A stretch of 64,000 bases of DNA from Thermococcus sp. 2319x1. Its GTDB lineage: Archaea; Methanobacteriota_B; Thermococci; Thermococcales; Thermococcaceae. The position numbers were made by a program, and so were the translations under genes. The notes beneath the pieces are model-generated. The model was not told where the DNA came from, searched no databases, and saw only the letters and a program-made list of their open reading frames with translations. Of this stretch, positions 1 through 64,000 are shown one piece after another. The first letter of the stretch is position 1; every line of letters starts with the position of its first letter. The stretch is from NCBI RefSeq assembly GCF_001484685.1, contig NZ_CP012200.1, positions 552,321-616,320 on the forward strand, read 5' to 3'.

Positions 1-162
1 AGGGAAGAATTAAACACTACCACAAGCCCAACACAGGTTTCTTCACCGTTGAATATTTCATCCCCTTCTGCTCCATCCCCACAAGAAGAAAATTTCAGGT
101 ATATAAGCCTCGTCTTAATAGTATTGGGGGTGGTTCTATTCATCCTCTGGAGAAGAAAGTGA
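1..162 (+). CDS. C-terminal end of a membrane-anchored surface protein (partial)
   Basis: Frame 1 is open from the first base to a TGA at 160-162 and encodes 53 residues. The first half is rich in Thr, Ser, Pro, Gln and Asn, like the stalk of an archaeal cell-surface protein. It is followed by about 17 hydrophobic residues (YISLVLIVLGVVLFIL) and a short basic end (WRRK). This layout is typical of a C-terminal anchor for a secreted protein whose main domain lies outside the cell. The gene begins upstream of the window, so its function cannot be named. Its 3' end overlaps the convergent DUF402 gene by 27 bp. Confidence 0.7.
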   Translation, partial: REELNTTTSPTQVSSPLNISSPSAPSPQEENFRYISLVLIVLGVVLFILWRRK

Positions 163-651
163 GTACTTCCAGACAACTTCGGGAGGAAATGATCCCTCCC
201 TGAATTTTTCTACGATTTCTCTCGCTTTTGAATATGCGAAGTCAAACGTTTCTTTGTCTATAAGCTCATAGAGAAGTGCCATCTCAAGCTCCTCCTCATC
301 AAGGAGGAAGATTTCTCCATTGGGGAAAATGAAAATGTCCAAGAACAAATCCAGCATCTCCAAGGTGTTACCCTCTCGCTTGGTATAAGATAGGATATCA
401 ACGTATAAGCCCTTAAAATTGCCTTCCTTATCGTAAACTTTCAGTATATCATAGTTCTCGCCAATAAAGGCAAAATATATCATGGTGTATCCGTTCTCTA
501 TGACCTTGACACCGTTTACAAAAAGCGGAGTAAGCATTCCTTCAAACTTAGATTTCGCAACGATTATATCTCCTAAGTCCGCAATGAGCTCATCTTCTCT
601 TTCGAGAATTCTGTTTGGAATGCGCTTGTATATGAGATGGATTTTCTTCAT
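136..651 (-). CDS. DUF402 domain protein
   Basis: This 171-residue cytosolic protein has the pattern of the DUF402 family: a beta-rich core with the stretch YVDILSYTKREG, followed by an acidic LLDEEELEMA segment and a C-terminal helix. DUF402 is the fold of FomD and of the C-terminal domain of the archaeal FAU-1 RNA-binding protein. Those proteins act on phosphate esters or RNA, but a substrate for this stand-alone version cannot be told from sequence. It reads away from a 400-bp gene-free stretch and converges on the preceding surface-protein gene. The family call is fairly secure and the function is open. Confidence 0.7.
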   Translation of the reverse strand: MKKIHLIYKRIPNRILEREDELIADLGDIIVAKSKFEGMLTPLFVNGVKVIENGYTMIYFAFIGENYDILKVYDKEGNFKGLYVDILSYTKREGNTLEMLDLFLDIFIFPNGEIFLLDEEELEMALLYELIDKETFDFAYSKAREIVEKFREGSFPPEVVWKYSLSSPEDE

Positions 652-1057
652 CCTTATCCCCCATATATCGGCTCATCCAGAAGCTTTAAGGCAGTTGCGG
701 AACCGAGGATAAGATGAACCCAGCGAAGCCTCTCGCTTCCGAGCTTTAGGGCAGCTCTCACCCCAAGCATAGTGGAATGGGTATCGGGAGGAGCAGTTCT
801 CCGTTGACTTTCCCTCCCTACTCGGAATCAGCGTGGACTTAGTCACGAAAAACGCTTCTATGAGCAGGAGAAACTTCTGGGAGCATATGAGGGGGATCTC
901 ATCTATGTCCAAGCGGGACCTATGTCTTTCCTCAGCGGTACTATCGATGCAGTTTGGCAGATTGGGGAGGATTTTAGATTTTAAACTATAAAGCCCAAAA
1001 GCCAGCGGCCAGTATGGGGGCTCAAAAGGCCGAGGATAATCAGAACGGGTTAACTCT
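652..1057 (-). other. Gene-free stretch, possible IS200/IS605 right-end relic
   Basis: No convincing gene lies here. On the minus strand the last 120 bases can fold into stacked hairpins: GGTTCATC (713-720) pairs with GATGAGCC (670-677) with one G-U, and GAAGC (735-739) pairs with GCTTC (725-729). A minus-strand reading frame without a homologue I recognise runs across the region and ends in the same structured part. GC-rich structured 3' segments overlapping the tail of a reading frame are typical of tnpB right ends and their omega RNAs, so a fossil right end is possible. No intact tnpB is present, and this is inference only. Confidence 0.3.
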
Positions 1058-1690
1058 CTATTCAATTTTTGGCAGAGTCTTGCTGTATTTTACAACATTA
1101 ATAACCTTAGCATCCTTCCCGAGCAGTTCTATCAGAGACTCGGTCCTGGTTGTTATGACGACTATCTTTTCCATTCTCCTTAGCTGCTCTACTAACCAGG
1201 GGATTAAAATCTCGACGCTATAGTCGTCAAGACCCACGGTTGGATCATCAATAAGGAAAAGTTCGGCACTTTTGGCACTTAAAGTGGTAGCAAGCTGCAA
1301 TCTCCTTTGCTGTCCTTGGGAGAGATGAGAGATTAACGTGCTGGGGTCAATTCCAAAACGTTTGAGTAGGTCAGAATAATCCTCAGAAAATACACCGTAG
1401 AGAGCGCTTATTACTTTCATGTATTCTATTGCTCTCAGGCTCTTTGGCAGATTCACCCGTTCATCCAAGAGAAAAATTTTATTTTTAACCCTGTGGATGG
1501 GCCGCCCATTTAGCTCCATTTTCCCGTCTAACGGCCTTAAAAGCGTGGCAAGCGTTTTTAAAAGCGTCGTTTTTCCCGTCCCATTTGGTCCATATAGTAT
1601 TATCGCGTTCCCTCTTTCAACCCGGAAGCTTATGGGACCTATTATGGGGGTCTTACCATAACCAGCTACAAGGTTACTAACCTTTAGCAT
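1058..1690 (-). CDS. ABC transporter ATP-binding protein
   Basis: This 210-residue single nucleotide-binding domain has Walker A GPNGTGKTT (residues 34-42), signature LSQGQ and Walker B LFLIDDP. Two catalytic positions are unusual. The Walker B glutamate is Asp, and the H-loop histidine in the VVITTRTE segment is Thr. The ATG at 1690 is chosen because GGAGGTGGTG stands just before it; an upstream in-frame ATG would overlap the preceding gene. It is the last gene of a minus-strand operon with a HELGH membrane protein, a polytopic permease and a cysteine-tailed peptide, so it probably powers export of, or immunity to, that product. The transport role is inferred from context. Confidence 0.85.
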   Translation of the reverse strand: MLKVSNLVAGYGKTPIIGPISFRVERGNAIILYGPNGTGKTTLLKTLATLLRPLDGKMELNGRPIHRVKNKIFLLDERVNLPKSLRAIEYMKVISALYGVFSEDYSDLLKRFGIDPSTLISHLSQGQQRRLQLATTLSAKSAELFLIDDPTVGLDDYSVEILIPWLVEQLRRMEKIVVITTRTESLIELLGKDAKVINVVKYSKTLPKIE

Positions 1691-1691
1691 T

Positions 1692-2099
1692 TTACACCAC
1701 CTCCAATGCATCCAGCAGAGTGGCGGCAGCGATACCCAGCCACAGGAATATGAAGATGGGGTTTTTGGAAATTGATGTGAAGATTAGTGCTATGAGAAGG
1801 GGAAGAAGTGCACTGAGGAGAATTGCAGAGTATGGTATCGGGGCGCTCGTTGAAATTGCTGCGCTGAATCCGCTGTTCTGAACTCTGATGTCGTGGTTCC
1901 TGAGCGGGATGTAATGACCAAGTTCATGAAAATAAATCATGAGAATAACCGAAATGGGAAGTTCAATGTTAAGAGGGTTTTTAAGTAAACACCCGAGACG
2001 ATTTAGGTATGCTGCTACACCCAATATTACCATGCTCATCACCAGGGATATGCCAACTAAAGGTTTACCTATGGCCTTTGTAAATTCCCAAAACTTCAT
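1692..2099 (-). CDS. Small membrane protein with HELGH metalloprotease motif (M50-like)
   Basis: The product has 135 residues and three to four hydrophobic segments. Inside the second lies H58-E59-L60-G61-H62, the zinc signature of M50/site-2-type intramembrane proteases. A late Asp (D130, in LLDALE) could be the third metal ligand, but the usual NPxPLDG block is missing, so this is a minimal or divergent member. GGAGGTGATGGT precedes the ATG. It sits between the permease and the ATPase genes with almost no spacing. M50-type proteins in peptide-export operons mature or clear exported peptides; that role here is inferred. Confidence 0.65.
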   Translation of the reverse strand: MKFWEFTKAIGKPLVGISLVMSMVILGVAAYLNRLGCLLKNPLNIELPISVILMIYFHELGHYIPLRNHDIRVQNSGFSAAISTSAPIPYSAILLSALLPLLIALIFTSISKNPIFIFLWLGIAAATLLDALEVV

Positions 2100-2103
2100 A
2101 CCA

Positions 2104-3252
2104 TCACCTCCTCGTTAACTTTAACTTGAGCCACAGTAAGTGGACAGGGAATGTCATGAGTAAAAGCATGGAGATGAGATACTCTTGATGTATATGTATA
2201 CTGAGCCTTCCAATTATAAAGGCCAAAACCATGTAAACAAGTAAATAATTGCCCAAAGAGCTTCCCACATCTGGAGAGGGAGATACTGCAGATGTTACAA
2301 GAAGGGAAAGAGACACAACGAGGATAGCCCCCTCGAAGCTTCCAATCCCCATGCGTACCATCGGAATAAAGATAAACAAAATCATTAAGGTACCAAAAAT
2401 GGCATTCAGTAGGCTTCTTATCGCAAAGTCTCTCCAAAACCTTCCTGCTAAAACCTGCAGACTCCATATATAATTGTCCAGATAGCTAACCGCAGAAAAG
2501 AAAATTGGTAACGTGAGTGATAAAATCATTGATAATGAGGTAAAAACTCCCCCAAACAAGAGCGTTTGGAAGTCTCCACTGGTGGAGACGGCAGAGAAAT
2601 AAGTGGCTCCTCCTCCAATTGGAGATACCCAGAGTTTTGTGTTTTGAACTTTCAGTGCAATAAGGAGCATTCCGGCAACTGCAAGACTCAGAGACCACAA
2701 AAACAGGGGATTAACAATGGTGATGGGAGTTCTTTTAATCCAGGTAATGATCACCCTTCTGGCGGGAACCAACTTTAGCACGAATTTAACCAGTAGAGTT
2801 GTTAAAAACACCGTACTAACAATAAAGGAGAATCTGAGTGCTATCCCGAAACCCACTAAAAGAAACAATGGATTGTCAATGATGCCCAAGAATAGAAAAA
2901 CAGAAAACAAGATATAGTACAAACTAATGTTTACTGAAGACCTATAAACAAAAAGAAGGAATGGTAAAAATGATAATAGACTTAAGATGCTGAGCTTCCA
3001 CCCTGAGGCGGGCAATGTTTCAATACCCAGCATAACACGGGGATTGTACACGATAGAGTATACCCAGCCAATAATAACTGTCATGATCAGCATATTTGTC
3101 ATCAAGATTTCCCTGGGTACCTCCGCCATTAGCGGAGACAAATCATTGAGGGTATACATTATTCCGACACTCATAAATAGGAATACAATGTAACTCAATC
3201 TTCTGAGGAGTATTTTGAACCATACAATAGACAAATAAAGGAAGGCCCTCAT
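2104..3252 (-). CDS. Polytopic membrane protein, probable ABC permease
   Basis: About 382 residues make roughly ten to twelve membrane helices with short, mostly basic loops. I recognise no signature beyond that. The ATG at 3252 (MRAFLYLSIVWF) is preferred because GGTGAC precedes it; an upstream extension would run through the 3' end of the neighbouring cysteine-tailed gene. Its place directly upstream of a HELGH protein and an ABC ATPase suggests it is the membrane part of the same transporter. The polar loop around VSPIGGGATYFSAVSTSG could face outside. It is probably Thermococcales-specific, and a specific substrate cannot be assigned. Confidence 0.7.
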   Translation of the reverse strand: MRAFLYLSIVWFKILLRRLSYIVFLFMSVGIMYTLNDLSPLMAEVPREILMTNMLIMTVIIGWVYSIVYNPRVMLGIETLPASGWKLSILSLLSFLPFLLFVYRSSVNISLYYILFSVFLFLGIIDNPLFLLVGFGIALRFSFIVSTVFLTTLLVKFVLKLVPARRVIITWIKRTPITIVNPLFLWSLSLAVAGMLLIALKVQNTKLWVSPIGGGATYFSAVSTSGDFQTLLFGGVFTSLSMILSLTLPIFFSAVSYLDNYIWSLQVLAGRFWRDFAIRSLLNAIFGTLMILFIFIPMVRMGIGSFEGAILVVSLSLLVTSAVSPSPDVGSSLGNYLLVYMVLAFIIGRLSIHIHQEYLISMLLLMTFPVHLLWLKLKLTRR

Positions 3253-3287
3253 GTCGGTCACCTTATGGGAAAATAAGAAAAGCCAAG

Positions 3288-3731
3288 TCAATGTATACAT
3301 CTGCACACGTATTTCACATAAAACAAGCCCGTGTGCCAAGTGCACGAATCCATGGCACCATGGCATGCAAGTCTCGGACACACTACTCCGCAGGCCGCTA
3401 TTGAACCAAAGATCAGGACGATAATTGAAATTGCCAGTACCAAGACTATCACTTGGACTATCCTCAAACTACCTGACTTTTGAGAGGCCGGCACTCCGTA
3501 TCTAATTATAATGGCAGAGATTGCATAGCTTAAAAGTATAAGCAACGGCGTTGCCTTGAAGGTTGTTGCTCCGTTTGAGGATGCTTTCTCAAGTAGCAGT
3601 GGTATGTTGATGCCCTTGGCAATAGACAGAATTGAAAGTGCCACCACGGATGTCTGGGCTATCAGGGTTCCCACCAATAGCGCTGCTGCACCAAGCAGTA
3701 CCTTCTCTTTTGATAAATGGGGGTATCCCAT
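3288..3731 (-). CDS. Hydrophobic protein with cysteine-rich C-terminal tail, candidate bacteriocin precursor
   Basis: This 147-residue product has three hydrophobic segments (about 11-38, 60-77 and 90-113). A 34-residue tail follows with six cysteines (114, 118, 123, 130, 143, 145) in a C-x3-C-x4-C-x6-C-x12-C-x-C pattern. It is the first gene of a four-gene operon with a permease, an M50-like protein and an ABC ATPase. It starts with ATG after GGAGGGG, about 50 bases downstream of a TATA box. Archaeal halocin C8-type peptides are likewise cysteine-rich C-terminal pieces of hydrophobic precursors in such gene sets. I cannot show homology, and a metal-binding membrane protein is the alternative. 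Confidence 0.5.
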   Translation of the reverse strand: MGYPHLSKEKVLLGAAALLVGTLIAQTSVVALSILSIAKGINIPLLLEKASSNGATTFKATPLLILLSYAISAIIIRYGVPASQKSGSLRIVQVIVLVLAISIIVLIFGSIAACGVVCPRLACHGAMDSCTWHTGLFYVKYVCRCIH

Positions 3732-3775
3732 CTATACCCCTCCAAAGAACTTTTCAATGTTTTATTACGAAATTA

Positions 3776-3786
3776 CATTATATAAG
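3776..3786 (-). promoter_or_regulatory. TATA box of the cysteine-peptide operon
   Basis: On the minus strand CTTATATAATG lies 45 to 55 bases before the ATG at 3731, in an AT-rich stretch. It should start transcription near 3753, leaving a leader of about 20 bases that contains the GGAGGGG ribosome site. All four genes downstream are tightly spaced and are probably read from it. Confidence 0.6.
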
Positions 3787-3834
3787 TTTTTTCGACAAAT
3801 ATTTTTAAAATGCTATTACTATTAAAAATAAAAA

Positions 3835-5535
3835 TCAGTCGAAAATCAGCTCCCTCAGCTTTCCTGGGAGTTCTTCGATCTTCACCCTTATCTGCTCTCT
3901 CGTGTCGCGGTCCCTGATGGTTACCGTTCCGTCTTCGGGCGTCTGGTTATCCACTGTTACACAGTAAGGCGTTCCTATCTCGTCGTACCTTGCGTATCTC
4001 CTTCCAATGGTGTCCTTCTCGTCATAGACCACTATGAAGCCCTCTTTTTGCAGGGTTCTGAAGATGTCGTAGGCTATGCTCGTTAGGGGTCCCTTGGCCA
4101 CGAGGGGCAAAACGGCAACTTCTATCGGTGCCATGTCCTTCTTTATCTTGAGATAAACTCTTCCGTCTTCGTCTATAGCCAAGGAGTTCTCAAGGAGCAG
4201 GTAAAACGGTCTATCGATACCAAAGCTCGGCTCTAGGACGTGAGGCACTATCTTTTCACCGGTCACCTTTTCTTCGACTTCTTTGATGATGAAGTCGTCC
4301 TTTTCGAGTTCATAACCGTCAATGATAACCCTTCCAATCTGCTCAAGCCCTTCCACTATTTTCTTGAGCTCTTCCTGGCTCATCTTCTGTAGCTTCTGGT
4401 CAATCCTTTTTGCATCTCCCTTGAGTTTAGGCCCAACTTTTTTCATGTTGAGGGAAACCTTAAGCTTCTTAACTACCTTGGGCTCTTTGTAGTGGATCAT
4501 TACGGTTAAATCCGCCCCGCTTTCTTTTATGTGTCTGCTCAAATCGTAGTCTCCCCTGTAGGCTATACCAACGCACTCTATCCACCCAAACCTCTCGCTG
4601 TGTATCTCTACATCCCATGTGTCGCTTGAGTAGTGAGCTCTCTCCTCCGGCAACTGCTGTCTGAACCTGATCTTATCTTCGGGAATGCCTATGTCAAGGA
4701 GAATCCTCTTCACCATTGCCATGTAGTAGGCAAAAAAGGTGTTCAGCACGTAGCCCTTCTTCACGGCCTCCTCAAGGGTAACCTCAATCATACCTAAATC
4801 TTTAAGCTGGTGCTCTATTGGATAAAGCCTGACGACCTCTTCCTTCACTTCATCAAAGTGCGGATGTTCAGTTTCATTGGGGTTGAAAAAGATCTCGACC
4901 TCTGCCTGAGTAAATTCCCTTAATCTAAGCATCCCCTGTCTTGGGGAAATCTCGTTTCTATAGGCTTTTCCTATCTGGAAAACTCCGAAAGGCAGCTGGT
5001 TTCTGGCAAAGTTGTTCAATCTCTTGAAGTTCACAAATATTCCCTGTGCTGTTTCGGGCCTCAGATAGCCCTTCTTATCCTTGTAAGGCCCGATATAAGT
5101 TTCAAACATCAAATTGAAGTACCACACATCGCTGAGCTCTCCGCCACATTCGGGACACTTTATGTCGTGCTCTCTTATGAGTTGCGTGAGATGCTCCGCA
5201 CTGAGTCCTTCGGTATCTATGCCAAGGGCTTCTTCAACAAGGTGATCTGCCCTAAACCTTGAGCCACACTTTTTACACTCAGTTAATGGATCGACGAACT
5301 TCTCCACGTGTCCTGAGGCAATAAAAACCTCTTCCGGTGTGATATCAGGGGTTTCAATTTCAAAGAAGCCCTCCCTTATAAAGGCTTCTCTGATTTTCTT
5401 CTCGATTTTTCTTTTTATTGTAGCCCCCAAAGGACCGTAATCATAAAAACCTCTCGCTCCACCGTAGATTTCAAAACTACCCCACGCAAAGCCCCTTCTT
5501 CTCATCAGGTCTTGAAGAACTTCATACTTATCCAT
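3835..5535 (-). CDS. glyS: Glycyl-tRNA synthetase
   Basis: This 566-residue class II synthetase of the archaeal/eukaryotic dimeric type charges tRNA-Gly. It has the N-terminal RRRGFAWGSFEIYGGARGF block, a zinc-like insert (CKKCG and CPECGG), motif 2 around FRNEISPRQGMLRLREF, motif 3 in FGIDRPFYLLLE and a C-terminal anticodon-binding domain. The ATG at 5535 (MDKYEVLQDL) follows GGTGGTG at good spacing, which makes a nine-codon upstream extension unlikely. It ends just past the promoter of the cysteine-peptide operon, and a tRNA gene lies 98 bp upstream in the same orientation. The function is secure. Confidence 0.97.
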   Translation of the reverse strand: MDKYEVLQDLMRRRGFAWGSFEIYGGARGFYDYGPLGATIKRKIEKKIREAFIREGFFEIETPDITPEEVFIASGHVEKFVDPLTECKKCGSRFRADHLVEEALGIDTEGLSAEHLTQLIREHDIKCPECGGELSDVWYFNLMFETYIGPYKDKKGYLRPETAQGIFVNFKRLNNFARNQLPFGVFQIGKAYRNEISPRQGMLRLREFTQAEVEIFFNPNETEHPHFDEVKEEVVRLYPIEHQLKDLGMIEVTLEEAVKKGYVLNTFFAYYMAMVKRILLDIGIPEDKIRFRQQLPEERAHYSSDTWDVEIHSERFGWIECVGIAYRGDYDLSRHIKESGADLTVMIHYKEPKVVKKLKVSLNMKKVGPKLKGDAKRIDQKLQKMSQEELKKIVEGLEQIGRVIIDGYELEKDDFIIKEVEEKVTGEKIVPHVLEPSFGIDRPFYLLLENSLAIDEDGRVYLKIKKDMAPIEVAVLPLVAKGPLTSIAYDIFRTLQKEGFIVVYDEKDTIGRRYARYDEIGTPYCVTVDNQTPEDGTVTIRDRDTREQIRVKIEELPGKLRELIFD

Positions 5536-5632
5536 GAACACCACCTTAGTGCATGAAGGCAAATCACCTAAAAAAGTTTTGCTTCAGAGGTTTGGATTTT
5601 TGTTCAACAATTAAAACTTCCTCAAACGAAAA

Positions 5633-5709
5633 TGGTGGACCGGGCGGGATTTGAACCCGCGGCCTACGGCTTGCGAAGCCGTCGCTCTCCCAAGCTGAGC
5701 TACCGGCCC
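5633..5709 (-). tRNA. tRNA-Ala (CGC)
   Basis: The minus strand folds as a full cloverleaf. The acceptor stem GGGCCGG pairs with CCGGTCC and carries the G3-U70 pair that identifies alanine tRNA. The anticodon stem ACGGC/GCCGT holds the loop TTCGCAA, giving anticodon CGC. The T arm contains GGTTCAAATCC, and the terminal CCA is encoded. No intron is seen. A TATA-like CTTTTTAAGT lies about 30 bases upstream. Confidence 0.96.
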
Positions 5710-5755
5710 ATCCCGATTTTTATCTTTAGGGTCAACTTAAAAAGTTTTCCATTCA

Positions 5756-6412
5756 TTAAAACTTCTCGAGCGTTATATCCTTTACTTTTTTCTTTTCTTC
5801 ATCAAAATCTATTGTGGCATAGTGTCCCTTTGACAGAGGGCCTGGGTTTACAATTATGGTTTCCCCAATCTCGTCTATTCCAATTGCCTCGTGTATATGC
5901 CCGCATATGACCAGTGGAGGTTGCTTTTCCTCAATGAATTTTCTCAGCGACTTGCTCCCGGCATGTGTTCCCACGAAGGTTTTGTCAACTTTGGTGTTTT
6001 TAGGCGGAACGTGAGAAAGCACCATATCTCCACCTTGGTAATTTTTGGTTAAAATTTCCCAAATCTCCTCCTCGCTGAACTCCCATATCGTAGAGAAGGG
6101 CGTTATGTTTGAACCTCCTATTCCAATAATGCCGACACCATTAACCTCCACCCTCTTGTTGTGGAGGCTGATATGGAGTTCTTCAAGCAGTTCAAGAACA
6201 TCCTTCCCATCACAGTTCCCCATAACTGCATAGAGGGGTTTTCCAAAGGTTATGAATTCCTTCAGAACATTATAAGCTGCTTCTCTTCCCCTGAAATGGG
6301 TTATATCGCCGGCTATTAGAATAAGGTCAGGCTCTTGTCCCTTGATGTGTTCTAAAAGCTCTTTAACCTTGTTTTCCCTCCCGTGAATGTCCGTTACCGC
6401 CATTATCCTCAT
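5756..6412 (-). CDS. Calcineurin-like metallophosphoesterase
   Basis: The 218-residue protein carries the five metal-binding motifs of the family: DIHG near the start, GDI, GNCD, SH (LSHVPP) and GHIH. It belongs to the group of small archaeal Icc-related phosphoesterases, which hydrolyse phosphodiesters or phosphomonoesters with two bound metals; the natural substrate is unknown. The start is the ATG at 6412 (MRIMAVTDIHG) with GGTGGG in front. It is divergent from the next gene, with promoters in the 80-bp gap. Confidence 0.85.
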   Translation of the reverse strand: MRIMAVTDIHGRENKVKELLEHIKGQEPDLILIAGDITHFRGREAAYNVLKEFITFGKPLYAVMGNCDGKDVLELLEELHISLHNKRVEVNGVGIIGIGGSNITPFSTIWEFSEEEIWEILTKNYQGGDMVLSHVPPKNTKVDKTFVGTHAGSKSLRKFIEEKQPPLVICGHIHEAIGIDEIGETIIVNPGPLSKGHYATIDFDEEKKKVKDITLEKF

Positions 6413-6493
6413 CCCACCACCCTTCCAAAATAGATGAGGGAACTTAAATGTTTGGCGGTTAAATTTAAAACTTGAACTCCAATTCATAAATGT

Positions 6494-6823
6494 ATGGCAG
6501 GATGGAAGGAAGTCTTAAAGAGGGAAGGGATTATTGAGGTAGGCGATTTTGTAATTGAAGTAAGCATAGATTCCGAATGCCCGTGCAGGGATGACACCCT
6601 TTACCCGGCAGTTTTGATATACGACCTCAAAAACGAGGAAATTTATTACCTTGATGAACCCTTTGAACCTGTAAGCAACTTTAAGGAAGCAGTTGAGCAG
6701 GTTTTTAAATGGTTTGAGAAGTATAAGACGGGAGAAAGGCCTATAATGAAGAGAAGCCCCAAGAAAGAGGCTCCAGAAGAAGTGGTGCGGAGATTTCTGG
6801 AGTCTATAAAATCACTTGAGTAG
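6494..6823 (+). CDS. Small acidic protein, Thermococcales family (paralogue of 17835-18161)
   Basis: This 109-residue soluble protein has no motif I recognise. It matches the product of 17835-18161 in overall plan: an N-terminal helix (WKEVLKR), an EVSIDSEC strand, a YDLKNEEIYYLDEP segment and a C-terminal KRSPKKEAPEEVVRRFLE block that is nearly shared. The two genes are clearly paralogues. It is followed 48 bp later by deoxyhypusine synthase. The function is unknown; the Cys-Pro-Cys at residues 29-31 could bind a metal but is absent from the paralogue. Confidence 0.65.
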   Translation: MAGWKEVLKREGIIEVGDFVIEVSIDSECPCRDDTLYPAVLIYDLKNEEIYYLDEPFEPVSNFKEAVEQVFKWFEKYKTGERPIMKRSPKKEAPEEVVRRFLESIKSLE

Positions 6824-6868
6824 GACAAAAACTTTAAGCTCTCGTCAAGATTCCAACCTGAGGTGTGA

Positions 6869-8180
<1,312 letters not shown>

Positions 8181-8186
8181 AGAGGA

Positions 8187-9377
8187 TTAATAAAGCGTAA
8201 TCCATACCTCCTCTCCCTCTTTATACCCTTCGCTGTCCTCCGGGATTTCGAGGTAAGCATTGCTCTCAACTATTGCGCTCATTATTCCGCTTCCCTTCTT
8301 CTTGATCGGCACGGCTTCGCCGTTTTCATAGTATACCTTCACAAACTCATGCCTTCCAAGGGAAGAGGGGACTTTTTCCTTGAGCTTTGCCTTAACTTTT
8401 AGCGGCTTGTAATCAGCTCCGACAAGCTTTGCAAGGGCGTATTTAACGTAAAGGTGGAACTGGGCAAAAACTGCAGCTGGATAGCCGCTCATTACAAAGG
8501 TTCCCTCTCCATAACCTATCGGCCTCCCCGGCTTGTTCGTACATCCATGGAAGAGCAGATTGACAAATCTGTGTGCGTAGTCCTTCTCTCCGAAGGCACT
8601 GCCCCCAGTTATTAGGACAAGGTCGCATTCTTTTTTTGCTTTCTCGATTGTTTTTCCAATCAGTTCTTCATCATCCGGAAGCACGCCATAAAAGACAGGC
8701 TCGCCAAAGTACTGCCTTACAAGGGCCTTCAGCATTGCGGAGTTGCTCTCCAAGATTTTTCCTTTGTTCAAGGCTTCTTCATCAAATTCTTCTATAAGCT
8801 CATCGCCTGTAACTATTATCCCGACTCTGGGCTTTCTTTTTACTTTGATAGTTTTAATTCCAAGGCCCTTGAGCAGTCCGAGGTCTTGTGCTCTTAAAAT
8901 ACGTCCCTTCTTCAGGACGACTTCTCCCTTTTTCACGTCTTCACCTTTGAAAGCAACGTTTTGTCCGGGCGCAACGGGTCTGAGGACGTAGATCTTGTTC
9001 CCTTCTCGCTTCACCTTTTCCTGCTCTATGACAGCATTGGCCCCCTTTGGCATTTTGTTGCCTGTCATTAACTTAACCGCTTTTCCATTTGTAACTTCCT
9101 TTTCGCTTTCCATCCCCGCTGTTATTTCATCGATAACCTCAAGCTCTACTGGAGCGTATTCCCTCGCTTGAAATGTATCTTCAGCCCTAACGGCGTATCC
9201 ATCAACGGCGGAACGGTCAAAGGGAGGCAAATCTATTGGTGAAACAACGTCCTCAGCAAGCACTCTCCCAAGGGCCTCGTCAAGAGGAAGTTCCTCAGTT
9301 TCTTCAATTTCCTTTATGTCGTTCAGCATCATCTCAAGGGCTTTTCTGTATGGGGTGAGCTGTTTGAATTCTCTCAT
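8187..9377 (-). CDS. moeA: Molybdopterin molybdenumtransferase MoeA (tungsten cofactor synthesis)
   Basis: MoeA inserts the metal into molybdopterin-AMP; in Thermococcales the metal used is mainly tungsten. The 396 residues show the MoeA N-terminal domain with PPFDRSAVDGYAVR, the VKLMTGNKMPKGANAV block, the nucleotide/pterin-binding GIIVTGDEL and GGSAFGEKDY, and the C-terminal domain IV. It lies 43 bp downstream of moaB on the same strand, and the two probably form an operon. Together with the AOR-family enzyme and MoaD at 15.4-18.4 kb it supplies a tungstopterin pathway. Confidence 0.94.
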   Translation of the reverse strand: MREFKQLTPYRKALEMMLNDIKEIEETEELPLDEALGRVLAEDVVSPIDLPPFDRSAVDGYAVRAEDTFQAREYAPVELEVIDEITAGMESEKEVTNGKAVKLMTGNKMPKGANAVIEQEKVKREGNKIYVLRPVAPGQNVAFKGEDVKKGEVVLKKGRILRAQDLGLLKGLGIKTIKVKRKPRVGIIVTGDELIEEFDEEALNKGKILESNSAMLKALVRQYFGEPVFYGVLPDDEELIGKTIEKAKKECDLVLITGGSAFGEKDYAHRFVNLLFHGCTNKPGRPIGYGEGTFVMSGYPAAVFAQFHLYVKYALAKLVGADYKPLKVKAKLKEKVPSSLGRHEFVKVYYENGEAVPIKKKGSGIMSAIVESNAYLEIPEDSEGYKEGEEVWITLY

Positions 9378-9420
9378 CTTATCACCTTCTAACTTTTAAG
9401 TTAAAAGTTAAAACTTCTAA

Positions 9421-9930
9421 CTATTCCCTCGCATGCTTGAGTATGTGGTAGGCTTCTTTTTTGATAATTTCAAGCGCTGTTTTCACTGCGTTTAAGCTTC
9501 CAGGCAGGCAAAAGACAACTTTGCTCTCCTTGTCCCTTATTATTCCGGCTGTTGCCCTGCTTAAAACTGCGGCAGTTCCAATTTCTTCGTAGCTTTTTAG
9601 TCTAAACATTTCCCCAAAGCCAACAAGCTCTTTATCGAAGAGGGGTCTTAAGGCTTCAATTGTCACGTCTCTCCTTGTGATTCCGGTTCCTCCGGTGGTG
9701 ATTACAATGTCAGCCTTTTCGAGGGCTTCAATCACAGCCTTTATTATCCTGAGCTTCTCATCTGGTACAACTGTATAGTAAACGTTTTCATTTCCTTCCT
9801 TTTTCAGCTCCTCAATGATATAATAACCGCTTAAATCTTCCCTCTTTCCAAGACTTGCCGTGTCGCTAACTGTTACAACGGCGAACTTAAACTTTTTGGG
9901 TGCTTTGGCTTTGTGCTCTTCAACTCCCAT
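9421..9930 (-). CDS. moaB: Molybdopterin adenylyltransferase-type protein MoaB
   Basis: The 169-residue protein has the MoaB/MogA fold: FAVVTVSDTAS, the pterin-binding ITTGGTGITRRDVT, and the FCLPGSLNAVKTALE C-terminal block. Archaeal MoaB adenylylates molybdopterin before MoeA adds tungsten or molybdenum. It precedes moeA in the same orientation. The start ATG follows a GGTGTAAAATG context. Confidence 0.93.
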   Translation of the reverse strand: MGVEEHKAKAPKKFKFAVVTVSDTASLGKREDLSGYYIIEELKKEGNENVYYTVVPDEKLRIIKAVIEALEKADIVITTGGTGITRRDVTIEALRPLFDKELVGFGEMFRLKSYEEIGTAAVLSRATAGIIRDKESKVVFCLPGSLNAVKTALEIIKKEAYHILKHARE

Positions 9931-10039
9931 TTTACACCACCATTTAACATTCAGCTAAGAGGTTAATAACTTTTTTCAAAACCAGCTAAACGCTTGTGAA
10001 ATAGAGGGGAAACGGAGCTTTCCCCAGATATTTCTGATT
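9931..10039. other. Short spacer upstream of moaB
   Basis: This holds the probable promoter of the moaB-moeA pair on the minus strand (AT-rich, with TTAATAAC and TTAACATTC stretches). I see no other feature. Confidence 0.3.
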
Positions 10040-10653
10040 TTACATGAAACTCTCTTTAACCTCTTTTCTCCGAACCATTCTCCTGGGTATCATCAGCACT
10101 GCCGCGGTAGCGGAGCAAGGAACATTGACAAAGCAGCTTCGTACTGGGGTCCTGCTTTATCGGACATAAAATTCAAAGGCAAATGCCAAAAGGCCCATAA
10201 TACCCCGATTATCACACTGGAGACAAGTGCACTGTGATTTGCTTGAAGACGGGGCGATGCATACCCTCTCCAACCAAATTCCTCTTGAAGAGGGCCTCCT
10301 AGAAAGAGCATATATGCAAAATTTCCCAGAATCAATCAAGGCTTGGATAGCACACTCAGTTCAGAGGGGTTTTCTCCACTCCACATGAGTAGCAAAAGGG
10401 AAACACCTGTAATAAAAGGCATTAACAGAAAAATGGGGAGGTACCATACCTTTGGAAATCTGTAGTCTATCCCTTTTTTAAGTAACTTTAACACTCCTTC
10501 TTTCTCCCCATTCAGGTAAGTGAGGACAAAAGCAGCAACAGAGGGACCAAATGGCGCAAGGTACAGGCGATAATTCCATAAAACTTCAGGCATCCAGAAT
10601 ACCCATGACCATGCAAAAGCAATCCATTCAGCAAAATCACCAAGTGATATCAT
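10040..10653 (-). pseudogene. CPBP-family intramembrane protease gene, broken
   Basis: The N-terminal part (10336-10653) encodes four membrane segments up to LSVLSKP. An in-frame TGA follows, and the same frame then continues with LGNFAYMLFLGGPLQEEFGWRGYA, which contains the CPBP glutamate motif EExxxR, and a HLP motif. Later the frame leaves the family pattern, and a plausible C-terminus (VLMIPRRMVRRKE) appears in another frame ending at 10040. So there is one nonsense codon plus a deletion or frameshift. CPBP proteins are membrane glutamic proteases, often linked to peptide maturation or immunity. Confidence 0.7.
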
Positions 10654-10723
10654 AAAACCTTGGGGATAATCTTATAAGTCCCAATAAGATACATATCTAC
10701 ACATTAATACAGTGGTGAAAACA

Positions 10724-11911
10724 ATGAATGAACTCCTCTACCTTTTGCTTTCCTTTGGAATTATAATAGGGTTCATAAGACTGAAGGTGAATGTAGGAGT
10801 ATCCATATTTTTGGGTTCTCTCTTATTGGGAGTTCTCTTTGGATTGAAACCAAAGGACCTTCTGTTCTCCCTTTACACATCCTCCACCGAGTGGCAAACC
10901 TTAAGGCTCATTCTGATTATAGCCTTTATAATGGCCCTAACGAGCATCTTTTCCCAAATCGGATACCTCAAAATAATGGAGAGAGCAGCTAAGGAGCTGT
11001 TTCCATGTGAGAAATATTCTTTAGCCGCACTTCCAGCATTAATAGGGCTAATGCCGATGCCCGCCGGAGCCCTTGTTTCGGCCCCCATGATAGAGACCGT
11101 GGCTGACAAGCTCAATATCTCTCCGGAGAAAAAGACCCTCATTAACTACTGGTTCAGGCATATATGGGAGCACTCCTGGCCAATGTATCAGGCGATAATA
11201 ATCGCCTCGGCAATTCTAAGCATCTCTGTAAGAGAATTCAGCAGCAAGATGTTTCCATTAACAATACTCATGGCCATAATTGGGTATCTTTTCTTCCTTA
11301 GGCCTATAAAATCAGCAGATGATGAGAGGGGAAACATAAAAGAGGGACTGAAGCTGTTTCTTAAGAGCACGTATCCGATAATTGTGATCATCCTTATATC
11401 AATAGTTCTCGGCTACGACATGGTTTATGGGGCATTTATCGGCTTTTTGTCAGCGCTTATACCCCATTTTAAGAGAGTAAACAAAGAGGAGGTTATAAGA
11501 TATGCCCTCCAGCCAAAGATAATATTCCTCCTTCTATCGGTCATGTACTTTAAAAAGCTTCTTGAAGTTACAGGGGCCGTTGAAGCCCTCCCGGGGATTA
11601 TCCTAGAGCTAAACCTCCCAATAATGGCAGTAATAGTTTTGACTCCCTTTTTAGTTGGATTGATGACCGGTATAAGTTTCGCTTATGTGGGAATGACCTT
11701 TCCGTTGCTAGCACCGTTTTTTGGTAGCTTTGATAAAATTGCACTCGCGTACTTGAGCGGCTACATGGGGATGCTCTTCAGTCCAGTCCACCTGTGCTTA
11801 GTTTTCTCTGCAGAATACTACAAAGCCGACCTGGGAAAAGTTTACAGGGCGATGCTGATTCCCGGATTGGCTCTCTTCCTTCTCGGGGTTCTTTATATCT
11901 CTTTCCTCTAA
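10724..11911 (+). CDS. DUF401 family membrane protein
   Basis: This integral membrane protein of 395 residues has about ten helices. The block GLMPMPAGALVSAPMIE is the hallmark of DUF401, a family distantly related to citrate/gluconate-type permeases, and WFRHIWEHSWPMYQ is a second conserved part. It is probably a carboxylate transporter, but no substrate is known. ATG at 10724 is chosen because GGTG lies six bases before it; an upstream GTG start lacks a ribosome site. It begins 70 bp from the broken CPBP gene on the other strand. Confidence 0.85.
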   Translation: MNELLYLLLSFGIIIGFIRLKVNVGVSIFLGSLLLGVLFGLKPKDLLFSLYTSSTEWQTLRLILIIAFIMALTSIFSQIGYLKIMERAAKELFPCEKYSLAALPALIGLMPMPAGALVSAPMIETVADKLNISPEKKTLINYWFRHIWEHSWPMYQAIIIASAILSISVREFSSKMFPLTILMAIIGYLFFLRPIKSADDERGNIKEGLKLFLKSTYPIIVIILISIVLGYDMVYGAFIGFLSALIPHFKRVNKEEVIRYALQPKIIFLLLSVMYFKKLLEVTGAVEALPGIILELNLPIMAVIVLTPFLVGLMTGISFAYVGMTFPLLAPFFGSFDKIALAYLSGYMGMLFSPVHLCLVFSAEYYKADLGKVYRAMLIPGLALFLLGVLYISFL

Positions 11912-12138
11912 GCACCAGAAATGCTTTTTAAGTTCTTTAAGCCTCTCCAATACCCTTTCTTCCAAAAGAACATCCTTGGGGGCTAAGTTTATCTCATGGT
12001 TCATCCTCTCCCAGAGAGGATAGCCAGCGAATGTCCTTTTCTTTGGATGAAATCATGGGATATGTCCCAGCTTTGCAATTTTCTCTTTAACGTTTGTCTC
12101 GTCACCAACAGAAACTCCCTTTAGGGGTTTTAAGAATT
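11910..12138 (-). pseudogene. Unidentified gene fragment with in-frame TGA
   Basis: On the minus strand a frame reads GVSVGDETNVKEKIAKLGHIP, then TGA, then in the same frame FHPKKRTFAGYPLWERMNHE and a helical end rich in Glu, Leu and Lys. Composition and codon use look coding on both sides of the stop, but there is no start, and the 3' end runs into the DUF401 gene. I read it as a truncated, nonsense-interrupted relic. I do not recognise the family. Confidence 0.4.
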
Positions 12139-12154
12139 ATGGATGAGGCAAAGA

Positions 12155-12165
12155 GGTTATATAGG
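12155..12165 (+). promoter_or_regulatory. TATA box for the DUF835 gene
   Basis: GGTTATATAGG lies 30 to 39 bases before the ATG at 12194. The transcript would start about ten bases before the gene, just ahead of the GGGGGC ribosome site, so the leader is very short. Confidence 0.55.
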
Positions 12166-12193
12166 TGGGAGACCTAAATAGTAAGGGGGCTAT

Positions 12194-13249
12194 ATGAACC
12201 ACGCACTGCTACTCCTAGGACAGATATCCAGTCTCTCTGCAAAAATAGCCGGAGCCCTATTTCTCGCTTACATTTACTGGAAACACAAGCGAAAGCCCGC
12301 TCTCTGTTGGTCTCTCTCTTGGATGGCTGCTGCTTCTTCAATACTTTCCGACATAACCGGAAACATGTACATTGTTTCATTATCAGAGGCATTCTGGGCG
12401 ATGTTCCTATTCTATGGTGCAGTCCTTCTGCTGGAAGAAAAGGGAATCGCAAACATGGAAGTAGGAGTCCTGTCGGTAATTCCCGTCATAACAAGCCTAT
12501 ATGGCATTTTAATAGGCAATTTAGGTCACTCCTCTGACTGGTTTACACTTCTAGGTCTGCCCTATGCGGTTTCAGCTCTCTTCATAACATCTTCCGGACT
12601 TATGATACTCTCTCTCAGAGAGCTCTATGACAGCAAGGCATTATATTTAGGAGGGATTATCACACTCTACGGTCTCCACGAGCTTGATTATCCTGTTTTG
12701 AGACTTGTTGAGTGGTTCGCTCCAATAGGGTTTGTCCTCGGAGCAATATTTAGCATTCTATCTGCATACGTCATGATAAAATTCGTCTTTACTGAAGAGT
12801 TCATAAGGATTGAGAGGCCCCCAGTTGAGATGTATCTTAAGCCGGGAGTGATGATAATCGGGCCCGAGGAGTACAATACAATAAAAGAGAAGCTCGAAAA
12901 AGTGCCGGTATTGGCATTTATTAGAGACCTGCATGTCCCCGGGGGATGGAATGCTTTCTTCATAACGACCACGGGGGAAAGAAGTTCCATATTCCCCACT
13001 GATCTGGCAAAAATTGTTGATATGGCAGTTAGATATCTAAAAGAGGCAAAGGAGAAGGGATTTGAGGGAATAATCGTTATAGACTGTCCGGAATACTTGA
13101 AAACTTACAACGGTTTTGAAGCCCTCGTAAAATTCCTCGCTTCTCTAAAGGATTTCACAATTTTATACAACGGGGTTCTAATTCTGGTAATTGAGGAGGA
13201 AGCCTGGGAAAAAAGGGAGCTTAAAATCCTAAAAAGAGTTCTCACTTAA
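12194..13249 (+). CDS. Membrane protein with C-terminal DUF835 domain
   Basis: The 351 residues split into an N-terminal block of seven predicted membrane helices (to about 205) and a soluble C-terminal DUF835 domain. That domain has the pattern PGVMIIGPEEY, then FIRDLHVPGG, then GIIVIDCPEYLKTYNGFEALVKFL. DUF835 is nearly confined to Thermococcales and a few other archaea and resembles a nucleotide-binding or receiver-like fold, so a membrane sensor is possible. No partner gene is adjacent, and the function is unknown. Confidence 0.8.
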   Translation: MNHALLLLGQISSLSAKIAGALFLAYIYWKHKRKPALCWSLSWMAAASSILSDITGNMYIVSLSEAFWAMFLFYGAVLLLEEKGIANMEVGVLSVIPVITSLYGILIGNLGHSSDWFTLLGLPYAVSALFITSSGLMILSLRELYDSKALYLGGIITLYGLHELDYPVLRLVEWFAPIGFVLGAIFSILSAYVMIKFVFTEEFIRIERPPVEMYLKPGVMIIGPEEYNTIKEKLEKVPVLAFIRDLHVPGGWNAFFITTTGERSSIFPTDLAKIVDMAVRYLKEAKEKGFEGIIVIDCPEYLKTYNGFEALVKFLASLKDFTILYNGVLILVIEEEAWEKRELKILKRVLT

Positions 13250-13297
13250 TCCCAAAGATTTATAACTTTCCATCATTCAACCTCAAGAGGTGAAAGG

Positions 13298-13912
13298 ATG
13301 GGGATTGACAACATAATCGCAAAGCTGGCATCGGCTGGAGCTGATCTCAGCACTAGAAATGCAGTAAGAATGGCGCTCTCTTTAATAAGCGAGGATGAGG
13401 AGCTTACGGATCAAATATACGTGGAGATAAAGAACAAAGCGTACAAAGAAGACTTTGCAAAGGTGCCTGTTGAAAAGAGGGCTGTTTTCATCCCCCAGTG
13501 TTTAAGGAATGTAAAAGAATGCCCCGCAGAGTTTGGCGAATATGGGTGGAAATGCACAAAGTGTGGAAAGTGTTCAATTGGGAGTATAATTGAGTATGGT
13601 GAAGGGCTTGGCTACAAGCAGTTCTACATAGTCCCGGGTGGGAGTTTGGTAAAGAAGATATTAAAGGAGAAGGTCCCTAAAGGAGAAATAAAGGCTGCAT
13701 TGGGAATAGCATGCTGGCCTGAGCTTGCAGAAGCCAGTGAGAAGCTTTCCATTTTGAAGATTCCGCTTCAAGCCGTGCCTCTATTGAGAGCGGGGTGCAT
13801 AAACACCCTTGTTGACATTGAAAGGGTCAGGGTGGCCTTGGAGGTTGGCCTTACACAAGAAAGCAAAAATCCAGCATTTTCCACAGACATGAATCCCCAA
13901 CCGACTCTCTAA
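13298..13912 (+). CDS. DUF116 family protein
   Basis: The soluble protein has 204 residues. DUF116 members contain conserved cysteines likely to hold metal or an Fe-S cluster; here they include QCLRNVKECPA, WKCTKCGKC and later GIACWPEL and RAGCINTLVD. The reaction is unknown. GAGGTGAAAGG stands before the ATG. Its stop overlaps the stop of the convergent EamA gene by four bases. Confidence 0.85.
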   Translation: MGIDNIIAKLASAGADLSTRNAVRMALSLISEDEELTDQIYVEIKNKAYKEDFAKVPVEKRAVFIPQCLRNVKECPAEFGEYGWKCTKCGKCSIGSIIEYGEGLGYKQFYIVPGGSLVKKILKEKVPKGEIKAALGIACWPELAEASEKLSILKIPLQAVPLLRAGCINTLVDIERVRVALEVGLTQESKNPAFSTDMNPQPTL

Positions 13913-14742
13913 TGGCTTTCATTTCTTATTTCATTCCAGATCGCAGCCAAAATCAACAGGGCACCCAGATAACCTCTCAAGCTCAGGACTTCCCCGATAG
14001 TCAAAAACGCTGATATATGCCCAAAAATTGGTTCAGCGGAGTATATTAAGGCTGCTTTATGGGCTTTCGTTTCTTTCTGATACTTTACCTGAAGAGTGAA
14101 AGCAATTACCGTTGCAAAGACTCCCGTGTAAATAATGCCAAGCCACGGAGTTATCCCTACCGGAAGTGCAAATCCCTCAAAAATCAAGGCATAAATTGTC
14201 GAAAACACAAAGTTCCAAAATATCTGCCAAAAGGCAAGGCTGGGATAGTCTTTCTCCCCAAATTTCTGGACGAGGACTATCTGGAATGCAAATGAGATTG
14301 CACAAAGAACCGTCAACAGATCGCCATAGTTAAAACTTAAGCTCGCTCCTGAGATTAGATACAAACCAGCTATGGCAACACTCAAGGACAGAAAATCCCT
14401 TGCCTTCAGCTTATCACCTAGAAGAAAATAAGCTATAAAGGGCGTAAAAACCACATAAAGGGAAGTTATAAAAGCGGAGTTAGATGCGGAGGTGTATTTT
14501 AAACCCACTATCTGAAAACCATGCCCAAAAAAGAGGGTTGCCCCCAAAATAAACCCTTCAAAGAAGGTTTCGCTCTTTATGGCTTTCTTTCTAAAAGCAA
14601 AGAGCATGAGAAGAGAAGCTATTCCAAAACGGTAAGCCAAAAATAGGACTGGAGGAAGATAAGAAAGGCTAACTTTCATCGCCGGAAACGTGAAGCCCCA
14701 TATGACCGTAATCCCAAGAAGAATTAGCTCCGCCCTTTTCAT
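13909..14742 (-). CDS. EamA/DMT family transporter
   Basis: The 277-residue membrane protein has ten predicted helices in two EamA repeats, the usual size. Features include GITVIWGFTFPAMKVSL at the start of repeat 1 and YSAEPIFGHISAFLTIGE in repeat 2. Members export or import amino acids, sugars and other small metabolites; the substrate is not predictable. It is divergent from the ferredoxin-AOR operon. Confidence 0.9.
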   Translation of the reverse strand: MKRAELILLGITVIWGFTFPAMKVSLSYLPPVLFLAYRFGIASLLMLFAFRKKAIKSETFFEGFILGATLFFGHGFQIVGLKYTSASNSAFITSLYVVFTPFIAYFLLGDKLKARDFLSLSVAIAGLYLISGASLSFNYGDLLTVLCAISFAFQIVLVQKFGEKDYPSLAFWQIFWNFVFSTIYALIFEGFALPVGITPWLGIIYTGVFATVIAFTLQVKYQKETKAHKAALIYSAEPIFGHISAFLTIGEVLSLRGYLGALLILAAIWNEIRNESH

Positions 14743-14816
14743 GCTCCAATCTAAATTCCCTTACTTTTTAAGCGTTTTCCTTTAGACATAGGTTTAAGCG
14801 TTCTAATTTTCGTAAC

Positions 14817-14827
14817 CCTTATATAAA
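14817..14827 (+). promoter_or_regulatory. TATA box of the ferredoxin-AOR operon
   Basis: CCTTATATAAA lies about 30 to 40 bases before the ATG at 14856, with GGTGATACC as the ribosome site. It is the likely promoter for the dicluster ferredoxin and the tungstoenzyme downstream. Confidence 0.55.
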
Positions 14828-14855
14828 ATGAAGGCGTGTCATTTTTGGTGATACC

Positions 14856-15407
14856 ATGGGTGAGGAAGAAGCTTATGAAGTCCAAAAGGAGAGCGTTGAG
14901 CGGATATGGATTCTGATAACTCCCGATAGGTGCAGCGGTTGCAGGCTGTGTGAAGTTGCCTGTTCCCTTGAACACGAAGGAATCATATGGCCAGAGGCAT
15001 CAAGAATCAGGGTCTTTGAGCTTTTGCCCGGTGTTAACGTTCCACACACATGTGTTCAATGCCCGGACTATCCATGTGTAAATGCCTGCCCTACAAAGGC
15101 CCTTAGTGTTGATGAAAAGACAGGGGCAGTGCTTGTCGATGAAGCGAAGTGCATAGAGTGCGGGGCTTGTATAACAGCTTGCCCCGGGGATGTCCCGAGA
15201 ATTCCAGCTGGTAAAGGAAGCGTTGTCATATGCGACCTCTGCGGTGGAAATCCGAAGTGTGTTGAAGTTTGCCATGAGGCCGGGCACGATGCCCTAAAGA
15301 TTGTCACAGGAAACTACAGGCCTATCTTCAAGACATTTGCAAAGGATCCCGTGGAAAAGAGCTCTGAGATAGCGAAAAAGATCTTTGGAGAAGAGTTCCT
15401 GGGGTGA
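14856..15407 (+). CDS. 4Fe-4S dicluster-type ferredoxin partner of the tungstoenzyme
   Basis: This 183-residue polyferredoxin of the DmsB/HycB type has cysteine groups CSGCRLCEVAC, CVQCPDYPCVNAC, CIECGACITAC and CDLCGGNPKC, enough for four [4Fe-4S] clusters. The next gene, an AOR-family tungstoenzyme, starts within six bases of its stop. In Pyrococcus furiosus some members of this enzyme group are encoded beside such a protein, so it probably takes electrons from the oxidoreductase. There is no twin-arginine signal, so it acts in the cytosol. Confidence 0.88.
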   Translation: MGEEEAYEVQKESVERIWILITPDRCSGCRLCEVACSLEHEGIIWPEASRIRVFELLPGVNVPHTCVQCPDYPCVNACPTKALSVDEKTGAVLVDEAKCIECGACITACPGDVPRIPAGKGSVVICDLCGGNPKCVEVCHEAGHDALKIVTGNYRPIFKTFAKDPVEKSSEIAKKIFGEEFLG

Positions 15408-15412
15408 GTAAA

Positions 15413-17287
15413 ATGTATGCATACACTGGGAAGCTCCTTGATGTTGACTTAACAAGGGAAGAGATTAAGGAAGTTGAGCTTGAGGAAGAAACTCTAAGGA
15501 AGTTCTACGGGGGAAGAGGGCTTGGAACTTACCTCCTCTGGAAAGAGCTTGGAGACAGGTGGGAGAGCGTCGATCCCCTTGGCGAAGAAAACATTCTTCT
15601 AATCCTAAACGGACCTCTAACCGGTTACTACCCGGGCATGAAAACCGCTGTTGTTTCTAAATCCCCGGAGAGCAATGGTATTGTGGGGAGTGTTTTAAGC
15701 AGTGAGGTGGGATTAGAGCTCAAGGCATCGGGATACGATGGGATTATAGTCAGAGGAAAGGCAAAAACACCCGTCTACCTCTTCGTTTACAACGATACCG
15801 TAGAGATAAGGGATGCATCTAAGTACTGGGGCATGGGAGGCATTGAGCTTCATAAAACCCTCTTAAAGGAAGTGCACGAAGAGATAAGAAAAAAGGAAAT
15901 GCTGAAAGGGATCCCCAAAGAGCCCGCAATGATGTACATAGGCAAAGGAGGAGAGAATAAAGTTCGCTTTGCTGCAATAATGACAAAGCTCATGCATGCC
16001 GCAGGTTACGGTGGCTATGGAGCTGTTATGGGGAGCAAGAACCTCAAAGCGATAGTTGTAAAGGGAAGCAAATCCCTTCCAGAAGTTTACGACAAAGAAA
16101 AAATGAAATCCCTCCTCAGAGAGTTCTGGAAGGAGCTCTTCTCAATGACCACATTTAGGGAATGGGGCACCGGGGCTGGGGGCTATAGTGTAGGGCATGA
16201 CCGCTCAAGCGAGCCGATAAGAAACTGGCAGGAGGAATATCACAACAACGAGGAGATAAGTGTCGTTAACTTCGAAAATAGGGCATGGATAAAGAAGTAC
16301 TGGGCAGACTACGGCTGTCCAGTGAACTGTATGAAAATCTCCTACCTCCGTTATGGCGAATACAAGGGCTCAATAACGGATGCACCTGACTACGAGCTCC
16401 AAGCGTATATGGGAACCAACCTTGGAATATTCGAGCCTGAGAAGATCGTTTACCTCTCATACCTTGTGGACGAACTCGGCTTGGATGGGATAAACGCCGG
16501 AAACACCATGGGATTTGCAGCGGAGCTTTACCAGAGGGGGATCCTCACAAAGGAAGACATAGGATTTGAGCTCAACTGGGGTGATGAAAAGGCATTTGCA
16601 AAGCTTTTACAGCTAATAGCAGAGAAAGAGGGGATAGGAGAAATACTTGCAGAGGGAACCTACAGAGCAGCATTAAGGATTTCCGAGATGAAGGGAGTGG
16701 ATGCAACAAAATATGCAGTTCACGTGAAGGGAATCGGAGTAGGAGCCCATGGAATAAGGAGTGAGCTTGACTACACAAAAGACATAAGCTATGCAGTATC
16801 AGTCCAAGGGGGAGACCACACCTCAACTGCTGGCCTTCCAGCAAAGAGCTACGAGGGAGAAATGGTAAATGCCTTCTATGACTCAGCTGTTGTGTGTATG
16901 TTTGTCACAAGGCCCGGATTTGAGAGAATCCTTGAGTTTGGAAACGCCTTAACGGGATTTGACATAACCCCAGAGCAGTGGTTTAATGAAGTCGGCTTGA
17001 GGATAATCCATCTCCAGAGAATACTTTTACTCCTTGGCGGGCCAGACGTATACTGGGATCCAAGAAAAGACGATGACAATCCACCAAGATTCTACGAACC
17101 ACTACCAAGTGGCCCCGTTAGAGGAAAAGCTCCCAGCAGAGAGGAGATAAAATCAAAGGTCAGACAGTACTACGAGGAAATTGGCTACGACGAGAATGGA
17201 ATTCCAAAAGAGGAAGTTCTTGAAGAACTCGGCTTAAGCGAGGCAAAGAGGGAAGTTAAGAGAATCAAAAAGCGCTTAAACCTTTAA
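15413..17287 (+). CDS. Tungsten-containing aldehyde:ferredoxin oxidoreductase family enzyme
   Basis: The 624-residue enzyme of the AOR/FOR/WOR family oxidises an aldehyde, or a related substrate, with a tungstopterin and one [4Fe-4S] cluster. Features are FYGGRGLGTYLL, the pterin-binding GPLTGYYPGMKTAV, the HAAGYGGYGAVMGSKNLKA block and a C-terminal RIIHLQRILLLLGG. In the cluster motif the first Cys of C-x2-C-x3-C is Asp (ADYGCPVNC), with a later Cys in AVVCMFVT. The ATG at 15413 follows GGGGTGAGTAAA. Length and partner gene fit the WOR4/WOR5 branch better than classical AOR, FOR or GAPOR, but the substrate is not certain. Confidence 0.9.
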   Translation: MYAYTGKLLDVDLTREEIKEVELEEETLRKFYGGRGLGTYLLWKELGDRWESVDPLGEENILLILNGPLTGYYPGMKTAVVSKSPESNGIVGSVLSSEVGLELKASGYDGIIVRGKAKTPVYLFVYNDTVEIRDASKYWGMGGIELHKTLLKEVHEEIRKKEMLKGIPKEPAMMYIGKGGENKVRFAAIMTKLMHAAGYGGYGAVMGSKNLKAIVVKGSKSLPEVYDKEKMKSLLREFWKELFSMTTFREWGTGAGGYSVGHDRSSEPIRNWQEEYHNNEEISVVNFENRAWIKKYWADYGCPVNCMKISYLRYGEYKGSITDAPDYELQAYMGTNLGIFEPEKIVYLSYLVDELGLDGINAGNTMGFAAELYQRGILTKEDIGFELNWGDEKAFAKLLQLIAEKEGIGEILAEGTYRAALRISEMKGVDATKYAVHVKGIGVGAHGIRSELDYTKDISYAVSVQGGDHTSTAGLPAKSYEGEMVNAFYDSAVVCMFVTRPGFERILEFGNALTGFDITPEQWFNEVGLRIIHLQRILLLLGGPDVYWDPRKDDDNPPRFYEPLPSGPVRGKAPSREEIKSKVRQYYEEIGYDENGIPKEEVLEELGLSEAKREVKRIKKRLNL

Positions 17288-17359
17288 CCTTTTCTTTCAA
17301 ACTTTTGGTTTTGATGAACTTTTTAAGGCTTTATTGTCAAAAAATATGCGGTGAGTGTT

Positions 17360-17791
17360 ATGGTAGACTATAAAGACATGACAATCAAAGTTATAGGGGA
17401 GAGAATTTCTCCAACAAAAATGAAGGTCAAAGCCGGGAATTTTGAGATTACAATAGACAAACTCGGCGGGGAAGCCCCAAGCCCGTTAGATTACACCCTC
17501 GCAGCCCTTGCAGGATGTTTAAATATCGTCGCAACCCTTGTAGCCAAAGACATGGGGATGGAAATTGAAGATCTGAGTGTTGAAGTTGAAGGAGTTTTCA
17601 ATCCCGAAAAACTCTACGGCAAAGGAACTCAAAGAGCTGGCTACAAAGAGATCAAGGCCAAAATTAAAGTGAAAACTGATGCTGATGAAGAGACCCTCAA
17701 GAAGTGGCTCGAACAAGTTGAGGAACGCTGTCCAGTTAGCGATAATTTGGCAAATCCAACCCCAACAAAGGTTGAATTTGAGAAGTGCTGA
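17360..17791 (+). CDS. OsmC-family peroxiredoxin-like protein
   Basis: At 143 residues this has the usual size for OsmC/Ohr proteins. Both redox cysteines are present: LAGCLNIVATL in the central helix and ERCPVSDNL near the end. These proteins reduce organic hydroperoxides or persulfides. ATG at 17360 is preferred over the upstream GTG because GGTGAG lies five bases before it. It stands between the tungstoenzyme and the small acidic paralogue. A link with aldehyde or oxidative stress is plausible but unproven. Confidence 0.88.
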   Translation: MVDYKDMTIKVIGERISPTKMKVKAGNFEITIDKLGGEAPSPLDYTLAALAGCLNIVATLVAKDMGMEIEDLSVEVEGVFNPEKLYGKGTQRAGYKEIKAKIKVKTDADEETLKKWLEQVEERCPVSDNLANPTPTKVEFEKC

Positions 17792-17834
17792 AAGTTTTTA
17801 AGCTCTTATCTTTACCCTTTTTCTGGTGAAGTTA

Positions 17835-18161
17835 ATGTGGCGTGAAAAGCTTAAGCAGGGGTTCCTTGAAAACGACAAGCTCATGATTGAGCTCAGCATA
17901 GGGGGAGAATGTGGAGAATGGTTCCCGAGCCTGGCTTTATACGATAAAGAAAACGATAGCTGGTATTACTTTGACAACGACATCCCTCCGGGATCTACTG
18001 AAGAGGAGGCATTAGAAAATGCCATCGAGTTCTTTGAAAAAATGATTATAGGCCTGGAAGAGCCCAAAATAAAGAGCTCTCCCCTAAAAGAAGCCCCTGA
18101 GGAGATATATCTAAAGTTTAAGCATTTCCTGGAGGAGTTAAGAAATGAGGATAAAGGTTAG
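17835..18161 (+). CDS. Small acidic protein, Thermococcales family (paralogue of 6494-6823)
   Basis: The 108-residue soluble acidic protein starts at the ATG at 17835 with GGTGAAG in front. It shares its plan with the product at 6494: an N-terminal helix, an ELSIGGECGEW strand, a YDKENDSWYYFDND segment and the C-terminal SSPLKEAPEEIYLKF block. It overlaps moaD by 17 bases, which implies co-translation. The context suggests a role in metal-cofactor or tungstoenzyme biology, but there is no direct evidence. Confidence 0.65.
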   Translation: MWREKLKQGFLENDKLMIELSIGGECGEWFPSLALYDKENDSWYYFDNDIPPGSTEEEALENAIEFFEKMIIGLEEPKIKSSPLKEAPEEIYLKFKHFLEELRNEDKG

Positions 18162-18366
18162 GCTCTATGGTGAGCTTGCTCTAAAATATGGTGCGGAGGT
18201 TGAGCTGGAGGTTGAAGATGGAACAACTATCGGGGATGTCCTCAAAATTTTGAAAATAAGTGATTCGGAGCACCATTTAATTTTGAATGAAAGAAAAGTT
18301 TCAAAAGACCACCCACTAAGCGATGGAGATACCTTAAAGGTTCTCCCGGTAGTTTACGGAGGCTAG
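18145..18366 (+). CDS. moaD: MoaD/ThiS-like small sulfur carrier
   Basis: The 73-residue ubiquitin-fold protein ends in YGG, the terminus that is adenylylated and thiocarboxylated to donate sulfur to molybdopterin or to modify proteins (SAMP-like). MRIKVRLYGELALKYG and DGDTLKVLPVVYGG are typical. It is translationally coupled to the acidic protein upstream. With moeA, moaB and the tungstoenzyme in the window, a role in tungstopterin synthesis is the best guess; conjugation to proteins is the alternative. Confidence 0.85.
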   Translation: MRIKVRLYGELALKYGAEVELEVEDGTTIGDVLKILKISDSEHHLILNERKVSKDHPLSDGDTLKVLPVVYGG

Positions 18367-18647
18367 CCCTCTCCCAGTCCAACATCTTCTCCAAAAGTGA
18401 GCGTCAGGTAAAGTTCCACCAAGCCTTTTTTGATGTTCTCCAAGATTTTCTCTTCAAGCTTTTCAATCTCATCCGTAGAAAGGTACCTTCCCTCCTCCAA
18501 AACCTTTATTTTCCAGCTTTGTCTGTCAAATACGATTGTCCTCTCCTCTGTTATAAGGGGGACGTACCTTATTCTAACCCCATAAAGCTCTTCTGCATAA
18601 CTTGCCTTCCGATTTATATCCTCCAGATGTGGTTTTAGCTTTTCCAT
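18363..18647 (-). CDS. Hypothetical protein, 94 residues
   Basis: I recognise no family. The sequence is soluble and mixed alpha/beta: a helix (MEKLKPHLEDINRKASYAEE), a central strand pair (YVPLITEERTIVF, SWKIKVLEEGRYL) and a long C-terminal helix. It overlaps the end of moaD by four bases, convergently, and is divergent from the GH57 gene. Codon use matches its neighbours, so it is probably real. Confidence 0.55.
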   Translation of the reverse strand: MEKLKPHLEDINRKASYAEELYGVRIRYVPLITEERTIVFDRQSWKIKVLEEGRYLSTDEIEKLEEKILENIKKGLVELYLTLTFGEDVGLGEG

Positions 18648-18702
18648 AAAACCACCGCAACCCTTAATACTCCTCTCGACTTTAAACCTTTGGGGTGATA
18701 CA

Positions 18703-20502
18703 ATGTACCAGAAGTTTGGATATCATTTTCATGCTTACCAGCCCGGCGATATCATATATATTCACGATGGTTCCGGGTGGGATCCGATAAAATATTCAGA
18801 GCGATTAAGTCCGGTGTCCCTAAAAATAAGGGATATAGAGGTAAAAGCCAGAAACTGGACAAGAACCGTTATTAAAGCATACGAATACACAAGCGATGCC
18901 TTAGGATCTCTAAAATCTGGGTGTATAAGTGTTGATTTTGAGCCCTTCACACTTTACATGATCCTGAGATATAAACCAAAGATATACGCGGAAATAGTCG
19001 ATCTGCTCAAGAACAAAGTGGAACCGGTTCCAACAACACCTTTTCATCCAATAATGCCTCATCTAAGTACTTTTGAGCAGGAAATCCTTGCGAGAATCTC
19101 CTTCGATTTCTATGAACCCTTTATCAAAGACAGGGACGTTGTTGGGTACTGGCTTCCCGAGAACGTTATCACTAAAGAAACTGCCAAAATCGTAGCTGAG
19201 TCGACCCAAAAAGAGATAGTGTTCCTTCTGGACGAGCGGCAGTTTGTTGGCCTTCACTTTCCCCAAGCAAAGTTCTCCTGCAACACCTACAAGTGCGACG
19301 ATAAAATAGGATACGTCTTTGGAAGGGATCACCAGCTGAGCGATGCTTTTGCCTTCAACACACTTGACGTTGATGGCCTTGTGAGGGCTGTTGTAGAAGG
19401 TAGAATAGATGTTTTCAAAGAGAACTCTGAGATTCCCTATTTGGTTTACCTCGCAAGCGATCTTGAGGCTTTGCTGAGCAACCCACAGCAGCTGGACAAG
19501 TTCATCACTTGGCTTTCAAAACTTGAGGAAAAAGGAGTTGAAACAATAAACGCAGTGGAGTTCATTAGAAAGAAGAGAAATGGGGAGTTCAAAAGGTTAG
19601 AAGGAGAGTGCAGTGAGCACTTTAGAATCAACGTCAAGGACTACTCGAGCTGGAGTGATTATTACGATCTCAGCACAGACGGAAGGACAGGTGACATCAG
19701 ATGGCTCGGCATGAGAAGAGAAGACGGCAGGGTAATTAACCGTGTCTACAAAGGGAAGAAGGTTTCACAGCTTTGGAAGTATGCCTTCACAAAGCTGTTC
19801 AGGGAGCTAAATAGAAGCATACGCTTTGGTGTTATTGATCTGATCCACAGGTACCTCCCAGAGGCAAGCATAGAAGATATAAAGGAATTTCTGGCGAGAT
19901 ATGCGAGAATATTCTTTAGAGAACACTACGAATACTTTGAGATGGATACAACGGTGGAATACATAATGGAACCGCTTAAAGACCTTGATCCAACGCTTGC
20001 TTTAAGGTTGGGAAGGATATACTACATAATGCTGCTCGCCAACCACTCAGATCCCCGGTTCTGGGAGAACATCGACACAAGGGTAACATTTGAGAACGTC
20101 TCCGCGATCAGCAAGGCACTTATAGAGCTCATGAAGGTTTATATTGACGAGAACATGCATGAGAGAGCCAACTACATTCTCCTCGAATACATGAAGCTTC
20201 TTGCTTTCCCCCAGCTCTACTACGACTATGAGCTCTTCAAGATGCCCGGGCTTGAGGGATGGGAGACAAGCGAAAAGGCTTGGTTCGATAGCCTAAAAAG
20301 TGAGGTTCCAAACTGCGATTACAATGTAATAACAAGGGCAGCCCTCTACGTTGGAAAAGAAGACCTCCCAGAGGACATAAGAAACGCCCTTGAGGTTCTA
20401 TATGATATGAAAAAAGCAGTGGCAGATACGGGGCATATCTCCGGAGAAATGCACGGAAACTGGGAAAACAAGGAATGGTGCGAGCATAGGGCCAGGGTTT
20501 AG
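18703..20502 (+). CDS. Glycoside hydrolase family 57 protein
   Basis: The 599-residue protein has the GH57 conserved regions: HFHAYQPG near the N-terminus (region 1), DFEPFTLYMILR, the probable nucleophile block VGYWLPENVI, and VYLASDLEALL with a likely acid/base Asp. A helical C-terminal domain follows. GH57 enzymes cleave or transfer alpha-glucans, but this sequence is not an obvious amylopullulanase, branching enzyme or 4-alpha-glucanotransferase. There is no signal peptide, so it acts in the cytosol, perhaps on storage glycan. GGTGATAC precedes the ATG. Confidence 0.8.
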   Translation: MYQKFGYHFHAYQPGDIIYIHDGSGWDPIKYSERLSPVSLKIRDIEVKARNWTRTVIKAYEYTSDALGSLKSGCISVDFEPFTLYMILRYKPKIYAEIVDLLKNKVEPVPTTPFHPIMPHLSTFEQEILARISFDFYEPFIKDRDVVGYWLPENVITKETAKIVAESTQKEIVFLLDERQFVGLHFPQAKFSCNTYKCDDKIGYVFGRDHQLSDAFAFNTLDVDGLVRAVVEGRIDVFKENSEIPYLVYLASDLEALLSNPQQLDKFITWLSKLEEKGVETINAVEFIRKKRNGEFKRLEGECSEHFRINVKDYSSWSDYYDLSTDGRTGDIRWLGMRREDGRVINRVYKGKKVSQLWKYAFTKLFRELNRSIRFGVIDLIHRYLPEASIEDIKEFLARYARIFFREHYEYFEMDTTVEYIMEPLKDLDPTLALRLGRIYYIMLLANHSDPRFWENIDTRVTFENVSAISKALIELMKVYIDENMHERANYILLEYMKLLAFPQLYYDYELFKMPGLEGWETSEKAWFDSLKSEVPNCDYNVITRAALYVGKEDLPEDIRNALEVLYDMKKAVADTGHISGEMHGNWENKEWCEHRARV

Positions 20503-21848
20503 CCCTTTATGTTCCATTTTTCTTTGCTGAGAAAGAGATAAGCCTCTTCCTCAAGTTCTGGAGGAACGAAGTTGATTAAAATTTCTGCATTTTTTATAAC
20601 TCCACTCAGGTTTTTGCCGAGGGCAACCTGGTTTTTGATGAGAAGGTCTTTGATGACGTCCACTATGCTCTCCTTAACCTCTTTCTCGGAATAGAGCCTC
20701 TTTCCCCTTATCCAGACTTTTTGGTTCTTTGAATAAAAATCAATCGCCCTCTCGCTCAAGAACTCCGGCCCGGGTTTTAAAATTACCCTTGACCTCTCCA
20801 CCCTATCGACTTCAAGCATGATAAAGGCCCTCTCAGTATACCCCCAGTTCAGGTCAAAAACTTCAAAACCTTCCCTTTTCAGGCTCTTCTCAAACCCCTT
20901 CGCACTTCTCTCAAGCTGGGGAAGGAGAATATCATCCACGAGCTCGGGCTTTGGAAAGAGGAGAGTAACCAGATTTGTGCCTTTTTTCTTGAGCAAAGCC
21001 TTATAATCACCAGTTTTTGCTTTTGATGGAAAGAAAAACTCAATCCCCGGCCTTTCGACGAACTCTTTCGCTTTAAAATAAAACACTCCAAACTTTTCCC
21101 AGCTAAGAGAGGAGGCAACGTTTCTTCTGGGATCGACGGGGTCTATAACAATCAAGGGACTTTCCCTTTCTCTTTCCACAGTTTTGTACGCTATTTCCGG
21201 CTCCTTCTTTAACCATCCCCCAAGGTCTATTATCTTGCTCCTTGCAAGAAACCCAACACTCTCAAGCAGGTTCATAAAGGAACCGTATTTTATTATCAAA
21301 AGCTCCGTTAAATAGCCGGAAAAGCCTCTAACATAAACCTCACTGCCATATGCATTTATCCCTTTCAGAAACTTCTTGAGAAGCCTTACTTCATCGTTTC
21401 TCCCGTCTAAGTGCTTTATCACCCACTCTGTGTGGAGTAGGGATCTATCAACGGCAGTCTTTACCTCTCTCCAGCTTTTCACATTGTAGCAAGGTACAAT
21501 GTCCACATCAAAACCCTTGTAAAAAGCCCTTACATAGGGATGCTCAGCGTAGGCTATTTCGTAACTCTCAAGTCTCTCCCCAATGGCCTTCCCCAGCTCT
21601 AGCCCTATTTTCCTCAGCTCCTCAAGTGGAACTTCAGGAGGAAATGCCAAAAAAAGATCCACATCGTGGTCTCCTGATAGGTAGGTGTCCTTCGCTATTG
21701 AGCCCACCAAACGAGGGATAACCTCTAAGTCCTTTTTCACTATTTCTTCCTCTGCTATCTCCACTATTTCCCGTGTTACAGCATTGACTAAGGCCCTTTC
21801 CTCTTCTGAGGGCTTTATTTTGTCCAGAACTTCCATCAAAAGCTCCAT
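20499..21848 (-). CDS. cca: CCA-adding enzyme (archaeal class I tRNA nucleotidyltransferase)
   Basis: The enzyme adds or repairs the 3' CCA of tRNA using CTP and ATP. The 449 residues show the class I catalytic signature GSIAKDTYLSGDHDVDLFL and the third carboxylate in GFDVDIVPCY, then the archaeal tail domains. ATG at 21848 is chosen over a TTG one codon earlier. It lies 11 bp downstream of the RNA ligase-like thpR gene in the same orientation. The two are RNA-processing genes and are probably co-transcribed with the phosphoribosyltransferase gene. Confidence 0.95.
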   Translation of the reverse strand: MELLMEVLDKIKPSEEERALVNAVTREIVEIAEEEIVKKDLEVIPRLVGSIAKDTYLSGDHDVDLFLAFPPEVPLEELRKIGLELGKAIGERLESYEIAYAEHPYVRAFYKGFDVDIVPCYNVKSWREVKTAVDRSLLHTEWVIKHLDGRNDEVRLLKKFLKGINAYGSEVYVRGFSGYLTELLIIKYGSFMNLLESVGFLARSKIIDLGGWLKKEPEIAYKTVERERESPLIVIDPVDPRRNVASSLSWEKFGVFYFKAKEFVERPGIEFFFPSKAKTGDYKALLKKKGTNLVTLLFPKPELVDDILLPQLERSAKGFEKSLKREGFEVFDLNWGYTERAFIMLEVDRVERSRVILKPGPEFLSERAIDFYSKNQKVWIRGKRLYSEKEVKESIVDVIKDLLIKNQVALGKNLSGVIKNAEILINFVPPELEEEAYLFLSKEKWNIKG

Positions 21849-21859
21849 CAATGCTTCAC

Positions 21860-22417
21860 CTAATCCTTCAGCTCAAATCTTGCGAGGGTTTCATAAATGG
21901 GCCCCTTTGGTGTTAAGGTGCTCTTCTTGAGCTCTATTGCACCTACCTCAAACTCGCCGAACTCTTCGTTAGAAAGTTCCTTCAATGCCAGCATGAGCTC
22001 AACCTTGTCCTTCACGAATTTTACCCTTCCTATTGTTATGTGGGAAACAAAGTCCTCCTCTCGCTTAAAGCCAAGTTTGAAAAGAGCGTTGTCTATTTCC
22101 TTTGCCATTTTCCTTATCTCTCCATCGTTCTCCACTCCAGCCCAGATAACTCTGACGTAGTTGTAGTTCGGGAACACTCCTATGCCCTTAACTTTTACCC
22201 TGTGCTTCTTGTGCTTTTTGGCTATTCCTTCTAAGAGTTTTTTGATATCCTCTGCCTGCTCCTCGGTTATCTCTCCCAAAAACTTTAGAGTAAGATGGAG
22301 GTTTTCCGGCTCAACAAATTTGATTTTTGCAGATTTTGTTTTTTCGATTTTCTCCTGCGCCTCTATGAGTTTTTGTCTAACTTCGTCGTTAATATCAATC
22401 GCTATGAACGCCCTCAT
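21860..22417 (-). CDS. thpR: RNA 2',3'-cyclic phosphodiesterase
   Basis: This 185-residue member of the 2H phosphoesterase superfamily has both catalytic motifs: HLTLKFLG (about residue 41) and HITIGRVKF (about residue 125). It was formerly called LigT or 2'-5' RNA ligase. It opens 2',3'-cyclic phosphates left by tRNA cleavage. Its start overlaps the stop of the upstream phosphoribosyltransferase gene by four bases, and cca follows it. Confidence 0.92.
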
Positions 22418-22875
22418 TCTCTAACCACCACTGGGAACTCTTCCCATGGGAAAACTATCCACTTGTCTGTTCTGAAAACGTAAAAATCAGGCACAACTGA
22501 AGTCCACGGCTTCATTGCCAAGCATGCCACTTTGATATCTTTTGCACCTTTCTTCTTTACTTCCTCGATAACAACCTGCAGAGTCTTTCCTGTATCGCTG
22601 ACATCATCCACTACTACGACTTTCTTTCCTTTTAAGTCCCCGTGGAGCGGGATCGTTATCGTGGGCTTTTCTCCCCTTTCGTCAATACCCTTGTAGAACT
22701 TTACGTCGATTACCTTGAACTCAACATCTCCTAAAATGTGACTGAGCCTTACCGCCGGGATAAGTCCACCCCTCGAGACTCCAACGATAACATCAGGCTT
22801 GTATCCTCTTAAACTATCAGCAAGTGAGAAGATCGCCCTATCAACCTGCCACCACGTGAGATAGACCTTGTCCAT
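22414..22875 (-). CDS. Phosphoribosyltransferase (purine salvage type)
   Basis: The 153-residue type I phosphoribosyltransferase has PRPP-binding loop [14 protein letters not shown] and a [19 protein letters not shown] segment. It resembles the hypoxanthine/xanthine-guanine type, which makes nucleotides from bases and PRPP. GAGGGTGAGA stands before the ATG. It is the first gene of a three-gene unit with thpR and cca, and its promoter lies between it and the CRISPR array. Confidence 0.87.
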
Positions 22876-22957
22876 TCTCTCACCCTCCTTTGATATATGG
22901 TAGAGTAGAAGAGTTGGAGTTTAAAAACCCAGCGTTTTCAAGTGCTGAGGTTTTAAG

Positions 22958-23264
22958 CTTTCAATTCTTTTGAAGTCTTATTGGAACTTTATAAAAGAAT
23001 GGGTGATGGGGGAGAAAGGGGAGTGACCTTTCAGTTCTTTTGAAGTCTTATTGGAACAACGGGCTTTCCGGCGGGAACAAACAAAAAAAGGAGGCCTTTC
23101 AATTCTTTTGAAGTCTTATTGGAACGAGGTCGTAACGATTGGAACCTTGAACGTGCCGCTCCACTTTCAATTCTTTTGAAGTCTTATTGGAACCTCAAGC
23201 CTATCTTAAACCGTGCTTTCTGTTCCTCCTGTGCCTTTCAATTCTTTTGAAGTCTTATTGGAAC
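22958..23264 (-). CRISPR. CRISPR array, five repeats and four spacers
   Basis: Five 30-bp repeats start at 22958, 23028, 23096, 23164 and 23235, each beginning CTTTCAATTC and ending TCTTATTGGAAC on the plus strand. The four spacers are 40, 38, 38 and 41 nt. The second repeat has one change (CTTTCAGTTC). In Thermococcales repeats of this family are read as GTTCCAATAAGAC onward, so the array is transcribed on the minus strand from the leader at higher coordinates. The mutated copy is then near the old end, as expected. No cas gene lies in the window. Confidence 0.97.
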
Positions 23265-23747
23265 AGGGGTGAATTTTCCTTGAAATTCCTTGCAAAGTAA
23301 TTAGATGGCTTGAATCTTATAAGCTTTTCGTCAAAGGGTCAATAAAACAGCATTTCAAAGCCTCCGATTCCAATGACCAACTAAGAGTTTAGGCTTGTTC
23401 CGCAAACGAAAACCTTCAAATTCCCCCATGCACAAAAATGTTCACAAGACTTCCGGGGGAAGGACAAAAGCCCAAACCCAAAACAAAACCACAAAAAAGC
23501 ATTAAATCCGAAAAGGTCAAACTTCCACTGGGAGGGGATACAAAAGAAGTGCCGGAAATCCCCGGCCCAAAAACCCGAAAAAATTTCGTTACAAAAACCT
23601 CAAAATATCATAACTCTTTGTCTGATAATAACCTTCAGTTACTAAAAACATCCAGAGCAACCTTAGAGGCTAAAAATCAAAATATGGACAAAAAAAGAAA
23701 GAAAACCCGAAAAAGGAAAAGCTAAACGTGATACAAAGAATCTTCGG
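23265..23747 (-). promoter_or_regulatory. CRISPR leader
   Basis: These 480 bp between the array and Rli1 have no credible gene. The stretch is A/C-rich on the plus strand, therefore T/G-rich in the direction of the array, and of the length known for Pyrococcus leaders. A TATA-like AAAAGCTTATAAG on the minus strand (core 23316-23323) would start crRNA transcription about 30 bases before the first repeat. A plus-strand reading frame of about 95 codons here is very Lys/Pro/Thr-rich and looks like composition bias. Confidence 0.75.
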
Positions 23748-25523
23748 CTATTCACTCACGTAGTAGTACTCCCCTATCTCTTTCTGTTCTCTGTCCTTGA
23801 CGCTTCCTTCTTTATTTGCCCTCGGCCTTCCCGTGTCCGGGTCTCTTCTGAAGGTTATGCCCACGTTTGCTAAAAATCTGTTCATCCCTTCCCTCATTCC
23901 CATTGGAGGCAGAGCCCTGCCGTGCTTACTGGGTTCACCCTCGAAGACCATTATGCGGTCGCTTATGTAGTCTATCATCAGCACATCGTGTTCAACCACG
24001 AGTGCGGTTTTCTCGTTCTTTTCCATTAAATGCCTTATGGCCCTCGAAACCGCCAACCTCTGCTCGACGTCGAGATAGGCGGAGGGCTCGTCGAGGAGGT
24101 ATAAATCGGCATCCCTTAACAGACAGGCAGCTATTGCCACCCTTTGCAATTCACCACCGCTTAGGTCGTTTACGGCTCTATCGTAGAGTTCTGGAATTCC
24201 CAGGGGATTGAGGAGCTCGGTTTTGTAAAAGTTGCTCATGAGCTTTGCCGCGTCAATCTTGCTTAAGAGCTCATAAACTGTCCCATCATAGTCGGCTTTT
24301 ATATACTGGGGCTTGTAGCTTACTTTTAGCTCCCACTCCACTTTTCCTTCCGTCGGTTCTTCAACTCCAGCCAGCATTTTTACGAAAGTTGTCTTACCTA
24401 TGCCATTAGGCCCTACTATGCTCACAACCTCTCCCCTGTACAGTTCTCCCCCATCTGCTTCAAGCCTAAAGCCTCCATAGTCTTTGACCAGTCTTGGATA
24501 CTCCACAAGAATATCTCCAGCTTGGCTGTGCCTCTCGCTGAGCTTTGTGAACCTTATCTGATAAGGCCTGAACCTTACATTTTCTTCGGGGAGATAGCCC
24601 TCCAGGAAGGCGTTTATACCGACTCTGGTTCCTTTGGGCATTGAAAAGATACCATATGCCCCGGGCCTGCCGTAAACTATGTGGATGATGTCGCTCAAAT
24701 AGTCAAGAACGGCCAAATCGTGCTCAACGACCATAACGGATTTCCCTTCTTCTGCAAGTTTTCTAATTGCCCTTGCAACTTTAAGCCTCTGCCTTATGTC
24801 AAGATAGCTTGAGGGCTCGTCAAAGAAATAGAAATCGGCATCCCTCGCCATGGCTGCCGCTATAGCTACCCTTTGCAATTCACCACCGCTCAAATGTTGA
24901 ATTTCCCTGTCTAAGATGTTTGAGAGCTCAAGCTCTTCAACAAGCTTCTCCAGAATACCCTTTTCATCTGCCTTCTGAAGGAGGTCTCTCACCTTCCCTT
25001 TAACGACCTTGGGGATTAAGTCAACGTACTGGGGTTTAACTACCTTCTTTATGTTGCCATCTTTGAGCTTTTCAAAGTAGTTCTGGAGCTCATTCCCCCT
25101 GAACATCCTTATGACGTTGTCCCAGCTATCGTTGGAACCGCAGAGGTTAGGAATCATTTCTCCAGATAGTATTCTAACGGCAGTGGTCTTACCGGTACCG
25201 TTTGGGCCTAGGATACCAACTACCATTCCTTCCTTGAGCACTGGTAATCTGTAGAGGGCAAAGCCGTTAACTCCGTATCTGTGTACACACCCTTCCTCCA
25301 GCTCCTCTGGGAGGTTAACTATCGTTATAGCATTGAAGGGACATTTGTGGACGCATATCCCACATCCGGTACAGCTTGCCTCTTGAATTATTGGCTTATA
25401 CTTATCCTCGTCGATGATTATAGCTTCTCCACCCATTCTATTTACTGGACATACTCTCTCACACAGGAAATGACCGCACTTGTCGGGATTACACTTGTCG
25501 TAATCGATGACCGCGATCCTCAT
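23748..25523 (-). CDS. ABCE1/Rli1 ribosome-recycling ATPase
   Basis: This 591-residue soluble ABC protein splits post-termination ribosomes and acts in initiation. It has an N-terminal pair of [4Fe-4S] clusters (CNPDKCGHFLCERVCP and CTGCGICVHKCP). Two nucleotide-binding domains follow, with GPNGTGKTT and GPNGIGKTT, two LSGGELQR signatures and two VVEHD H-loops. The ATG at 25523 (MRIAVIDYDKC) has GGTGAG in front; an upstream GTG is unlikely. It is a single gene next to the CRISPR leader. Confidence 0.97.
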   Translation of the reverse strand: MRIAVIDYDKCNPDKCGHFLCERVCPVNRMGGEAIIIDEDKYKPIIQEASCTGCGICVHKCPFNAITIVNLPEELEEGCVHRYGVNGFALYRLPVLKEGMVVGILGPNGTGKTTAVRILSGEMIPNLCGSNDSWDNVIRMFRGNELQNYFEKLKDGNIKKVVKPQYVDLIPKVVKGKVRDLLQKADEKGILEKLVEELELSNILDREIQHLSGGELQRVAIAAAMARDADFYFFDEPSSYLDIRQRLKVARAIRKLAEEGKSVMVVEHDLAVLDYLSDIIHIVYGRPGAYGIFSMPKGTRVGINAFLEGYLPEENVRFRPYQIRFTKLSERHSQAGDILVEYPRLVKDYGGFRLEADGGELYRGEVVSIVGPNGIGKTTFVKMLAGVEEPTEGKVEWELKVSYKPQYIKADYDGTVYELLSKIDAAKLMSNFYKTELLNPLGIPELYDRAVNDLSGGELQRVAIAACLLRDADLYLLDEPSAYLDVEQRLAVSRAIRHLMEKNEKTALVVEHDVLMIDYISDRIMVFEGEPSKHGRALPPMGMREGMNRFLANVGITFRRDPDTGRPRANKEGSVKDREQKEIGEYYYVSE

Positions 25524-25532
25524 AAGCCTCAC

Positions 25533-25748
25533 CGATTACCACTTCTGGAATGCCTTTAAAAAGTTGTTGAAGACTTGGTCTCTACTTGTTGGGTTGTTCA
25601 TTTTTGACCGTTGTTTCTTTGTTTGAGCATTCTATTAATTATTGGTGTGATGTTTGGTTTCGAGGGTTTGAGGGGTTTGGAAGAAGAAACCTGAAGTTCA
25701 GAGAGAATGCGGGAAATACACGGCAATGAATTTTCAAAGGAGGTTATT
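25533..25748. other. Intergenic stretch with divergent promoters
   Basis: This is AT-rich DNA between Rli1 (minus) and a broken secreted-protein gene (plus). The only recognisable element is AAAGGAGG just before the ATG at 25749. I see no repeat or RNA here. Confidence 0.3.
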
Positions 25749-26967
25749 ATGATAAAACATTGCAGGATAGGTTTAATGGCTAAAGTTAATAGTTTAACTG
25801 CATCAAAATGTTTTTATCATTGTTTTGGTGGTATTTGTGGGTATTCCCACAGCTCATGGAGTATCCCCTGAAAACTCAGATGTCCTCTACAGCGCTTATT
25901 TGAACTGGCTCCAAGGAAAGCCTGTGGGGCTTGCAAGCATTGAGATAAAGGTTAATGAAAGTCTCCATAATCCGGTTGTAATAGTTCAGGACTATAGCAA
26001 AGAGCATCCAAGGACTTTGTACTCAGGTTCTCTTCTCTCACCGGCTGTAAAAATAGAGAGAATTCCCGTTGATACATATGTGGAGAGGGTGCAAGAGAAT
26101 GGAAAAAGTGGGAGTGTCCTTAAGACGAGGTTCAGGCCAGTCTCTCTCTTAGTAATAGTTGCAGATGAAAATTATTGGGGTGCACGAGTGATAAGTTTTG
26201 AGCCTAAAAAACCCTTGGTAAGAATCCCTGCAGAGGTTCCCCTTCATTATGCACCCGCCAAAAAAAGGAAATTACGTCCAGACTGCTTCGGTCACAGACC
26301 ATGGCACGGTCAGGATGAATGGAATAAAAACGGCCGTAATAAGAAGTATCCCTGGAGTGGACGTTAAGTGGGTCATTGAAAGAAACGATGGAGTAACCTA
26401 CGGGAGCTTTTCTCAGGAAACATGGGGCGGAAGACCGAATTCAAACGGTTGGCTGAGTAGTGGCCCCACCTTGGTTCAAGACAAAGACGTATGGATAACT
26501 TATACTGCCTCCAATGGTGATGTTAGGCTGGTAACCTCTGATGTTCTCTACCAGATAACTGAAAACGAAATAACCTCCCTATGGTGCAGAGACATTTGGA
26601 CCTTAATACCAGTAAGAATAAAAAACTTTCATTCTACAGTTACGGGCTCTTACAGCGGAGGAATACCCTCAAACCTTGAAAGGGGGACAAGTATACATGG
26701 GAAGGAGCAAATGAGTTCGCTATAAGCTTTGACGCACCAACAGACAATGGAGGAGTTTATTTTAGCACTTCTCTCTCAGTATGCGGTGGTGAAGGAGTAC
26801 AAGTGTGCTTTACAGGGAACGCTGAGACATACAGAGAGAGTAAATCCTATTACAGGCCACATTATGAAGTCAAAATCAATAAGTGGGAAGGCCATGAGGT
26901 TCTTTATTATGCATATCTAGACAAAAACGGCAGAAACTATTACGAAATATTCTTGGAGTGGGGTTAA
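25749..26967 (+). pseudogene. Secreted protein gene with several frameshifts
   Basis: GGAGGTTATT and an ATG at 25749 open a frame that must shift before the signal-peptide core FIIVLVVFVGIPTAHG. The frame then runs to about 26255, where it shifts at an A-run (PAKKRK versus PPKKGNY). It continues to about 26700 and shifts again to finish at 26967 with YYEIFLEWG. Joined, this is a secreted protein of about 400 residues with a VCGGEGVQVCF cysteine pair. I recognise no family. At least three frameshifts make it a pseudogene unless the assembly is at fault. Confidence 0.65.
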
Positions 26968-27082
26968 CAACAACAGTAGATTCTTTAAATTGCTTAGTGG
27001 CGATAGTTTTGACCCCGGATATCCTGAGGTTTTCAATCTCGGCAAAAAGTACTTTAACCAAAAACCAAAAATTATTCTTGTC

Positions 27083-29770
27083 ATGTTGGGCATCTTTGAG
27101 GGATTAAAAAGCGAGATTATAGCAATCAAGGAGTTTAAGCCTAAGCGGGGTAAATACGGCTCTTTTGAGTTTAAAAACCCTGAAGTGAACAAGTTAGTTG
27201 AAGAAATGGGCTTTAAGCTTTACAAGCATCAGGTTGATGCCTTGAAAGCCCTCTATTCTGGTGAGAACATAGTGGTGACAACCCCAACCGCCTCCGGCAA
27301 AAGCGAAATTTTTAGACTGGCTATATTTGACAACTATCTCTCAAATCCCCAAGACACGTATCTCCTCATCTATCCAACGAGGGCATTAATAAACAACCAA
27401 TACGAAAAGTTCAGCATTGAGAACTTCCACTTTTTCCAGCTTACAGGAAAAATTGTTAGTGCAAGAATTCTAACGGGCGATGTTGAGTGGAGCGAGAGGA
27501 GGAGGCTCATTAAAGAAAAGCCGAGGGTTGTTTTCACGACTCCGGATATGCTGCACTACAACATTCTAAGGAACAGAAAAGATTACGAGTGGCTTTTAAG
27601 AAACGTGAGGTACCTCGTAGTTGATGAACTTCACATTTACAGAGGTGTTTTCGGAACTAACGCCGCTTATGTTTTTAAACGGCTTCTCAAGGCGCTGGAG
27701 AGATATGGAAGGAGACTACAAATAATAGCCCTCTCAGCAACACTGAGGAATCCAAAAGAGTTTGCGGAAATCTTTTTTGGAAAGCCCTTTGAATCTATCA
27801 CAAAACCTGCGAACCCCTTTCCAAAACGATACCTCGTGATGTTCGAGCCAAGAAGGCTCAATGAGATGCAGCTTTTAAGGGCAATCGTCGAAAAGCTGGC
27901 TGAGAAGGGAATTAAAACCCTTGTTTTCTTTGATTCGAGAAAGGGAACTGAAAAGCTTATGCGATTCCTCTTGACATCTCCAGCGGTTTACAGAACAACC
28001 ACCTATAAAGGCACCCTTCCAAAGAATATCCGCTGGGAAATCGAGAGGGACTTTAAGGAGGGAAAACTTCTCGTGCTTTTAACAACAAACGCTCTGGAGC
28101 TTGGAATTGACATAGGCGACCTAGATGCCGTTGTAAACTATGGAATACCACCTGATGGGCTGTTCTCCCTTATCCAGCGCTTCGGAAGGGCAGGAAGAAA
28201 ACGGGAAAGGGAAGCCATAAATGCAATCGTTTTAAGAAAAAACGGCCTAGACTATTACTATAAGGAGCACGTTGAGGAGCTGGTAGAAAAACTTGAGAAA
28301 GGGATAATCGAGTACATGCCCATAAACCTCAAAAACCGACTCGTTGTGAAAAAGCACCTCCACTACCTCTTGAGTGAGCTCAAGATTCTTGATTGGGACG
28401 AGCTGAACGAGTTTGAGAAGGAGATCGCCATGGACCTCGTGGATGAGAAAAAAGCAAAGCTCTACGATAATCCAATTACGGGTAAAAGGGAAATCCGCAT
28501 CCTGAGGCCGGCTTTTAATTACTCCTCTATAAGAACGGCAAGCGATGAGAGCTACTTTTTGATTCTTGACGAGCCTTGGATAAGGTACAAACTTCTGGAA
28601 AAGTCCAGTGTAAGGGACTTAATCCGACTTACAAACTGGCTCAAGCTTAGGGGGTATGTAATAGAGGAAGTAGATAAGCCTGAATACTACAGGTCGCTCT
28701 TGCCGGGAATGGCGTATTTCTCAAGGGGAGAGCTTTATATTGCAAAGGACAAACTGAGCCTTGGAAAGTTTCATTTTATCTTCGCCTCTCCACTCAACAA
28801 GTTCTGGGAAGTTGATACGTTCCCCTCGAAGAGAGAAGAGGTAGAGGTTCTTAAGATCTATGACAAAAAGGAGTACAAGGGTGTGGAGATATATCTCGGT
28901 CGGTTGAGGGTAAAGCACCATTATTGGGGGTTTGCCGTCAAAGGAAAAGATACGCCTCTGTACCTTCAAGAGTTGTTGAAGCTCAAGGAAGAGGGGATTC
29001 TGAAGGGGGAGCTTTATTCTCCAATGCTGGAGCTCAAAGAGAGTACCGAGGTTGATGAGGAGTGGAGCATTCTTAGCTGGGAGAAGTTTGCGAAGGTTGA
29101 GTTTGATGAGCCTTTCACGTGGGAGTTTGAAACCGATGGAATCTGGCTTGTATTTCCAGAGAAGATTAGGGAGATTGCAAATGAGGAGTTTGGGGAGTTC
29201 TTTAAAATTGCTATGGAGAAGGGATATGAAGATATTGCCCTTAGTCTTTACGAGCGCTTGGACAGGAAGTATCTTTTTCCTGAACTTTTGGGAGCAACGA
29301 GTCACTACCTAAGAAACTACATCAAAGAGAGCCTAAAAAATTCAAAGATTGAAGATGAAGAGCTCGCTTTTGCAGTAAAGAAGATGGTGGACAGCAAAGA
29401 TGGCATCGGGAGTGGGCTTCATGCAATAGAGCACAACATGATTAAAATCGCCCCAATTTTCACCTATGTGGACAGCAGGGAGCTCGGTGGTTATAGCTAT
29501 GAAAGTTTTCCAACTCCTCCCTTTGTGGGCAAGCCCGTAGTGTTCATATACGATGGAAACGAAGGCGGCTTTGGACTGGCGGAAATTCTCTATGAAAACT
29601 CTGAAAAGCTCATGGAAAAGAGCTTCGAGCATCTGAAGAAGTGCGAGTGCAAAGATGGCTGCCCTCTGTGTGTTTATTCGCCAAAGTGCGGCACTTTTAA
29701 CGAGTTTCTTGACAAATGGCAGGCTATAAGGGTTTGGGAAAAACTCCTTAGCGAAGATAGTACTGAATAA
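27083..29770 (+). CDS. MrfA-like superfamily 2 DNA helicase with DUF1998 zinc region
   Basis: The 895-residue helicase shows motif I TPTASGKSEI, motif II VVDELH, motif III LSATLRNP and motif VI QRFGRAGRK. The C-terminal DUF1998-type region ends in four cysteines (CKDGCPLCVYSPKCG) that bind zinc. Bacillus MrfA with this layout is a 3'-5' helicase for mitomycin adduct repair. ATG at 27083 (MLGIFEG) lacks a ribosome site but stands about 30 bases after TACTTTAA, so a leaderless start is possible; a longer TTG form from 26990 is the alternative. Its 3' end overlaps the convergent AlkA operon. Confidence 0.88.
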   Translation: MLGIFEGLKSEIIAIKEFKPKRGKYGSFEFKNPEVNKLVEEMGFKLYKHQVDALKALYSGENIVVTTPTASGKSEIFRLAIFDNYLSNPQDTYLLIYPTRALINNQYEKFSIENFHFFQLTGKIVSARILTGDVEWSERRRLIKEKPRVVFTTPDMLHYNILRNRKDYEWLLRNVRYLVVDELHIYRGVFGTNAAYVFKRLLKALERYGRRLQIIALSATLRNPKEFAEIFFGKPFESITKPANPFPKRYLVMFEPRRLNEMQLLRAIVEKLAEKGIKTLVFFDSRKGTEKLMRFLLTSPAVYRTTTYKGTLPKNIRWEIERDFKEGKLLVLLTTNALELGIDIGDLDAVVNYGIPPDGLFSLIQRFGRAGRKREREAINAIVLRKNGLDYYYKEHVEELVEKLEKGIIEYMPINLKNRLVVKKHLHYLLSELKILDWDELNEFEKEIAMDLVDEKKAKLYDNPITGKREIRILRPAFNYSSIRTASDESYFLILDEPWIRYKLLEKSSVRDLIRLTNWLKLRGYVIEEVDKPEYYRSLLPGMAYFSRGELYIAKDKLSLGKFHFIFASPLNKFWEVDTFPSKREEVEVLKIYDKKEYKGVEIYLGRLRVKHHYWGFAVKGKDTPLYLQELLKLKEEGILKGELYSPMLELKESTEVDEEWSILSWEKFAKVEFDEPFTWEFETDGIWLVFPEKIREIANEEFGEFFKIAMEKGYEDIALSLYERLDRKYLFPELLGATSHYLRNYIKESLKNSKIEDEELAFAVKKMVDSKDGIGSGLHAIEHNMIKIAPIFTYVDSRELGGYSYESFPTPPFVGKPVVFIYDGNEGGFGLAEILYENSEKLMEKSFEHLKKCECKDGCPLCVYSPKCGTFNEFLDKWQAIRVWEKLLSEDSTE

Positions 29771-30143
29771 GCCCCCTTAGCTCCGGATTCCGCTCTATTT
29801 TCTTTCTTAAAAAGCGCTTCAACTGGGAGTTTTCTGCGAGAAGGGCGTTAAGCTCAATAGCCAAAATCTTGTTGTCTTCACTGACTCCGTAAGCTTTGTA
29901 CCTTAACGGTGCCCACTCCCTCTCAAGCTTACCAACTTTTTTCTCAAGCTCCCTGACTTCATTTTCCAGTCTTTCGACGTCCTCTTCTGGCTCTTTAAAG
30001 CTCTCGGAGAGTACTATTTCGAGGATTCTACCCTCGCTAACGTTATAGCGCTTACTGAGTCTTTTTATCCTCTCTGCCAGTTCACTGGGGACTTCAACTT
30101 CAATTCTTCCAAGACCCCTTTTAGGTTTGATTATTACTCTCAC
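29748..30143 (-). CDS. Ribbon-helix-helix and coiled-coil protein
   Basis: The protein has 131 residues. The N-terminal 48 (IEVEVPSELAERIKRLSKR, then YNVSEGRILEIVL) match a ribbon-helix-helix pattern. A Glu/Lys heptad coiled coil covers about residues 52-75, and a helical tail ends in ERNPELRGLIQYYL. It overlaps the preceding coiled-coil gene by 23 bases and is the last gene of the AlkA operon. Dimeric DNA binding is likely; target and role are unknown. It ends inside the convergent helicase gene. Confidence 0.6.
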   Translation of the reverse strand: MRVIIKPKRGLGRIEVEVPSELAERIKRLSKRYNVSEGRILEIVLSESFKEPEEDVERLENEVRELEKKVGKLEREWAPLRYKAYGVSEDNKILAIELNALLAENSQLKRFLRKKIERNPELRGLIQYYLR

Positions 30144-30444
30144 GTTTTTTCCCCTCCAGCTCCTTTTTAAGCTCCTCGTTCTCCTTTCTCAGCTTTTCTC
30201 TAATGCTCATCATAAGCTCTTTATCCCTCAGAGCCTTTTCATAGAAAGCCCTAAGGTCTTCCAACTCATCCTCGATTTCCTTCAGCTTTTCTTCAAGCTT
30301 TGCCTTTTTCTCAAGGAGAAATGCCTCTCTCTCAGCCTGCAGGGTTTTCTCAGCTTTGGCGAGGTTCTTTTCTATCAGTTCCAGGATATCCAGTTCTTTT
30401 AGTTTTCTAAATCTTTTTCCTTCTACCTTTATTTCTATTGGCAT
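30121..30444 (-). CDS. Coiled-coil protein
   Basis: These 107 residues, from about 20 onward, form an almost continuous Glu/Lys/Leu coiled coil (LAKAEKTLQAEREAFLLEKK and onward). The first 18 residues form a small strand-helix element. There is no catalytic motif. It overlaps the AlkA-like gene by 38 bases and the ribbon-helix-helix gene by 23, so the three proteins are probably made together. It may pair with the coiled coil of the next protein; this is inference. Confidence 0.55.
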   Translation of the reverse strand: MPIEIKVEGKRFRKLKELDILELIEKNLAKAEKTLQAEREAFLLEKKAKLEEKLKEIEDELEDLRAFYEKALRDKELMMSIREKLRKENEELKKELEGKKRESNNQT

Positions 30445-31267
30445 TTTTCATCATCTCGGTCTTCCTGTCATAGCAGAGAATATAAAAAGCAAGCAGGGAC
30501 TTCCATTTTCCATACGGCTCGATGATTTCTCTCACATCCCTCTCTTTTACCTCTCTGGGGTTCAGATTAAATATCTTCGCTATTCCCCTCCTCAGTCCCA
30601 AATCTCCCGCAGGATATGTGTTCTTCCCAAGGCCATAGGCCAAGAAGAGCTCGGCACTCCATTTTCCAATGCCCCTGAATTTTGTGAGGTATTTTATCGC
30701 CTCCTCCTCGTTGAGCTTCTCAAGATCCAAGCTTAAGTTCCCCTTGACGTACTCTTCTGTAAGGGATTTTATGTAAGCTGTCCTATAGCCGAGCTTGGTC
30801 TCTTTGAGCTCTTCGTCACTTAGGTTTAAGATGTCCTCCGGCTTTGGGAAGAGGTAAAGGTCTCCAACCTTTCTCCCCGCGAGCTTTACAAGGTTGTTAA
30901 TTGTTCTCATGGCAAATTCAAAGCTCACCTGCTGCTGGGCTATTACCTCCACGAGGGCCTGATATTTGTTCGGTGCCCTTGGTATGGTTAACCCATAAAA
31001 CTCCTCAATTAAGAACGAAAAGTTTGAGTCCTCTATCTCTGAATAAAACTTCTCAAGGTCAATATCCAAGCCAAGAATGAATTCAAGCTTCCTTTTGGCA
31101 TCTTTTCGCTCTTTTTGTGAAAAATATTCTGGAAAATAGAAGTTCTCTCCGTCAAAACCAACTACACCATTCTCTAGCGCTTGTTTGAAGACTCCATTCT
31201 CAAACTTCCAGGTGCCGTTTTTTATCATCTCGTGGGCTACCTTCTTGAGGTCGATCACTTCAACCAT
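30407..31267 (-). CDS. DNA-3-methyladenine glycosylase-like (AlkA/HhH-GPD) protein
   Basis: The 286 residues show the HhH-GPD fold of base-excision glycosylases: VIAQQQVSFEFAMRTINNL, then the helix-hairpin-helix LTKFRGIGKWSAELFLAYGL and the catalytic Asp in YPAGDLGLRRG. This is the AlkA type that removes alkylated bases. It overlaps the upstream 104-residue gene by 13 bases and the downstream coiled-coil gene by 38. There is no C-terminal Fe-S cluster. Confidence 0.88.
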   Translation of the reverse strand: MVEVIDLKKVAHEMIKNGTWKFENGVFKQALENGVVGFDGENFYFPEYFSQKERKDAKRKLEFILGLDIDLEKFYSEIEDSNFSFLIEEFYGLTIPRAPNKYQALVEVIAQQQVSFEFAMRTINNLVKLAGRKVGDLYLFPKPEDILNLSDEELKETKLGYRTAYIKSLTEEYVKGNLSLDLEKLNEEEAIKYLTKFRGIGKWSAELFLAYGLGKNTYPAGDLGLRRGIAKIFNLNPREVKERDVREIIEPYGKWKSLLAFYILCYDRKTEMMKNANRNKGRRKKI

Positions 31268-31569
31268 CTGTCCAGCTTAACGGGGTTTTCCTTTATATCC
31301 TTTAGCGTGGATACATAGAGCCTCTTTCCATCCACGGAACGGTGAATTTCAAGTTCCCCTACCTCTTCCAGAAAACGCATGATTTCCTTAACGTCTTTCT
31401 CCCTTATTCCAAAGTTTTCTCTTAAGAAATCCCAGTAAGGTTCTGTATGGGAGTATTTGGCCACCTTTCTAATTATGCTCCAAGCGGCCTTGATTTTCTC
31501 TTCTCCTTTGGATAGTTTAAACTTTCTCATCTCCTCTTTCATGCCCCCCCATGTAATCTTGGGTTCCAT
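31255..31569 (-). CDS. Small helical protein upstream of AlkA
   Basis: Of 104 residues, basic helices occupy the first half. A winged-helix-like second half (FGIREKDVKEIMRFLEEVG, then a strand pair HRSVDGKRLYVSTL) follows. The start may be ATG 31569, which has no ribosome site, or ATG 31542, with a G-run directly ahead. It opens the AlkA operon and could be its regulator. I recognise no family. Confidence 0.5.
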   Translation of the reverse strand: MEPKITWGGMKEEMRKFKLSKGEEKIKAAWSIIRKVAKYSHTEPYWDFLRENFGIREKDVKEIMRFLEEVGELEIHRSVDGKRLYVSTLKDIKENPVKLDRWLK

Positions 31570-31635
31570 TCTTATTAACTTTTCTTGAGAAAACTTAATT
31601 AAGCTGAAGAGCCATATTTACACAAGGTGGTGGTT

Positions 31636-32991
31636 ATGAGAAAAATCATTCTTATCTCTCTGCTTCTGCTCATATTCTTGGTCCCAGCGTTAGCTGAAGC
31701 AAAAACCGTTTATGTTGCCCAAATAAAAGGTGAGATAACTTCCTACACCTACGACCAGTTCGACAGGTATATAAGCGAGGCAGAGAAGGCAAACGCAAAT
31801 GCAATAATAATTCTCCTTGACACTCCCGGCGGTAGAGCTGATGCTATGCAAAACATAATCGAGAGGATAAAATCCGCCGATGTTCCCGTTATAACCTACG
31901 TTTATCCACCTGGAGCTATGGCGGCCTCCGCTGGAACATATATTGCCTTGGGTTCACATTTAATAGCCATGGCACCCGGAACAAGCATCGGTGCATGCAG
32001 ACCTATTTTAGGTTATTCTCAAAATGGAAGCATTATAGAGGCCCCCCCAAAGGTCGTTAACTTCTACGTCTCCTACATAAAAAGCCTTGCAAAGGCCAGT
32101 GGAAGAAATGAGACAGTTGCAGAAAAGTTCATAACAGAGGATTTGGCCATAGATTCCGAAGAAGCCCTAAAGTATGGAGTGATTGAGGTTATTGCAAACG
32201 ATGTAGATGAACTCTTGGAAAAAGCGGATGGCATGAAAACTAAAGTTCCCGTAAGGGGAGAGTACGTAACTTTAGATCTTAAAGGAGCCGAGATTAGGTA
32301 TTTAGAACCGAGTTTAAAGGATAGGGTGATAACCTACATAACCGATCCAGCGGTTGCTTACGTTCTCTTAACACTCGGCATATGGGCTCTTGTTTTAGGC
32401 TTTCTGAGTCCGGGGTGGCACGTTCCAGAAACGGCTGGAGCAATAATGATTGTCCTAGCCATAATAGGTCTTGGATACTTCGGCTACAGAAGCGCTGGTT
32501 TGCTGCTTATAATCCTTGCAGTTATATTCTTCATAGCAGAGGCATTAACACCCACGTTCGGTCTCTTTACCGTTGCTGGCTTTATAACGTTTGTTTTGGG
32601 TAGCATAATGCTCTTCAGCGGGGGTGGAGGAGTGGACTATCTGGTTTCAAGGGAAGTTTATTCCCAGATTAGATTGATAATAATAACAATCGGCGCACTG
32701 CTTTCCTTGTTTTTCGCCTTTGGAATGGCTGCAGTGATAAGGGCTCATAGAAGAAAAGCACAAACAGGGAAGGAAGAGATGATAGGCCTTTCAGGGGAAG
32801 TGGTGGAACCTTTAGTTCCAGAAGGGATGATAAAAGTGAGAGGAGAGCTTTGGAGGGCAAGAAGCAGAGATGGTGAAACAATAAATGTTGGGGAGGAAGT
32901 TAAGGTTGTTGGGATGGATGGGCTCAAACTTATCGTGGTTAGGGAAAAAGAAAAAAAGCTTGAAAAGGAAAATATTAATGAGGTGAAGTAG
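31636..32991 (+). CDS. NfeD-family membrane serine protease
   Basis: The 451-residue protein has a signal peptide, an extracytoplasmic ClpP-like protease domain with Ser98 (PPGAMAASAGTYI) and Lys139 (PPKVVNFYV), four membrane helices (about 240-370) and a soluble C-terminal NfeD beta-barrel. Pyrococcus horikoshii PH1510 uses the same Ser-Lys pair to cut the C-terminal region of stomatin. The stomatin gene starts one base after this one stops. ATG at 31636 is chosen for the GGTGGTGG just upstream. The pair acts in membrane protein quality control. Confidence 0.94.
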   Translation: MRKIILISLLLLIFLVPALAEAKTVYVAQIKGEITSYTYDQFDRYISEAEKANANAIIILLDTPGGRADAMQNIIERIKSADVPVITYVYPPGAMAASAGTYIALGSHLIAMAPGTSIGACRPILGYSQNGSIIEAPPKVVNFYVSYIKSLAKASGRNETVAEKFITEDLAIDSEEALKYGVIEVIANDVDELLEKADGMKTKVPVRGEYVTLDLKGAEIRYLEPSLKDRVITYITDPAVAYVLLTLGIWALVLGFLSPGWHVPETAGAIMIVLAIIGLGYFGYRSAGLLLIILAVIFFIAEALTPTFGLFTVAGFITFVLGSIMLFSGGGGVDYLVSREVYSQIRLIIITIGALLSLFFAFGMAAVIRAHRRKAQTGKEEMIGLSGEVVEPLVPEGMIKVRGELWRARSRDGETINVGEEVKVVGMDGLKLIVVREKEKKLEKENINEVK

Positions 32992-32992
32992 A

Positions 32993-33790
32993 ATGGCCTT
33001 TGAGTGGATTGTGTATGTTATTGTTTTGGTTTTTATTTTGGTGTTTTTGGCCTCGGCCATAAGGATAGTGAAGGAATACGAGAGGGCAGTGATCTTCAGG
33101 CTTGGTAGGGTTGTCGGAGCCAGAGGACCGGGATTGTTCTTCATAATCCCAGTATTCGAAAAGGCCGTGATAGTTGATTTGAGAACTCAGGTTTTAGACG
33201 TTCCAGTTCAAGAAACAATAACAAAGGACAACGTGCCTGTCAGGGTTAATGCCGTTGTTTACTTTAGAGTGGTCGACCCGGTAAAAGCCGTTACTCAGGT
33301 TAAGAACTTTATCATGGCAACCTCTCAGATTTCCCAGACAACTCTGAGAAGTGTAATTGGTCAAGCGCACTTGGATGAGCTTCTTAGCGAGAGGGAAAAG
33401 CTCAACAGAGAACTGCAGAGGATAATTGATGAAGCCACCGATCCGTGGGGAATAAAAGTTACAGCTGTGGAGATTAAGGACGTTGAGCTTCCGGCTGGAA
33501 TGCAGAGGGCAATGGCAAGACAAGCAGAAGCAGAGAGAGAAAGGAGAGCAAGAATTACACTTGCTGAGGCAGAAAGACAGGCTGCAGAAAAGCTTAGAGA
33601 AGCTGCAGAAATTATCTCCGAGCACCCAATGGCACTCCAGCTCAGGACTTTGCAGACAATAAGCGACGTAGCAGGAGACAAGAGCAATGTTATAGTTCTA
33701 ACACTTCCGATGGAGATGTTGAAGCTATTCAAGAGCCTCTCTGATACAGCTGAAGTCGCAAAGAAAAAGTTAGAGGGGCAAAATGAGTAG
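32993..33790 (+). CDS. Stomatin/SPFH-band 7 protein
   Basis: The 265 residues comprise one N-terminal membrane helix, the SPFH domain (YERAVIFRLGRVVGARGPGL, VRVNAVVYFRVVDPVKAV), then an Ala/Glu/Arg coiled coil (RQAEAERERRARITLAEAER) and a hydrophobic C-terminal segment near VIVLTLPMEMLKLF, the known cutting site for NfeD in P. horikoshii. It forms oligomers on the membrane. It is directly downstream of nfeD as one operon. Confidence 0.95.
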   Translation: MAFEWIVYVIVLVFILVFLASAIRIVKEYERAVIFRLGRVVGARGPGLFFIIPVFEKAVIVDLRTQVLDVPVQETITKDNVPVRVNAVVYFRVVDPVKAVTQVKNFIMATSQISQTTLRSVIGQAHLDELLSEREKLNRELQRIIDEATDPWGIKVTAVEIKDVELPAGMQRAMARQAEAERERRARITLAEAERQAAEKLREAAEIISEHPMALQLRTLQTISDVAGDKSNVIVLTLPMEMLKLFKSLSDTAEVAKKKLEGQNE

Positions 33791-33820
33791 CCTTTTTAAC
33801 TGCCCTTTGATTTTTTATTT
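33791..33820 (+). terminator. T-rich transcription end after stomatin
   Basis: CCTTTTTAAC and TTTTTTATTT follow the stomatin stop. Runs of T are the usual archaeal termination signal. It separates the nfeD-stomatin unit from the MinD unit. Confidence 0.4.
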
Positions 33821-33827
33821 AGAGTTA

Positions 33828-33838
33828 ACTATAAAAAG
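33828..33838 (+). promoter_or_regulatory. TATA box of the MinD-like gene
   Basis: ACTATAAAAAG predicts a start of transcription around 33858-33862. This is downstream of the first possible ATG at 33853, so translation must begin later, at 33862 as a leaderless message or at TTG 33913. Confidence 0.5.
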
Positions 33839-33912
33839 CCAGACATCAACATATGAGTCAGATGCATCGATTACAAATTTCGTACATTGAAGTTAAAGAG
33901 GGGGGAATCAAA

Positions 33913-34695
33913 TTGGGGAGGTCTATTGTTTTTGCCTCTGGAAAAGGTGGCACGGGTAAAACCACAACACTGGCGAACGTTGGTGTCGCTTTGGCACAGT
34001 TTGGAAAGGAGGTCATAGTTATAGACGCAGATATTACAATGGCAAATCTGAGCTTAATCCTCGGTATGGAGGATATTCCAATAACCCTCCACGACGTTCT
34101 CTCGGGAGAAGCAGAGCTCAAGGACGCCATCTACGAAGGACCAGCGGGTGTTAAAGTTATTCCCGGTGGACTAAGCCTTGAAAAAATAAAGAAGGTAAAG
34201 AATCCAGAGAGATTAAAAGAGCTCATAAGGGAGATCTCATCAATGGCGGATTTTGTTTTAATCGATGCTCCTGCTGGTCTTGAGATGACCTCAATCACCG
34301 CTCTGCTCATAGGAAAGGAACTCATTTTGGTAACAAACCCGGAGATTTCCGCAATTACAGACTCCCTTAAAACGAAACTTGTAGCAGAAAAGCTTGGAAC
34401 CCTTCCACTGGGGGCTGTACTGAACAGGGTAACAAACGAAAAAACAGAACTGAGCAGAGAGGATATTGAAGCCATCTTAGAAGTCCCGGTACTTGCTGTA
34501 ATACCCGAAGACCCGGAAGTGAAGAGGGCAAGTGCTTATGGAATTCCATTAGTTATCAAAAATCCAATGTCTCCTGCAGCAATAGCCTATAAGCAGCTCG
34601 CCGCAAAGCTTGCGGGAGTTAAATACAAGCCTCCAGAACCAGAGAGCCCAATAAAGAGAGTTTTCAAAGCCTTATTTGGAGGGGGTAAAAGATGA
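33913..34695 (+). CDS. MinD/ParA-type P-loop ATPase
   Basis: The 260-residue deviant Walker A ATPase has SGKGGTGKTTT, VIDADITMANLSL and LIDAPAGLEMTS. MinD-type proteins bind membranes or position other complexes. TTG at 33913 is proposed because GAGGGGGGAAT lies just ahead and the protein then begins at the usual place; ATGs at 33853 and 33862 are in frame. The next gene overlaps by four bases and encodes a small membrane protein, perhaps its anchor or partner. There is no amphipathic MinD tail; the end is basic (FKALFGGGKR). Confidence 0.85.
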   Translation: MGRSIVFASGKGGTGKTTTLANVGVALAQFGKEVIVIDADITMANLSLILGMEDIPITLHDVLSGEAELKDAIYEGPAGVKVIPGGLSLEKIKKVKNPERLKELIREISSMADFVLIDAPAGLEMTSITALLIGKELILVTNPEISAITDSLKTKLVAEKLGTLPLGAVLNRVTNEKTELSREDIEAILEVPVLAVIPEDPEVKRASAYGIPLVIKNPMSPAAIAYKQLAAKLAGVKYKPPEPESPIKRVFKALFGGGKR

Positions 34696-34934
34696 ACCCA
34701 CTCACTTTTCTGATCATTATCCTTCTGGCTACAAATATAATATTAGCGATACTATACATAGCGGAGAGGAGATCTCCATACTATGTTGGATATGACGCAG
34801 AAACTAAGAATACCTTGAAGAGAAGGGTTACCCATCTAAAAGAAGAGCTGGAGTCGGAGTTAGTCGAGTTTGATGTTGAGGAATGGGAGAGGAGCCTTGA
34901 GGAATCCTTGGAAGAAGAGATACGGAACTTATGA
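34692..34934 (+). CDS. Small membrane protein coupled to the MinD-like ATPase
   Basis: Its 80 residues comprise a single N-terminal membrane helix (LTFLIIILLATNIILAILYI), then an acidic helical cytosolic tail with coiled-coil character (VTHLKEELESELVEFDVEEW). The ATG overlaps the stop of the MinD gene (ATGA), so the two are translated together. A membrane partner for the ATPase is the obvious inference. I recognise no family. Confidence 0.6.
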   Translation: MNPLTFLIIILLATNIILAILYIAERRSPYYVGYDAETKNTLKRRVTHLKEELESELVEFDVEEWERSLEESLEEEIRNL

Positions 34935-35030
34935 CCTTCTCTGTCTCTTAAATTCTTTTTGCCCTTAAGAAAAGCTTAAGTATTCTCGGGTAATATCCCT
35001 AAATCCCCACTCATTTAGGAGGGTCGAGAC

Positions 35031-36542
35031 ATGAGGGCAAAAGTGAAGATTCTGGATGTGGAGACCGGGAGATTCATGGTAGTAATCAACGAGGAAGATG
35101 CTAAGAAAGCAAAGCTTCATCCGGAGGATCTAATTAAGATAGAAACCGCAAAAAGAACGATATACGGAGAGGTGGTTATAAGCAACATGGTCCAGCCGGG
35201 AGAAATAGGAGTTACAAAAGACACGATGTCCTTTTATGCCTTCTCTGAAGGAGAAATTGTAAACGTAGTCCCTGCAGGAACTCCGGAAAGCGTGAGATAT
35301 ATTAAGAAGAAGATGGACGGTCAAAAGCTTAAGAAGGTTGAAATAGAGGCTATTGTTAAAGACATCGTCGACAGAAAACTTAGGGACATAGAAATAAGTT
35401 CTTTTGTGACTGCTCTCGAGATAAACGGGCTTGATATGGACGAGATTGCGTGGCTTACAATGGCAATGGCAGAGACTGGAGATATGTTAGATATAGATAG
35501 AAAGCCGATTATGGATGTCCACAGCATAGGTGGAGTTCCCGGAAACAAGACAAACGTGCTTGTAGTGCCGATAGTTGCCGCAGCCGGCTTAACAATTCCC
35601 AAAACTTCTTCAAGGGCAATAACAAGTGCCGCCGGAACTGCTGATGTGGTGGAAGTTCTCGCTCCGGTGACTCACTCATTGGACGAGATAAAGAGGATCG
35701 TGGAAAAAATTGGTGCTTGTCTGGTCTGGGGTGGGGCCCTTAACTTGGCCCCCGCCGATGACCTAACAATTAAAGCCGAAAGGGCCTTAAGCATTGACCC
35801 AAGGGGGCTTATGCTTGCGAGCATAATGTCGAAGAAGTACGCCATAGGTTCTCAATACGTTCTCATAGACATACCAACGGGAGAGGGAGTGAAGGTTGAG
35901 ACCATAGAAGAGGCAAGGTCTCTGGCAAAAGACTTCATAGAGCTGGGAAAGAGACTCGGTCAATATGTGGAAATAGCGATTACTTATGGAGGCCAGCCCA
36001 TAGGACACACAGTTGGCCCTGCGCTTGAGGCTAAAGAGGCCTTAGAGACCATAATGACAGGCAAAGGCCCGGGGAGTCTGGTGGAGAAGGCCACGGGCTT
36101 AGCGGGGATTCTGCTTGAGATGGGTGGAGTAGCGCCGGCAGGAATGGGCAAAAAGATGGCAAAAGAAATCCTCGAGAGCGGAAAAGCTTACGAAAAGCTA
36201 AAGGAGATAATAGCCGAGCAGGGTGGAGATCCAAATATAAAGCCGGAAGATATTCCAATAGGCGACAAAACCTACACCTTTGTAGCTCAAACCTCTGGAT
36301 ATGTAACAAGGATCGACAACAAGGCAATAACGACAATAGCAAGAGCCGCTGGAGCTCCGGAAGACAAAGGTGCCGGAATTCTGCTCCACGTCAAAGTTGG
36401 GGAGAAAGTGAAGGAAGGGGATCCCCTCTTTACGATACATGCAGAAAGCGAAGTTAGGCTCGACCAGGCAATAATCCAAGCAAGGAGAATGGAGCCGATA
36501 AGGATAGAAGGAATGGTGCTCCAGAGAATCGGAAACATCTAA
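35031..36542 (+). CDS. deoA: AMP phosphorylase
   Basis: The enzyme splits AMP, and also CMP and UMP, with phosphate to ribose-1,5-bisphosphate. In Thermococcales this feeds ribose-1,5-bisphosphate isomerase and form III RuBisCO. Its 503 residues, longer than bacterial thymidine phosphorylase, carry the archaeal N-terminal domain, then [37 protein letters not shown] and the C-terminal barrel-sandwich domain. TTTAGGAGGG precedes the ATG. Confidence 0.96.
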
Positions 36543-36919
36543 CGTTTTCTATGCCTCTCGTACCATCCCCACTCTTTTTTGGTTCCAAAGCTTCTTACCC
36601 CTTCTTTCACAAGCTTTATCCTGAGTTCTTTGGCCAATTCAGGAGTTATCTCGCCGTGCTCCTCCATCCAGTTGATAATTTCCAATGCCTCCTCATCGGT
36701 CTCGCATCTTCTTATGAAGTCAATAACCGTAGGATTGTACCCGGAAAAATCCATCAATTCTTCCTCTTCTTCCTCTTCCACTCTATAGCCTTCGATAACA
36801 AGACCGGGCTCTTCTTCAAGTTCTTTAGCTAAGTGGGGGTATTTTTTCTCAAATTCTTCCTTATCATATTCCTGCCAAGGAAATTCATCAATAGGACGCT
36901 TTTTCTTTTTGTCCACCAT
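36539..36919 (-). CDS. DUF2095 family protein
   Basis: This 126-residue acidic archaeal protein has the DUF2095 pattern: a basic start ([18 protein letters not shown]), an EYxxxEEEEEEE stretch, a helical core ([20 protein letters not shown]) and a basic end ([12 protein letters not shown]). The function is unknown. ATG at 36919 is chosen for the AGGTG five bases upstream. It overlaps the AMP phosphorylase stop by four bases. Confidence 0.75.
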
Positions 36920-36991
36920 ACTGGGCACCTCTTTTCAAACTTTATTCCGCTGGTCCACTTTATATACTTTGTTGACCTGTGTTTCAAAGCC

Positions 36992-37000
36992 CTTATATAT
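36992..37000 (+). promoter_or_regulatory. TATA box for the DUF123 gene (leaderless start)
   Basis: CTTATATAT ends 21 bases before the ATG at 37021, and there is no ribosome site, so the message is probably leaderless. This settles the start at 37021 against upstream in-frame codons. Confidence 0.55.
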
Positions 37001-37020
37001 TCTCCTGCAGAGTTCCAAAC

Positions 37021-37482
37021 ATGAAGGGCTCCTATCTTCTTGTAATCTATTTGGAAAGAGATGTAAACATAGGAACAAAAGCCCGAGAGTTTCGTTTGAA
37101 GAAAGGGTATTACATTTACGTTGGCTCTGCGATGAACTCCCTCGAAAAAAGGGTTGCAAGACATTTCAGAAAGAAAAAACGTCTTCACTGGCATATTGAC
37201 TTTCTTCTCCAAAAAGCACAGCTTTTGGAGGCTTATCTAATACCCAGCGAGGAAAGACTGGAGGAGGAACTTTCCCGCATTTTGGAAAAAGTTTTTCAGG
37301 GGGTTGAAGGTTTTGGGGCGAGTGATGTTAAAGTAAAAACAAATTTATACTACTCCGCAACTCCTCCAGATGGAACAATGTGTAACATCTTAAACTCAAG
37401 AAACCTTAGGTGGAAAAGAGTTAAAAGTTCCGAAGGGATTATGGATTGGAGGGAAGAGAATGCTGAGGATAGGAAAAGTTGA
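37021..37482 (+). CDS. DUF123 GIY-YIG family protein
   Basis: The 153-residue DUF123 domain is a form of the GIY-YIG nuclease fold. The motif appears as KKGYYIYVGSAM, followed by RVARHFRKKKRLHWHIDFLL and ATPPDGTMCN. Stand-alone archaeal members are uncharacterised; the domain is fused to endonuclease III in some thermophiles. It overlaps the GGGP synthase gene by 23 bases, so the two are co-transcribed. Confidence 0.85.
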   Translation: MKGSYLLVIYLERDVNIGTKAREFRLKKGYYIYVGSAMNSLEKRVARHFRKKKRLHWHIDFLLQKAQLLEAYLIPSEERLEEELSRILEKVFQGVEGFGASDVKVKTNLYYSATPPDGTMCNILNSRNLRWKRVKSSEGIMDWREENAEDRKS

Positions 37483-38227
37483 ATCTTACATTCACGAGAA
37501 GCTCGAGAAAGAAAAACTTCACTTTGTTCTCCTAGACCCAGATGATGTTTCTCCCGAAACTGCCGGAGAGCTTGCTAAAATAAGCGAAGAACTTGGCGTG
37601 GATGCAATAATGGTTGGGGGTTCAACCGGGGCAGAGGGAGAAATTCTTGATGAGGTCGTTAAGTCGATAAAGGAGAGCTCCAGCTTACCTGTGATACTCT
37701 TTCCGGGTTCACATGGCGGAATAAGCAAATACGCGGATGCCATATTCTTTATGAGCCTTCTAAATTCGCGAAATCCTTTTTTCATTACCGGAGCCCAGGC
37801 GCTTGGAGCTTTTACGGTAAAACGCTATGGAATTGAGCCGATACCGATGGCATATCTCATCGTTGAGCCGGGTGAAACAGTTGGATGGGTAAGTGATTCC
37901 AAGCCGATTCCAAGGCACAAACCAAAGATAGCCGCCGCTTATGCATTAGCTGGCCAGTATATGGGGATGAGACTTGTTTACCTTGAAGCGGGAAGCGGTG
38001 CTCCAGAGCATGTGCCGAATGAGATGATTAAAGCCGTCAAAGCTGTCATTGAAGTTCCTCTCATCGTTGGAGGGGGCATAAGGAGCTACGAAGATGCAAG
38101 AGAGGTTGCCCGGAGCGGTGCGGACATAATCGTTACTGGCACAGCGATAGAGAAAGCGGGCTCTCTGGAAGAGGCAAGGAAAAGACTTGAAAGAATAATC
38201 AGGGGAGTTAAAGAAATTAAACCGTGA
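37460..38227 (+). CDS. Geranylgeranylglyceryl phosphate synthase
   Basis: This TIM-barrel prenyltransferase makes the first ether bond of archaeal lipids by joining geranylgeranyl diphosphate to sn-glycerol-1-phosphate. Its 255 residues include HFVLLDPDDVSPETAG, MVGGSTGAEG, YLEAGSGAPEHV and the phosphate-binding VGGGIRSYEDAREVARSGAD. The next enzyme of the pathway, DGGGP synthase, is at 54.8 kb. The start lies within the DUF123 gene. Confidence 0.96.
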   Translation: MLRIGKVESYIHEKLEKEKLHFVLLDPDDVSPETAGELAKISEELGVDAIMVGGSTGAEGEILDEVVKSIKESSSLPVILFPGSHGGISKYADAIFFMSLLNSRNPFFITGAQALGAFTVKRYGIEPIPMAYLIVEPGETVGWVSDSKPIPRHKPKIAAAYALAGQYMGMRLVYLEAGSGAPEHVPNEMIKAVKAVIEVPLIVGGGIRSYEDAREVARSGADIIVTGTAIEKAGSLEEARKRLERIIRGVKEIKP

Positions 38228-38292
38228 TAAGTCTTTCTTCTTTTTTGGAAACCTATTTAAGCAACAGGTTGAATTTTAAGTTGGGTGATATT

Positions 38293-39135
38293 ATGAAGGC
38301 CTTTATTTCCGTCGATTTGGAAGGTATGCCTTTCGTTGTAAGTTTGGAGCACTTGGTAGAGAAGGGTGCTCTCTATAATGAAGCCCGAAAAATAGCCACA
38401 GAAATAACTTTAACCGCTGCAGATGCCCTTCACAGAGCTGGTTTTGAGGAGATAATAATAGCCGACAGCCACGGCCCGATGGTAAACCTCCTCCCGGAGG
38501 AGCTCCCCGATTATGCTTACCTCGTCAGAGGATATCCAAGGCCGATGGCCATGATTGCCGGAGCAGAGGGATGTGATGTTGCACTGTTTTTGGGCTACCA
38601 CGCAAAGGCCGGAACGGCATATGGTATCTTTGACCACACCTACAGCGGTGCAAGCGTTGGTAAGCTTGAGCTAAACGGCATTGAGGTCAGCGAATTCCTT
38701 CTCAACGGATACGCGGTTGGTCACTATGATATTCCCGTAATCCTTGTTGGAGGAGACAAGAAACTTCTTGAAGACGACGTGGAGAAATTCACACCATGGG
38801 CTGAGAGAGTGGTATTTAAGGAGGCGTTCTCAAGGTATTCCGCCATAAGTCCAAGCATGAAGAAAATTAAAAGGAATCTTGAAGAGGCAGTCCTTAGGGC
38901 CGTTGAAAAATACAAAAACGGAGAAACGAAGCCCCTAAAACTTGACTATCCCGTTAGGGTGAGGCTCACCTACAACAACAGCGGCATGGCAGATGTAGGA
39001 GAGCTTCTACCGGGGGCAAGAAGGATAGATGGAAAAACGGTGGAGTTTGAAGCAAGGGACATCATCGAGGCATACAAGGTATTCCAATTGTTAGTGTTTG
39101 CCGCCACGGGAGTTACCTCACTCTTGAGACGTTAA
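38293..39135 (+). CDS. M55 family D-aminopeptidase-like protein
   Basis: The 280 residues are related to Bacillus DppA, a zinc D-aminopeptidase of a self-compartmentalising decamer. Features are the N-terminal SVDLEGMPFV, the metal ligand block IADSHGPMVNL, and the HAKAGTAYGIFDHTY stretch. ATG at 38293 follows GGGTGATATT and a TATA-like CTATTTAAG, so it has its own promoter. The substrate in archaea is unknown; peptide scavenging is likely. Confidence 0.85.
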   Translation: MKAFISVDLEGMPFVVSLEHLVEKGALYNEARKIATEITLTAADALHRAGFEEIIIADSHGPMVNLLPEELPDYAYLVRGYPRPMAMIAGAEGCDVALFLGYHAKAGTAYGIFDHTYSGASVGKLELNGIEVSEFLLNGYAVGHYDIPVILVGGDKKLLEDDVEKFTPWAERVVFKEAFSRYSAISPSMKKIKRNLEEAVLRAVEKYKNGETKPLKLDYPVRVRLTYNNSGMADVGELLPGARRIDGKTVEFEARDIIEAYKVFQLLVFAATGVTSLLRR

Positions 39136-39371
39136 GCCTCACTCAAGACTTTAAAGCTGACCTTTCCCTCCCTTACTATCTTTTTGATGTCTTCAAGGAG
39201 CTTTTGAACGTTCTCTTCTGCAACCTCCATTCTTATTTCACTAATACCTTTGCTCGTGGGGGGCAGGAAGTGTATGTCCTTAATCTTTCCCCTAACCTCA
39301 TTTAAAATTTTGGTCAAAATTTTTCCCCTTTTCTCATAGGGCAATTTTATGTCCAGTTCAACAATTTTCAT
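39132..39371 (-). CDS. Hypothetical protein, 79 residues
   Basis: This small soluble protein has a beta-alpha-beta-beta-alpha-beta pattern (MKIVELDIKLPYEKRGKI, SEIRMEVAEENVQKLLEDI, SFKVLSE), which suggests a ferredoxin-like/ACT-type fold. I do not recognise the family. GGTGACAG precedes ATG 39371, and GTTATATATGG about 35 bases upstream is its TATA box. It overlaps the M55 stop by four bases. Confidence 0.55.
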   Translation of the reverse strand: MKIVELDIKLPYEKRGKILTKILNEVRGKIKDIHFLPPTSKGISEIRMEVAEENVQKLLEDIKKIVREGKVSFKVLSEA

Positions 39372-39500
39372 AGCTGTCACCATTTTATTTTAGAAAAGAA
39401 ACCATATATAACCTTTTTCATGAGCCAGAGGTATGAAGCTTTTGACGGTTTATTCCTCCCGGTTATGAGAAAATTTTTGATTTTTTCATCCAACTATCAA

Positions 39501-39569
39501 TGCCCCGGAGAAACCGCGGGGGATGAGCGAGGGGCGAGCTGTGATTCCCCTTCGCTCCTCCGGGGCACA
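39501..39569 (+). ncRNA. H/ACA-like guide RNA candidate
   Basis: This GC-rich island lies in AT-rich intergenic DNA. A perfect 9-bp lower stem (GCCCCGGAG 39502-39510 with CTCCGGGGC 39558-39566) encloses an internal loop of seven bases per side (39511-39517, 39551-39557). An upper stem follows (GGGGGA 39518-39523 with TTCCCC 39545-39550), topped by ATGA and GTGA elements like an L7Ae kink-turn or K-loop. ACA follows the lower stem at once (39567-39569). This is the archaeal H/ACA plan, with the pocket about 16 bases from ACA. The rRNA target is not identified. It abuts the 3' end of the DUF257 gene. Confidence 0.6.
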
Positions 39570-39571
39570 CT

Positions 39572-40174
39572 TTAAATGTTGAGTGGCTTAAGAAGGTTTA
39601 TCCTGAAGCCATCCTTCTCCTCGATTGAAACAACTGCTGTTGAAATCTCCTCCATGATAGGTAAAACTTCCGTAGCCGCTGATTTTATCAAATCTGCGTT
39701 GATGAAGTAGAAGGCAATCCTCTTTTTGTTTCCGAGATACTTCAGCACTCCGTATATACTGGGAATGAAATCTTTTCTCTCGCTGTGGAGGATGAAAAGC
39801 TTATCAAAACCCAGCACGAGGTTTATCATTTTCTCTTCGGGCAGTTTTTCAAAGATTTTATCGTATTCTCTTTCCAAAATTGTGCTCTCGGTTATTGGGA
39901 CTCTTCCCAAGACTTTCCCTATGTTTATGGCTCCTCCAATCTTTATTACGTTAAGGTCGTTGAGAAGAGAGGTATCTATTCCAGCAATCTCCATCTGAGC
40001 TCTGTACATGTGAAGCGTGTCCAGAAAGTCATCTACAAGAACCGGGTAGTTATTCTCCCTGCTCCATTTTACAAGTTCGTGGAAGAGCAGATAAATCGGA
40101 GCTTTTGAAGAGTACTCCACTAAAACGGTTTCGCCAAATTTTAGTTTTTCCAGTATAGAAAGAAAGTTGTGCAC
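39572..40174 (-). CDS. DUF257 family protein
   Basis: The 200-residue soluble protein belongs to DUF257, a family found almost only in Thermococcales. It has a RecA-like or receiver-like alternation: FGETVLVEYSSKAPIYLLFH, NYPVLVDDFLDTLHMY, LNVIKIGGA and KLFILHSERKDF. There is no intact Walker A motif. The function is unknown. It ends three bases from the ACA box of the RNA candidate on the opposite strand. Confidence 0.8.
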   Translation of the reverse strand: MHNFLSILEKLKFGETVLVEYSSKAPIYLLFHELVKWSRENNYPVLVDDFLDTLHMYRAQMEIAGIDTSLLNDLNVIKIGGAINIGKVLGRVPITESTILEREYDKIFEKLPEEKMINLVLGFDKLFILHSERKDFIPSIYGVLKYLGNKKRIAFYFINADLIKSAATEVLPIMEEISTAVVSIEEKDGFRINLLKPLNI

Positions 40175-40226
40175 GGCGGCACCCCCGTTTGTGATTTTTC
40201 TATTGGTTTAGATAATTTTGGAAATC

Positions 40227-42542
40227 TTATATATTTTTCTCTTCCTCCTCTTCGTATGGGGCTGTTATGACTTTTCTTATCTCTCTGGCGATTTTTTCTC
40301 CAATTCCCTCCACCTGCATTAACTCGCTCTCTTTTGCCGTGAAAACCCTCTCCACGCTCCCGAAATGCCTGAGGAGTCTTCTCGCTAAGGTTGCCGATAC
40401 ATAGGGGAGTCCCTCAACGATTAGCCTCTGCCTTTCAGCTAATGTTAAGGCCTTCTTCTCACTTCTAACGGCTATTTCCTTCTTTCTCTCCTCCTGTTCG
40501 CGCTTGGCTATGAGATAAATGTAGCTGGCAACTTCACCCGAATCTTTGGCGAAAAGAACTGGGATCCCCCAGTCTACAGTTAAAGCAGCCAGGGCACCTC
40601 TAATGGCATTGGGGTGCACGTTCCTAATTCCGTAGAGTTCTCCTTCGATAATAATGACCGGTCGGGGATAGGTTTCTTTTAAACGCTTTGCCTGGTCAAA
40701 AAGCCTTCCGTCTATTATTGACTGGATAAAATCATCGGCGGCTTTTCTCTCTATAGCAACATCTTCACTCACTATGTAGTCCCCAACGTCGAGGGTTTTA
40801 ACTTCCAAATGAGCACCAAGCTCCTTTAGTATCTTTGGAACCTGGCTCTTGAGCTCGCGCGAATCAACATAGACTACAATTCCTTTCGGTTTTTTCACAA
40901 AAATTGGCTTTATGGGAAGCTTTTCGTACACATCTTTCTCTGGCTCTTCCCTCTTTTCGACAACTTCCTCAGCTTTTTCCTCCTTCTCCTTCGACTTTAC
41001 AAAACCTAAGAGGGAAGCCTGTTTTTCCTTTTTAACCATATGCTCCACCTTCTCTAAGAGAGAAATCATCTGTTTCTCCTTATGGCGGGAACTCCAGTAG
41101 TAAGCTTCATCTCTCGTTCCCTTTGCCATTAATATAACAACTCTACCCGGCCTGTGTCTTCCGGTTCTTCCCCTTCTCTGGATGCTTCTTATAGCAGAGG
41201 GGACTGGTTCATAAAAAATAACCAGATCCACTTCGGGAACGTCAAGACCTTCTTCTCCAACGCTTGTGGCAACGAGAACGTTGAATTCTCCCTGAGAAAA
41301 AAGATCTAAAATTTGCTTTTGTTTCTTTTGGCTTAAGCCCCTGTCGTTTTCTTTATTTGCCTGCCCCACAAAACGCATGCTCTTTATTTGCTCCTGAAGG
41401 AGCTCTTTTACGATCTTTTTTGCAGTTTCCCTGTAGTTTGTGAAGACGATTATCTTTGAGGTAGGTTTTTTGCTTAGCTGCTCTTTAATCAGCTCTTTTG
41501 TCTTGTCTAACTTTGGATGGTCAATTCCCAGTTCCTTTGCTTGGACGAGAAGTGCTATCGCCTTTTTCATCCTTTGATCCTGCATCAGCTCCTTCGTCGA
41601 CTTTGTCTTTCCCCTCTTGGCCTCTTCATAGAGCTTCTTGAGATAAGCCCTCAGGGCGGACAACCCTTGAGTTTCGAGAAGTTCTATTGCATGATGGAGC
41701 TTCAGGGCCTTTGCTTGGTAAAAGATGAGTTTTCCTACATCATAGCTGCCCTTTGCCATCTCGGCGTTTATTATCTGTCCCGCTTTGAGGATTTCTTTTT
41801 TCGGAACATCTGGGGAAGCGCTCTCTACAAGACCTGCCTCAGCCAAAGGCTTCAACGAATCTTTGAGCATTTCCCTTAGAATTTTTCTAACTTCTTTGTA
41901 AATCCCCGGCAGCTCAACTTTAACCCATTCAAACTTTATCCCTTGGACGTAAGGTCTAACATCGGGAGAGTTCTCGGTTCTAACCTCAATGTGCTCTATG
42001 AAGAGGTTCCTAACGATTTCCTCAATCTTGGCCTCGTCACTCCCAGGAGAAGCTGTAAGACCCAGAATTAGGGGATGCTTTGCCTGCCTCATGTATTCTT
42101 TGGCTATGTAAACATAGGCATACTCCCCCACTGCCCTATGGGCCTCATCAAAGACGAGCAGAACAACGTCTTCAAGGCTTATCCTCCCAACAACAAGGTC
42201 GTTTTCTATCGTTTGGGGAGTGGCGGTGATGATAATGCTTTTCTTCCATATTTCCTCTCTTCTCTCCGGCGGGATTTCACCAGTCAAGGTGTTTATCTTC
42301 TCCTCAGGGAGGTCAAAAAGTCTCAAAAAGCTTTCTCTATGTTGCAAAGCGAGGGGTTTTGTTGGTGCGAGCATCAGAACTTTCCCGCCGTATTTAGATA
42401 AGCGATAGTCGGCTATCATCTGAGCTATCAAAGTTTTCCCTAACCCAGTCGGCAGAACGACTAAGCTGTTTTTGTCTTTGCATTTCGCGTAAATTACTTC
42501 TTGATAAACCCTCGGCTGGATGAGCTCTCTTCGCAGGTACAT
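40227..42542 (-). CDS. hef: Hef helicase-nuclease (XPF/FANCM type)
   Basis: The 771-residue enzyme acts on stalled replication forks. The N-terminal superfamily 2 helicase has LPTGLGKTLIAQM, VFDEAHRAVG, LGLTASPGS and IQRRGRTGRHRPG. A charged linker (about 490-545) leads to the ERCC4 nuclease with GDYIVSEDVAIERKAADDF, and a C-terminal tandem helix-hairpin-helix (LPYVSATLARRLLRHFG, MQVEGIGEKIAREI). This order is the one known for Pyrococcus Hef. It starts at ATG 42542 with no clear ribosome site. Confidence 0.97.
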   Translation of the reverse strand: MYLRRELIQPRVYQEVIYAKCKDKNSLVVLPTGLGKTLIAQMIADYRLSKYGGKVLMLAPTKPLALQHRESFLRLFDLPEEKINTLTGEIPPERREEIWKKSIIITATPQTIENDLVVGRISLEDVVLLVFDEAHRAVGEYAYVYIAKEYMRQAKHPLILGLTASPGSDEAKIEEIVRNLFIEHIEVRTENSPDVRPYVQGIKFEWVKVELPGIYKEVRKILREMLKDSLKPLAEAGLVESASPDVPKKEILKAGQIINAEMAKGSYDVGKLIFYQAKALKLHHAIELLETQGLSALRAYLKKLYEEAKRGKTKSTKELMQDQRMKKAIALLVQAKELGIDHPKLDKTKELIKEQLSKKPTSKIIVFTNYRETAKKIVKELLQEQIKSMRFVGQANKENDRGLSQKKQKQILDLFSQGEFNVLVATSVGEEGLDVPEVDLVIFYEPVPSAIRSIQRRGRTGRHRPGRVVILMAKGTRDEAYYWSSRHKEKQMISLLEKVEHMVKKEKQASLLGFVKSKEKEEKAEEVVEKREEPEKDVYEKLPIKPIFVKKPKGIVVYVDSRELKSQVPKILKELGAHLEVKTLDVGDYIVSEDVAIERKAADDFIQSIIDGRLFDQAKRLKETYPRPVIIIEGELYGIRNVHPNAIRGALAALTVDWGIPVLFAKDSGEVASYIYLIAKREQEERKKEIAVRSEKKALTLAERQRLIVEGLPYVSATLARRLLRHFGSVERVFTAKESELMQVEGIGEKIAREIRKVITAPYEEEEEKNI

Positions 42543-42565
42543 TGGTCTATATTTTGTTAAATAGG

Positions 42566-42574
42566 TTTATAAAA
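42566..42574 (+). promoter_or_regulatory. TATA box of the DUF134 regulator gene
   Basis: TTTATAAAA stands directly before GCGCCGTCGCACAAAA (42575-42590). That stretch resembles the GTGCATATGCACAAAA element at the other promoters of this locus, and GGGGAAACCC follows at 42599-42608. The placement suggests regulation by a factor that also acts on the genes at 44.9-45.8 kb. Confidence 0.5.
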
Positions 42575-42630
42575 GCGCCGTCGCACAAAACCTAAAAAGG
42601 GGAAACCCAAACTGTAATTTAGGTGTTGAA

Positions 42631-42993
42631 ATGCCACGCGGGATGGGATGGGGGAGAGGGAGAAGGCGAAAAATGCGATTTATAGGATTTATCCCCGAGG
42701 TTAGGCATTTCTACCCAGCTAAGCCACCTTTTGGCCCTCCGCAGCCTCCGATTTTCATGACCTATGAAGAGTTTGAGGCCTTAAGGCTGGTGGATTATGA
42801 AGGACTAACTCAAGAGGAAGCCGGGCAGAGAATGGGTGTCTCAAGAGGAACAGTATGGAGGGCTTTAAGTTCTGCAAGAAAAAAGGTGGCCCAAATGCTT
42901 GTTGAGGGGAGGGAGTTAATAATCCTGGCCCAGGGAAATGAAATTCCTGGGTCATCTCAGGAGCCAGAGGTTACCGATGAAGACTCGTTTTAG
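42631..42993 (+). CDS. DUF134 helix-turn-helix regulator
   Basis: The 120-residue protein has a basic Gly/Arg start (PRGMGWGRGRRRKMRF), a Pro-rich middle (FYPAKPPFGPPQPPIFMTYE) and a sigma70-region-4-like helix-turn-helix (LTQEEAGQRMGVSRGTVWRA). DUF134 proteins occur next to Mrp/MinD and NifX-like genes in many anaerobes. It probably regulates the four genes downstream on both strands; that link is inferred from position and shared motifs. Confidence 0.85.
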   Translation: MPRGMGWGRGRRRKMRFIGFIPEVRHFYPAKPPFGPPQPPIFMTYEEFEALRLVDYEGLTQEEAGQRMGVSRGTVWRALSSARKKVAQMLVEGRELIILAQGNEIPGSSQEPEVTDEDSF

Positions 42994-43045
42994 CCCTTCT
43001 TTTCCGGCGATTGTATAAACCCTTTCCATCCCTTACTAGTGGTTG

Positions 43046-43056
43046 GCACATAGTGC
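43046..43056. promoter_or_regulatory. Palindrome GCACATAGTGC in the DUF134-Mrp gap
   Basis: GCAC-ATA-GTGC follows a TATA-like TTGTATAAACC (about 43009-43019), and GTGCAAATGC is at 43070-43079. It recalls the GTGCATATGCAC elements elsewhere in the locus. No intact gene follows on the plus strand, so it may be a leftover promoter. Confidence 0.3.
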
Positions 43057-43114
43057 ATCAGATGCTGCGGTGCAAATGCTAAGAGGACGTTATGAGAAAA
43101 TTAAAGGGCAGGAA

Positions 43115-44002
43115 CTACTTTAAAATCTCCTCTTTAACGGCCTCTGCTATTTCTTTGAGCGCTATAGAGGCTTTTGAATCCGGAAACGCCTCGACTACTG
43201 GCTTAAGCATTACCATGCTTTTTGGGATTGCTATATCGTATGGTATCTCACCGATTATTGGGATGGCTTCTTTTTCGGCGAATTCATAAAGTCCCTTAAA
43301 GCCCGGATTCAGATCAGCTTTGTTTATTATAAGGTATGCTGGCTCTCCGAAGTGCTGGACAACCCTGTAAACCCTCTTCACGTCACTTAGCGAAGCGGGG
43401 GTTGGTTCTGCTATGAGTATTGCAACATCTGCCCCACCAAGGCTTGCTATCACTTGGCACCCTATGCCAGCTGCCGAATCAACTATCATGTGCTCCAGAT
43501 TTTGTTCTTTCATAATTCTCTTTGCCCACTCTTTTTCCTCTGTAACGAGCTTTCCGCTGTTTGGCCTTCCCACGTAGAGCTGGGCTGAAATCAGAGGAAA
43601 GCCGTATCTTGTTGTTGTCTTTCTAATTATGCCGGAACGAACTTCCTCTAAAGTGATTACCCCTTCTATCGGGCATACGAGCTTACAAACTCCACACCCT
43701 TCACAAGTTAGCTCATTAACCACGTAATTTCCATCAACAATCTTTATGCAGTCATGGGGGCATTTCTCAGCGCATATACCGCACTTTATGCAGGTTGAGG
43801 TGTTTATCCTTGCCACTTTTGCTCCTGTGAGCTCTTTCTCCTCTTCCCACCTCTCAACTCCAAAGAGAAGGTCGAGGTTTGGAGCGTCGGCATCGGCATC
43901 GACCGCTATTAGGGAATACTCATCTTTGAGAAGGTATATGAGTGAAGCGGCAACACTTGATTTGCCAACCCCTCCTTTTCCACTCGCTATCGCGATCTGC
44001 AT
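43115..44002 (-). CDS. MinD/Mrp-type ATPase with inserted ferredoxin domain
   Basis: The 295-residue protein has deviant Walker A SGKGGVGKSSV and AVDADADAPNLDL. Two [4Fe-4S] motifs are inserted after the first third (CIKCGICAEKCPHDC and CEGCGVCKLVCP), and Walker B is MIVDSAAGIGC. It is close to the next gene upstream, its paralogue, five bases away. In Desulfovibrio a pair of such ATPases belongs to the orange-protein complex. They may assemble or carry a metal cluster. ATG at 44002 follows GGGGTGATTAAA. Confidence 0.9.
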   Translation of the reverse strand: MQIAIASGKGGVGKSSVAASLIYLLKDEYSLIAVDADADAPNLDLLFGVERWEEEKELTGAKVARINTSTCIKCGICAEKCPHDCIKIVDGNYVVNELTCEGCGVCKLVCPIEGVITLEEVRSGIIRKTTTRYGFPLISAQLYVGRPNSGKLVTEEKEWAKRIMKEQNLEHMIVDSAAGIGCQVIASLGGADVAILIAEPTPASLSDVKRVYRVVQHFGEPAYLIINKADLNPGFKGLYEFAEKEAIPIIGEIPYDIAIPKSMVMLKPVVEAFPDSKASIALKEIAEAVKEEILK

Positions 44003-44007
44003 TTTAA

Positions 44008-44868
44008 TCACCCCAGATAATTGGCTACCCTTTCGGCAAGGTCTTTGAAGATTTTCGCTTCCTTTTTATCGGTTAGGACTATAGGTTCTCCTTTAACATA
44101 ACTCCTGATAATAGCCTCGCTGTATGGAATTTCCCCAACTATCCCGGCGTTGTATTTCTGCACCATCTCTTTTACTCTCTTTTTCTCCCCGATATCGGCC
44201 CTATTGACAACAACCCATGCCTCTATGCCCATTAACTTGGCGAGCTCGAGGATAAGGGTCAAGTCATGAAGGCCAAGTGGGGTGGGCTCTGTAACTGCTA
44301 TGAGGAGCTTTGAATCTTCCAATGCCTTAGAAACAGTGTTGCTTGTACCTGCGGCAGTGTCCACTAACAAAAGCTCTTTGTTAAGGGCTTTCGCCCTCTT
44401 TTTTGCCGCGGTTACGATAGGCAGTGCCCGCTCTTCCCCTTCGAGCAGTTTTCCGGTAACCAAAGGAAACTCATAAGGTGTCTCGGTGAAGTAGGTATGC
44501 CCCATAAGCTTCTCTCCCTCCAATATTGCCCCCGTAACTGGGCAGACTATCTCACAAGCCCTGCACCCAGAACATAGAGTGGGCATTAAGAACGGTGTTC
44601 CATCCCTCATTGTGATTATTGCGTTTTCTCCACAAACTTCTGCACATTTTCTACATTTTATGCACTTGGAATAATCAAAGCGCGGCATGAACATGTGAAC
44701 GGGTTCCTCATTCTGCAGCTCAACTCCAAGGAGAATATGATCGTTTGGCGCCTCGACGTCTAAATCCGCCAGAGCCAAGTCGAAATACTCCCGTAAGGCC
44801 ATTGCAAGGTTAACGGCTACTGTTGATTTTCCTGTTCCGCCTTTACCCCCACTCACCGCTATCTGCAT
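44008..44868 (-). CDS. MinD/Mrp-type ATPase with inserted ferredoxin domain (second copy)
   Basis: This 286-residue paralogue of the next gene has SGGKGGTGKSTVAV, ADLDVEAPNDHI, Fe-S motifs CIKCRKCAEVC and CSGCRACEIVCP, and LLVDTAAGTSN. ATG at 44868 has GGAGGTGAGGTG ahead of it; earlier in-frame codons are in the regulatory region and are rejected. Its promoter lies at about 44900, with TTTTTAAGG as TATA and a GTGCATATGC element just upstream. Confidence 0.9.
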   Translation of the reverse strand: MQIAVSGGKGGTGKSTVAVNLAMALREYFDLALADLDVEAPNDHILLGVELQNEEPVHMFMPRFDYSKCIKCRKCAEVCGENAIITMRDGTPFLMPTLCSGCRACEIVCPVTGAILEGEKLMGHTYFTETPYEFPLVTGKLLEGEERALPIVTAAKKRAKALNKELLLVDTAAGTSNTVSKALEDSKLLIAVTEPTPLGLHDLTLILELAKLMGIEAWVVVNRADIGEKKRVKEMVQKYNAGIVGEIPYSEAIIRSYVKGEPIVLTDKKEAKIFKDLAERVANYLG

Positions 44869-44884
44869 CACCTCACCTCCACAG

Positions 44885-44898
44885 TTAGGGAAACCTAA
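44885..44898. promoter_or_regulatory. Inverted repeat TTAGGGAAACCTAA (ORP-like locus)
   Basis: TTAGG and CCTAA flank GAAA, between the TATA box and the start of the second MinD gene. Close relatives are TTAGGGAAACC (45106-45116), GGGGAAACCC (42599-42608) and, reversed, GGCTTTCCTAA (45813-45823), each near a promoter of the same locus. It is a candidate operator. Confidence 0.45.
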
Positions 44899-44912
44899 AA
44901 CCTTAAAAATTT

Positions 44913-44926
44913 TGTGCATATGCTCA
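44913..44926. promoter_or_regulatory. Imperfect copy of the GTGCATATGCAC operator
   Basis: TGTGCATATGCTCA differs at one base from the perfect palindrome at 45132-45145. It sits upstream of the TATA box of the second MinD gene. Confidence 0.5.
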
Positions 44927-45105
44927 CTCATTTCCCGCTTCTTAATTTTCTCGTGTAGAACCACCCCTATGGTGACCATGGGTGCGCCGGGCTCAGTAAA
45001 CTGGAAAAAATCTACCGGGTGGAGGGCAAGAAACGCGTACGGCGCAGAAACGGCCTTTTCCATGGATATCACACGGAGTTGTTCCGTGAAACGGGTCTAT
45101 AAGGG

Positions 45106-45116
45106 TTAGGGAAACC
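45106..45116 (+). promoter_or_regulatory. TTAGGGAAACC element ahead of the first NifX gene
   Basis: This element lies just upstream of the TATA-like AGTTTAAATG (45121-45130). The same motif is at 44885-44898 on the divergent side. Confidence 0.4.
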
Positions 45117-45131
45117 GAAAAGTTTAAATGG

Positions 45132-45145
45132 TGTGCATATGCACA
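45132..45145. promoter_or_regulatory. Perfect palindrome TGTGCATATGCACA
   Basis: This 14-base palindrome is placed just after the TATA box and over the expected transcription start of the first NifX-type gene, where a bound protein would block transcription. Related copies are at 44913-44926, 42575-42590 and, as a half, GCTTATGCAAAA at 45790-45801. Confidence 0.6.
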
Positions 45146-45165
45146 AAATAATAGAGGCGGTGGAT

Positions 45166-45744
45166 ATGAGGATTGCTGTTCCAACAAACGGTGGAGGTAG
45201 GGAAGATACAGTTGCTCCGGTCTTCGCAAGGGCACCGGCATTCTACATAGCGGATGCTGATGAGAATGGCAACATAGTCGGTGAGAAGGTCATCCAGAAC
45301 AGCGCTGCAATGGTCGGTAGAGGCACCGGCCCAATGGTTATGCAGACGCTTATCAACGAGGGCGTTGAAGCTATAATAGCTCCCCTGGGTCCAAAGGCAT
45401 TCGGCTTGATACGGGCAGCGGGCATTAAACTCTATCAGGTCGCCCCCGGAACTCTTGTTGAGGAGGCCATAAAGAGCGTTGTGCGCAATAGAGCAGGCCA
45501 GTTCACAGAACCGGCTCCACAGGCTCCGATCGCTCCGGTTACCCCCGTGACCCCAGCGACACCAGCTACCCCAGTGTATCCCGCCTACCCAGCCTACGGC
45601 TTCGGCTATGGATGGGGTAGAGGCTTGGGAAGAGGACGCTGTTTTGGCAGAGGAAGAGGCTGGGAAGCAAGACTCGGCTACTGCCCTTGGTGGGGATTTC
45701 CAAATAGAAGAAATCGGTTTGCGGGATTCCTTGGCCGGTGGTGA
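45166..45744 (+). CDS. NifX/NifB-fold (dinitrogenase Fe-Mo cofactor family) protein with Gly/Arg-rich tail
   Basis: The product has 192 residues. The first 110 are the RNase-H-like NifX/NafY fold that carries metal clusters: MRIAVPTNGGGRED, FYIADADENGNI, and INEGVEAIIAPLGPKAFGLI. Then comes a Pro/Ala/Thr/Val linker of repeated APVTP-like units, and a Gly/Arg/Tyr/Trp-rich tail (GFGYGWGRGLGRGRCFGRGR) with two Cys. ATG at 45166 follows GAGGCGGTGGAT. It is adjacent and divergent to two MinD ATPases, as in orange-protein loci. Confidence 0.85.
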   Translation: MRIAVPTNGGGREDTVAPVFARAPAFYIADADENGNIVGEKVIQNSAAMVGRGTGPMVMQTLINEGVEAIIAPLGPKAFGLIRAAGIKLYQVAPGTLVEEAIKSVVRNRAGQFTEPAPQAPIAPVTPVTPATPATPVYPAYPAYGFGYGWGRGLGRGRCFGRGRGWEARLGYCPWWGFPNRRNRFAGFLGRW

Positions 45745-45842
45745 AATTTTTAGGGAGTGAAAATGCCACACAGGAGGACTGTTTTTGAGCTTATGCAAAA
45801 TTTTTTAAATTCGGCTTTCCTAATTTACTCGGGGGTGATAGG

Positions 45843-46172
45843 ATGAGGGTAGCAGTTGCGACCATAACGGGAGGTCTGGAGGATTTCGTCAATCAGCACT
45901 TTGGGAGAACTCCAACATTCACAATAGCTGATGTTGAGGACGGGGAAATAAAGAGCGTTAGAGTGGTTCCCAATCCGGGTGCAAGTGCCCAGAGGGGTGC
46001 TGGGGTTCAAGCGGCTCAATTCTGCATAGATGAGGGAGTGGATGTTGTTATAGCCGGTCAACTTGGGCCTACTTCATCTCAAGTGCTTCAAAAGTCGGGC
46101 ATAAAGTTTGTCTCGGCCCCTCCCACAATGAAGGTGGAAGAAGCGATAAGGGCGTTCCTTAGGGAGGATTAG
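45843..46172 (+). CDS. NifX/NifB-fold protein (orange-protein-like)
   Basis: This 109-residue stand-alone version of the same fold contains MRVAVATITGGLEDFVNQHF, FTIADVEDGEI and DEGVDVVIAGQLGPTSSQVL. The orange protein ORP and NifX bind metal-sulfur clusters in this scaffold. GGGGGTGATAGG precedes the ATG. Upstream lie a half operator (GCTTATGCAAAA) and a TATA-like TTTTTTAAA, so it may have its own promoter. Confidence 0.88.
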   Translation: MRVAVATITGGLEDFVNQHFGRTPTFTIADVEDGEIKSVRVVPNPGASAQRGAGVQAAQFCIDEGVDVVIAGQLGPTSSQVLQKSGIKFVSAPPTMKVEEAIRAFLRED

Positions 46173-46174
46173 CC

Positions 46175-46257
46175 AAGCTACATTTGGTCCAGCGTGAGGA
46201 ATTGGGAAAGAGTCGCGGCGGGGGAGCGTAAGACACTGGAGACCGTGTCCTTCAACT
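46175..46257 (+). other. GC-rich structured spacer, possible RNA or IS200/IS605 right end
   Basis: This non-coding stretch is much richer in GC than its surroundings. It ends with hairpin GACAC (46232-46236), bulged T, GG, loop AGA, CC, GTGTC (46245-46249), and then CTTCAAC. Hairpins followed by TTCAAC-like ends are seen at right ends of some IS200/IS605 elements and their omega RNAs; a stand-alone GC-rich ncRNA is the alternative. No tnpB sequence is nearby. Confidence 0.3.
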
Positions 46258-46303
46258 TCCAAAAGTCGTTTATACTTCTTCCTACTTCTCTTTGGTGAAC
46301 TTC

Positions 46304-47211
46304 ATGAAGTACGGTAAACTTGCCGTAAAGATTCTGGAGTATGAGGGGAAGGGGATATTCTATGATCCCGCCTATCACGGCAGAACTCTAAAGGTTTTTG
46401 GCATCGACGATGACCCTACGAGGGTTATAGAATATATAGGAGACCAGTTTCTCGAAAAAGATTACGGGCTGATTTTCTTTGACACGGGGGGAAAGTATCC
46501 CAGAGAGAAGTTTGACACCGTAATGGAAATAGAGGACAACAAGCCTACGGGCCTTGATCCCGTAAAGATGGTTAAAAAAGGCCTCCTGAAGGATTTTTAC
46601 ACTGCAGCAACGATAATTCAGACCATATACGGATTGGATCGCTCTCTTACGGATAAACTCTATGCCGATATCTTAGGGGGTAAAGTTAAAAGTGTGGCAG
46701 ATGCGGCAAAGTCAAAAGAGCACTACGGGGAAGTTATAAGGGAAGCCTACACTTCCCTGGACGAAACCTTTTTTGAAGGTGAACCTCCAAAACTTGGCAA
46801 GAGCATTTTGGTCGACTTCGGGAAAACCTACAGCATAAGCATTGTGGGAATGGCGTTTCTAATACTTGCGGCGGCTGTTAAAGATAGAAGAAGCACATTA
46901 GTTGGAATTGACGATGCGGCGGTTCTTTTCTACACAACTCCAGAAGTGCGGCAATTCCTCTGTTGACTCAACCCATGAGGGGGAGGGTTACGGTATTGGG
47001 CTCCAGATACGTTGGGGAGAACCTTTTCAATATACCGGGGCCAACCCTAGTACTCTACAACGATCCCGACTTGCAGAGCATGATATATGAGGCAAATGGA
47101 GTTCCTCAAGGAGATATGAGGAAACACGTCCTTAAGGGAGAAGGGGCTTTTATCTGGAGGACGACGCAGACACTGGAGGTCGAGTTTGGCAAGCTCCCCT
47201 TTGAGGGATGA
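46304..47211 (+). pseudogene. Unrecognised protein gene interrupted by a frameshift
   Basis: A first frame from ATG 46304 (GGTGA five bases before) runs to TGA 46966. A second frame from about 46945 continues with PLLTQPMRGRVTVLGSRYVGE and stops at 47211. Joined, this is about 300 residues: DYGLIFFDTGGKYPREKFD, a helical middle, TLVGIDDAAVLF and GPTLVLYND. The order recalls HerA/VirB4-type ATPases, but there is no Walker A motif, so any link is weak. It may be a frameshift pseudogene, a sequencing slip or a programmed shift. Confidence 0.55.
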
Positions 47212-47810
47212 AAATGAGGTCATCAGAAAGGTAAGGAAAGGCTCCGTGAATATTTATGCTCACCCAAACATATTCTTGAGGAGTACCCTTAAAGCCCGAA
47301 CAGAGAGAAATTGGAATCCTCTTTTCGCGGGAGCATTTAGAAAAACTCGGAGCCAACTTTATACTAAAGGAAAAACCAGTTAAGATTTTTGATGGGGTAT
47401 ACACAAGCGGTGAGATAGAGAGAACAACCTGGGATAGGGCAGTTGGCTATGTCGTGGATGGGAGAAAGCTGATAAAAGACCCTCTAAAAGACGACATATC
47501 ACTGCTCGTTGAGCTTGGAGGCAAAATGGTCGTTATAACTGGCTGTGGCCATAGTGGAATTTTGAACATAGTGAGGCACTCAATGAAACTCATGAATAAG
47601 CCAATTTTTGCTTTGATGGGTGGATTCCATCTAAACAAGGCCAAGAGAGATATCCTGAAGGATGCGGTTGAGGGCGTAAAAGCTCCCGGGATTGAGAAAA
47701 TATATCCCGGTCACTGCACATGGTTTGATGGGGTATGTGCCTTCGTGAACACCTTTGGAGACAAAGTAGAACCTCTACACGTGGGAAAAGAGGTCAAATT
47801 TGTCCCTTAA
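47212..47810 (+). pseudogene. MBL-fold hydrolase, N-terminus deleted and frameshifted
   Basis: From about 47310 a frame encodes the second half of a metallo-beta-lactamase-fold protein of the dihydropterin-phosphate-synthase-like group: TSGEIERTTWDRAVGYVVDG, VVITGCGHSGILNIVRH, ALMGGFHL and KIYPGHCTWFD. The upstream frame (VNIYAHPNIFLR) needs a frameshift to join. The catalytic HxHxDH part is gone, and the remnant abuts the preceding gene, so a deletion probably joined the two. Confidence 0.65.
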
Positions 47811-47852
47811 TCTTTTTATCCTTTGGTCTGTATTTTAATTATGGTGATGCCG

Positions 47853-48644
47853 ATGCTGACTATAGATTTGTCCGGAAAGCTGGCCTTCACCACTGCCTCA
47901 AGCAGGGGCATAGGTTTCGGCGTTGCGAGGGTTCTCGCGAGGGCTGGGGCTGATGTAATACTCCTCTCGCGGAGTGAGGAGAACCTAAAGAAAGCGAAGG
48001 AGAGGATCAAGGCTGAAAGCGACGTTGAGGTGAGCTACATCGCTGCTGATTTAACAAAGAGGGAGGATCTTGAGAGAACCATAAAAGAGCTCGGAGACAT
48101 CGGCGAGCCAGATATATTCTTCTTCTCCACCGGCGGGCCGAAGCCGGGCTACTTCATGGAGATGGGTATGGAGGACTGGGAAGAGGCTTTTAAGCTTCTC
48201 CTCTACCCGGCGGTTTACCTCACGAGGGCCCTCGTTCCGGCCATGGAGAGGAAGGGCTTTGGTAGAATAGTTTACTCCACGAGCGTCGCCATAAAGGAGC
48301 CGATACCCAACATAGCATTGAGCAACGTCGTTAGGATTTCGATGGCTGGCCTCGTGAGGACTCTGGCTAAGGAGCTCGGGCCAAAAGGCATAACCGTCAA
48401 CGGCATTATGCCGGGCATCATAAGGACGGACAGGGTGATACAGCTCGCAAAGGACAGAGCTAAAAGAGAAGGCAAGACCGTTGAGGAAGCCCTCCAGGAG
48501 TACTCAAAGCCCATACCCCTCGGAAGGCTTGGAGAGCCGGAGGAGATAGGCTACCTCGTGGCTTTCTTAGCCAGCGACCTCGGGAGCTACATAAACGGGG
48601 CAATGATTCCGGTAGACGGGGGAAGGCTCAACTCGGTGTTCTGA
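47853..48644 (+). CDS. Atypical SDR-family oxidoreductase
   Basis: The 263-residue Rossmann protein of short-chain dehydrogenase type has TTASSRGIGFGVAR as the glycine motif, FFSTGG where NNAG is usual, and ITVNGIMPGIIRT and NGAMIPVDGG. The catalytic YxxxK is S157-N-V-V-R161 (IALSNVVR), so Tyr and Lys are both replaced; this is a divergent subgroup whose reaction is uncertain. ATG 47853 has GGTG six bases before. It is GC-richer than the core genes around it (many CTC, GCC, GAG), suggesting transfer from a high-GC Thermococcus. Confidence 0.85.
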   Translation: MLTIDLSGKLAFTTASSRGIGFGVARVLARAGADVILLSRSEENLKKAKERIKAESDVEVSYIAADLTKREDLERTIKELGDIGEPDIFFFSTGGPKPGYFMEMGMEDWEEAFKLLLYPAVYLTRALVPAMERKGFGRIVYSTSVAIKEPIPNIALSNVVRISMAGLVRTLAKELGPKGITVNGIMPGIIRTDRVIQLAKDRAKREGKTVEEALQEYSKPIPLGRLGEPEEIGYLVAFLASDLGSYINGAMIPVDGGRLNSVF

Positions 48645-48794
48645 TCCACCTCTTCTGCTTCTTTCGTTTTGTCAAGCAAATAGCAAGTGAACCGCGGGTT
48701 TTGTAAAGTTCCGGTCGTCATACTTTCCAAAATCAAACCAAAACGTCTATATTATTTGAAGTCCAACCTCTTTTAATGCAAGGCTGGTGGGAGC
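48645..48794. other. Spacer after the SDR gene
   Basis: I see no gene or repeat here. It may hold the lost promoter of the following pseudogene (AT-rich near 48750). Confidence 0.25.
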
Positions 48795-49993
48795 ATAGGG
48801 GTTAGGATAAGACTCTTGGTGGTTGCCCTTCTTTTGCTCGTGGCCTTTCCCGGAGTTCTCGCTGCTAAAGTGACAATCTGGAACGTCGGCGGGATGGTAC
48901 TCCACCCAAGGCTTTCTCCGGACGGCCTCTACTTCACGGACTACATGGGAAGAGTCGGACTGAAGCTCAACGATACCCGCTTCCTCTTCTGGAGGCTTCC
49001 CTTCATGCCCAATGGTCTTCGATGCCCACAACCTCACATTCTATAACCTGTCTTCGGCCGGAATCATTAAGGTCTACGATGTTTTCCCATCGTCCGGGGG
49101 GATTTACTTTACCGCCGAGCTCAATAAGAGCCCTCAGGGGGCCGTTGGTCTGCTCGTGCCCTCCAACGGCACCTTCTACCTCTGGAAGTTTCCCTCCAAT
49201 TATTCGAGGCTTGTCCCGGATGGAATTTTCCTTGATTCTGAAGGGTTTGTCTACATGGCAATAATGGAAGGGGACAGCACGGATTAATGCGCTTCTCCCC
49301 CTCTTCCCTTCTCCTTCCTTGAGGTGGAAGGCAGACCCCTTCACGTGAAGGCCTTTGGTGGAGGGGTACTCCTTATGGGCTCCGAAGGGTTGCTGAACCT
49401 TATCCATCCTGAAAACTTAAGCTGGACGGTTGAGGGGACGTTAAAGGCCGAAAAGGGCACCTTTACGGTTTTCCCCGTTGGCCCTCCGCGGAGGGTTGAG
49501 AATGTTGAAGCCGGGGAGGTAGCCATACTACCCGAATACCGGACGTTAGAAAGGAGGAAATTGATGGCGTCATCACCTATGAAGTCCTTGGGACCCACGA
49601 CTTTGGAGGGGGCTACGGTGGGGAGATGGGAACCCCCGTTCGCCTTGACGAGCTAACTCCAAAGGTGCACCTCACCTATGAGAACGGAACAGTGAAAGCT
49701 ACGCCGACGACATATGGGACAACCTTCCAAGGCCGGGCTGGGGGGACATTCACCCGTGTCTGGCTCCCCTCGATGGGATAGACCCCAAGGATTCCTCAGT
49801 AGTCTGCAGCGCTCTCTCCTGTGCCGGCAAGGACTTCGACTGCAGCTGCTATCTCACATGCTTCCTCGGGCCCTTTAAGATGTGGAATGCGTTCACCGGT
49901 TGCCTTGGAGGGGATGACTTTTCTTCCCTATTTTTGAGCGGAAGGAAGGAGAAGCCTAAAATACCTTGGAAGCGTGGGGGTGTAGAAGTCTGA
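48795..49993 (+). pseudogene. Secreted propeller-like protein with cysteine-rich end, multiply frameshifted
   Basis: A signal peptide (LLVVALLLLVAFPGVLAAK) lacks a good start codon. It is followed in shifting frames by repeats such as LHPRLSPDGLYFTD, FPSSGGIYFTAELNK and LVPDGIFLDSEGFVYMA, reminiscent of streptogramin-lyase-type propellers. After at least four frameshifts the end reads WGDIHPCLAPLDG and then VVCSALSCAGKDFDCSCYL, with seven cysteines in about 45 residues. The last frame stops at 49993. The gene is dead or badly assembled, and its GC-rich codons suggest foreign origin. Confidence 0.55.
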
Positions 49994-50054
49994 TAGGACA
50001 GAGGGGAGAACGGACGAGTGGTGATGGGACTGACCATTAAGGGGCGGAAGAAAG

Positions 50055-51015
50055 ATGAAAGGACTCCAGAGATATACCTCATGGCTCATCCTCGGTGCCC
50101 TCTCCACTTACTTTGGAGAGGTTATAACAGCCTCCACTCCCTTTCCGTTCTTCACCCTTCCGGGGCTCCTCATAACGTACCCCTTCTACACCCTCAACAT
50201 CCTCTTCTTTGCACGCATAGCGTTCAAAATTTCGGGCTCTTCGAGGCGTATGGCACCAAGATGCTCTGGAGCCCCGGCTGGGGTGCAGAACCCAAGCTCC
50301 TCGGAATCTCGCTGATTCCTTTCTTCCTGCTAATATTCCTGTGGCATCCCCTAATGTCCTTTACCCTTCCGATCATCATCGTCAAAAGCTACCTTTCTTC
50401 CTCCCGGGAGACACTAACCGGCATTCCGGAGTGGATTTCGCGCCGTTTAAATGATAAAACTCTGCCCATTCTGTTAACAATGTTTGTTCTTTTCTGCGCA
50501 ATAAATCAGGCTGTAAATTCCCCTTCAAAGTTCATATCCCTTCTCTCTCCATCCGCTTCGTGGGCTCTTATAATCCTCTCAATCTGGCTCTGGAGAAGGC
50601 TGGGGTCAGAAGAGAGCCTCAGGAAGCTTTTACCAACCGAAAAAGAGATCCTCCTTCTGTTCCCGCTCCTCGTCTTCATGTACGTCCTCTTAAAACTCCG
50701 GTTGTTCTCCGAGGGAATTCCGCCGATGAAGGAGCAGATTGGGGCGTGGCTTCTCTACATCATCTTTGGAACGCTGCTGTATCTTGACGTAAAAACTCCG
50801 GTTACAAAGGTATCTCTTCCGGTTGTTGGAATTCCACGATCCTTTTTACTCTATTCGGATTTGTGGTAGCGTTTGTTGCTTATCTGCTCCCCAAATCTGT
50901 GTCGCTGGTTGTGGTTTTCTGGATTCCCGGGGTTCTCTTTGGAATTGCCCTCTTCTCAGGTGCCGTGAGGAGAACAGTCAAAACGGCACTGGGCTCAATG
51001 AAGGGGACAAAATGA
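50055..51015 (+). pseudogene. Polytopic membrane protein, two frameshifts
   Basis: ATG 50055 opens a membrane protein (YTSWLILGALSTYFGEVITA and ITYPFYTLNILFFARI). The frame shifts near 50230 to one with further helices (LLGISLIPFFLLIFLWHPL, LLFPLLVFMYVLLKLRLFS), and again near 50830, to finish with FWIPGVLFGIALFSGAVRRT at 51015. The joined length is about 320 residues with eight or nine helices. I recognise no family. It lies 60 bp after the cysteine-rich secreted pseudogene and may have been its transport or immunity partner. Confidence 0.55.
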
Positions 51016-51077
51016 GGACAGCCGGGCCTAAAACGGCATCTTTTTATATAGGTGACCTAAAGTAGAACGGTGATAGC

Positions 51078-51386
51078 ATGACGATTATGAGGCTCTGGCA
51101 CGGGCGCGTGCCGAGGGAGAAAGGAGACGCCTACGAGCGTTTTCTGATAGAGCGATCAGTTCCCGACTACGGCTCCATTGATGGGCTTTTGAAGCTCTAC
51201 TTTACAAGACGGAATGAGGAGAAAGAGACCCACTTCCTGCTCGTGACGATATGGGACTCGATGGAGTCTACCAAGAAGTTCGCCGGTGAAAACCCTGAGC
51301 TGGCCAAGTACTACCCAGAGGACGACGAGTTCCTTCTGGAGAAGGAGAGGTACGTCCAGCACTATGAAATCTTCTATGAGAAATGA
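51078..51386 (+). CDS. ABM-domain (antibiotic biosynthesis monooxygenase-like) protein
   Basis: The 102-residue ferredoxin-like fold of the dimeric ABM group contains MRLWHGRVPREKGDAYERFL, HFLLVTIWDSMESTKKFAGE and HYEIFYEK. Members include small monooxygenases and heme-degrading enzymes; many have no known role. GGTGATAGC precedes the ATG, and TTTTTATATAGG about 35 bases upstream is the likely promoter. Confidence 0.75.
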   Translation: MTIMRLWHGRVPREKGDAYERFLIERSVPDYGSIDGLLKLYFTRRNEEKETHFLLVTIWDSMESTKKFAGENPELAKYYPEDDEFLLEKERYVQHYEIFYEK

Positions 51387-51458
51387 TGGGTTGCGAAAGC
51401 AATATAAAACAGAAGGACAATAATGGGTTAATCTGAAGATTGTCCTTGGGTGATGGTT

Positions 51459-52031
51459 ATGGGATTAGTAGAGGATAAGGCCTTGGTGGAGGCTGCCCTG
51501 TTTGTTGCGGGACGACCTTTAAGCCTTAAAGAACTCTCCAAAGCTCTTGGAATTAAATCCCTTGACTACCTCGAAAAGCTTATTGAGCTGATAGCGGCTG
51601 AATATGCCGAGAGAAAAAGTGCAATAGAAGTGGTGAGAGTTTTGGGAGACAAATACGTGATGCAAGTCAAGCAGGAATACTCCCAAATGGTTGCTCATCT
51701 AATGCCAAAACCCGATCTAAGAACTGGAGAGCTCAAAACTCTCGCTTTGATAGCTTATCTACAGCCAATAGAGCAGAGCAAACTGATAAAGCTTAGGGGG
51801 AGTCAGGCTTATGAACACATAAAACGCCTGTTGGAAATGGGCCTTATCTATGCAGAGCCCTATGAAAGGACTAAGATCCTTGGAACAACCCAGAAGTTTG
51901 CGGAGCTTTACGGATTCCCAGAAAACGACCCCTTGATAATAAAGGAAGCATTCAAAAAGGTTGTTCATGCCGAATATTCCGACTTAATAGCAAAAATGGA
52001 GAAGCAACAAGAAGAGAAAAACGTGGAGTAG
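51459..52031 (+). CDS. scpB: Segregation and condensation protein B
   Basis: The 190-residue protein of two winged-helix domains is partner of ScpA (kleisin) and SMC in chromosome condensation. Family features are VEAALFVAGRPLSLKELSKA at the start, KPDLRTGELKTLALIAYLQP and ILGTTQKFAELYGF. ATG 51459 follows GGGTGATGGTT. Neither scpA nor smc is in the window. It precedes the RPA operon, which has its own promoter. Confidence 0.92.
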   Translation: MGLVEDKALVEAALFVAGRPLSLKELSKALGIKSLDYLEKLIELIAAEYAERKSAIEVVRVLGDKYVMQVKQEYSQMVAHLMPKPDLRTGELKTLALIAYLQPIEQSKLIKLRGSQAYEHIKRLLEMGLIYAEPYERTKILGTTQKFAELYGFPENDPLIIKEAFKKVVHAEYSDLIAKMEKQQEEKNVE

Positions 52032-52105
52032 TAATTTCTTATATCCCTCGTTTTTCTTTTTCTGCACTATGAAGAAATTTTAAGGGTCTGTTAAAGGTTC
52101 AAAAA

Positions 52106-52114
52106 CTTTAAATA
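52106..52114 (+). promoter_or_regulatory. TATA box of the RPA operon
   Basis: CTTTAAATA lies 35 to 43 bases before the ATG at 52149; GGTGAG is the ribosome site. It serves the three overlapping RPA genes. Confidence 0.55.
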
Positions 52115-52148
52115 CCTGCTCTGCGAATTACTATTTAGGTGAGTGTAT

Positions 52149-53210
52149 ATGGCGGTTATAACGAAAGAGGAGATTGTGGATAGGATAAGGAAGAAAACTG
52201 GTATGAGTCTAAAGGAAATAGAGCATAAAATCAATGAGATAGCCCAAACTAATGAGATCTCTGAACACGCAGCCGCACTTCTTTTGGCGGAACAGCTTGG
52301 AGTAGAAATCGAGGAGGAAGAGCCTGCCCTGATACATATTTCCGATTTAGTTCCGGGAATGAGAAACATAAACGTAGTTGGTAGAGTTCTGCGAAAGTAT
52401 CCTGTTAGAGAATACACCAAGAAGGATGGCTCAGCGGGAAGGGTCGCTGCCCTTTTAATCTACGACAACACCGGAAGGGCAAGGGTTGTTTTGTGGGATT
52501 CTGAGATTGCAAAGTATTATAATGATATTCAGCCCGGTACAGTGGTCAAAATTATAAATGCAGACGTGAGAGAAAGTCTTAGAGGTCTTCCAGAGCTTCA
52601 TGTTAACTTCAGGAGCAGAGTTATAATAAATCCCGAAGATCCAAGGGTTAAGGAAATCCCACCAATTGAAGAAGTCAGGAGCTACAACTACACGAGAAAG
52701 AGCATAGGGGAGTTGATGGGTGGAGAAAAGTTCGTCGAAGTTAGGGGTACAATAGCGAAGCTTTACAGGGTTATAGCCTACGATGCATGTCCCCAGTGCA
52801 GGAGAAAGGTTGACTATGACCCATCAACGGAGACATGGGTTTGTATAGAGCACGGTGAGGTTAAACCCATCAAAGCCACCATACTTGATCTTGGTCTCGA
52901 CGACTCAACGGGCTACATAAGGGTTACTCTCTTTGGAGATGATGTAGTGGAGATTCTTGGAGCTGAGCCTGAGGATATTAGCGAGAAGCTTAAGGAGCTT
53001 GTAAACACCGGCTTAACTATGAGAGAAGCAGGGAGAAAACTGGCAGAGGAAGGATTTTACCACGTTCTCGGAAAAGAGATAATCGTCAGGGGAAACGTCG
53101 TTGAAGACAGATTCTTGGGACTTATATTGAAGGCATCCTCGTGGGATGAGGTTGAATACGAAAGAGAAATCGAAAGAGTTAGAAGAGAGCTCTCGGAGGA
53201 GGTGGAGTGA
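52149..53210 (+). CDS. rpa41: Replication protein A, 41-kDa subunit
   Basis: This is the large subunit of the archaeal heterotrimeric single-strand-binding complex. The 353 residues include an N-terminal helical segment, OB folds (VGRVLRKYPVREYTKKDG, GRARVVLWDS) and the zinc finger of the third OB fold (CPQCRRKVDYD, WVCIEHG). ATG 52149 follows GGTGAGTGTAT. Its TGA overlaps the ATG of rpa14. Confidence 0.95.
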   Translation: MAVITKEEIVDRIRKKTGMSLKEIEHKINEIAQTNEISEHAAALLLAEQLGVEIEEEEPALIHISDLVPGMRNINVVGRVLRKYPVREYTKKDGSAGRVAALLIYDNTGRARVVLWDSEIAKYYNDIQPGTVVKIINADVRESLRGLPELHVNFRSRVIINPEDPRVKEIPPIEEVRSYNYTRKSIGELMGGEKFVEVRGTIAKLYRVIAYDACPQCRRKVDYDPSTETWVCIEHGEVKPIKATILDLGLDDSTGYIRVTLFGDDVVEILGAEPEDISEKLKELVNTGLTMREAGRKLAEEGFYHVLGKEIIVRGNVVEDRFLGLILKASSWDEVEYEREIERVRRELSEEVE

Positions 53211-53578
53211 TGGAGGAGATTCCCCAAATTAGAAGAAGAAAACCTGCAGTTGAAAAGAAAATTGCCGAAATAACCCCCGAAGATGTTAGGGTTTCACTGG
53301 TAGGCAAGGTTGTTAAAGTTGACCAAATAGACTACATCTTCTGGCTCGATGACGGAACCGGGGTTATTGCAATAGAATGTGAGGAGAACATTTTGCCAAA
53401 AATTGGACAAACGGTTAGGGTAATCGGGAGGGTCATTAGGAACGAAAAGGTTCACATATATGGGGAGATTGTTCAAGATTTCAGCAATGTAAATCTGGAG
53501 TACCTTGAGGAGATTCAAGAATTAGAGAAGAAACTCTTACCTAAACTTGAAAACGCTCTTGTGTGGTGGTTAGAATGA
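53210..53578 (+). CDS. rpa14: Replication protein A, 14-kDa subunit
   Basis: This single OB-fold protein of 122 residues (VRVSLVGKVVKVDQIDYIFW, LDDGTGVIAIECEENI) is the small subunit of the RPA complex. It starts inside the stop of rpa41 (TGATG) and overlaps rpa32 by four bases, so the three subunits are made in step. Confidence 0.94.
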   Translation: MEEIPQIRRRKPAVEKKIAEITPEDVRVSLVGKVVKVDQIDYIFWLDDGTGVIAIECEENILPKIGQTVRVIGRVIRNEKVHIYGEIVQDFSNVNLEYLEEIQELEKKLLPKLENALVWWLE

Positions 53579-54378
53579 AAAAGAGATTACCTTCAACAAG
53601 GATTTATATAAAAGACATTCTAGAGGGATTCTACGTTAAGAGCGAGGGCGATTTCGAACCAAATTACCTTATCACGAAGGACGCAAGAAAAGTATATAGG
53701 GTAAAGATAGTGGGAACAGTGGTTAGAGAACCCATAATTGCGGAAGATGAAACTTATGGAAAATTCCAGGTAGATGATGGAACCGGAGTGATATGGGTTC
53801 TTGGATTCAGAGACGACACAAAGTTTGTTCGCTTGGTAAAAAGAGGTGACATGGTTCAGTTGATTGGAAAGATAGCCGAGTGGAGGGATGACAAACAAAT
53901 ACTCGTTGAGGGAGTTAGCAAAGTCGACCCTAATATGTGGATACTGCACCGATACGAGGCACTTAAAGACAAAGTTGAACACATTAAAAAAGCCAGAACG
54001 GCGTTTGAGATATACAACACCTATGGCATTACCGCAAAGGCAAAGGTTATCGCAAAGAACAGGGGAATAAGTGAAGATTTGCTCACCACAATAGACGAGC
54101 TTTACGGCATAATAATGGAGCAAAAAGCCGAAGAGGCTGCTTTTGAGGAGGAATTGTTTGAGGAAGAATCTGCAGAAGTTAGTAAGGACCTTGAAGATGT
54201 CAAGAAGGCCGTGTTGGAGATACTCAGGTCAAAGGGAACTGCAGTTTCATTGAAGTTCATCCAGAGAAAACTTCAAGATAAATACGATCCAGAGACAATT
54301 GAGGATGCAGTTAGGGCCCTTCTTGCGGAAGGAGAAATTTTTGAGCCTGAAGTCGGCTATTATCAAATACTCGAATAG
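53575..54378 (+). CDS. rpa32: Replication protein A, 32-kDa subunit
   Basis: The 267 residues comprise an OB fold (VYRVKIVGTVVREPIIAEDE, FQVDDGTGVIWVLGF) and a C-terminal winged helix (VLEILRSKGTAVSLKFIQRK), which in eukaryotic RPA32 contacts partner proteins. ATG 53575 follows GTGGTGGTTAGA. It is the last gene of the RPA operon. Confidence 0.95.
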   Translation: MKKRLPSTRIYIKDILEGFYVKSEGDFEPNYLITKDARKVYRVKIVGTVVREPIIAEDETYGKFQVDDGTGVIWVLGFRDDTKFVRLVKRGDMVQLIGKIAEWRDDKQILVEGVSKVDPNMWILHRYEALKDKVEHIKKARTAFEIYNTYGITAKAKVIAKNRGISEDLLTTIDELYGIIMEQKAEEAAFEEELFEEESAEVSKDLEDVKKAVLEILRSKGTAVSLKFIQRKLQDKYDPETIEDAVRALLAEGEIFEPEVGYYQILE

Positions 54379-54381
54379 CAT

Positions 54382-54398
54382 CTTTCTTTTTAAATTTT
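54382..54398 (+). terminator. T-rich end of the RPA operon
   Basis: CTTTCTTTTTAAATTTT directly follows the rpa32 stop and lies before the convergent gene. Such T-rich stretches end transcription in Thermococcales. Confidence 0.45.
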
Positions 54399-54409
54399 AA
54401 AAAAGAAGG

Positions 54410-54790
54410 TCAATATTGCTCCCTCATTGTCCTGATTACCGGGTCGTAGATTAGGGTTGAAGTTATTCCATCTATAAGTCTGTAGAACTCGTTTTTGCCT
54501 CTTTCTAAATCCATGCTTTCTATCTTCAAAAGCTCGCACTTATCGCTAAGTATCCACCTTCCAAGCACAATCTTTTCTCTTCCATCTTGCTCGATGTCTA
54601 TCCTTATAACGCCGTAAGGAATATCTGCAGTCCACCAGTTGGCTTTAAACACAACTTCCCACCCAAGCTCCTCCAAAGTATTAGCAAGCCTGTCCATCGT
54701 TTCCCCGGGGCCATAGGGGGTTTTGAAAGTGATGACCATCCACAACTCATTATCGGATAACTTATCTTTGAATTGCTCCTTGAATTCCAT
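54410..54790 (-). CDS. Hypothetical protein, 126 residues
   Basis: This soluble alpha/beta protein has two similar halves: LWMVITFKTPYGPGETMDRL and VIRIDIEQDGREKIVLGRWI. The pattern suggests a small ferredoxin-like or SRPBCC-like fold, but I do not recognise the family. It lies four bases downstream of the DGGGP synthase gene, so it is in the same operon. A lipid-related role would be a guess. Confidence 0.55.
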   Translation of the reverse strand: MEFKEQFKDKLSDNELWMVITFKTPYGPGETMDRLANTLEELGWEVVFKANWWTADIPYGVIRIDIEQDGREKIVLGRWILSDKCELLKIESMDLERGKNEFYRLIDGITSTLIYDPVIRTMREQY

Positions 54791-54794
54791 ATTC

Positions 54795-55634
54795 TCACAC
54801 CTCCTTTGTCAGTGAGCCTAACAAAAAGCTGAACACCGCCAAATAAATTGCAAGCTTCAATTTCCGTTGAGCTTTCCCGGCGGTATTTGGGGAGGGATCT
54901 TTTAAAATTTCGTATGAGGAAAACAGAATTATCCCATCTACAACTATTATCGGAAGGTATCCAAGGCCAATTCCAGCTTTTACGGGTAAGAATGAAGCGA
55001 TTACGGTTGCAATGCTAAATAGAACACCAAGCTTTGACGCTTTTTCAACTCCCCAGACGATAGGGAGGGTTTTAGCTCCATGGGCTTTATCCCCTTCAAC
55101 ATCCTCCACATCCTTGAATATCTCCCTTGCGACGTTCACTAAAAACGCACAGAGGGCAAGATAACCTGCAAGACCAATTTTACCTACAGCTATTGCTCCA
55201 TAAAGAGGAGTAGCTCCAGTAAGTAATGCTACTGCAAAATTCCCAACAAATGGAGCAGGTTTGAGCTTCCAGGCGTAGAGATACATCAGTAGATATGCAC
55301 CAAATGCAAAGAGAAATGCCCGTAGATTAAGCATATAAGCTACCAAAAGGCCCAAAGCAGATAAGCATAGTCCATAAACGAGGGCGACTTTTCTTGAGAG
55401 TGCTCCTCGGGGAAGAGGTCTGTTGGGTCGATTGATTTTATCGATCTCATAATCAAAATAATCGTTGATTATATTGCCCCAGCTGCATCCTAAGAATACC
55501 ACAAGAAAAATCATCAAGCTTTTTTCATAGCTGGGAAGACTGCCTAACGCCACAGTAACACCCAAAATTCCAACTAAACCCGCCACAACACAGTTAGCCG
55601 GCCTTAGAATTTCCAAGAACCCCTTGAGTTCCAT
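54795..55634 (-). CDS. Digeranylgeranylglyceryl phosphate synthase (UbiA family)
   Basis: This membrane prenyltransferase adds the second geranylgeranyl chain in archaeal lipid synthesis. Its 279 residues and about eight helices carry the two Asp motifs of the UbiA family: NDYFDYEIDKINRPNRPLP and DVEDVEGDKAHGAKTLP. ATG 55634 follows GGTGTGCCTA. It acts after the GGGP synthase at 37.5 kb. Confidence 0.94.
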   Translation of the reverse strand: MELKGFLEILRPANCVVAGLVGILGVTVALGSLPSYEKSLMIFLVVFLGCSWGNIINDYFDYEIDKINRPNRPLPRGALSRKVALVYGLCLSALGLLVAYMLNLRAFLFAFGAYLLMYLYAWKLKPAPFVGNFAVALLTGATPLYGAIAVGKIGLAGYLALCAFLVNVAREIFKDVEDVEGDKAHGAKTLPIVWGVEKASKLGVLFSIATVIASFLPVKAGIGLGYLPIIVVDGIILFSSYEILKDPSPNTAGKAQRKLKLAIYLAVFSFLLGSLTKEV

Positions 55635-55680
55635 TAGGCACACCTAATATTAAAATGGTTGAGCGGTTAAAAACCTTTCT

Positions 55681-56754
55681 CTAAAGGGCATCCCTGTGTA
55701 AAAGCCCAAGTTCCTCCCCATCTTCCCGAACTCTGATTCTTCCAAACCTTATTTCAACGGCGTTTTTAATTTCATTTTCATTTAAAGGAGTTAGCACATG
55801 GGCTTTAAGCTCTTTGAAGTTTATCAGCTTCAGAATCCCAAGTCCCAGGCAAAAACCGTCTTTGTCTATAAAACCAATAAGGAGGTTGCTCAAGCTCTCT
55901 AGATCCACTGCGTTCATGGCATTTTTATCGAAATTTCTTGGGAAACTCCCGATGTCAGCCTTTACAACAAAATACCTGCCGGCAATTTTTCTCCCATGGA
56001 AGATAAGCCATCTGAATAGACTCTCCAAGAGGCTTTTCTCCTCTTCACTTATTTCTTTTCCCTGAAACATCTGGGTGCCGCTGATGTAAAACTTTCGAAG
56101 GTCTAGAATGTATTCACTGGAGGTTTCAAAGTACTTTTTCCACTTTTCTTTTCTTATTTGCCTTCTTTCTTCCCTCGTATGAGGCTTTGCGTTTTCACTA
56201 ATCGCTAGCCGAATCACTCTTGTTTTGTTTTCAAAAGGTCTGAGGATGTCCTCAAGTTCCTCTTTTCTCTGCAGAGCAAGTACCAGATCAGGCTTAATCA
56301 TCTCTATTTTCATTCTTTTTAACTCAACTCCCGCACCATGAACTAGACCGGTGGTGTCTGTTATGATAACATCGGCCCTTTTCTTCATAGCTTCGTTCAC
56401 AAGGAGCTTAACTCCAGTTACCATCTCTCCAAAAAACTGATCCGGTGTTATTGTACCGACAAAATAGTGCTTTACTGGTTTTATTTCCTCCATTGTTGTG
56501 AAAATTCTGTCAGGAAACCCGAGACTTATGAGAGCGGGAGGTAAAATACCCTTTTGACCAACGTCGCTGTCCACAATCGCTACTCTAAATCCTTGAGAGA
56601 GGAGTTCATTGGCCAGAAACACAGTTAGAGTTGTTTTTCCGCTGTCGACTCCACCCAGTACCATAATCTTGAGAGGCTTTTTCTCTTCTTGGATGATTTT
56701 GAGGACTTCGTTTCTATCTTCTGGAACTTCCTGTGTGTATTTCGCCTTATTCAT
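55681..56754 (-). CDS. Polynucleotide 5'-hydroxyl kinase (Clp1/Grc3 family)
   Basis: The 357-residue enzyme phosphorylates 5'-OH ends of RNA and DNA, as shown for the Pyrococcus homologue. Features are Walker A GGVDSGKTTL, VDSDVGQKGILPP, the lid region and IITDTTGLVHGAG, with a C-terminal beta domain. It is upstream of the DGGGP synthase gene with 47 bp between. The likely role is tRNA splicing or RNA repair. Confidence 0.92.
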   Translation of the reverse strand: MNKAKYTQEVPEDRNEVLKIIQEEKKPLKIMVLGGVDSGKTTLTVFLANELLSQGFRVAIVDSDVGQKGILPPALISLGFPDRIFTTMEEIKPVKHYFVGTITPDQFFGEMVTGVKLLVNEAMKKRADVIITDTTGLVHGAGVELKRMKIEMIKPDLVLALQRKEELEDILRPFENKTRVIRLAISENAKPHTREERRQIRKEKWKKYFETSSEYILDLRKFYISGTQMFQGKEISEEEKSLLESLFRWLIFHGRKIAGRYFVVKADIGSFPRNFDKNAMNAVDLESLSNLLIGFIDKDGFCLGLGILKLINFKELKAHVLTPLNENEIKNAVEIRFGRIRVREDGEELGLLHRDAL

Positions 56755-56904
56755 GATTGAAAGTAAAAAGGAAACAATTAAAAAGTTAACTCCGAAATCT
56801 ACAAGGGACTAAGCGGTGGAATCGATTTACAAAGACCAAAAGATTTATTAGACTATTAAACCAAGTAGTTTGTGATTGTAAAATAAACAAATGAGGTGGT
56901 AAAA

Positions 56905-57369
56905 ATGAATACCGAAGCTACACTTACATCAAGACAAGTGGAATTACTCAAGAAGCTTTACAAAGAGGGAAAAACCATAGAGGTACACACCGTTGAAAAG
57001 ACCCAAGATGAAATAGCCGAGGAATTGGGGATAACAAGACAGGCTTTAAGCAACCATCTCAAGACCCTCAAGGAGCTCGGATACATAAGAACGGGTAGGG
57101 GGTTTATAGATCTCACCGACAAGGCGTTAGAGTTTTTGGGTGAAAAGAAAGGAGACGTGTTCATTTTTGTCAGGATTGAACCAACGAAGAGAAAATTTGT
57201 TTACGATGCAATCAAAAAGCTCAAAGTTAAGCGCGTTTACAGGGTTACCGGAGATATAGACCTTATTGTTGAAGCGGATAAAACAAGACTTGACGAGATA
57301 CTCGAGGAGATAGCCTCCCTTGATGGAGTTAAGGAGACAGTCACCCACGTTGTTCTTGAGATTCTCTGA
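56905..57369 (+). CDS. Transcription regulator, HTH plus Lrp/AsnC-type ligand domain
   Basis: The 154-residue protein has an N-terminal winged helix (TQDEIAEELGITRQALSNHL) and a C-terminal RAM-like domain (VFIFVRIEPTKRKFVYDAI, TGDIDLIVEADKTRLDEIL). Lrp-type regulators respond to small ligands, usually amino acids. ATG 56905 follows GAGGTGG. AAACCAAGTAGTTT at 56858-56871, near its promoter, could be an autoregulatory site. It overlaps engB by 29 bp, convergently. Confidence 0.85.
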   Translation: MNTEATLTSRQVELLKKLYKEGKTIEVHTVEKTQDEIAEELGITRQALSNHLKTLKELGYIRTGRGFIDLTDKALEFLGEKKGDVFIFVRIEPTKRKFVYDAIKKLKVKRVYRVTGDIDLIVEADKTRLDEILEEIASLDGVKETVTHVVLEIL

Positions 57370-57913
57370 TTTTCTTTTCTATCAATTTTCCAAGCTGGTC
57401 CAAGTTTGTCCCAAATTTTGCAGAAATCGGCAGAAAGACATCTTTGTAATCTTCCCATGTTCCACTGAGCCCAAATTTCTCTATAAGGCGGTTTATGGTT
57501 GCATTTAAGTTTTTCACTTTATCCATCTTGTTGACTGCAACTATGGTTGGTATGTTAAGTTCTTGAAGAAACTGGAAGAACTCGACATCGATGGGTATTT
57601 CCCCCCTCTTCTCCCACCGCTCAATGACTTCAAGGGCGCTTTTTCCATCCACAACCAAAACCGCAAGCTCAATTTTGTCGGCGTTGTCTTCTATAAAGTG
57701 CACTATTTCAGTTTTTATCTTTTCTTGAACATGTTTTGGTACTCCGCTCATAAATCCAAAACCCGGCATGTCAACTATTGTCTTTCCTCTCCATTCTATC
57801 TCTATTGGTTTTCTCGTTACGCCTGGCCTCTTGCCCCTCTTAACGTACTTTCCAGTAAGCCTAAATATCAGCGTGCTTTTCCCGACATTTGACCGTCCAA
57901 CAAAGATTATCAT
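57341..57913 (-). CDS. engB: EngB/YihA GTP-binding protein
   Basis: The 190-residue small GTPase has GRSNVGKST (G1), the threonine of G2 in RPGVTRKP, DMPGFG (G3) and NKMDK (G4). The family takes part in large-subunit ribosome assembly. The length is usual for archaea. It is divergent from the coiled-coil gene at 57984. Confidence 0.92.
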   Translation of the reverse strand: MIIFVGRSNVGKSTLIFRLTGKYVKRGKRPGVTRKPIEIEWRGKTIVDMPGFGFMSGVPKHVQEKIKTEIVHFIEDNADKIELAVLVVDGKSALEVIERWEKRGEIPIDVEFFQFLQELNIPTIVAVNKMDKVKNLNATINRLIEKFGLSGTWEDYKDVFLPISAKFGTNLDQLGKLIEKKIRESQEQRG

Positions 57914-57983
57914 AGACTCTCACCTTCTGACCTCGGAAAGGCTTAAGTAGAGTAACCTCAAAAATCTTTCTTAGGTGAGTGCC

Positions 57984-58640
57984 ATGGAGAACCAACAGGG
58001 GAACCAGCTTGTTAATAAGTTTGTTATTTCATTGACCGATGGACAGATACTTGGTTATGTGACCGACATTAACGTGGAAGTTGACCATGACCAGTTCTAT
58101 TTTATTCTAAAAATCAAGCCCCTCGAAAATATAAGCAAGAGCGGTGAACTCCAGCCCGGCATGTTTTCAAGTGAAAGAAAGATAAAGATCAAGCCTACCG
58201 ACATTGTCAGCGTTGGTCCGGATGTCATAATCCTCGGAAACGGTCAGGTTCCACCAATAAGGGAGATAGAGAGGCTCCACCACATAGCTTCAGAGTACAA
58301 CGCTCTGGTAAAGGAGCTGGAGCACAAAGAAAAGGTTATTGCAGATCTTAAGGAGGAAAACTCAAGGCTGATCAAGCAGATTGATGAGCTTACGAGGGAG
58401 GTAAAGAGGCTTCAGGTTCTCAAAGAGGACTTTGAACACCTAAAAGAACAGCTTATAAAACAAGAGGGACAGCTTGAGATGGCGAAAGAATATATAAAGC
58501 TCCTAGAAGGGTTAAGGCACGATATAGACCAGATAAAAGCAGACGTCGAGACCCTTATCAAGGGTTACATTGAGGACGTAGTTAGGAAGATAGTAAATGA
58601 AGAATTGAACGCAAGGGGACTAAAGAAGGCACTACTTTAG
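57984..58640 (+). CDS. PRC-barrel-like protein with long coiled coil
   Basis: The 218 residues start with a beta-barrel segment (FVISLTDGQILGYVTDINVE and IKIKPTDIVSVGPDVIILGN), then a coiled coil from about 103 to 170 and a helical end. PRC-barrel domains bind RNA or partner proteins. I do not know this combination by name; it is common in Thermococcales. ATG 57984 follows GGTGAG. Its stop overlaps the Sec61-beta stop by four bases. Confidence 0.65.
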   Translation: MENQQGNQLVNKFVISLTDGQILGYVTDINVEVDHDQFYFILKIKPLENISKSGELQPGMFSSERKIKIKPTDIVSVGPDVIILGNGQVPPIREIERLHHIASEYNALVKELEHKEKVIADLKEENSRLIKQIDELTREVKRLQVLKEDFEHLKEQLIKQEGQLEMAKEYIKLLEGLRHDIDQIKADVETLIKGYIEDVVRKIVNEELNARGLKKALL

Positions 58641-58807
58641 CCAAATATCTGATGACCGAACACGTTGAGCAGTATCTCAACGGCCACAAATATCAATACT
58701 ATCGCTATTGCTCCTTTGGGACTTATTTTTATTGCCTTTGTATCTTCATCAAAGAACCTCATTAAACCTGCACCGGTAGGAGGGAGAGTTGTTTTTTCCT
58801 TGGCCAT
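58637..58807 (-). CDS. Preprotein translocase Sec61-beta subunit
   Basis: The 56 residues have the archaeal Sec61-beta pattern: a short cytosolic part (LPPTGAGLMRFFDEDTKAIK, then ISPKGAIAIV) and one C-terminal membrane helix ending in NVFGHQIFG. It belongs to the SecYE-beta channel. ATG 58807 follows GAGGTGATAAC. Upstream in-frame codons would reach into the AT-rich leader and are rejected. Confidence 0.92.
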   Translation of the reverse strand: MAKEKTTLPPTGAGLMRFFDEDTKAIKISPKGAIAIVLIFVAVEILLNVFGHQIFG

Positions 58808-58865
58808 GTTATCACCTCTTGTTGAGAAGATGGGTATAAGCATATAAAAAAGTTTTTGTTGAAGA

Positions 58866-59173
58866 GGGCGTGTTTAGTTTCACCTCCCGTTACTTAAATA
58901 GTATTTAAGGGTCTATGCCATAGTTCTGGATGTCTCTGAGGGGTAGATTGTAGTACTGTTTGAAGAGGGGTACTGCTATTATTGTTTTTACTGGGAATTT
59001 TTTGGATTTTTGGTGGGTTTTTCAGTTTTCCTTCTGATTTTAGGTCTGTTGGGACGTCAAGAATTGTGAATGCTATGCTTTCGGGGTCTTTGAGTCCATG
59101 ATCCCATCTGGGATCATGTGATCACCAGAAAAATTCGGCAAAAACCCTAATAAAAGTTACCATAAACACGCCC
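58866..59173 (-). mobile_element. Short IS remnant with inverted ends
   Basis: GGGCGTGTTTA at 58866-58876 is exactly inverted at 59163-59173 (TAAACACGCCC), enclosing 308 bp. Inside, the minus strand reads in two neighbouring frames AFTILDVPTDLKSEGKLK and KTIIAVPLFKQYYNLPLRDI, which looks like the start of a transposase, followed by stops. I take it as an internally deleted IS or MITE. A hairpin ATGATCCCA/TGGGATCAT is at 59098-59117. No clear target duplication is visible. Confidence 0.55.
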
Positions 59174-59187
59174 GTTTTGGCAAAAGG

Positions 59188-59197
59188 TTTATAAATA
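59188..59197 (+). promoter_or_regulatory. TATA box of ileS
   Basis: TTTATAAATA with transcription expected near 59220 leaves a leader of about 105 bases before the ATG at 59326. A 16-codon frame starts at 59218 (ATGTCCATGAGG) and ends in the leader. Confidence 0.5.
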
Positions 59198-59325
59198 AAA
59201 CCCCACAATTTTGACCGATGTCCATGAGGGGGGAGTGTTTTATCCTTCGCTTTGCATTTTGCCCGTGATCCCTTTGGCCATTTTGCTAACTCAGTCTATT
59301 CTATAAACTTCAGGAGGTTTTTGAG

Positions 59326-62300
59326 ATGATAAAGGAGCCAGAGATGAGGGAGTACGATCCACAAGTCTTGGAGGAAAAAATAGAAGCATTCTGGAAAGAA
59401 AACGACGTCTACAACAAGGTGAAAAGAGCAAGAGAAAACGGTCCGGACTACTATTTTCTTGATGGGCCACCATATGTAAGCGGTGCCATACACTTGGGCA
59501 CTGCATGGAACAAAATAATCAAGGATATGGTGATAAGATTCAGAACCATGCAGGGTTACAACGTTAGAAGGCAACCGGGCTTTGACATGCATGGCCTACC
59601 AATAGAGGTTAAAGTTGAGCAGGCCCTTGGGTTGAAATACAAAAAGGATATAGAGGAGAAGGTTGGTGTTGAAAACTTCATAAAGAAGTGTAGGGAGTTC
59701 GCTTTGACCAATCTCAAAATCATGACAGAGCAGTTTAAAATGCTCGGAGTTTGGATGGATTGGGATAATCCATATATGACAATCAAGAACGAGTATATAG
59801 AATCAGCTTGGTTTACTTTAAAGAAAGCATGGGAAAAGGGACTTTTGGAGAAGGATCAGAGGGTTCTCCACTGGTGCCCCAGATGTGAGACTGCTTTGGC
59901 TGAACACGAAGTTAGAGGAGAATACAAGATAAGGGAAGACCCAAGCATATATGTAAAGTTCCCGGTAGAAGGAAAAGAAAACGAGTACCTCCTCATCTGG
60001 ACAACCACACCATGGACTTTACCTGCGAACTTGGCCGTTACCGTTCACCCTGAATACGAGTACGCAAAAGTGAAGGTATTCCTTGATGGAAAAGAAGAGC
60101 ACTGGATAATAGCTAAGGGGTTAGTTGAGAGGGTTCTCAATGAAATCGGTGCCAAAGGAGAGATCGTGGAGGAATTCAAGGGCGAAGAGCTTGAGGGCAT
60201 AAGGTATGTGCACCCGTTTTTGGAGGAATATCCAAGGCAGAAGGAGTTTAGAGAAAAATACGAGTGGGCCCATTGCGTAATATTGGGAGAGCACGTTACC
60301 CTCGGTGAAGGCACCGGATTAGTTCACACCGCCCCGGGACACGGTGAAGAAGACTTTGAGATAGGAAAACTGTATGGCCTGCCAATCTACTCACCTCTTG
60401 ACGATGAAGGAAGATATGTAGAGGGCAAGTGGGAGGGCAAGTTCGTTAAAGATGCTGATCCCGAAATAATTGAGTATCTAAAGAAAAAAGGCCTTCTCGT
60501 GAAAGCCGGTACAATAGAGCACAAATATCCACACTGCTGGCGCTGTAAGACGCCGCTGATATTTAGAGCAACAGACCAGTGGTTCCTCAAGATAAGCAAA
60601 GTTAAGGAGAAGATAATAGAAGAAAACGACAAGAACGTCACCTGGTATCCGGATTGGGTAAAGATAAGGTACGACAACGGAGTCATGAACAGCGGAGACT
60701 GGTGCATCTCAAGACAGAGGTATTGGGGAATACCATTACCAATATGGGTATGTGAGAGCTGTGGTAACGTCCATGTGGTGGGTTCTTTTGAGGAGCTCAA
60801 AGAGATGAGCAAGGAGCCAATAGAGAAGGACTTTCATGAGGTGGACCTCCACAAACCGTGGATTGATACGGTAGTGCTGAGATGCCCCAAGTGTGGAGGA
60901 GACATGAAAAGGGTCAAAGACGTTCTCGATGTGTGGTTCGACAGTGGAATAGCGAGCTGGGCTTCCCTTGACTATCCAAGGAGGAAAGACCTCTTCGAAA
61001 GGCTTTGGCCTGCGGATTTCATAGTTGAGGGGGAGGATCAGGTTACAAAGTGGTTCTACTCCCAGCAGGCGGCAAGTGTTGTTGCGTTTGACACCGTTCC
61101 GTACAAGAAGGTCGCAATGCATGGCTACGTTTTGGACGAAAAGGGAGATAAGATGAGCAAGAGCCTTGGAAACATAATAAGGCCAGAAGAAGTTGTCCAG
61201 AAGGAAGGAAGAGATTCGTTTAGGTTCTACATGCTCTGGGCGACGACTCCTTGGGAGAACCTGAGGTTCAGCTGGAAGGGGCTTGCACAGGTTAAGAGAA
61301 TGCTCAACATCCTCTGGAACGTCTACATACTGGCTTCAACCTACATGAGCTTGGACAACTTTGATCCCACAAAGCTCAATCCAGAGGAGCTTCCATTTAG
61401 GGAGGAGGACAGGTGGATACTTTCAAGAGTCAACACTCTAATAGATGCCGTGGAAGACGGAATAGAGACATTCTACCTCACGAGGGCAACGAGGGCAATA
61501 GAGTACTTTGTGATAGAGGACTTGAGCAGGTGGTATGTAAGGCTCATAAGGAAGAGGCTCTGGATTGAGAAAGACGACCCAGATAAGCTTGCCGCTTACT
61601 GGACATTGTGGAAGGTGTTCGACGTTCTGCTTAGATTAATGGCACCATTTACGCCCTACATCACCGAGGAAATTTATCAGAACCTTATAAGACCGTTCAG
61701 CGGAAAGGAAAGCATACACCTCGAGGACTGGCCTAAGAAGGACGAGAGCTGGGTTGATGAAGAGCTCGAAAGGGAAATGGAGATAGTGAGAAAAATAGTG
61801 GAAGCTGGCTCCGCGGCAAGACAAAGGGCAAAGATAAAACTCCGCTATCCTGTGAGGCAGATACTCATAGAGACCGAGGACGAAACAACAAAGAAAGCCG
61901 TTGAAAGACTTAACTATCTCCTCAAAGACCAGCTCAACGCTAAGGAAGTCAAGGTTGCCAAGGTTGAGAGGGAAATAAAGGTAAAGCCCAACTTCGCCAA
62001 ACTCGGGCCCCACTTCAAGGGGGATGCAAAGCTGATTGCAAAATGGATCGACGAGCAAAACGACAGGGAGCTTTATGAGAAGCTCATGCAAGGAAAGCTG
62101 AAAGTGGAGATAGAAGGCAAGGAGTTTACAATCGAGAGGGAGCACATTGTCGTTGAGGAAGAACTCCCGGACTTCCTTGTAGGAGAAGAATTCGATCACG
62201 GCAAGGTATTTGTTGACAAGACACTCACAAGGGAGCTCATGATGGAAGGGCTTGCAAGAGAGTTCGTCAGAAGGATACAAGAGATGAGAAAGCACCTTGA

Positions 62301-62487
62301 CTTGGATGTCAATGACAGAATAGTGGTTTACATTGAAACAGCTGAGGAAAACAAAGAGCTCCTCAAAGAGATGCTTGACTACATAAAGGGAGAAACAAGG
62401 GCGGTTGACGTTAGGTTCGAAGAGGCTAAGGGCTACGTTGTCGAGTGGCCGGAAGTTGAGGCGAAGATAGGGATTGAGAGAGTTTGA
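59326..62487 (+). CDS. ileS: Isoleucyl-tRNA synthetase
   Basis: This class I synthetase of 1053 residues has PPYVSGAIHLGTAWNK (HIGH motif) and KMSKSLGN. The CP1 editing domain contains WTTTPWTLPANLAV and HTAPGHGEEDFEIG. Cys pairs (CWRCKTPL, CESCGN, CPKCGG) and the C-terminal anticodon-binding part complete it. AGGAGG lies at good spacing before the ATG at 59326. Confidence 0.97.
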   Translation: MIKEPEMREYDPQVLEEKIEAFWKENDVYNKVKRARENGPDYYFLDGPPYVSGAIHLGTAWNKIIKDMVIRFRTMQGYNVRRQPGFDMHGLPIEVKVEQALGLKYKKDIEEKVGVENFIKKCREFALTNLKIMTEQFKMLGVWMDWDNPYMTIKNEYIESAWFTLKKAWEKGLLEKDQRVLHWCPRCETALAEHEVRGEYKIREDPSIYVKFPVEGKENEYLLIWTTTPWTLPANLAVTVHPEYEYAKVKVFLDGKEEHWIIAKGLVERVLNEIGAKGEIVEEFKGEELEGIRYVHPFLEEYPRQKEFREKYEWAHCVILGEHVTLGEGTGLVHTAPGHGEEDFEIGKLYGLPIYSPLDDEGRYVEGKWEGKFVKDADPEIIEYLKKKGLLVKAGTIEHKYPHCWRCKTPLIFRATDQWFLKISKVKEKIIEENDKNVTWYPDWVKIRYDNGVMNSGDWCISRQRYWGIPLPIWVCESCGNVHVVGSFEELKEMSKEPIEKDFHEVDLHKPWIDTVVLRCPKCGGDMKRVKDVLDVWFDSGIASWASLDYPRRKDLFERLWPADFIVEGEDQVTKWFYSQQAASVVAFDTVPYKKVAMHGYVLDEKGDKMSKSLGNIIRPEEVVQKEGRDSFRFYMLWATTPWENLRFSWKGLAQVKRMLNILWNVYILASTYMSLDNFDPTKLNPEELPFREEDRWILSRVNTLIDAVEDGIETFYLTRATRAIEYFVIEDLSRWYVRLIRKRLWIEKDDPDKLAAYWTLWKVFDVLLRLMAPFTPYITEEIYQNLIRPFSGKESIHLEDWPKKDESWVDEELEREMEIVRKIVEAGSAARQRAKIKLRYPVRQILIETEDETTKKAVERLNYLLKDQLNAKEVKVAKVEREIKVKPNFAKLGPHFKGDAKLIAKWIDEQNDRELYEKLMQGKLKVEIEGKEFTIEREHIVVEEELPDFLVGEEFDHGKVFVDKTLTRELMMEGLAREFVRRIQEMRKHLDLDVNDRIVVYIETAEENKELLKEMLDYIKGETRAVDVRFEEAKGYVVEWPEVEAKIGIERV

Positions 62488-62497
62488 TCTTCACCCT

Positions 62498-63260
62498 TTA
62501 CCCTTTTCCACCAACAAGGTAGGCGTAGGGCATGGTAACATTCTTCGACCCCCTAACCATCAGTATTCTGGCAAGTCCAAGACCCTCTATTTTCCCGCAT
62601 TCAATGTATAGATACTCACCGTTCCTCGCATAAAGCCTTGAAAACACCACCTCCACAGGATTCTTTTGCCATTTTCCAAAGTCTTCAACAGCGGTAAAGT
62701 TAAGGCGCCTACATATTCTTTCAACAATATCATCCAGAGAACACGAGCAACTTGCTTCAATTAAATTGGGTGAAACCACTCCACCATATATAGGTTCCGA
62801 CCAAAAGACCCAGCGTCCCTTATAGAGTGGGATGAAATAGTAGGCAATTTCTAAACTTCCACTCAACGCTCTGACACTGCCTAGGTCAACCCTCTCTGGT
62901 TTGGAACCCTTCCCCAAACAGCTCCCATGCTCATACTGGACGTAATGTCCCAAACTGTTTGTGTCTCTTGGGAGGGTTATCCTCCACTCCTCTCCCAATA
63001 TCGCACATTGTGGTGAGATGCCAGCTCTTTAGTCCAGCTGCTTTTTCACCGTTGAAAAATACGGGAATGACTTCATTGTCCCCAACTTCATACACATACT
63101 CTTCGGAGAAGAAAACGAACTTATCCCCAGCAATCCTCACTGCTGTGGTGAGCCAGAAAGGGGAGTATGGAACTGAAGAAAGGCAATCGGTGGAGAAGTT
63201 GCTCATCGGGAGTTTACACTCAGGATTCCCGCGTGGAACGATATGTGTAAGAAGAACCAT
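62498..63260 (-). pseudogene. Secreted protein gene, one frameshift
   Basis: An N-terminal frame from ATG 63260 (VRIAGDKFVFFSEEYVYEVG and GEKAAGLKSWHLTTMCDIG) shifts near 63000 to the frame EEWRITLPRDTNSLGHYVQY, which runs to 62498 with Cys-containing SCSCSLDDIVERICRRL. Together these make about 250 residues. The N-terminus lacks a clear signal peptide, perhaps lost. I recognise no family. It is convergent with ileS and downstream of the C39-like gene. Confidence 0.5.
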
Positions 63261-63436
63261 GGAGAAAAGGAAAAAATAACGCCAGTGATGAATCTCTTTC
63301 CCAATCGAATCACCCGTTGGCAGTTATGGCCACATAGGGACATACTCCACCCCAGCACATTTTTATCGGCTTCACAGTTGTGTTATCATTGCATCCACCC
63401 AGTTGCCGATCCTCACCCACCCAGCCGAGGATTTTT
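63261..63436. other. Spacer between two secreted-protein remnants
   Basis: On the minus strand a coding-like frame (TQLEKILGWVGEDRQLGGC, then KMCWGGVCPYVAI) ends near 63323. It may be an extension of the C39-like gene in another frame. Otherwise I see nothing. Confidence 0.25.
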
Positions 63437-64000
63437 TCAAGTTGTGTGGACATATATTGCCGGGATGCTTGCATCATATTCAACAAAAGGTCATCGAGTG
63501 TCCAACAATCCGACCATTGCTGAGTCCCCAGAAGACGTTCAAAAGACTGGGATGATTATTGTCAACTTCACATTTAGTCGCCAGGAACAGTTGGTAGTCT
63601 GAGTAGTATTTGTGGTTCTTGGCGTCATATCCATAGGTTGGATGAACACCAAGATATCCTTCTCTGTAGAGTTTTGTAGCTTCCCAGTAGAAATCTTCAA
63701 TTCCTTTCAGTATGCCATCTGGCTCTGTTCCACCCTTACTATTTGTTCCCATTGTGAAATGGAGAATGTCAATTATGGCCTCCCTTAGATTGGGAGTTCT
63801 AAATTGAGAATCATAATATGCAACAACCATTGATGCCTCTATAGGAGAACAACCATCCCAATTGTCCCACGGATCTGCGGCAGAACCCACGTTATTGGGA
63901 TATTTAGTATCAGCGTTTCGCAGTGCTATACATTTGGAAACTAAGGAGAGGGCTTTAGTAGGACTCGTGGGCACTTTAGATGTGGAGTTTCCTGCAACAT
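63437..64000 (-). pseudogene. C39-like peptidase family protein, frameshifted and cut by the window edge
   Basis: The frame is open from 64000 down to a stop near 63480. It contains NWDGCSPIEASMVVAYYDS with the catalytic Cys of C39-like (papain-fold) domains, and later GRIVGHSMTF with the His. After a one-base shift the expected end VEYDASIPAIYVHTT follows, stopping at 63437. The 5' part lies outside the window. Such proteins are often secreted and may process peptides or bind surfaces. One frameshift is seen in this part. Confidence 0.6.

Follow-up and report, generated by a model that had tools for sequence, protein, structure and literature searches.

Genes of the locus

The locus spans positions 42566-46172 of the window, the whole 64,000-nt stretch of Thermococcus sp. 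2319x1 DNA that was analyzed, and a sequence-only reading had assigned to it a DUF134 regulator, two ATPases and two NifX proteins. All five genes were present at the coordinates first given for them, and their assignments were confirmed by Pfam matches. A DUF134 (UPF0251) helix-turn-helix protein of 120 aa is encoded at 42631..42993 (+ strand) and matched PF02001 at 90 bits (cut-off 27) and NF003257 at 204 bits (cut-off 115). The ATPases are encoded by an operon of minDb (44008..44868, - strand) followed by minDa (43115..44011, - strand), in which the GTG start of minDa overlaps the minDb stop; this operon is transcribed divergently from issA (45166..45744, + strand), the gene for the first NifX protein. 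The other NifX gene, nifX2 (45843..46172, + strand), encodes a tailless NifX/ORP-fold protein of 109 aa that matched PF02579 at 84.8 bits (cut-off 26) and has MTH1175 (1eo1) and D. gigas ORP (2wfb) as its closest solved structures. The genes fall into at least four transcription units (DUF134, minDb-minDa, issA, and nifX2 with its own promoter), so the proposal that they form one regulatory unit did not hold as worded, although three of these units have a common operator.

The first NifX protein combines a Cys-free NifX domain with an 83-aa tail that is Pro-rich and then rich in Gly, aromatic residues and Arg. Its PF02579 match (52.2 bits, cut-off 26) covers residues 13-105, and residues 1-109, corresponding to an N-terminal NifX (IPR003731) domain of about 109 residues, contain no Cys. 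The tail, which is conserved across the family, holds 10 Lys/Arg, 16 aromatic residues, 15 Gly, 12 Pro and two Cys; that of P. furiosus IssA is described as 70 aa with 7 cationic residues, 14 aromatic residues, 15 Gly and 11 Pro (PMC5524996). Full-length relatives were found in the Thermococcaceae genomes checked, except four drafts (61-79% complete). Judged by this architecture and by the published SipA label of its Palaeococcus pacificus orthologue, the first NifX protein of the locus is IssA-type, and we liken it to PF2025 of P. furiosus by description. P. furiosus IssA is a thioferrate-storing protein in which an analysis of 53 elements found about 38 Fe per monomer and 1 Zn (PMC5524996). 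The IssA-type architecture therefore points to iron and sulfide, not to W or Mo.

The ATPase pair and its kinship with ORP modules

Pfam matches placed a CbiA/ParA domain and an inserted two-cluster 4Fe-4S ferredoxin domain in each ATPase, and two CxxCxxCxxxC motifs occur in MinDa and in MinDb, as in the paired ferredoxin-motif P-loop ATPases of the ORP complex. All 8 Cys of MinDb sit in the ferredoxin insert, and the Mrp/Nbp35 CXXC that holds a bridging cluster in the P-loop domain was sought in MinDb and was absent. The high-confidence structure model of MinDb (mean pLDDT 94.6) was MinD/ParA/NifH-like. In an ATPase tree built without D. vulgaris Orp3 and Orp4 themselves, the MinDa clade (97/91) and the MinDb clade (94/77) held the partners of ferredoxin-insert ATPase pairs from anaerobes, among them pairs encoded next to MrpORP in Desulfobacterota and clostridia, and the pair was separate from Mrp domains. 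Anaerobes, bacterial as well as archaeal, whose ATPase pairs are encoded alongside NifX and MrpORP have them in these same two clades. The ATPases thus grouped with ORP-type pairs and not with Mrp/Nbp35 proteins, and the claim of an ORP-like gene set stands as family-level kinship. It does not extend to the full complex: no protein in the genome exceeded the cut-off of 450 for the two-domain MrpORP (Orp9), the best match reaching 310 bits over model positions 5-258 only.

Given this kinship, the locus might be regarded as a true archaeal ORP complex in which the ATPases insert a Mo or W sulfide cluster, like the S2MoS2CuS2MoS2 cluster of orange protein, into the NifX proteins, perhaps in connection with cell division. 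The ATPase clades and NifX fold that are common to the ORP-type modules of Desulfobacterota and Clostridia agree with such a complex, as does the match of NifX2 to D. gigas ORP 2wfb (3e-10). We nevertheless consider it very improbable, because the locus carries an IssA-type tail and iron box in place of Mo/W-linked signals, P. furiosus IssA holds Fe and one Zn, and MrpORP is absent. The same features leave the earlier suggestion of a W- or Mo-containing cluster unsupported, and a search of the locus for any feature supporting a link to either metal found none. Nor does anything at the locus indicate the suggested effect on cell division; the ATPases scored 78.2 and 58.4 bits against the cell-division MinD model (minD_arch), far under its cut-off of 201.75 bits.

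The composite operator and its candidate regulators

The minDb-minDa, issA and nifX2 genes have a common composite operator that consists of an iron box, E1 (TTAGGNNNNCCTAA), and a palindrome, E2 (TGWGCATATGCWCA). E1 and E2 flank the TATA box, and their order at issA is inverted relative to minDb. On the - strand before minDb-minDa, E2 (44913..44926, TGAGCATATGCACA) lies upstream of a TATA box predicted from sequence and conserved position (44904..44909, TTTTTA in TTTTTAAGG), and E1 (44885..44898, TTAGGTTTCCCTAA), which fits the 14-bp IdeR/DtxR consensus, lies downstream. On the + strand before issA, the E1-type box (45106..45119, TTAGGGAAACCGAA) is upstream of the TATA box predicted there (45123..45128, TTTAAA) and E2 (45132..45145, TGTGCATATGCACA) is downstream. 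Before nifX2, also on the + strand, a diverged copy of E2 (45786..45799, TGAGCTTATGCAAA) is accompanied by an E1 box with one mismatch (45810..45823, TTCGGCTTTCCTAA).

A strict form of the composite operator gave 39 matches in 38 of the 94 Thermococcaceae genomes and none with a reversed-pattern control, which is far beyond chance. With at most two mismatches each in E1 and E2 at fixed spacing, it was present in all 31 minDb orthologue promoters and in 28 of the 31 issA orthologue promoters, counts for which the background was overstated because the background set included frames, spurious or antisense, that overlap those very promoters. The operator was retained where the genes are unlinked, including in Pyrococcus, where the ATPase genes and issA are far apart. 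Besides issA, minDb-minDa and nifX2, only a third NifX copy had the E2 operator; E2 sites with two mismatches that were checked elsewhere in the genome lay inside reading frames. E1 corresponds to a proposed 14-bp IdeR/DtxR consensus (PMC8464063), and the iron box occurred at 13 genomic sites, compared with 3 for the control, among them a site at the iron-uptake genes feoAB. One DtxR gene of the genome exceeded the cut-off, and its archaeal DtxR product would be the likely binder of the E1 iron boxes.

The sequence-only reading had made its grouping depend on co-expression of the five genes, and in published data from Pa. pacificus this was borne out for four orthologues. SipA was the top sulfur-induced gene (log2 6.23), followed by NifX2 (4.29) and two "CobQ iron-sulfur" genes (3.74 and 3.41), the four taking ranks 1, 2, 3 and 5 among the most sulfur-induced genes. 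In the genome ascribed to Pa. pacificus the ATPase pair lies about 11 kb away from issA, yet is co-induced with it. The opposite order of E1 and E2 prompted us to consider an inverted logic in which the same signal turns issA on and minD off; this was rejected, as all four structural orthologues rise with sulfur in Pa. pacificus. Since issA and minDb both rise despite their opposite E1/E2 order, the simplest position rules fail to explain the logic of the operator.

These observations also bear on whether the ATPase pair and NifX2 could act generally in carrying or repairing Fe-S clusters for apo-proteins other than IssA, which would then be just a co-regulated neighbour that mops up iron sulfide. 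The pair is present in other lineages examined, usually with tailless NifX proteins, and in Pyrococcus it is unlinked from issA, both of which agree with a general carrier. So does the composition of IssA particles: IssA immunoprecipitated from P. furiosus brought no other protein with it, and we would not expect the ATPases to form a stable complex with IssA. The confinement of E2 to the NifX genes and minDb-minDa, together with the ranks of the four genes in the Pa. pacificus sulfur response, argues against a general role, which we regard as unlikely. The common operators suggest that issA, the ATPase genes and nifX2 work as one system under iron and DUF134 control.

DUF134 was found in 72 of 74 good-quality genomes of the family, often unlinked. 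Its absence from Pyrococcus, which would exclude E2 binding, was considered and rejected: the gene is nearly universal, though unlinked. An E2-type palindrome with at most two mismatches precedes 12 of 27 DUF134 genes of other lineages (0.32 when shuffled), a count whose consensus was partly derived from the same promoters; in an independent repeat, a consensus from Thermococcaceae alone found 5 of the 27, compared with 0.04. An exact 16-mer palindrome matched in 3 of 295 Desulfobacterota genomes. Two of these have it at one site only, directly next to a DUF134 gene with NifX behind it. One matching genome contained five copies of the 16-mer as an apparent repeat. The operator type differs between DUF134 proteins of recognition-helix types SR, SQ and HQ, in a comparison where class-level relatives were few and mutually related, and the E2-type palindrome appears to vary in sequence with the recognition helix.

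It is thus probable that DUF134 binds the E2 palindrome. A different conserved Thermococcaceae regulator could instead occupy E2, with DUF134 linked for other reasons; in Thermococcus sp. 2319x1 no E2 site precedes the DUF134 gene itself, and we found no DNA-binding data on DUF134 in the literature searched. Such a regulator is rather improbable, since DUF134 genes in several phyla are preceded by E2-type palindromes and operator types follow recognition-helix types. As for the signal that DUF134 would sense, Cys is absent from the DUF134 of the window and from most Thermococcaceae copies examined and is present in several relatives, which leaves an Fe-S sensing mechanism unproven.

Proposed mechanism and comparison with known systems

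This region is best read as a Thermococcaceae locus for iron-sulfur storage by IssA, and as part of an ORP-type gene module that anaerobes have more widely. Our analysis established the genes, the IssA-type build of the first NifX protein, the clades of the two ATPases and the composite operator with its conservation, and thioferrate in P. furiosus and sulfur co-induction in Pa. pacificus come from published work. We think it reasonably likely that iron and sulfide control these genes as one system, with the ATPases filling or emptying the IssA store, the roles of regulators and ATPases being those we infer. Sulfur reduction would produce sulfide that ties up free Fe(II), so that a DtxR-type repressor leaves the iron boxes, and its release would turn on both feoAB iron uptake and the IssA regulon. 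A second input at the E2 palindrome, most likely via DUF134 and whatever signal it may sense, would limit the response to issA, minDb-minDa and nifX2. IssA, by means of its cationic tail and its NifX domain devoid of Cys, would then assemble iron and sulfide into a thioferrate polymer. With ATP and electrons, the ferredoxin-bearing ATPases may supply IssA with thioferrate or withdraw Fe-S units from it, and NifX2 may serve the pair as a small carrier or scaffold.

More tentatively, DUF134 might be a dedicated regulator family that acts through CATATG-centred palindromes on ORP-type modules across anaerobic bacteria and archaea. Such modules would build or mobilize iron-sulfide (thioferrate-like) stores, with the ATPase pair as an ATP-driven loading and unloading machine, and Thermococcaceae would have joined an iron box to this control, giving a composite operator that serves in either orientation. 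This would be the first function offered for DUF134, a helix-turn-helix family uncharacterized so far. The IssA paper (PMC5524996) leaves open how thioferrate enters the protein and how it is mobilized to build clusters, and the present analysis names the two ATPases and the second NifX protein as co-regulated candidate partners of IssA. It also identifies DUF134 as the probable regulator and specifies the operator sites; partners, regulator and sites alike are testable in the genetically tractable Thermococcales. It further links the literatures on IssA storage and the ORP complex through one gene module that is apparently common to both.

P. furiosus IssA/SipA (PF2025; PMC5524996) and the protein described here both have a Cys-free NifX (IPR003731) domain and a Pro-rich, then Gly/aromatic/cationic tail. 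The P. furiosus tail has one Cys, whereas the 83-aa Thermococcus sp. 2319x1 tail has two. In the published IssA description (PMC5524996) we found no mention of the ATPase pair, of NifX2 or DUF134, or of the operator. The locus resembles the D. vulgaris ORP complex (Orp3, Orp4, Orp5, Orp8 and MrpORP/Orp9; PMC6345978) in its P-loop ATPase pair with two [4Fe-4S] motifs each, its NifX/ORP-fold protein and its divergent units, and differs in its tailed IssA-type protein and in the lack of MrpORP from the Thermococcus genome. The D. vulgaris complex uses a sigma-54 promoter, whereas the Thermococcus locus has promoters of the archaeal TATA type that carry the iron box together with a palindrome. Sigma-54 is not known from archaea. 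The known DtxR/IdeR iron box (PMC8464063) is similar to E1 in sequence and in having a site at feoAB in Thermococcus sp. 2319x1, but E1, where DtxR binding is predicted, forms one half of a composite operator whose other half, a second palindrome, sits across the TATA box from it. The module on plasmid EAL2_808p of Peptoclostridium acidaminophilum (DUF134-NifX-ATPase-ATPase-MrpORP) differs from the Thermococcus locus in being a single compact operon headed by DUF134, with MrpORP included and no IssA tail, yet the two have an orthologous ATPase pair, DUF134 and NifX in common.

Gene content and the IssA-type protein

All five genes placed at this locus by the sequence-only reading were confirmed by gene calls and Pfam in the complete 1.96 Mb genome of this Thermococcaceae strain. 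Their description as one regulatory unit needs qualifying, since transcription is divided among at least four units: DUF134 alone (42631-42993, + strand), minDb-minDa (44008-44868 and 43115-44011, - strand, the minDa GTG overlapping the minDb TGA), issA (45166-45744, +) and nifX2 (45843-46172, +), which has a promoter of its own.

The issA product is a NifX protein in which residues 1-109 form a PF02579 domain without cysteine and the C-terminal 83 residues form a tail, proline-rich at first and then rich in glycine, aromatic residues and arginine. IssA of P. furiosus has 179 aa with a 70 aa tail and stores thioferrate at ~38 Fe per monomer (PMC5524996). Judged by sequence against that published description, the tailed protein is of the IssA type. 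Full-length tailed relatives were found in the Thermococcaceae genomes checked, except in four drafts that are 61-79% complete.

A composite operator and its putative regulators

Upstream of both minDb and nifX2 the order is E2, a palindrome (TGAGCATATGCACA at the minDb promoter), TATA box, and E1, an iron-box-like palindrome (TTAGGTTTCCCTAA); at the issA promoter the order of E1 and E2 is inverted. Searching 94 family genomes with a strict E2-gap-E1 pattern returned 39 matches, spread over 38 of them, and the reversed control returned none. Among the promoters extracted, both elements occurred with at most two mismatches at minDb (31/31), issA (28/31) and nifX2 (20/26). The E2/E1 start-to-start offset is +25/+26 in minDb promoters; most nifX2 cases show +22/+23 and most issA cases -28 to -31. 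This arrangement is retained in Pyrococcus despite minDb and issA lying far apart.

E1 is most likely an iron box. Its sequence TTAGGNNNNCCTAA is the proposed 14-bp IdeR/DtxR consensus (PMC8464063). Sites of this kind number 13 in the source genome versus 3 for the control; one of the 13 lies at feoAB, others adjoin ZnuA-like, rubrerythrin and peroxiredoxin genes, and one DtxR protein above the family cut-off is encoded. An iron box outside the window (G000:C1:1721476 in the source genome; L117:1501) lies between RuBisCO large subunit and rubrerythrin genes, and a second, at 1720065, lies at the opposite end of the same RuBisCO gene.

In the source genome, strong E2 sites precede issA, minDb-minDa, a third NifX copy that carries a frameshift, and nifX2, whose site has diverged; the five two-mismatch sites checked elsewhere all fall within reading frames. 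In other lineages, 12 of 27 DUF134 genes have an E2-type palindrome in the 150 bp that precede them (shuffled mean 0.32); a Thermococcaceae-only consensus gives 5 of 27 (shuffled 0.04). A blind search of 295 Desulfobacterota genomes for the exact 16-mer matched three. Two of these have a single site, directly beside a DUF134 gene that NifX follows; in the third, G230, the exact palindrome ATGAGCATATGCTCAT stands five times near contig ends (L310, L313-L316), apparently within copies of a repeat.

By inspection, DUF134 proteins with SR-type recognition helices accompany CATATG-centred sites, SQ-type helices TGAATATATATTCA-like sites and HQ-type helices TGCAT-n4-ATGCA-like sites. Because the SQ and HQ types are each represented by few sequences, and related ones, this match of operator type to helix type is suggestive only. 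DUF134 most likely reads E2; the literature searched contained no work on DUF134 in a regulatory role. The window DUF134 and most Thermococcaceae copies read lack cysteine, and several DUF134 proteins from other lineages carry cysteines in the N-terminal part (e.g. KCCRR). The frameshifted third NifX-type gene (G000:C1:1450460-1450918; L104:5461-5919, outside the window) has a promoter with an E2 palindrome and a TATA box, and shorter NifX paralogues with intact frames occur elsewhere in several family genomes.

Expression in relatives and a proposed regulon

Published RNA-seq of Palaeococcus pacificus places all four orthologues among the genes most strongly induced by sulfur. SipA ranks first (log2 6.23) and the NifX gene beside it second (4.29); ranks 3 and 5 fall to a pair of adjoining 'CobQ iron-sulfur' genes (3.74 and 3.41), whose locus tags were equated with minDb/minDa by gene order and annotation. 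In T. onnurineus, SipA was seen exclusively in cells grown with sulfur. The sipA gene of P. furiosus needs sufficient iron to respond to sulfide, behavior that fits a two-input promoter.

The best reading is a regulon controlled by sulfide and iron: DtxR, bound to E1, and DUF134, bound to E2, would relay the state of these two inputs and switch on the IssA store jointly with the ATPase pair and the small NifX protein, which would load or unload it. Sequence results underlie the IssA type, ATPase clades and operator; the binding of DtxR to E1 and of DUF134 to E2, the signal that DUF134 reads and an action of the ATPases on IssA are inferred. Since P. furiosus IssA particles contained no other protein, any interaction of these partners with IssA is probably transient.

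The ATPase pair and kinship with ORP modules

In both MinDa and MinDb the Walker A motif is deviant and the ferredoxin insert holds two CxxCxxCxxxC motifs. The pair occurs in tandem in reasonably complete Thermococcaceae genomes. The structure predicted for MinDb is confident (mean pLDDT 94.6) and is nearest to structures of MinD, FleN, ApbC, a HypB-type ATPase and NifH. Thermococcaceae MinDb copies have lost the switch-II PPG-x-SCP motif of their relatives (AAGTSNT here); unlike MinDb, Thermococcaceae MinDa retains the cysteine of this motif.

In a tree of 79 sequences, whose bootstrap is not fully settled, the window MinDa grouped with MinDa-type partners (97/91) and MinDb with MinDb-type partners (94/77); both clades hold Desulfobacterota, Clostridia, methanogen and other sequences, and Mrp/MrpORP domains formed a group apart (100/100). 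Gene neighbourhoods of the DUF134-NifX-MinDb-MinDa-MrpORP type occur in many phyla, and 177 of 295 Desulfobacterota genomes contain a match to the ATPase pair. On this evidence, the proposed kinship with the orange-protein (ORP) complex is real at the level of the family. The likeness stops short of the two-domain MrpORP, which a search of the source genome did not find.
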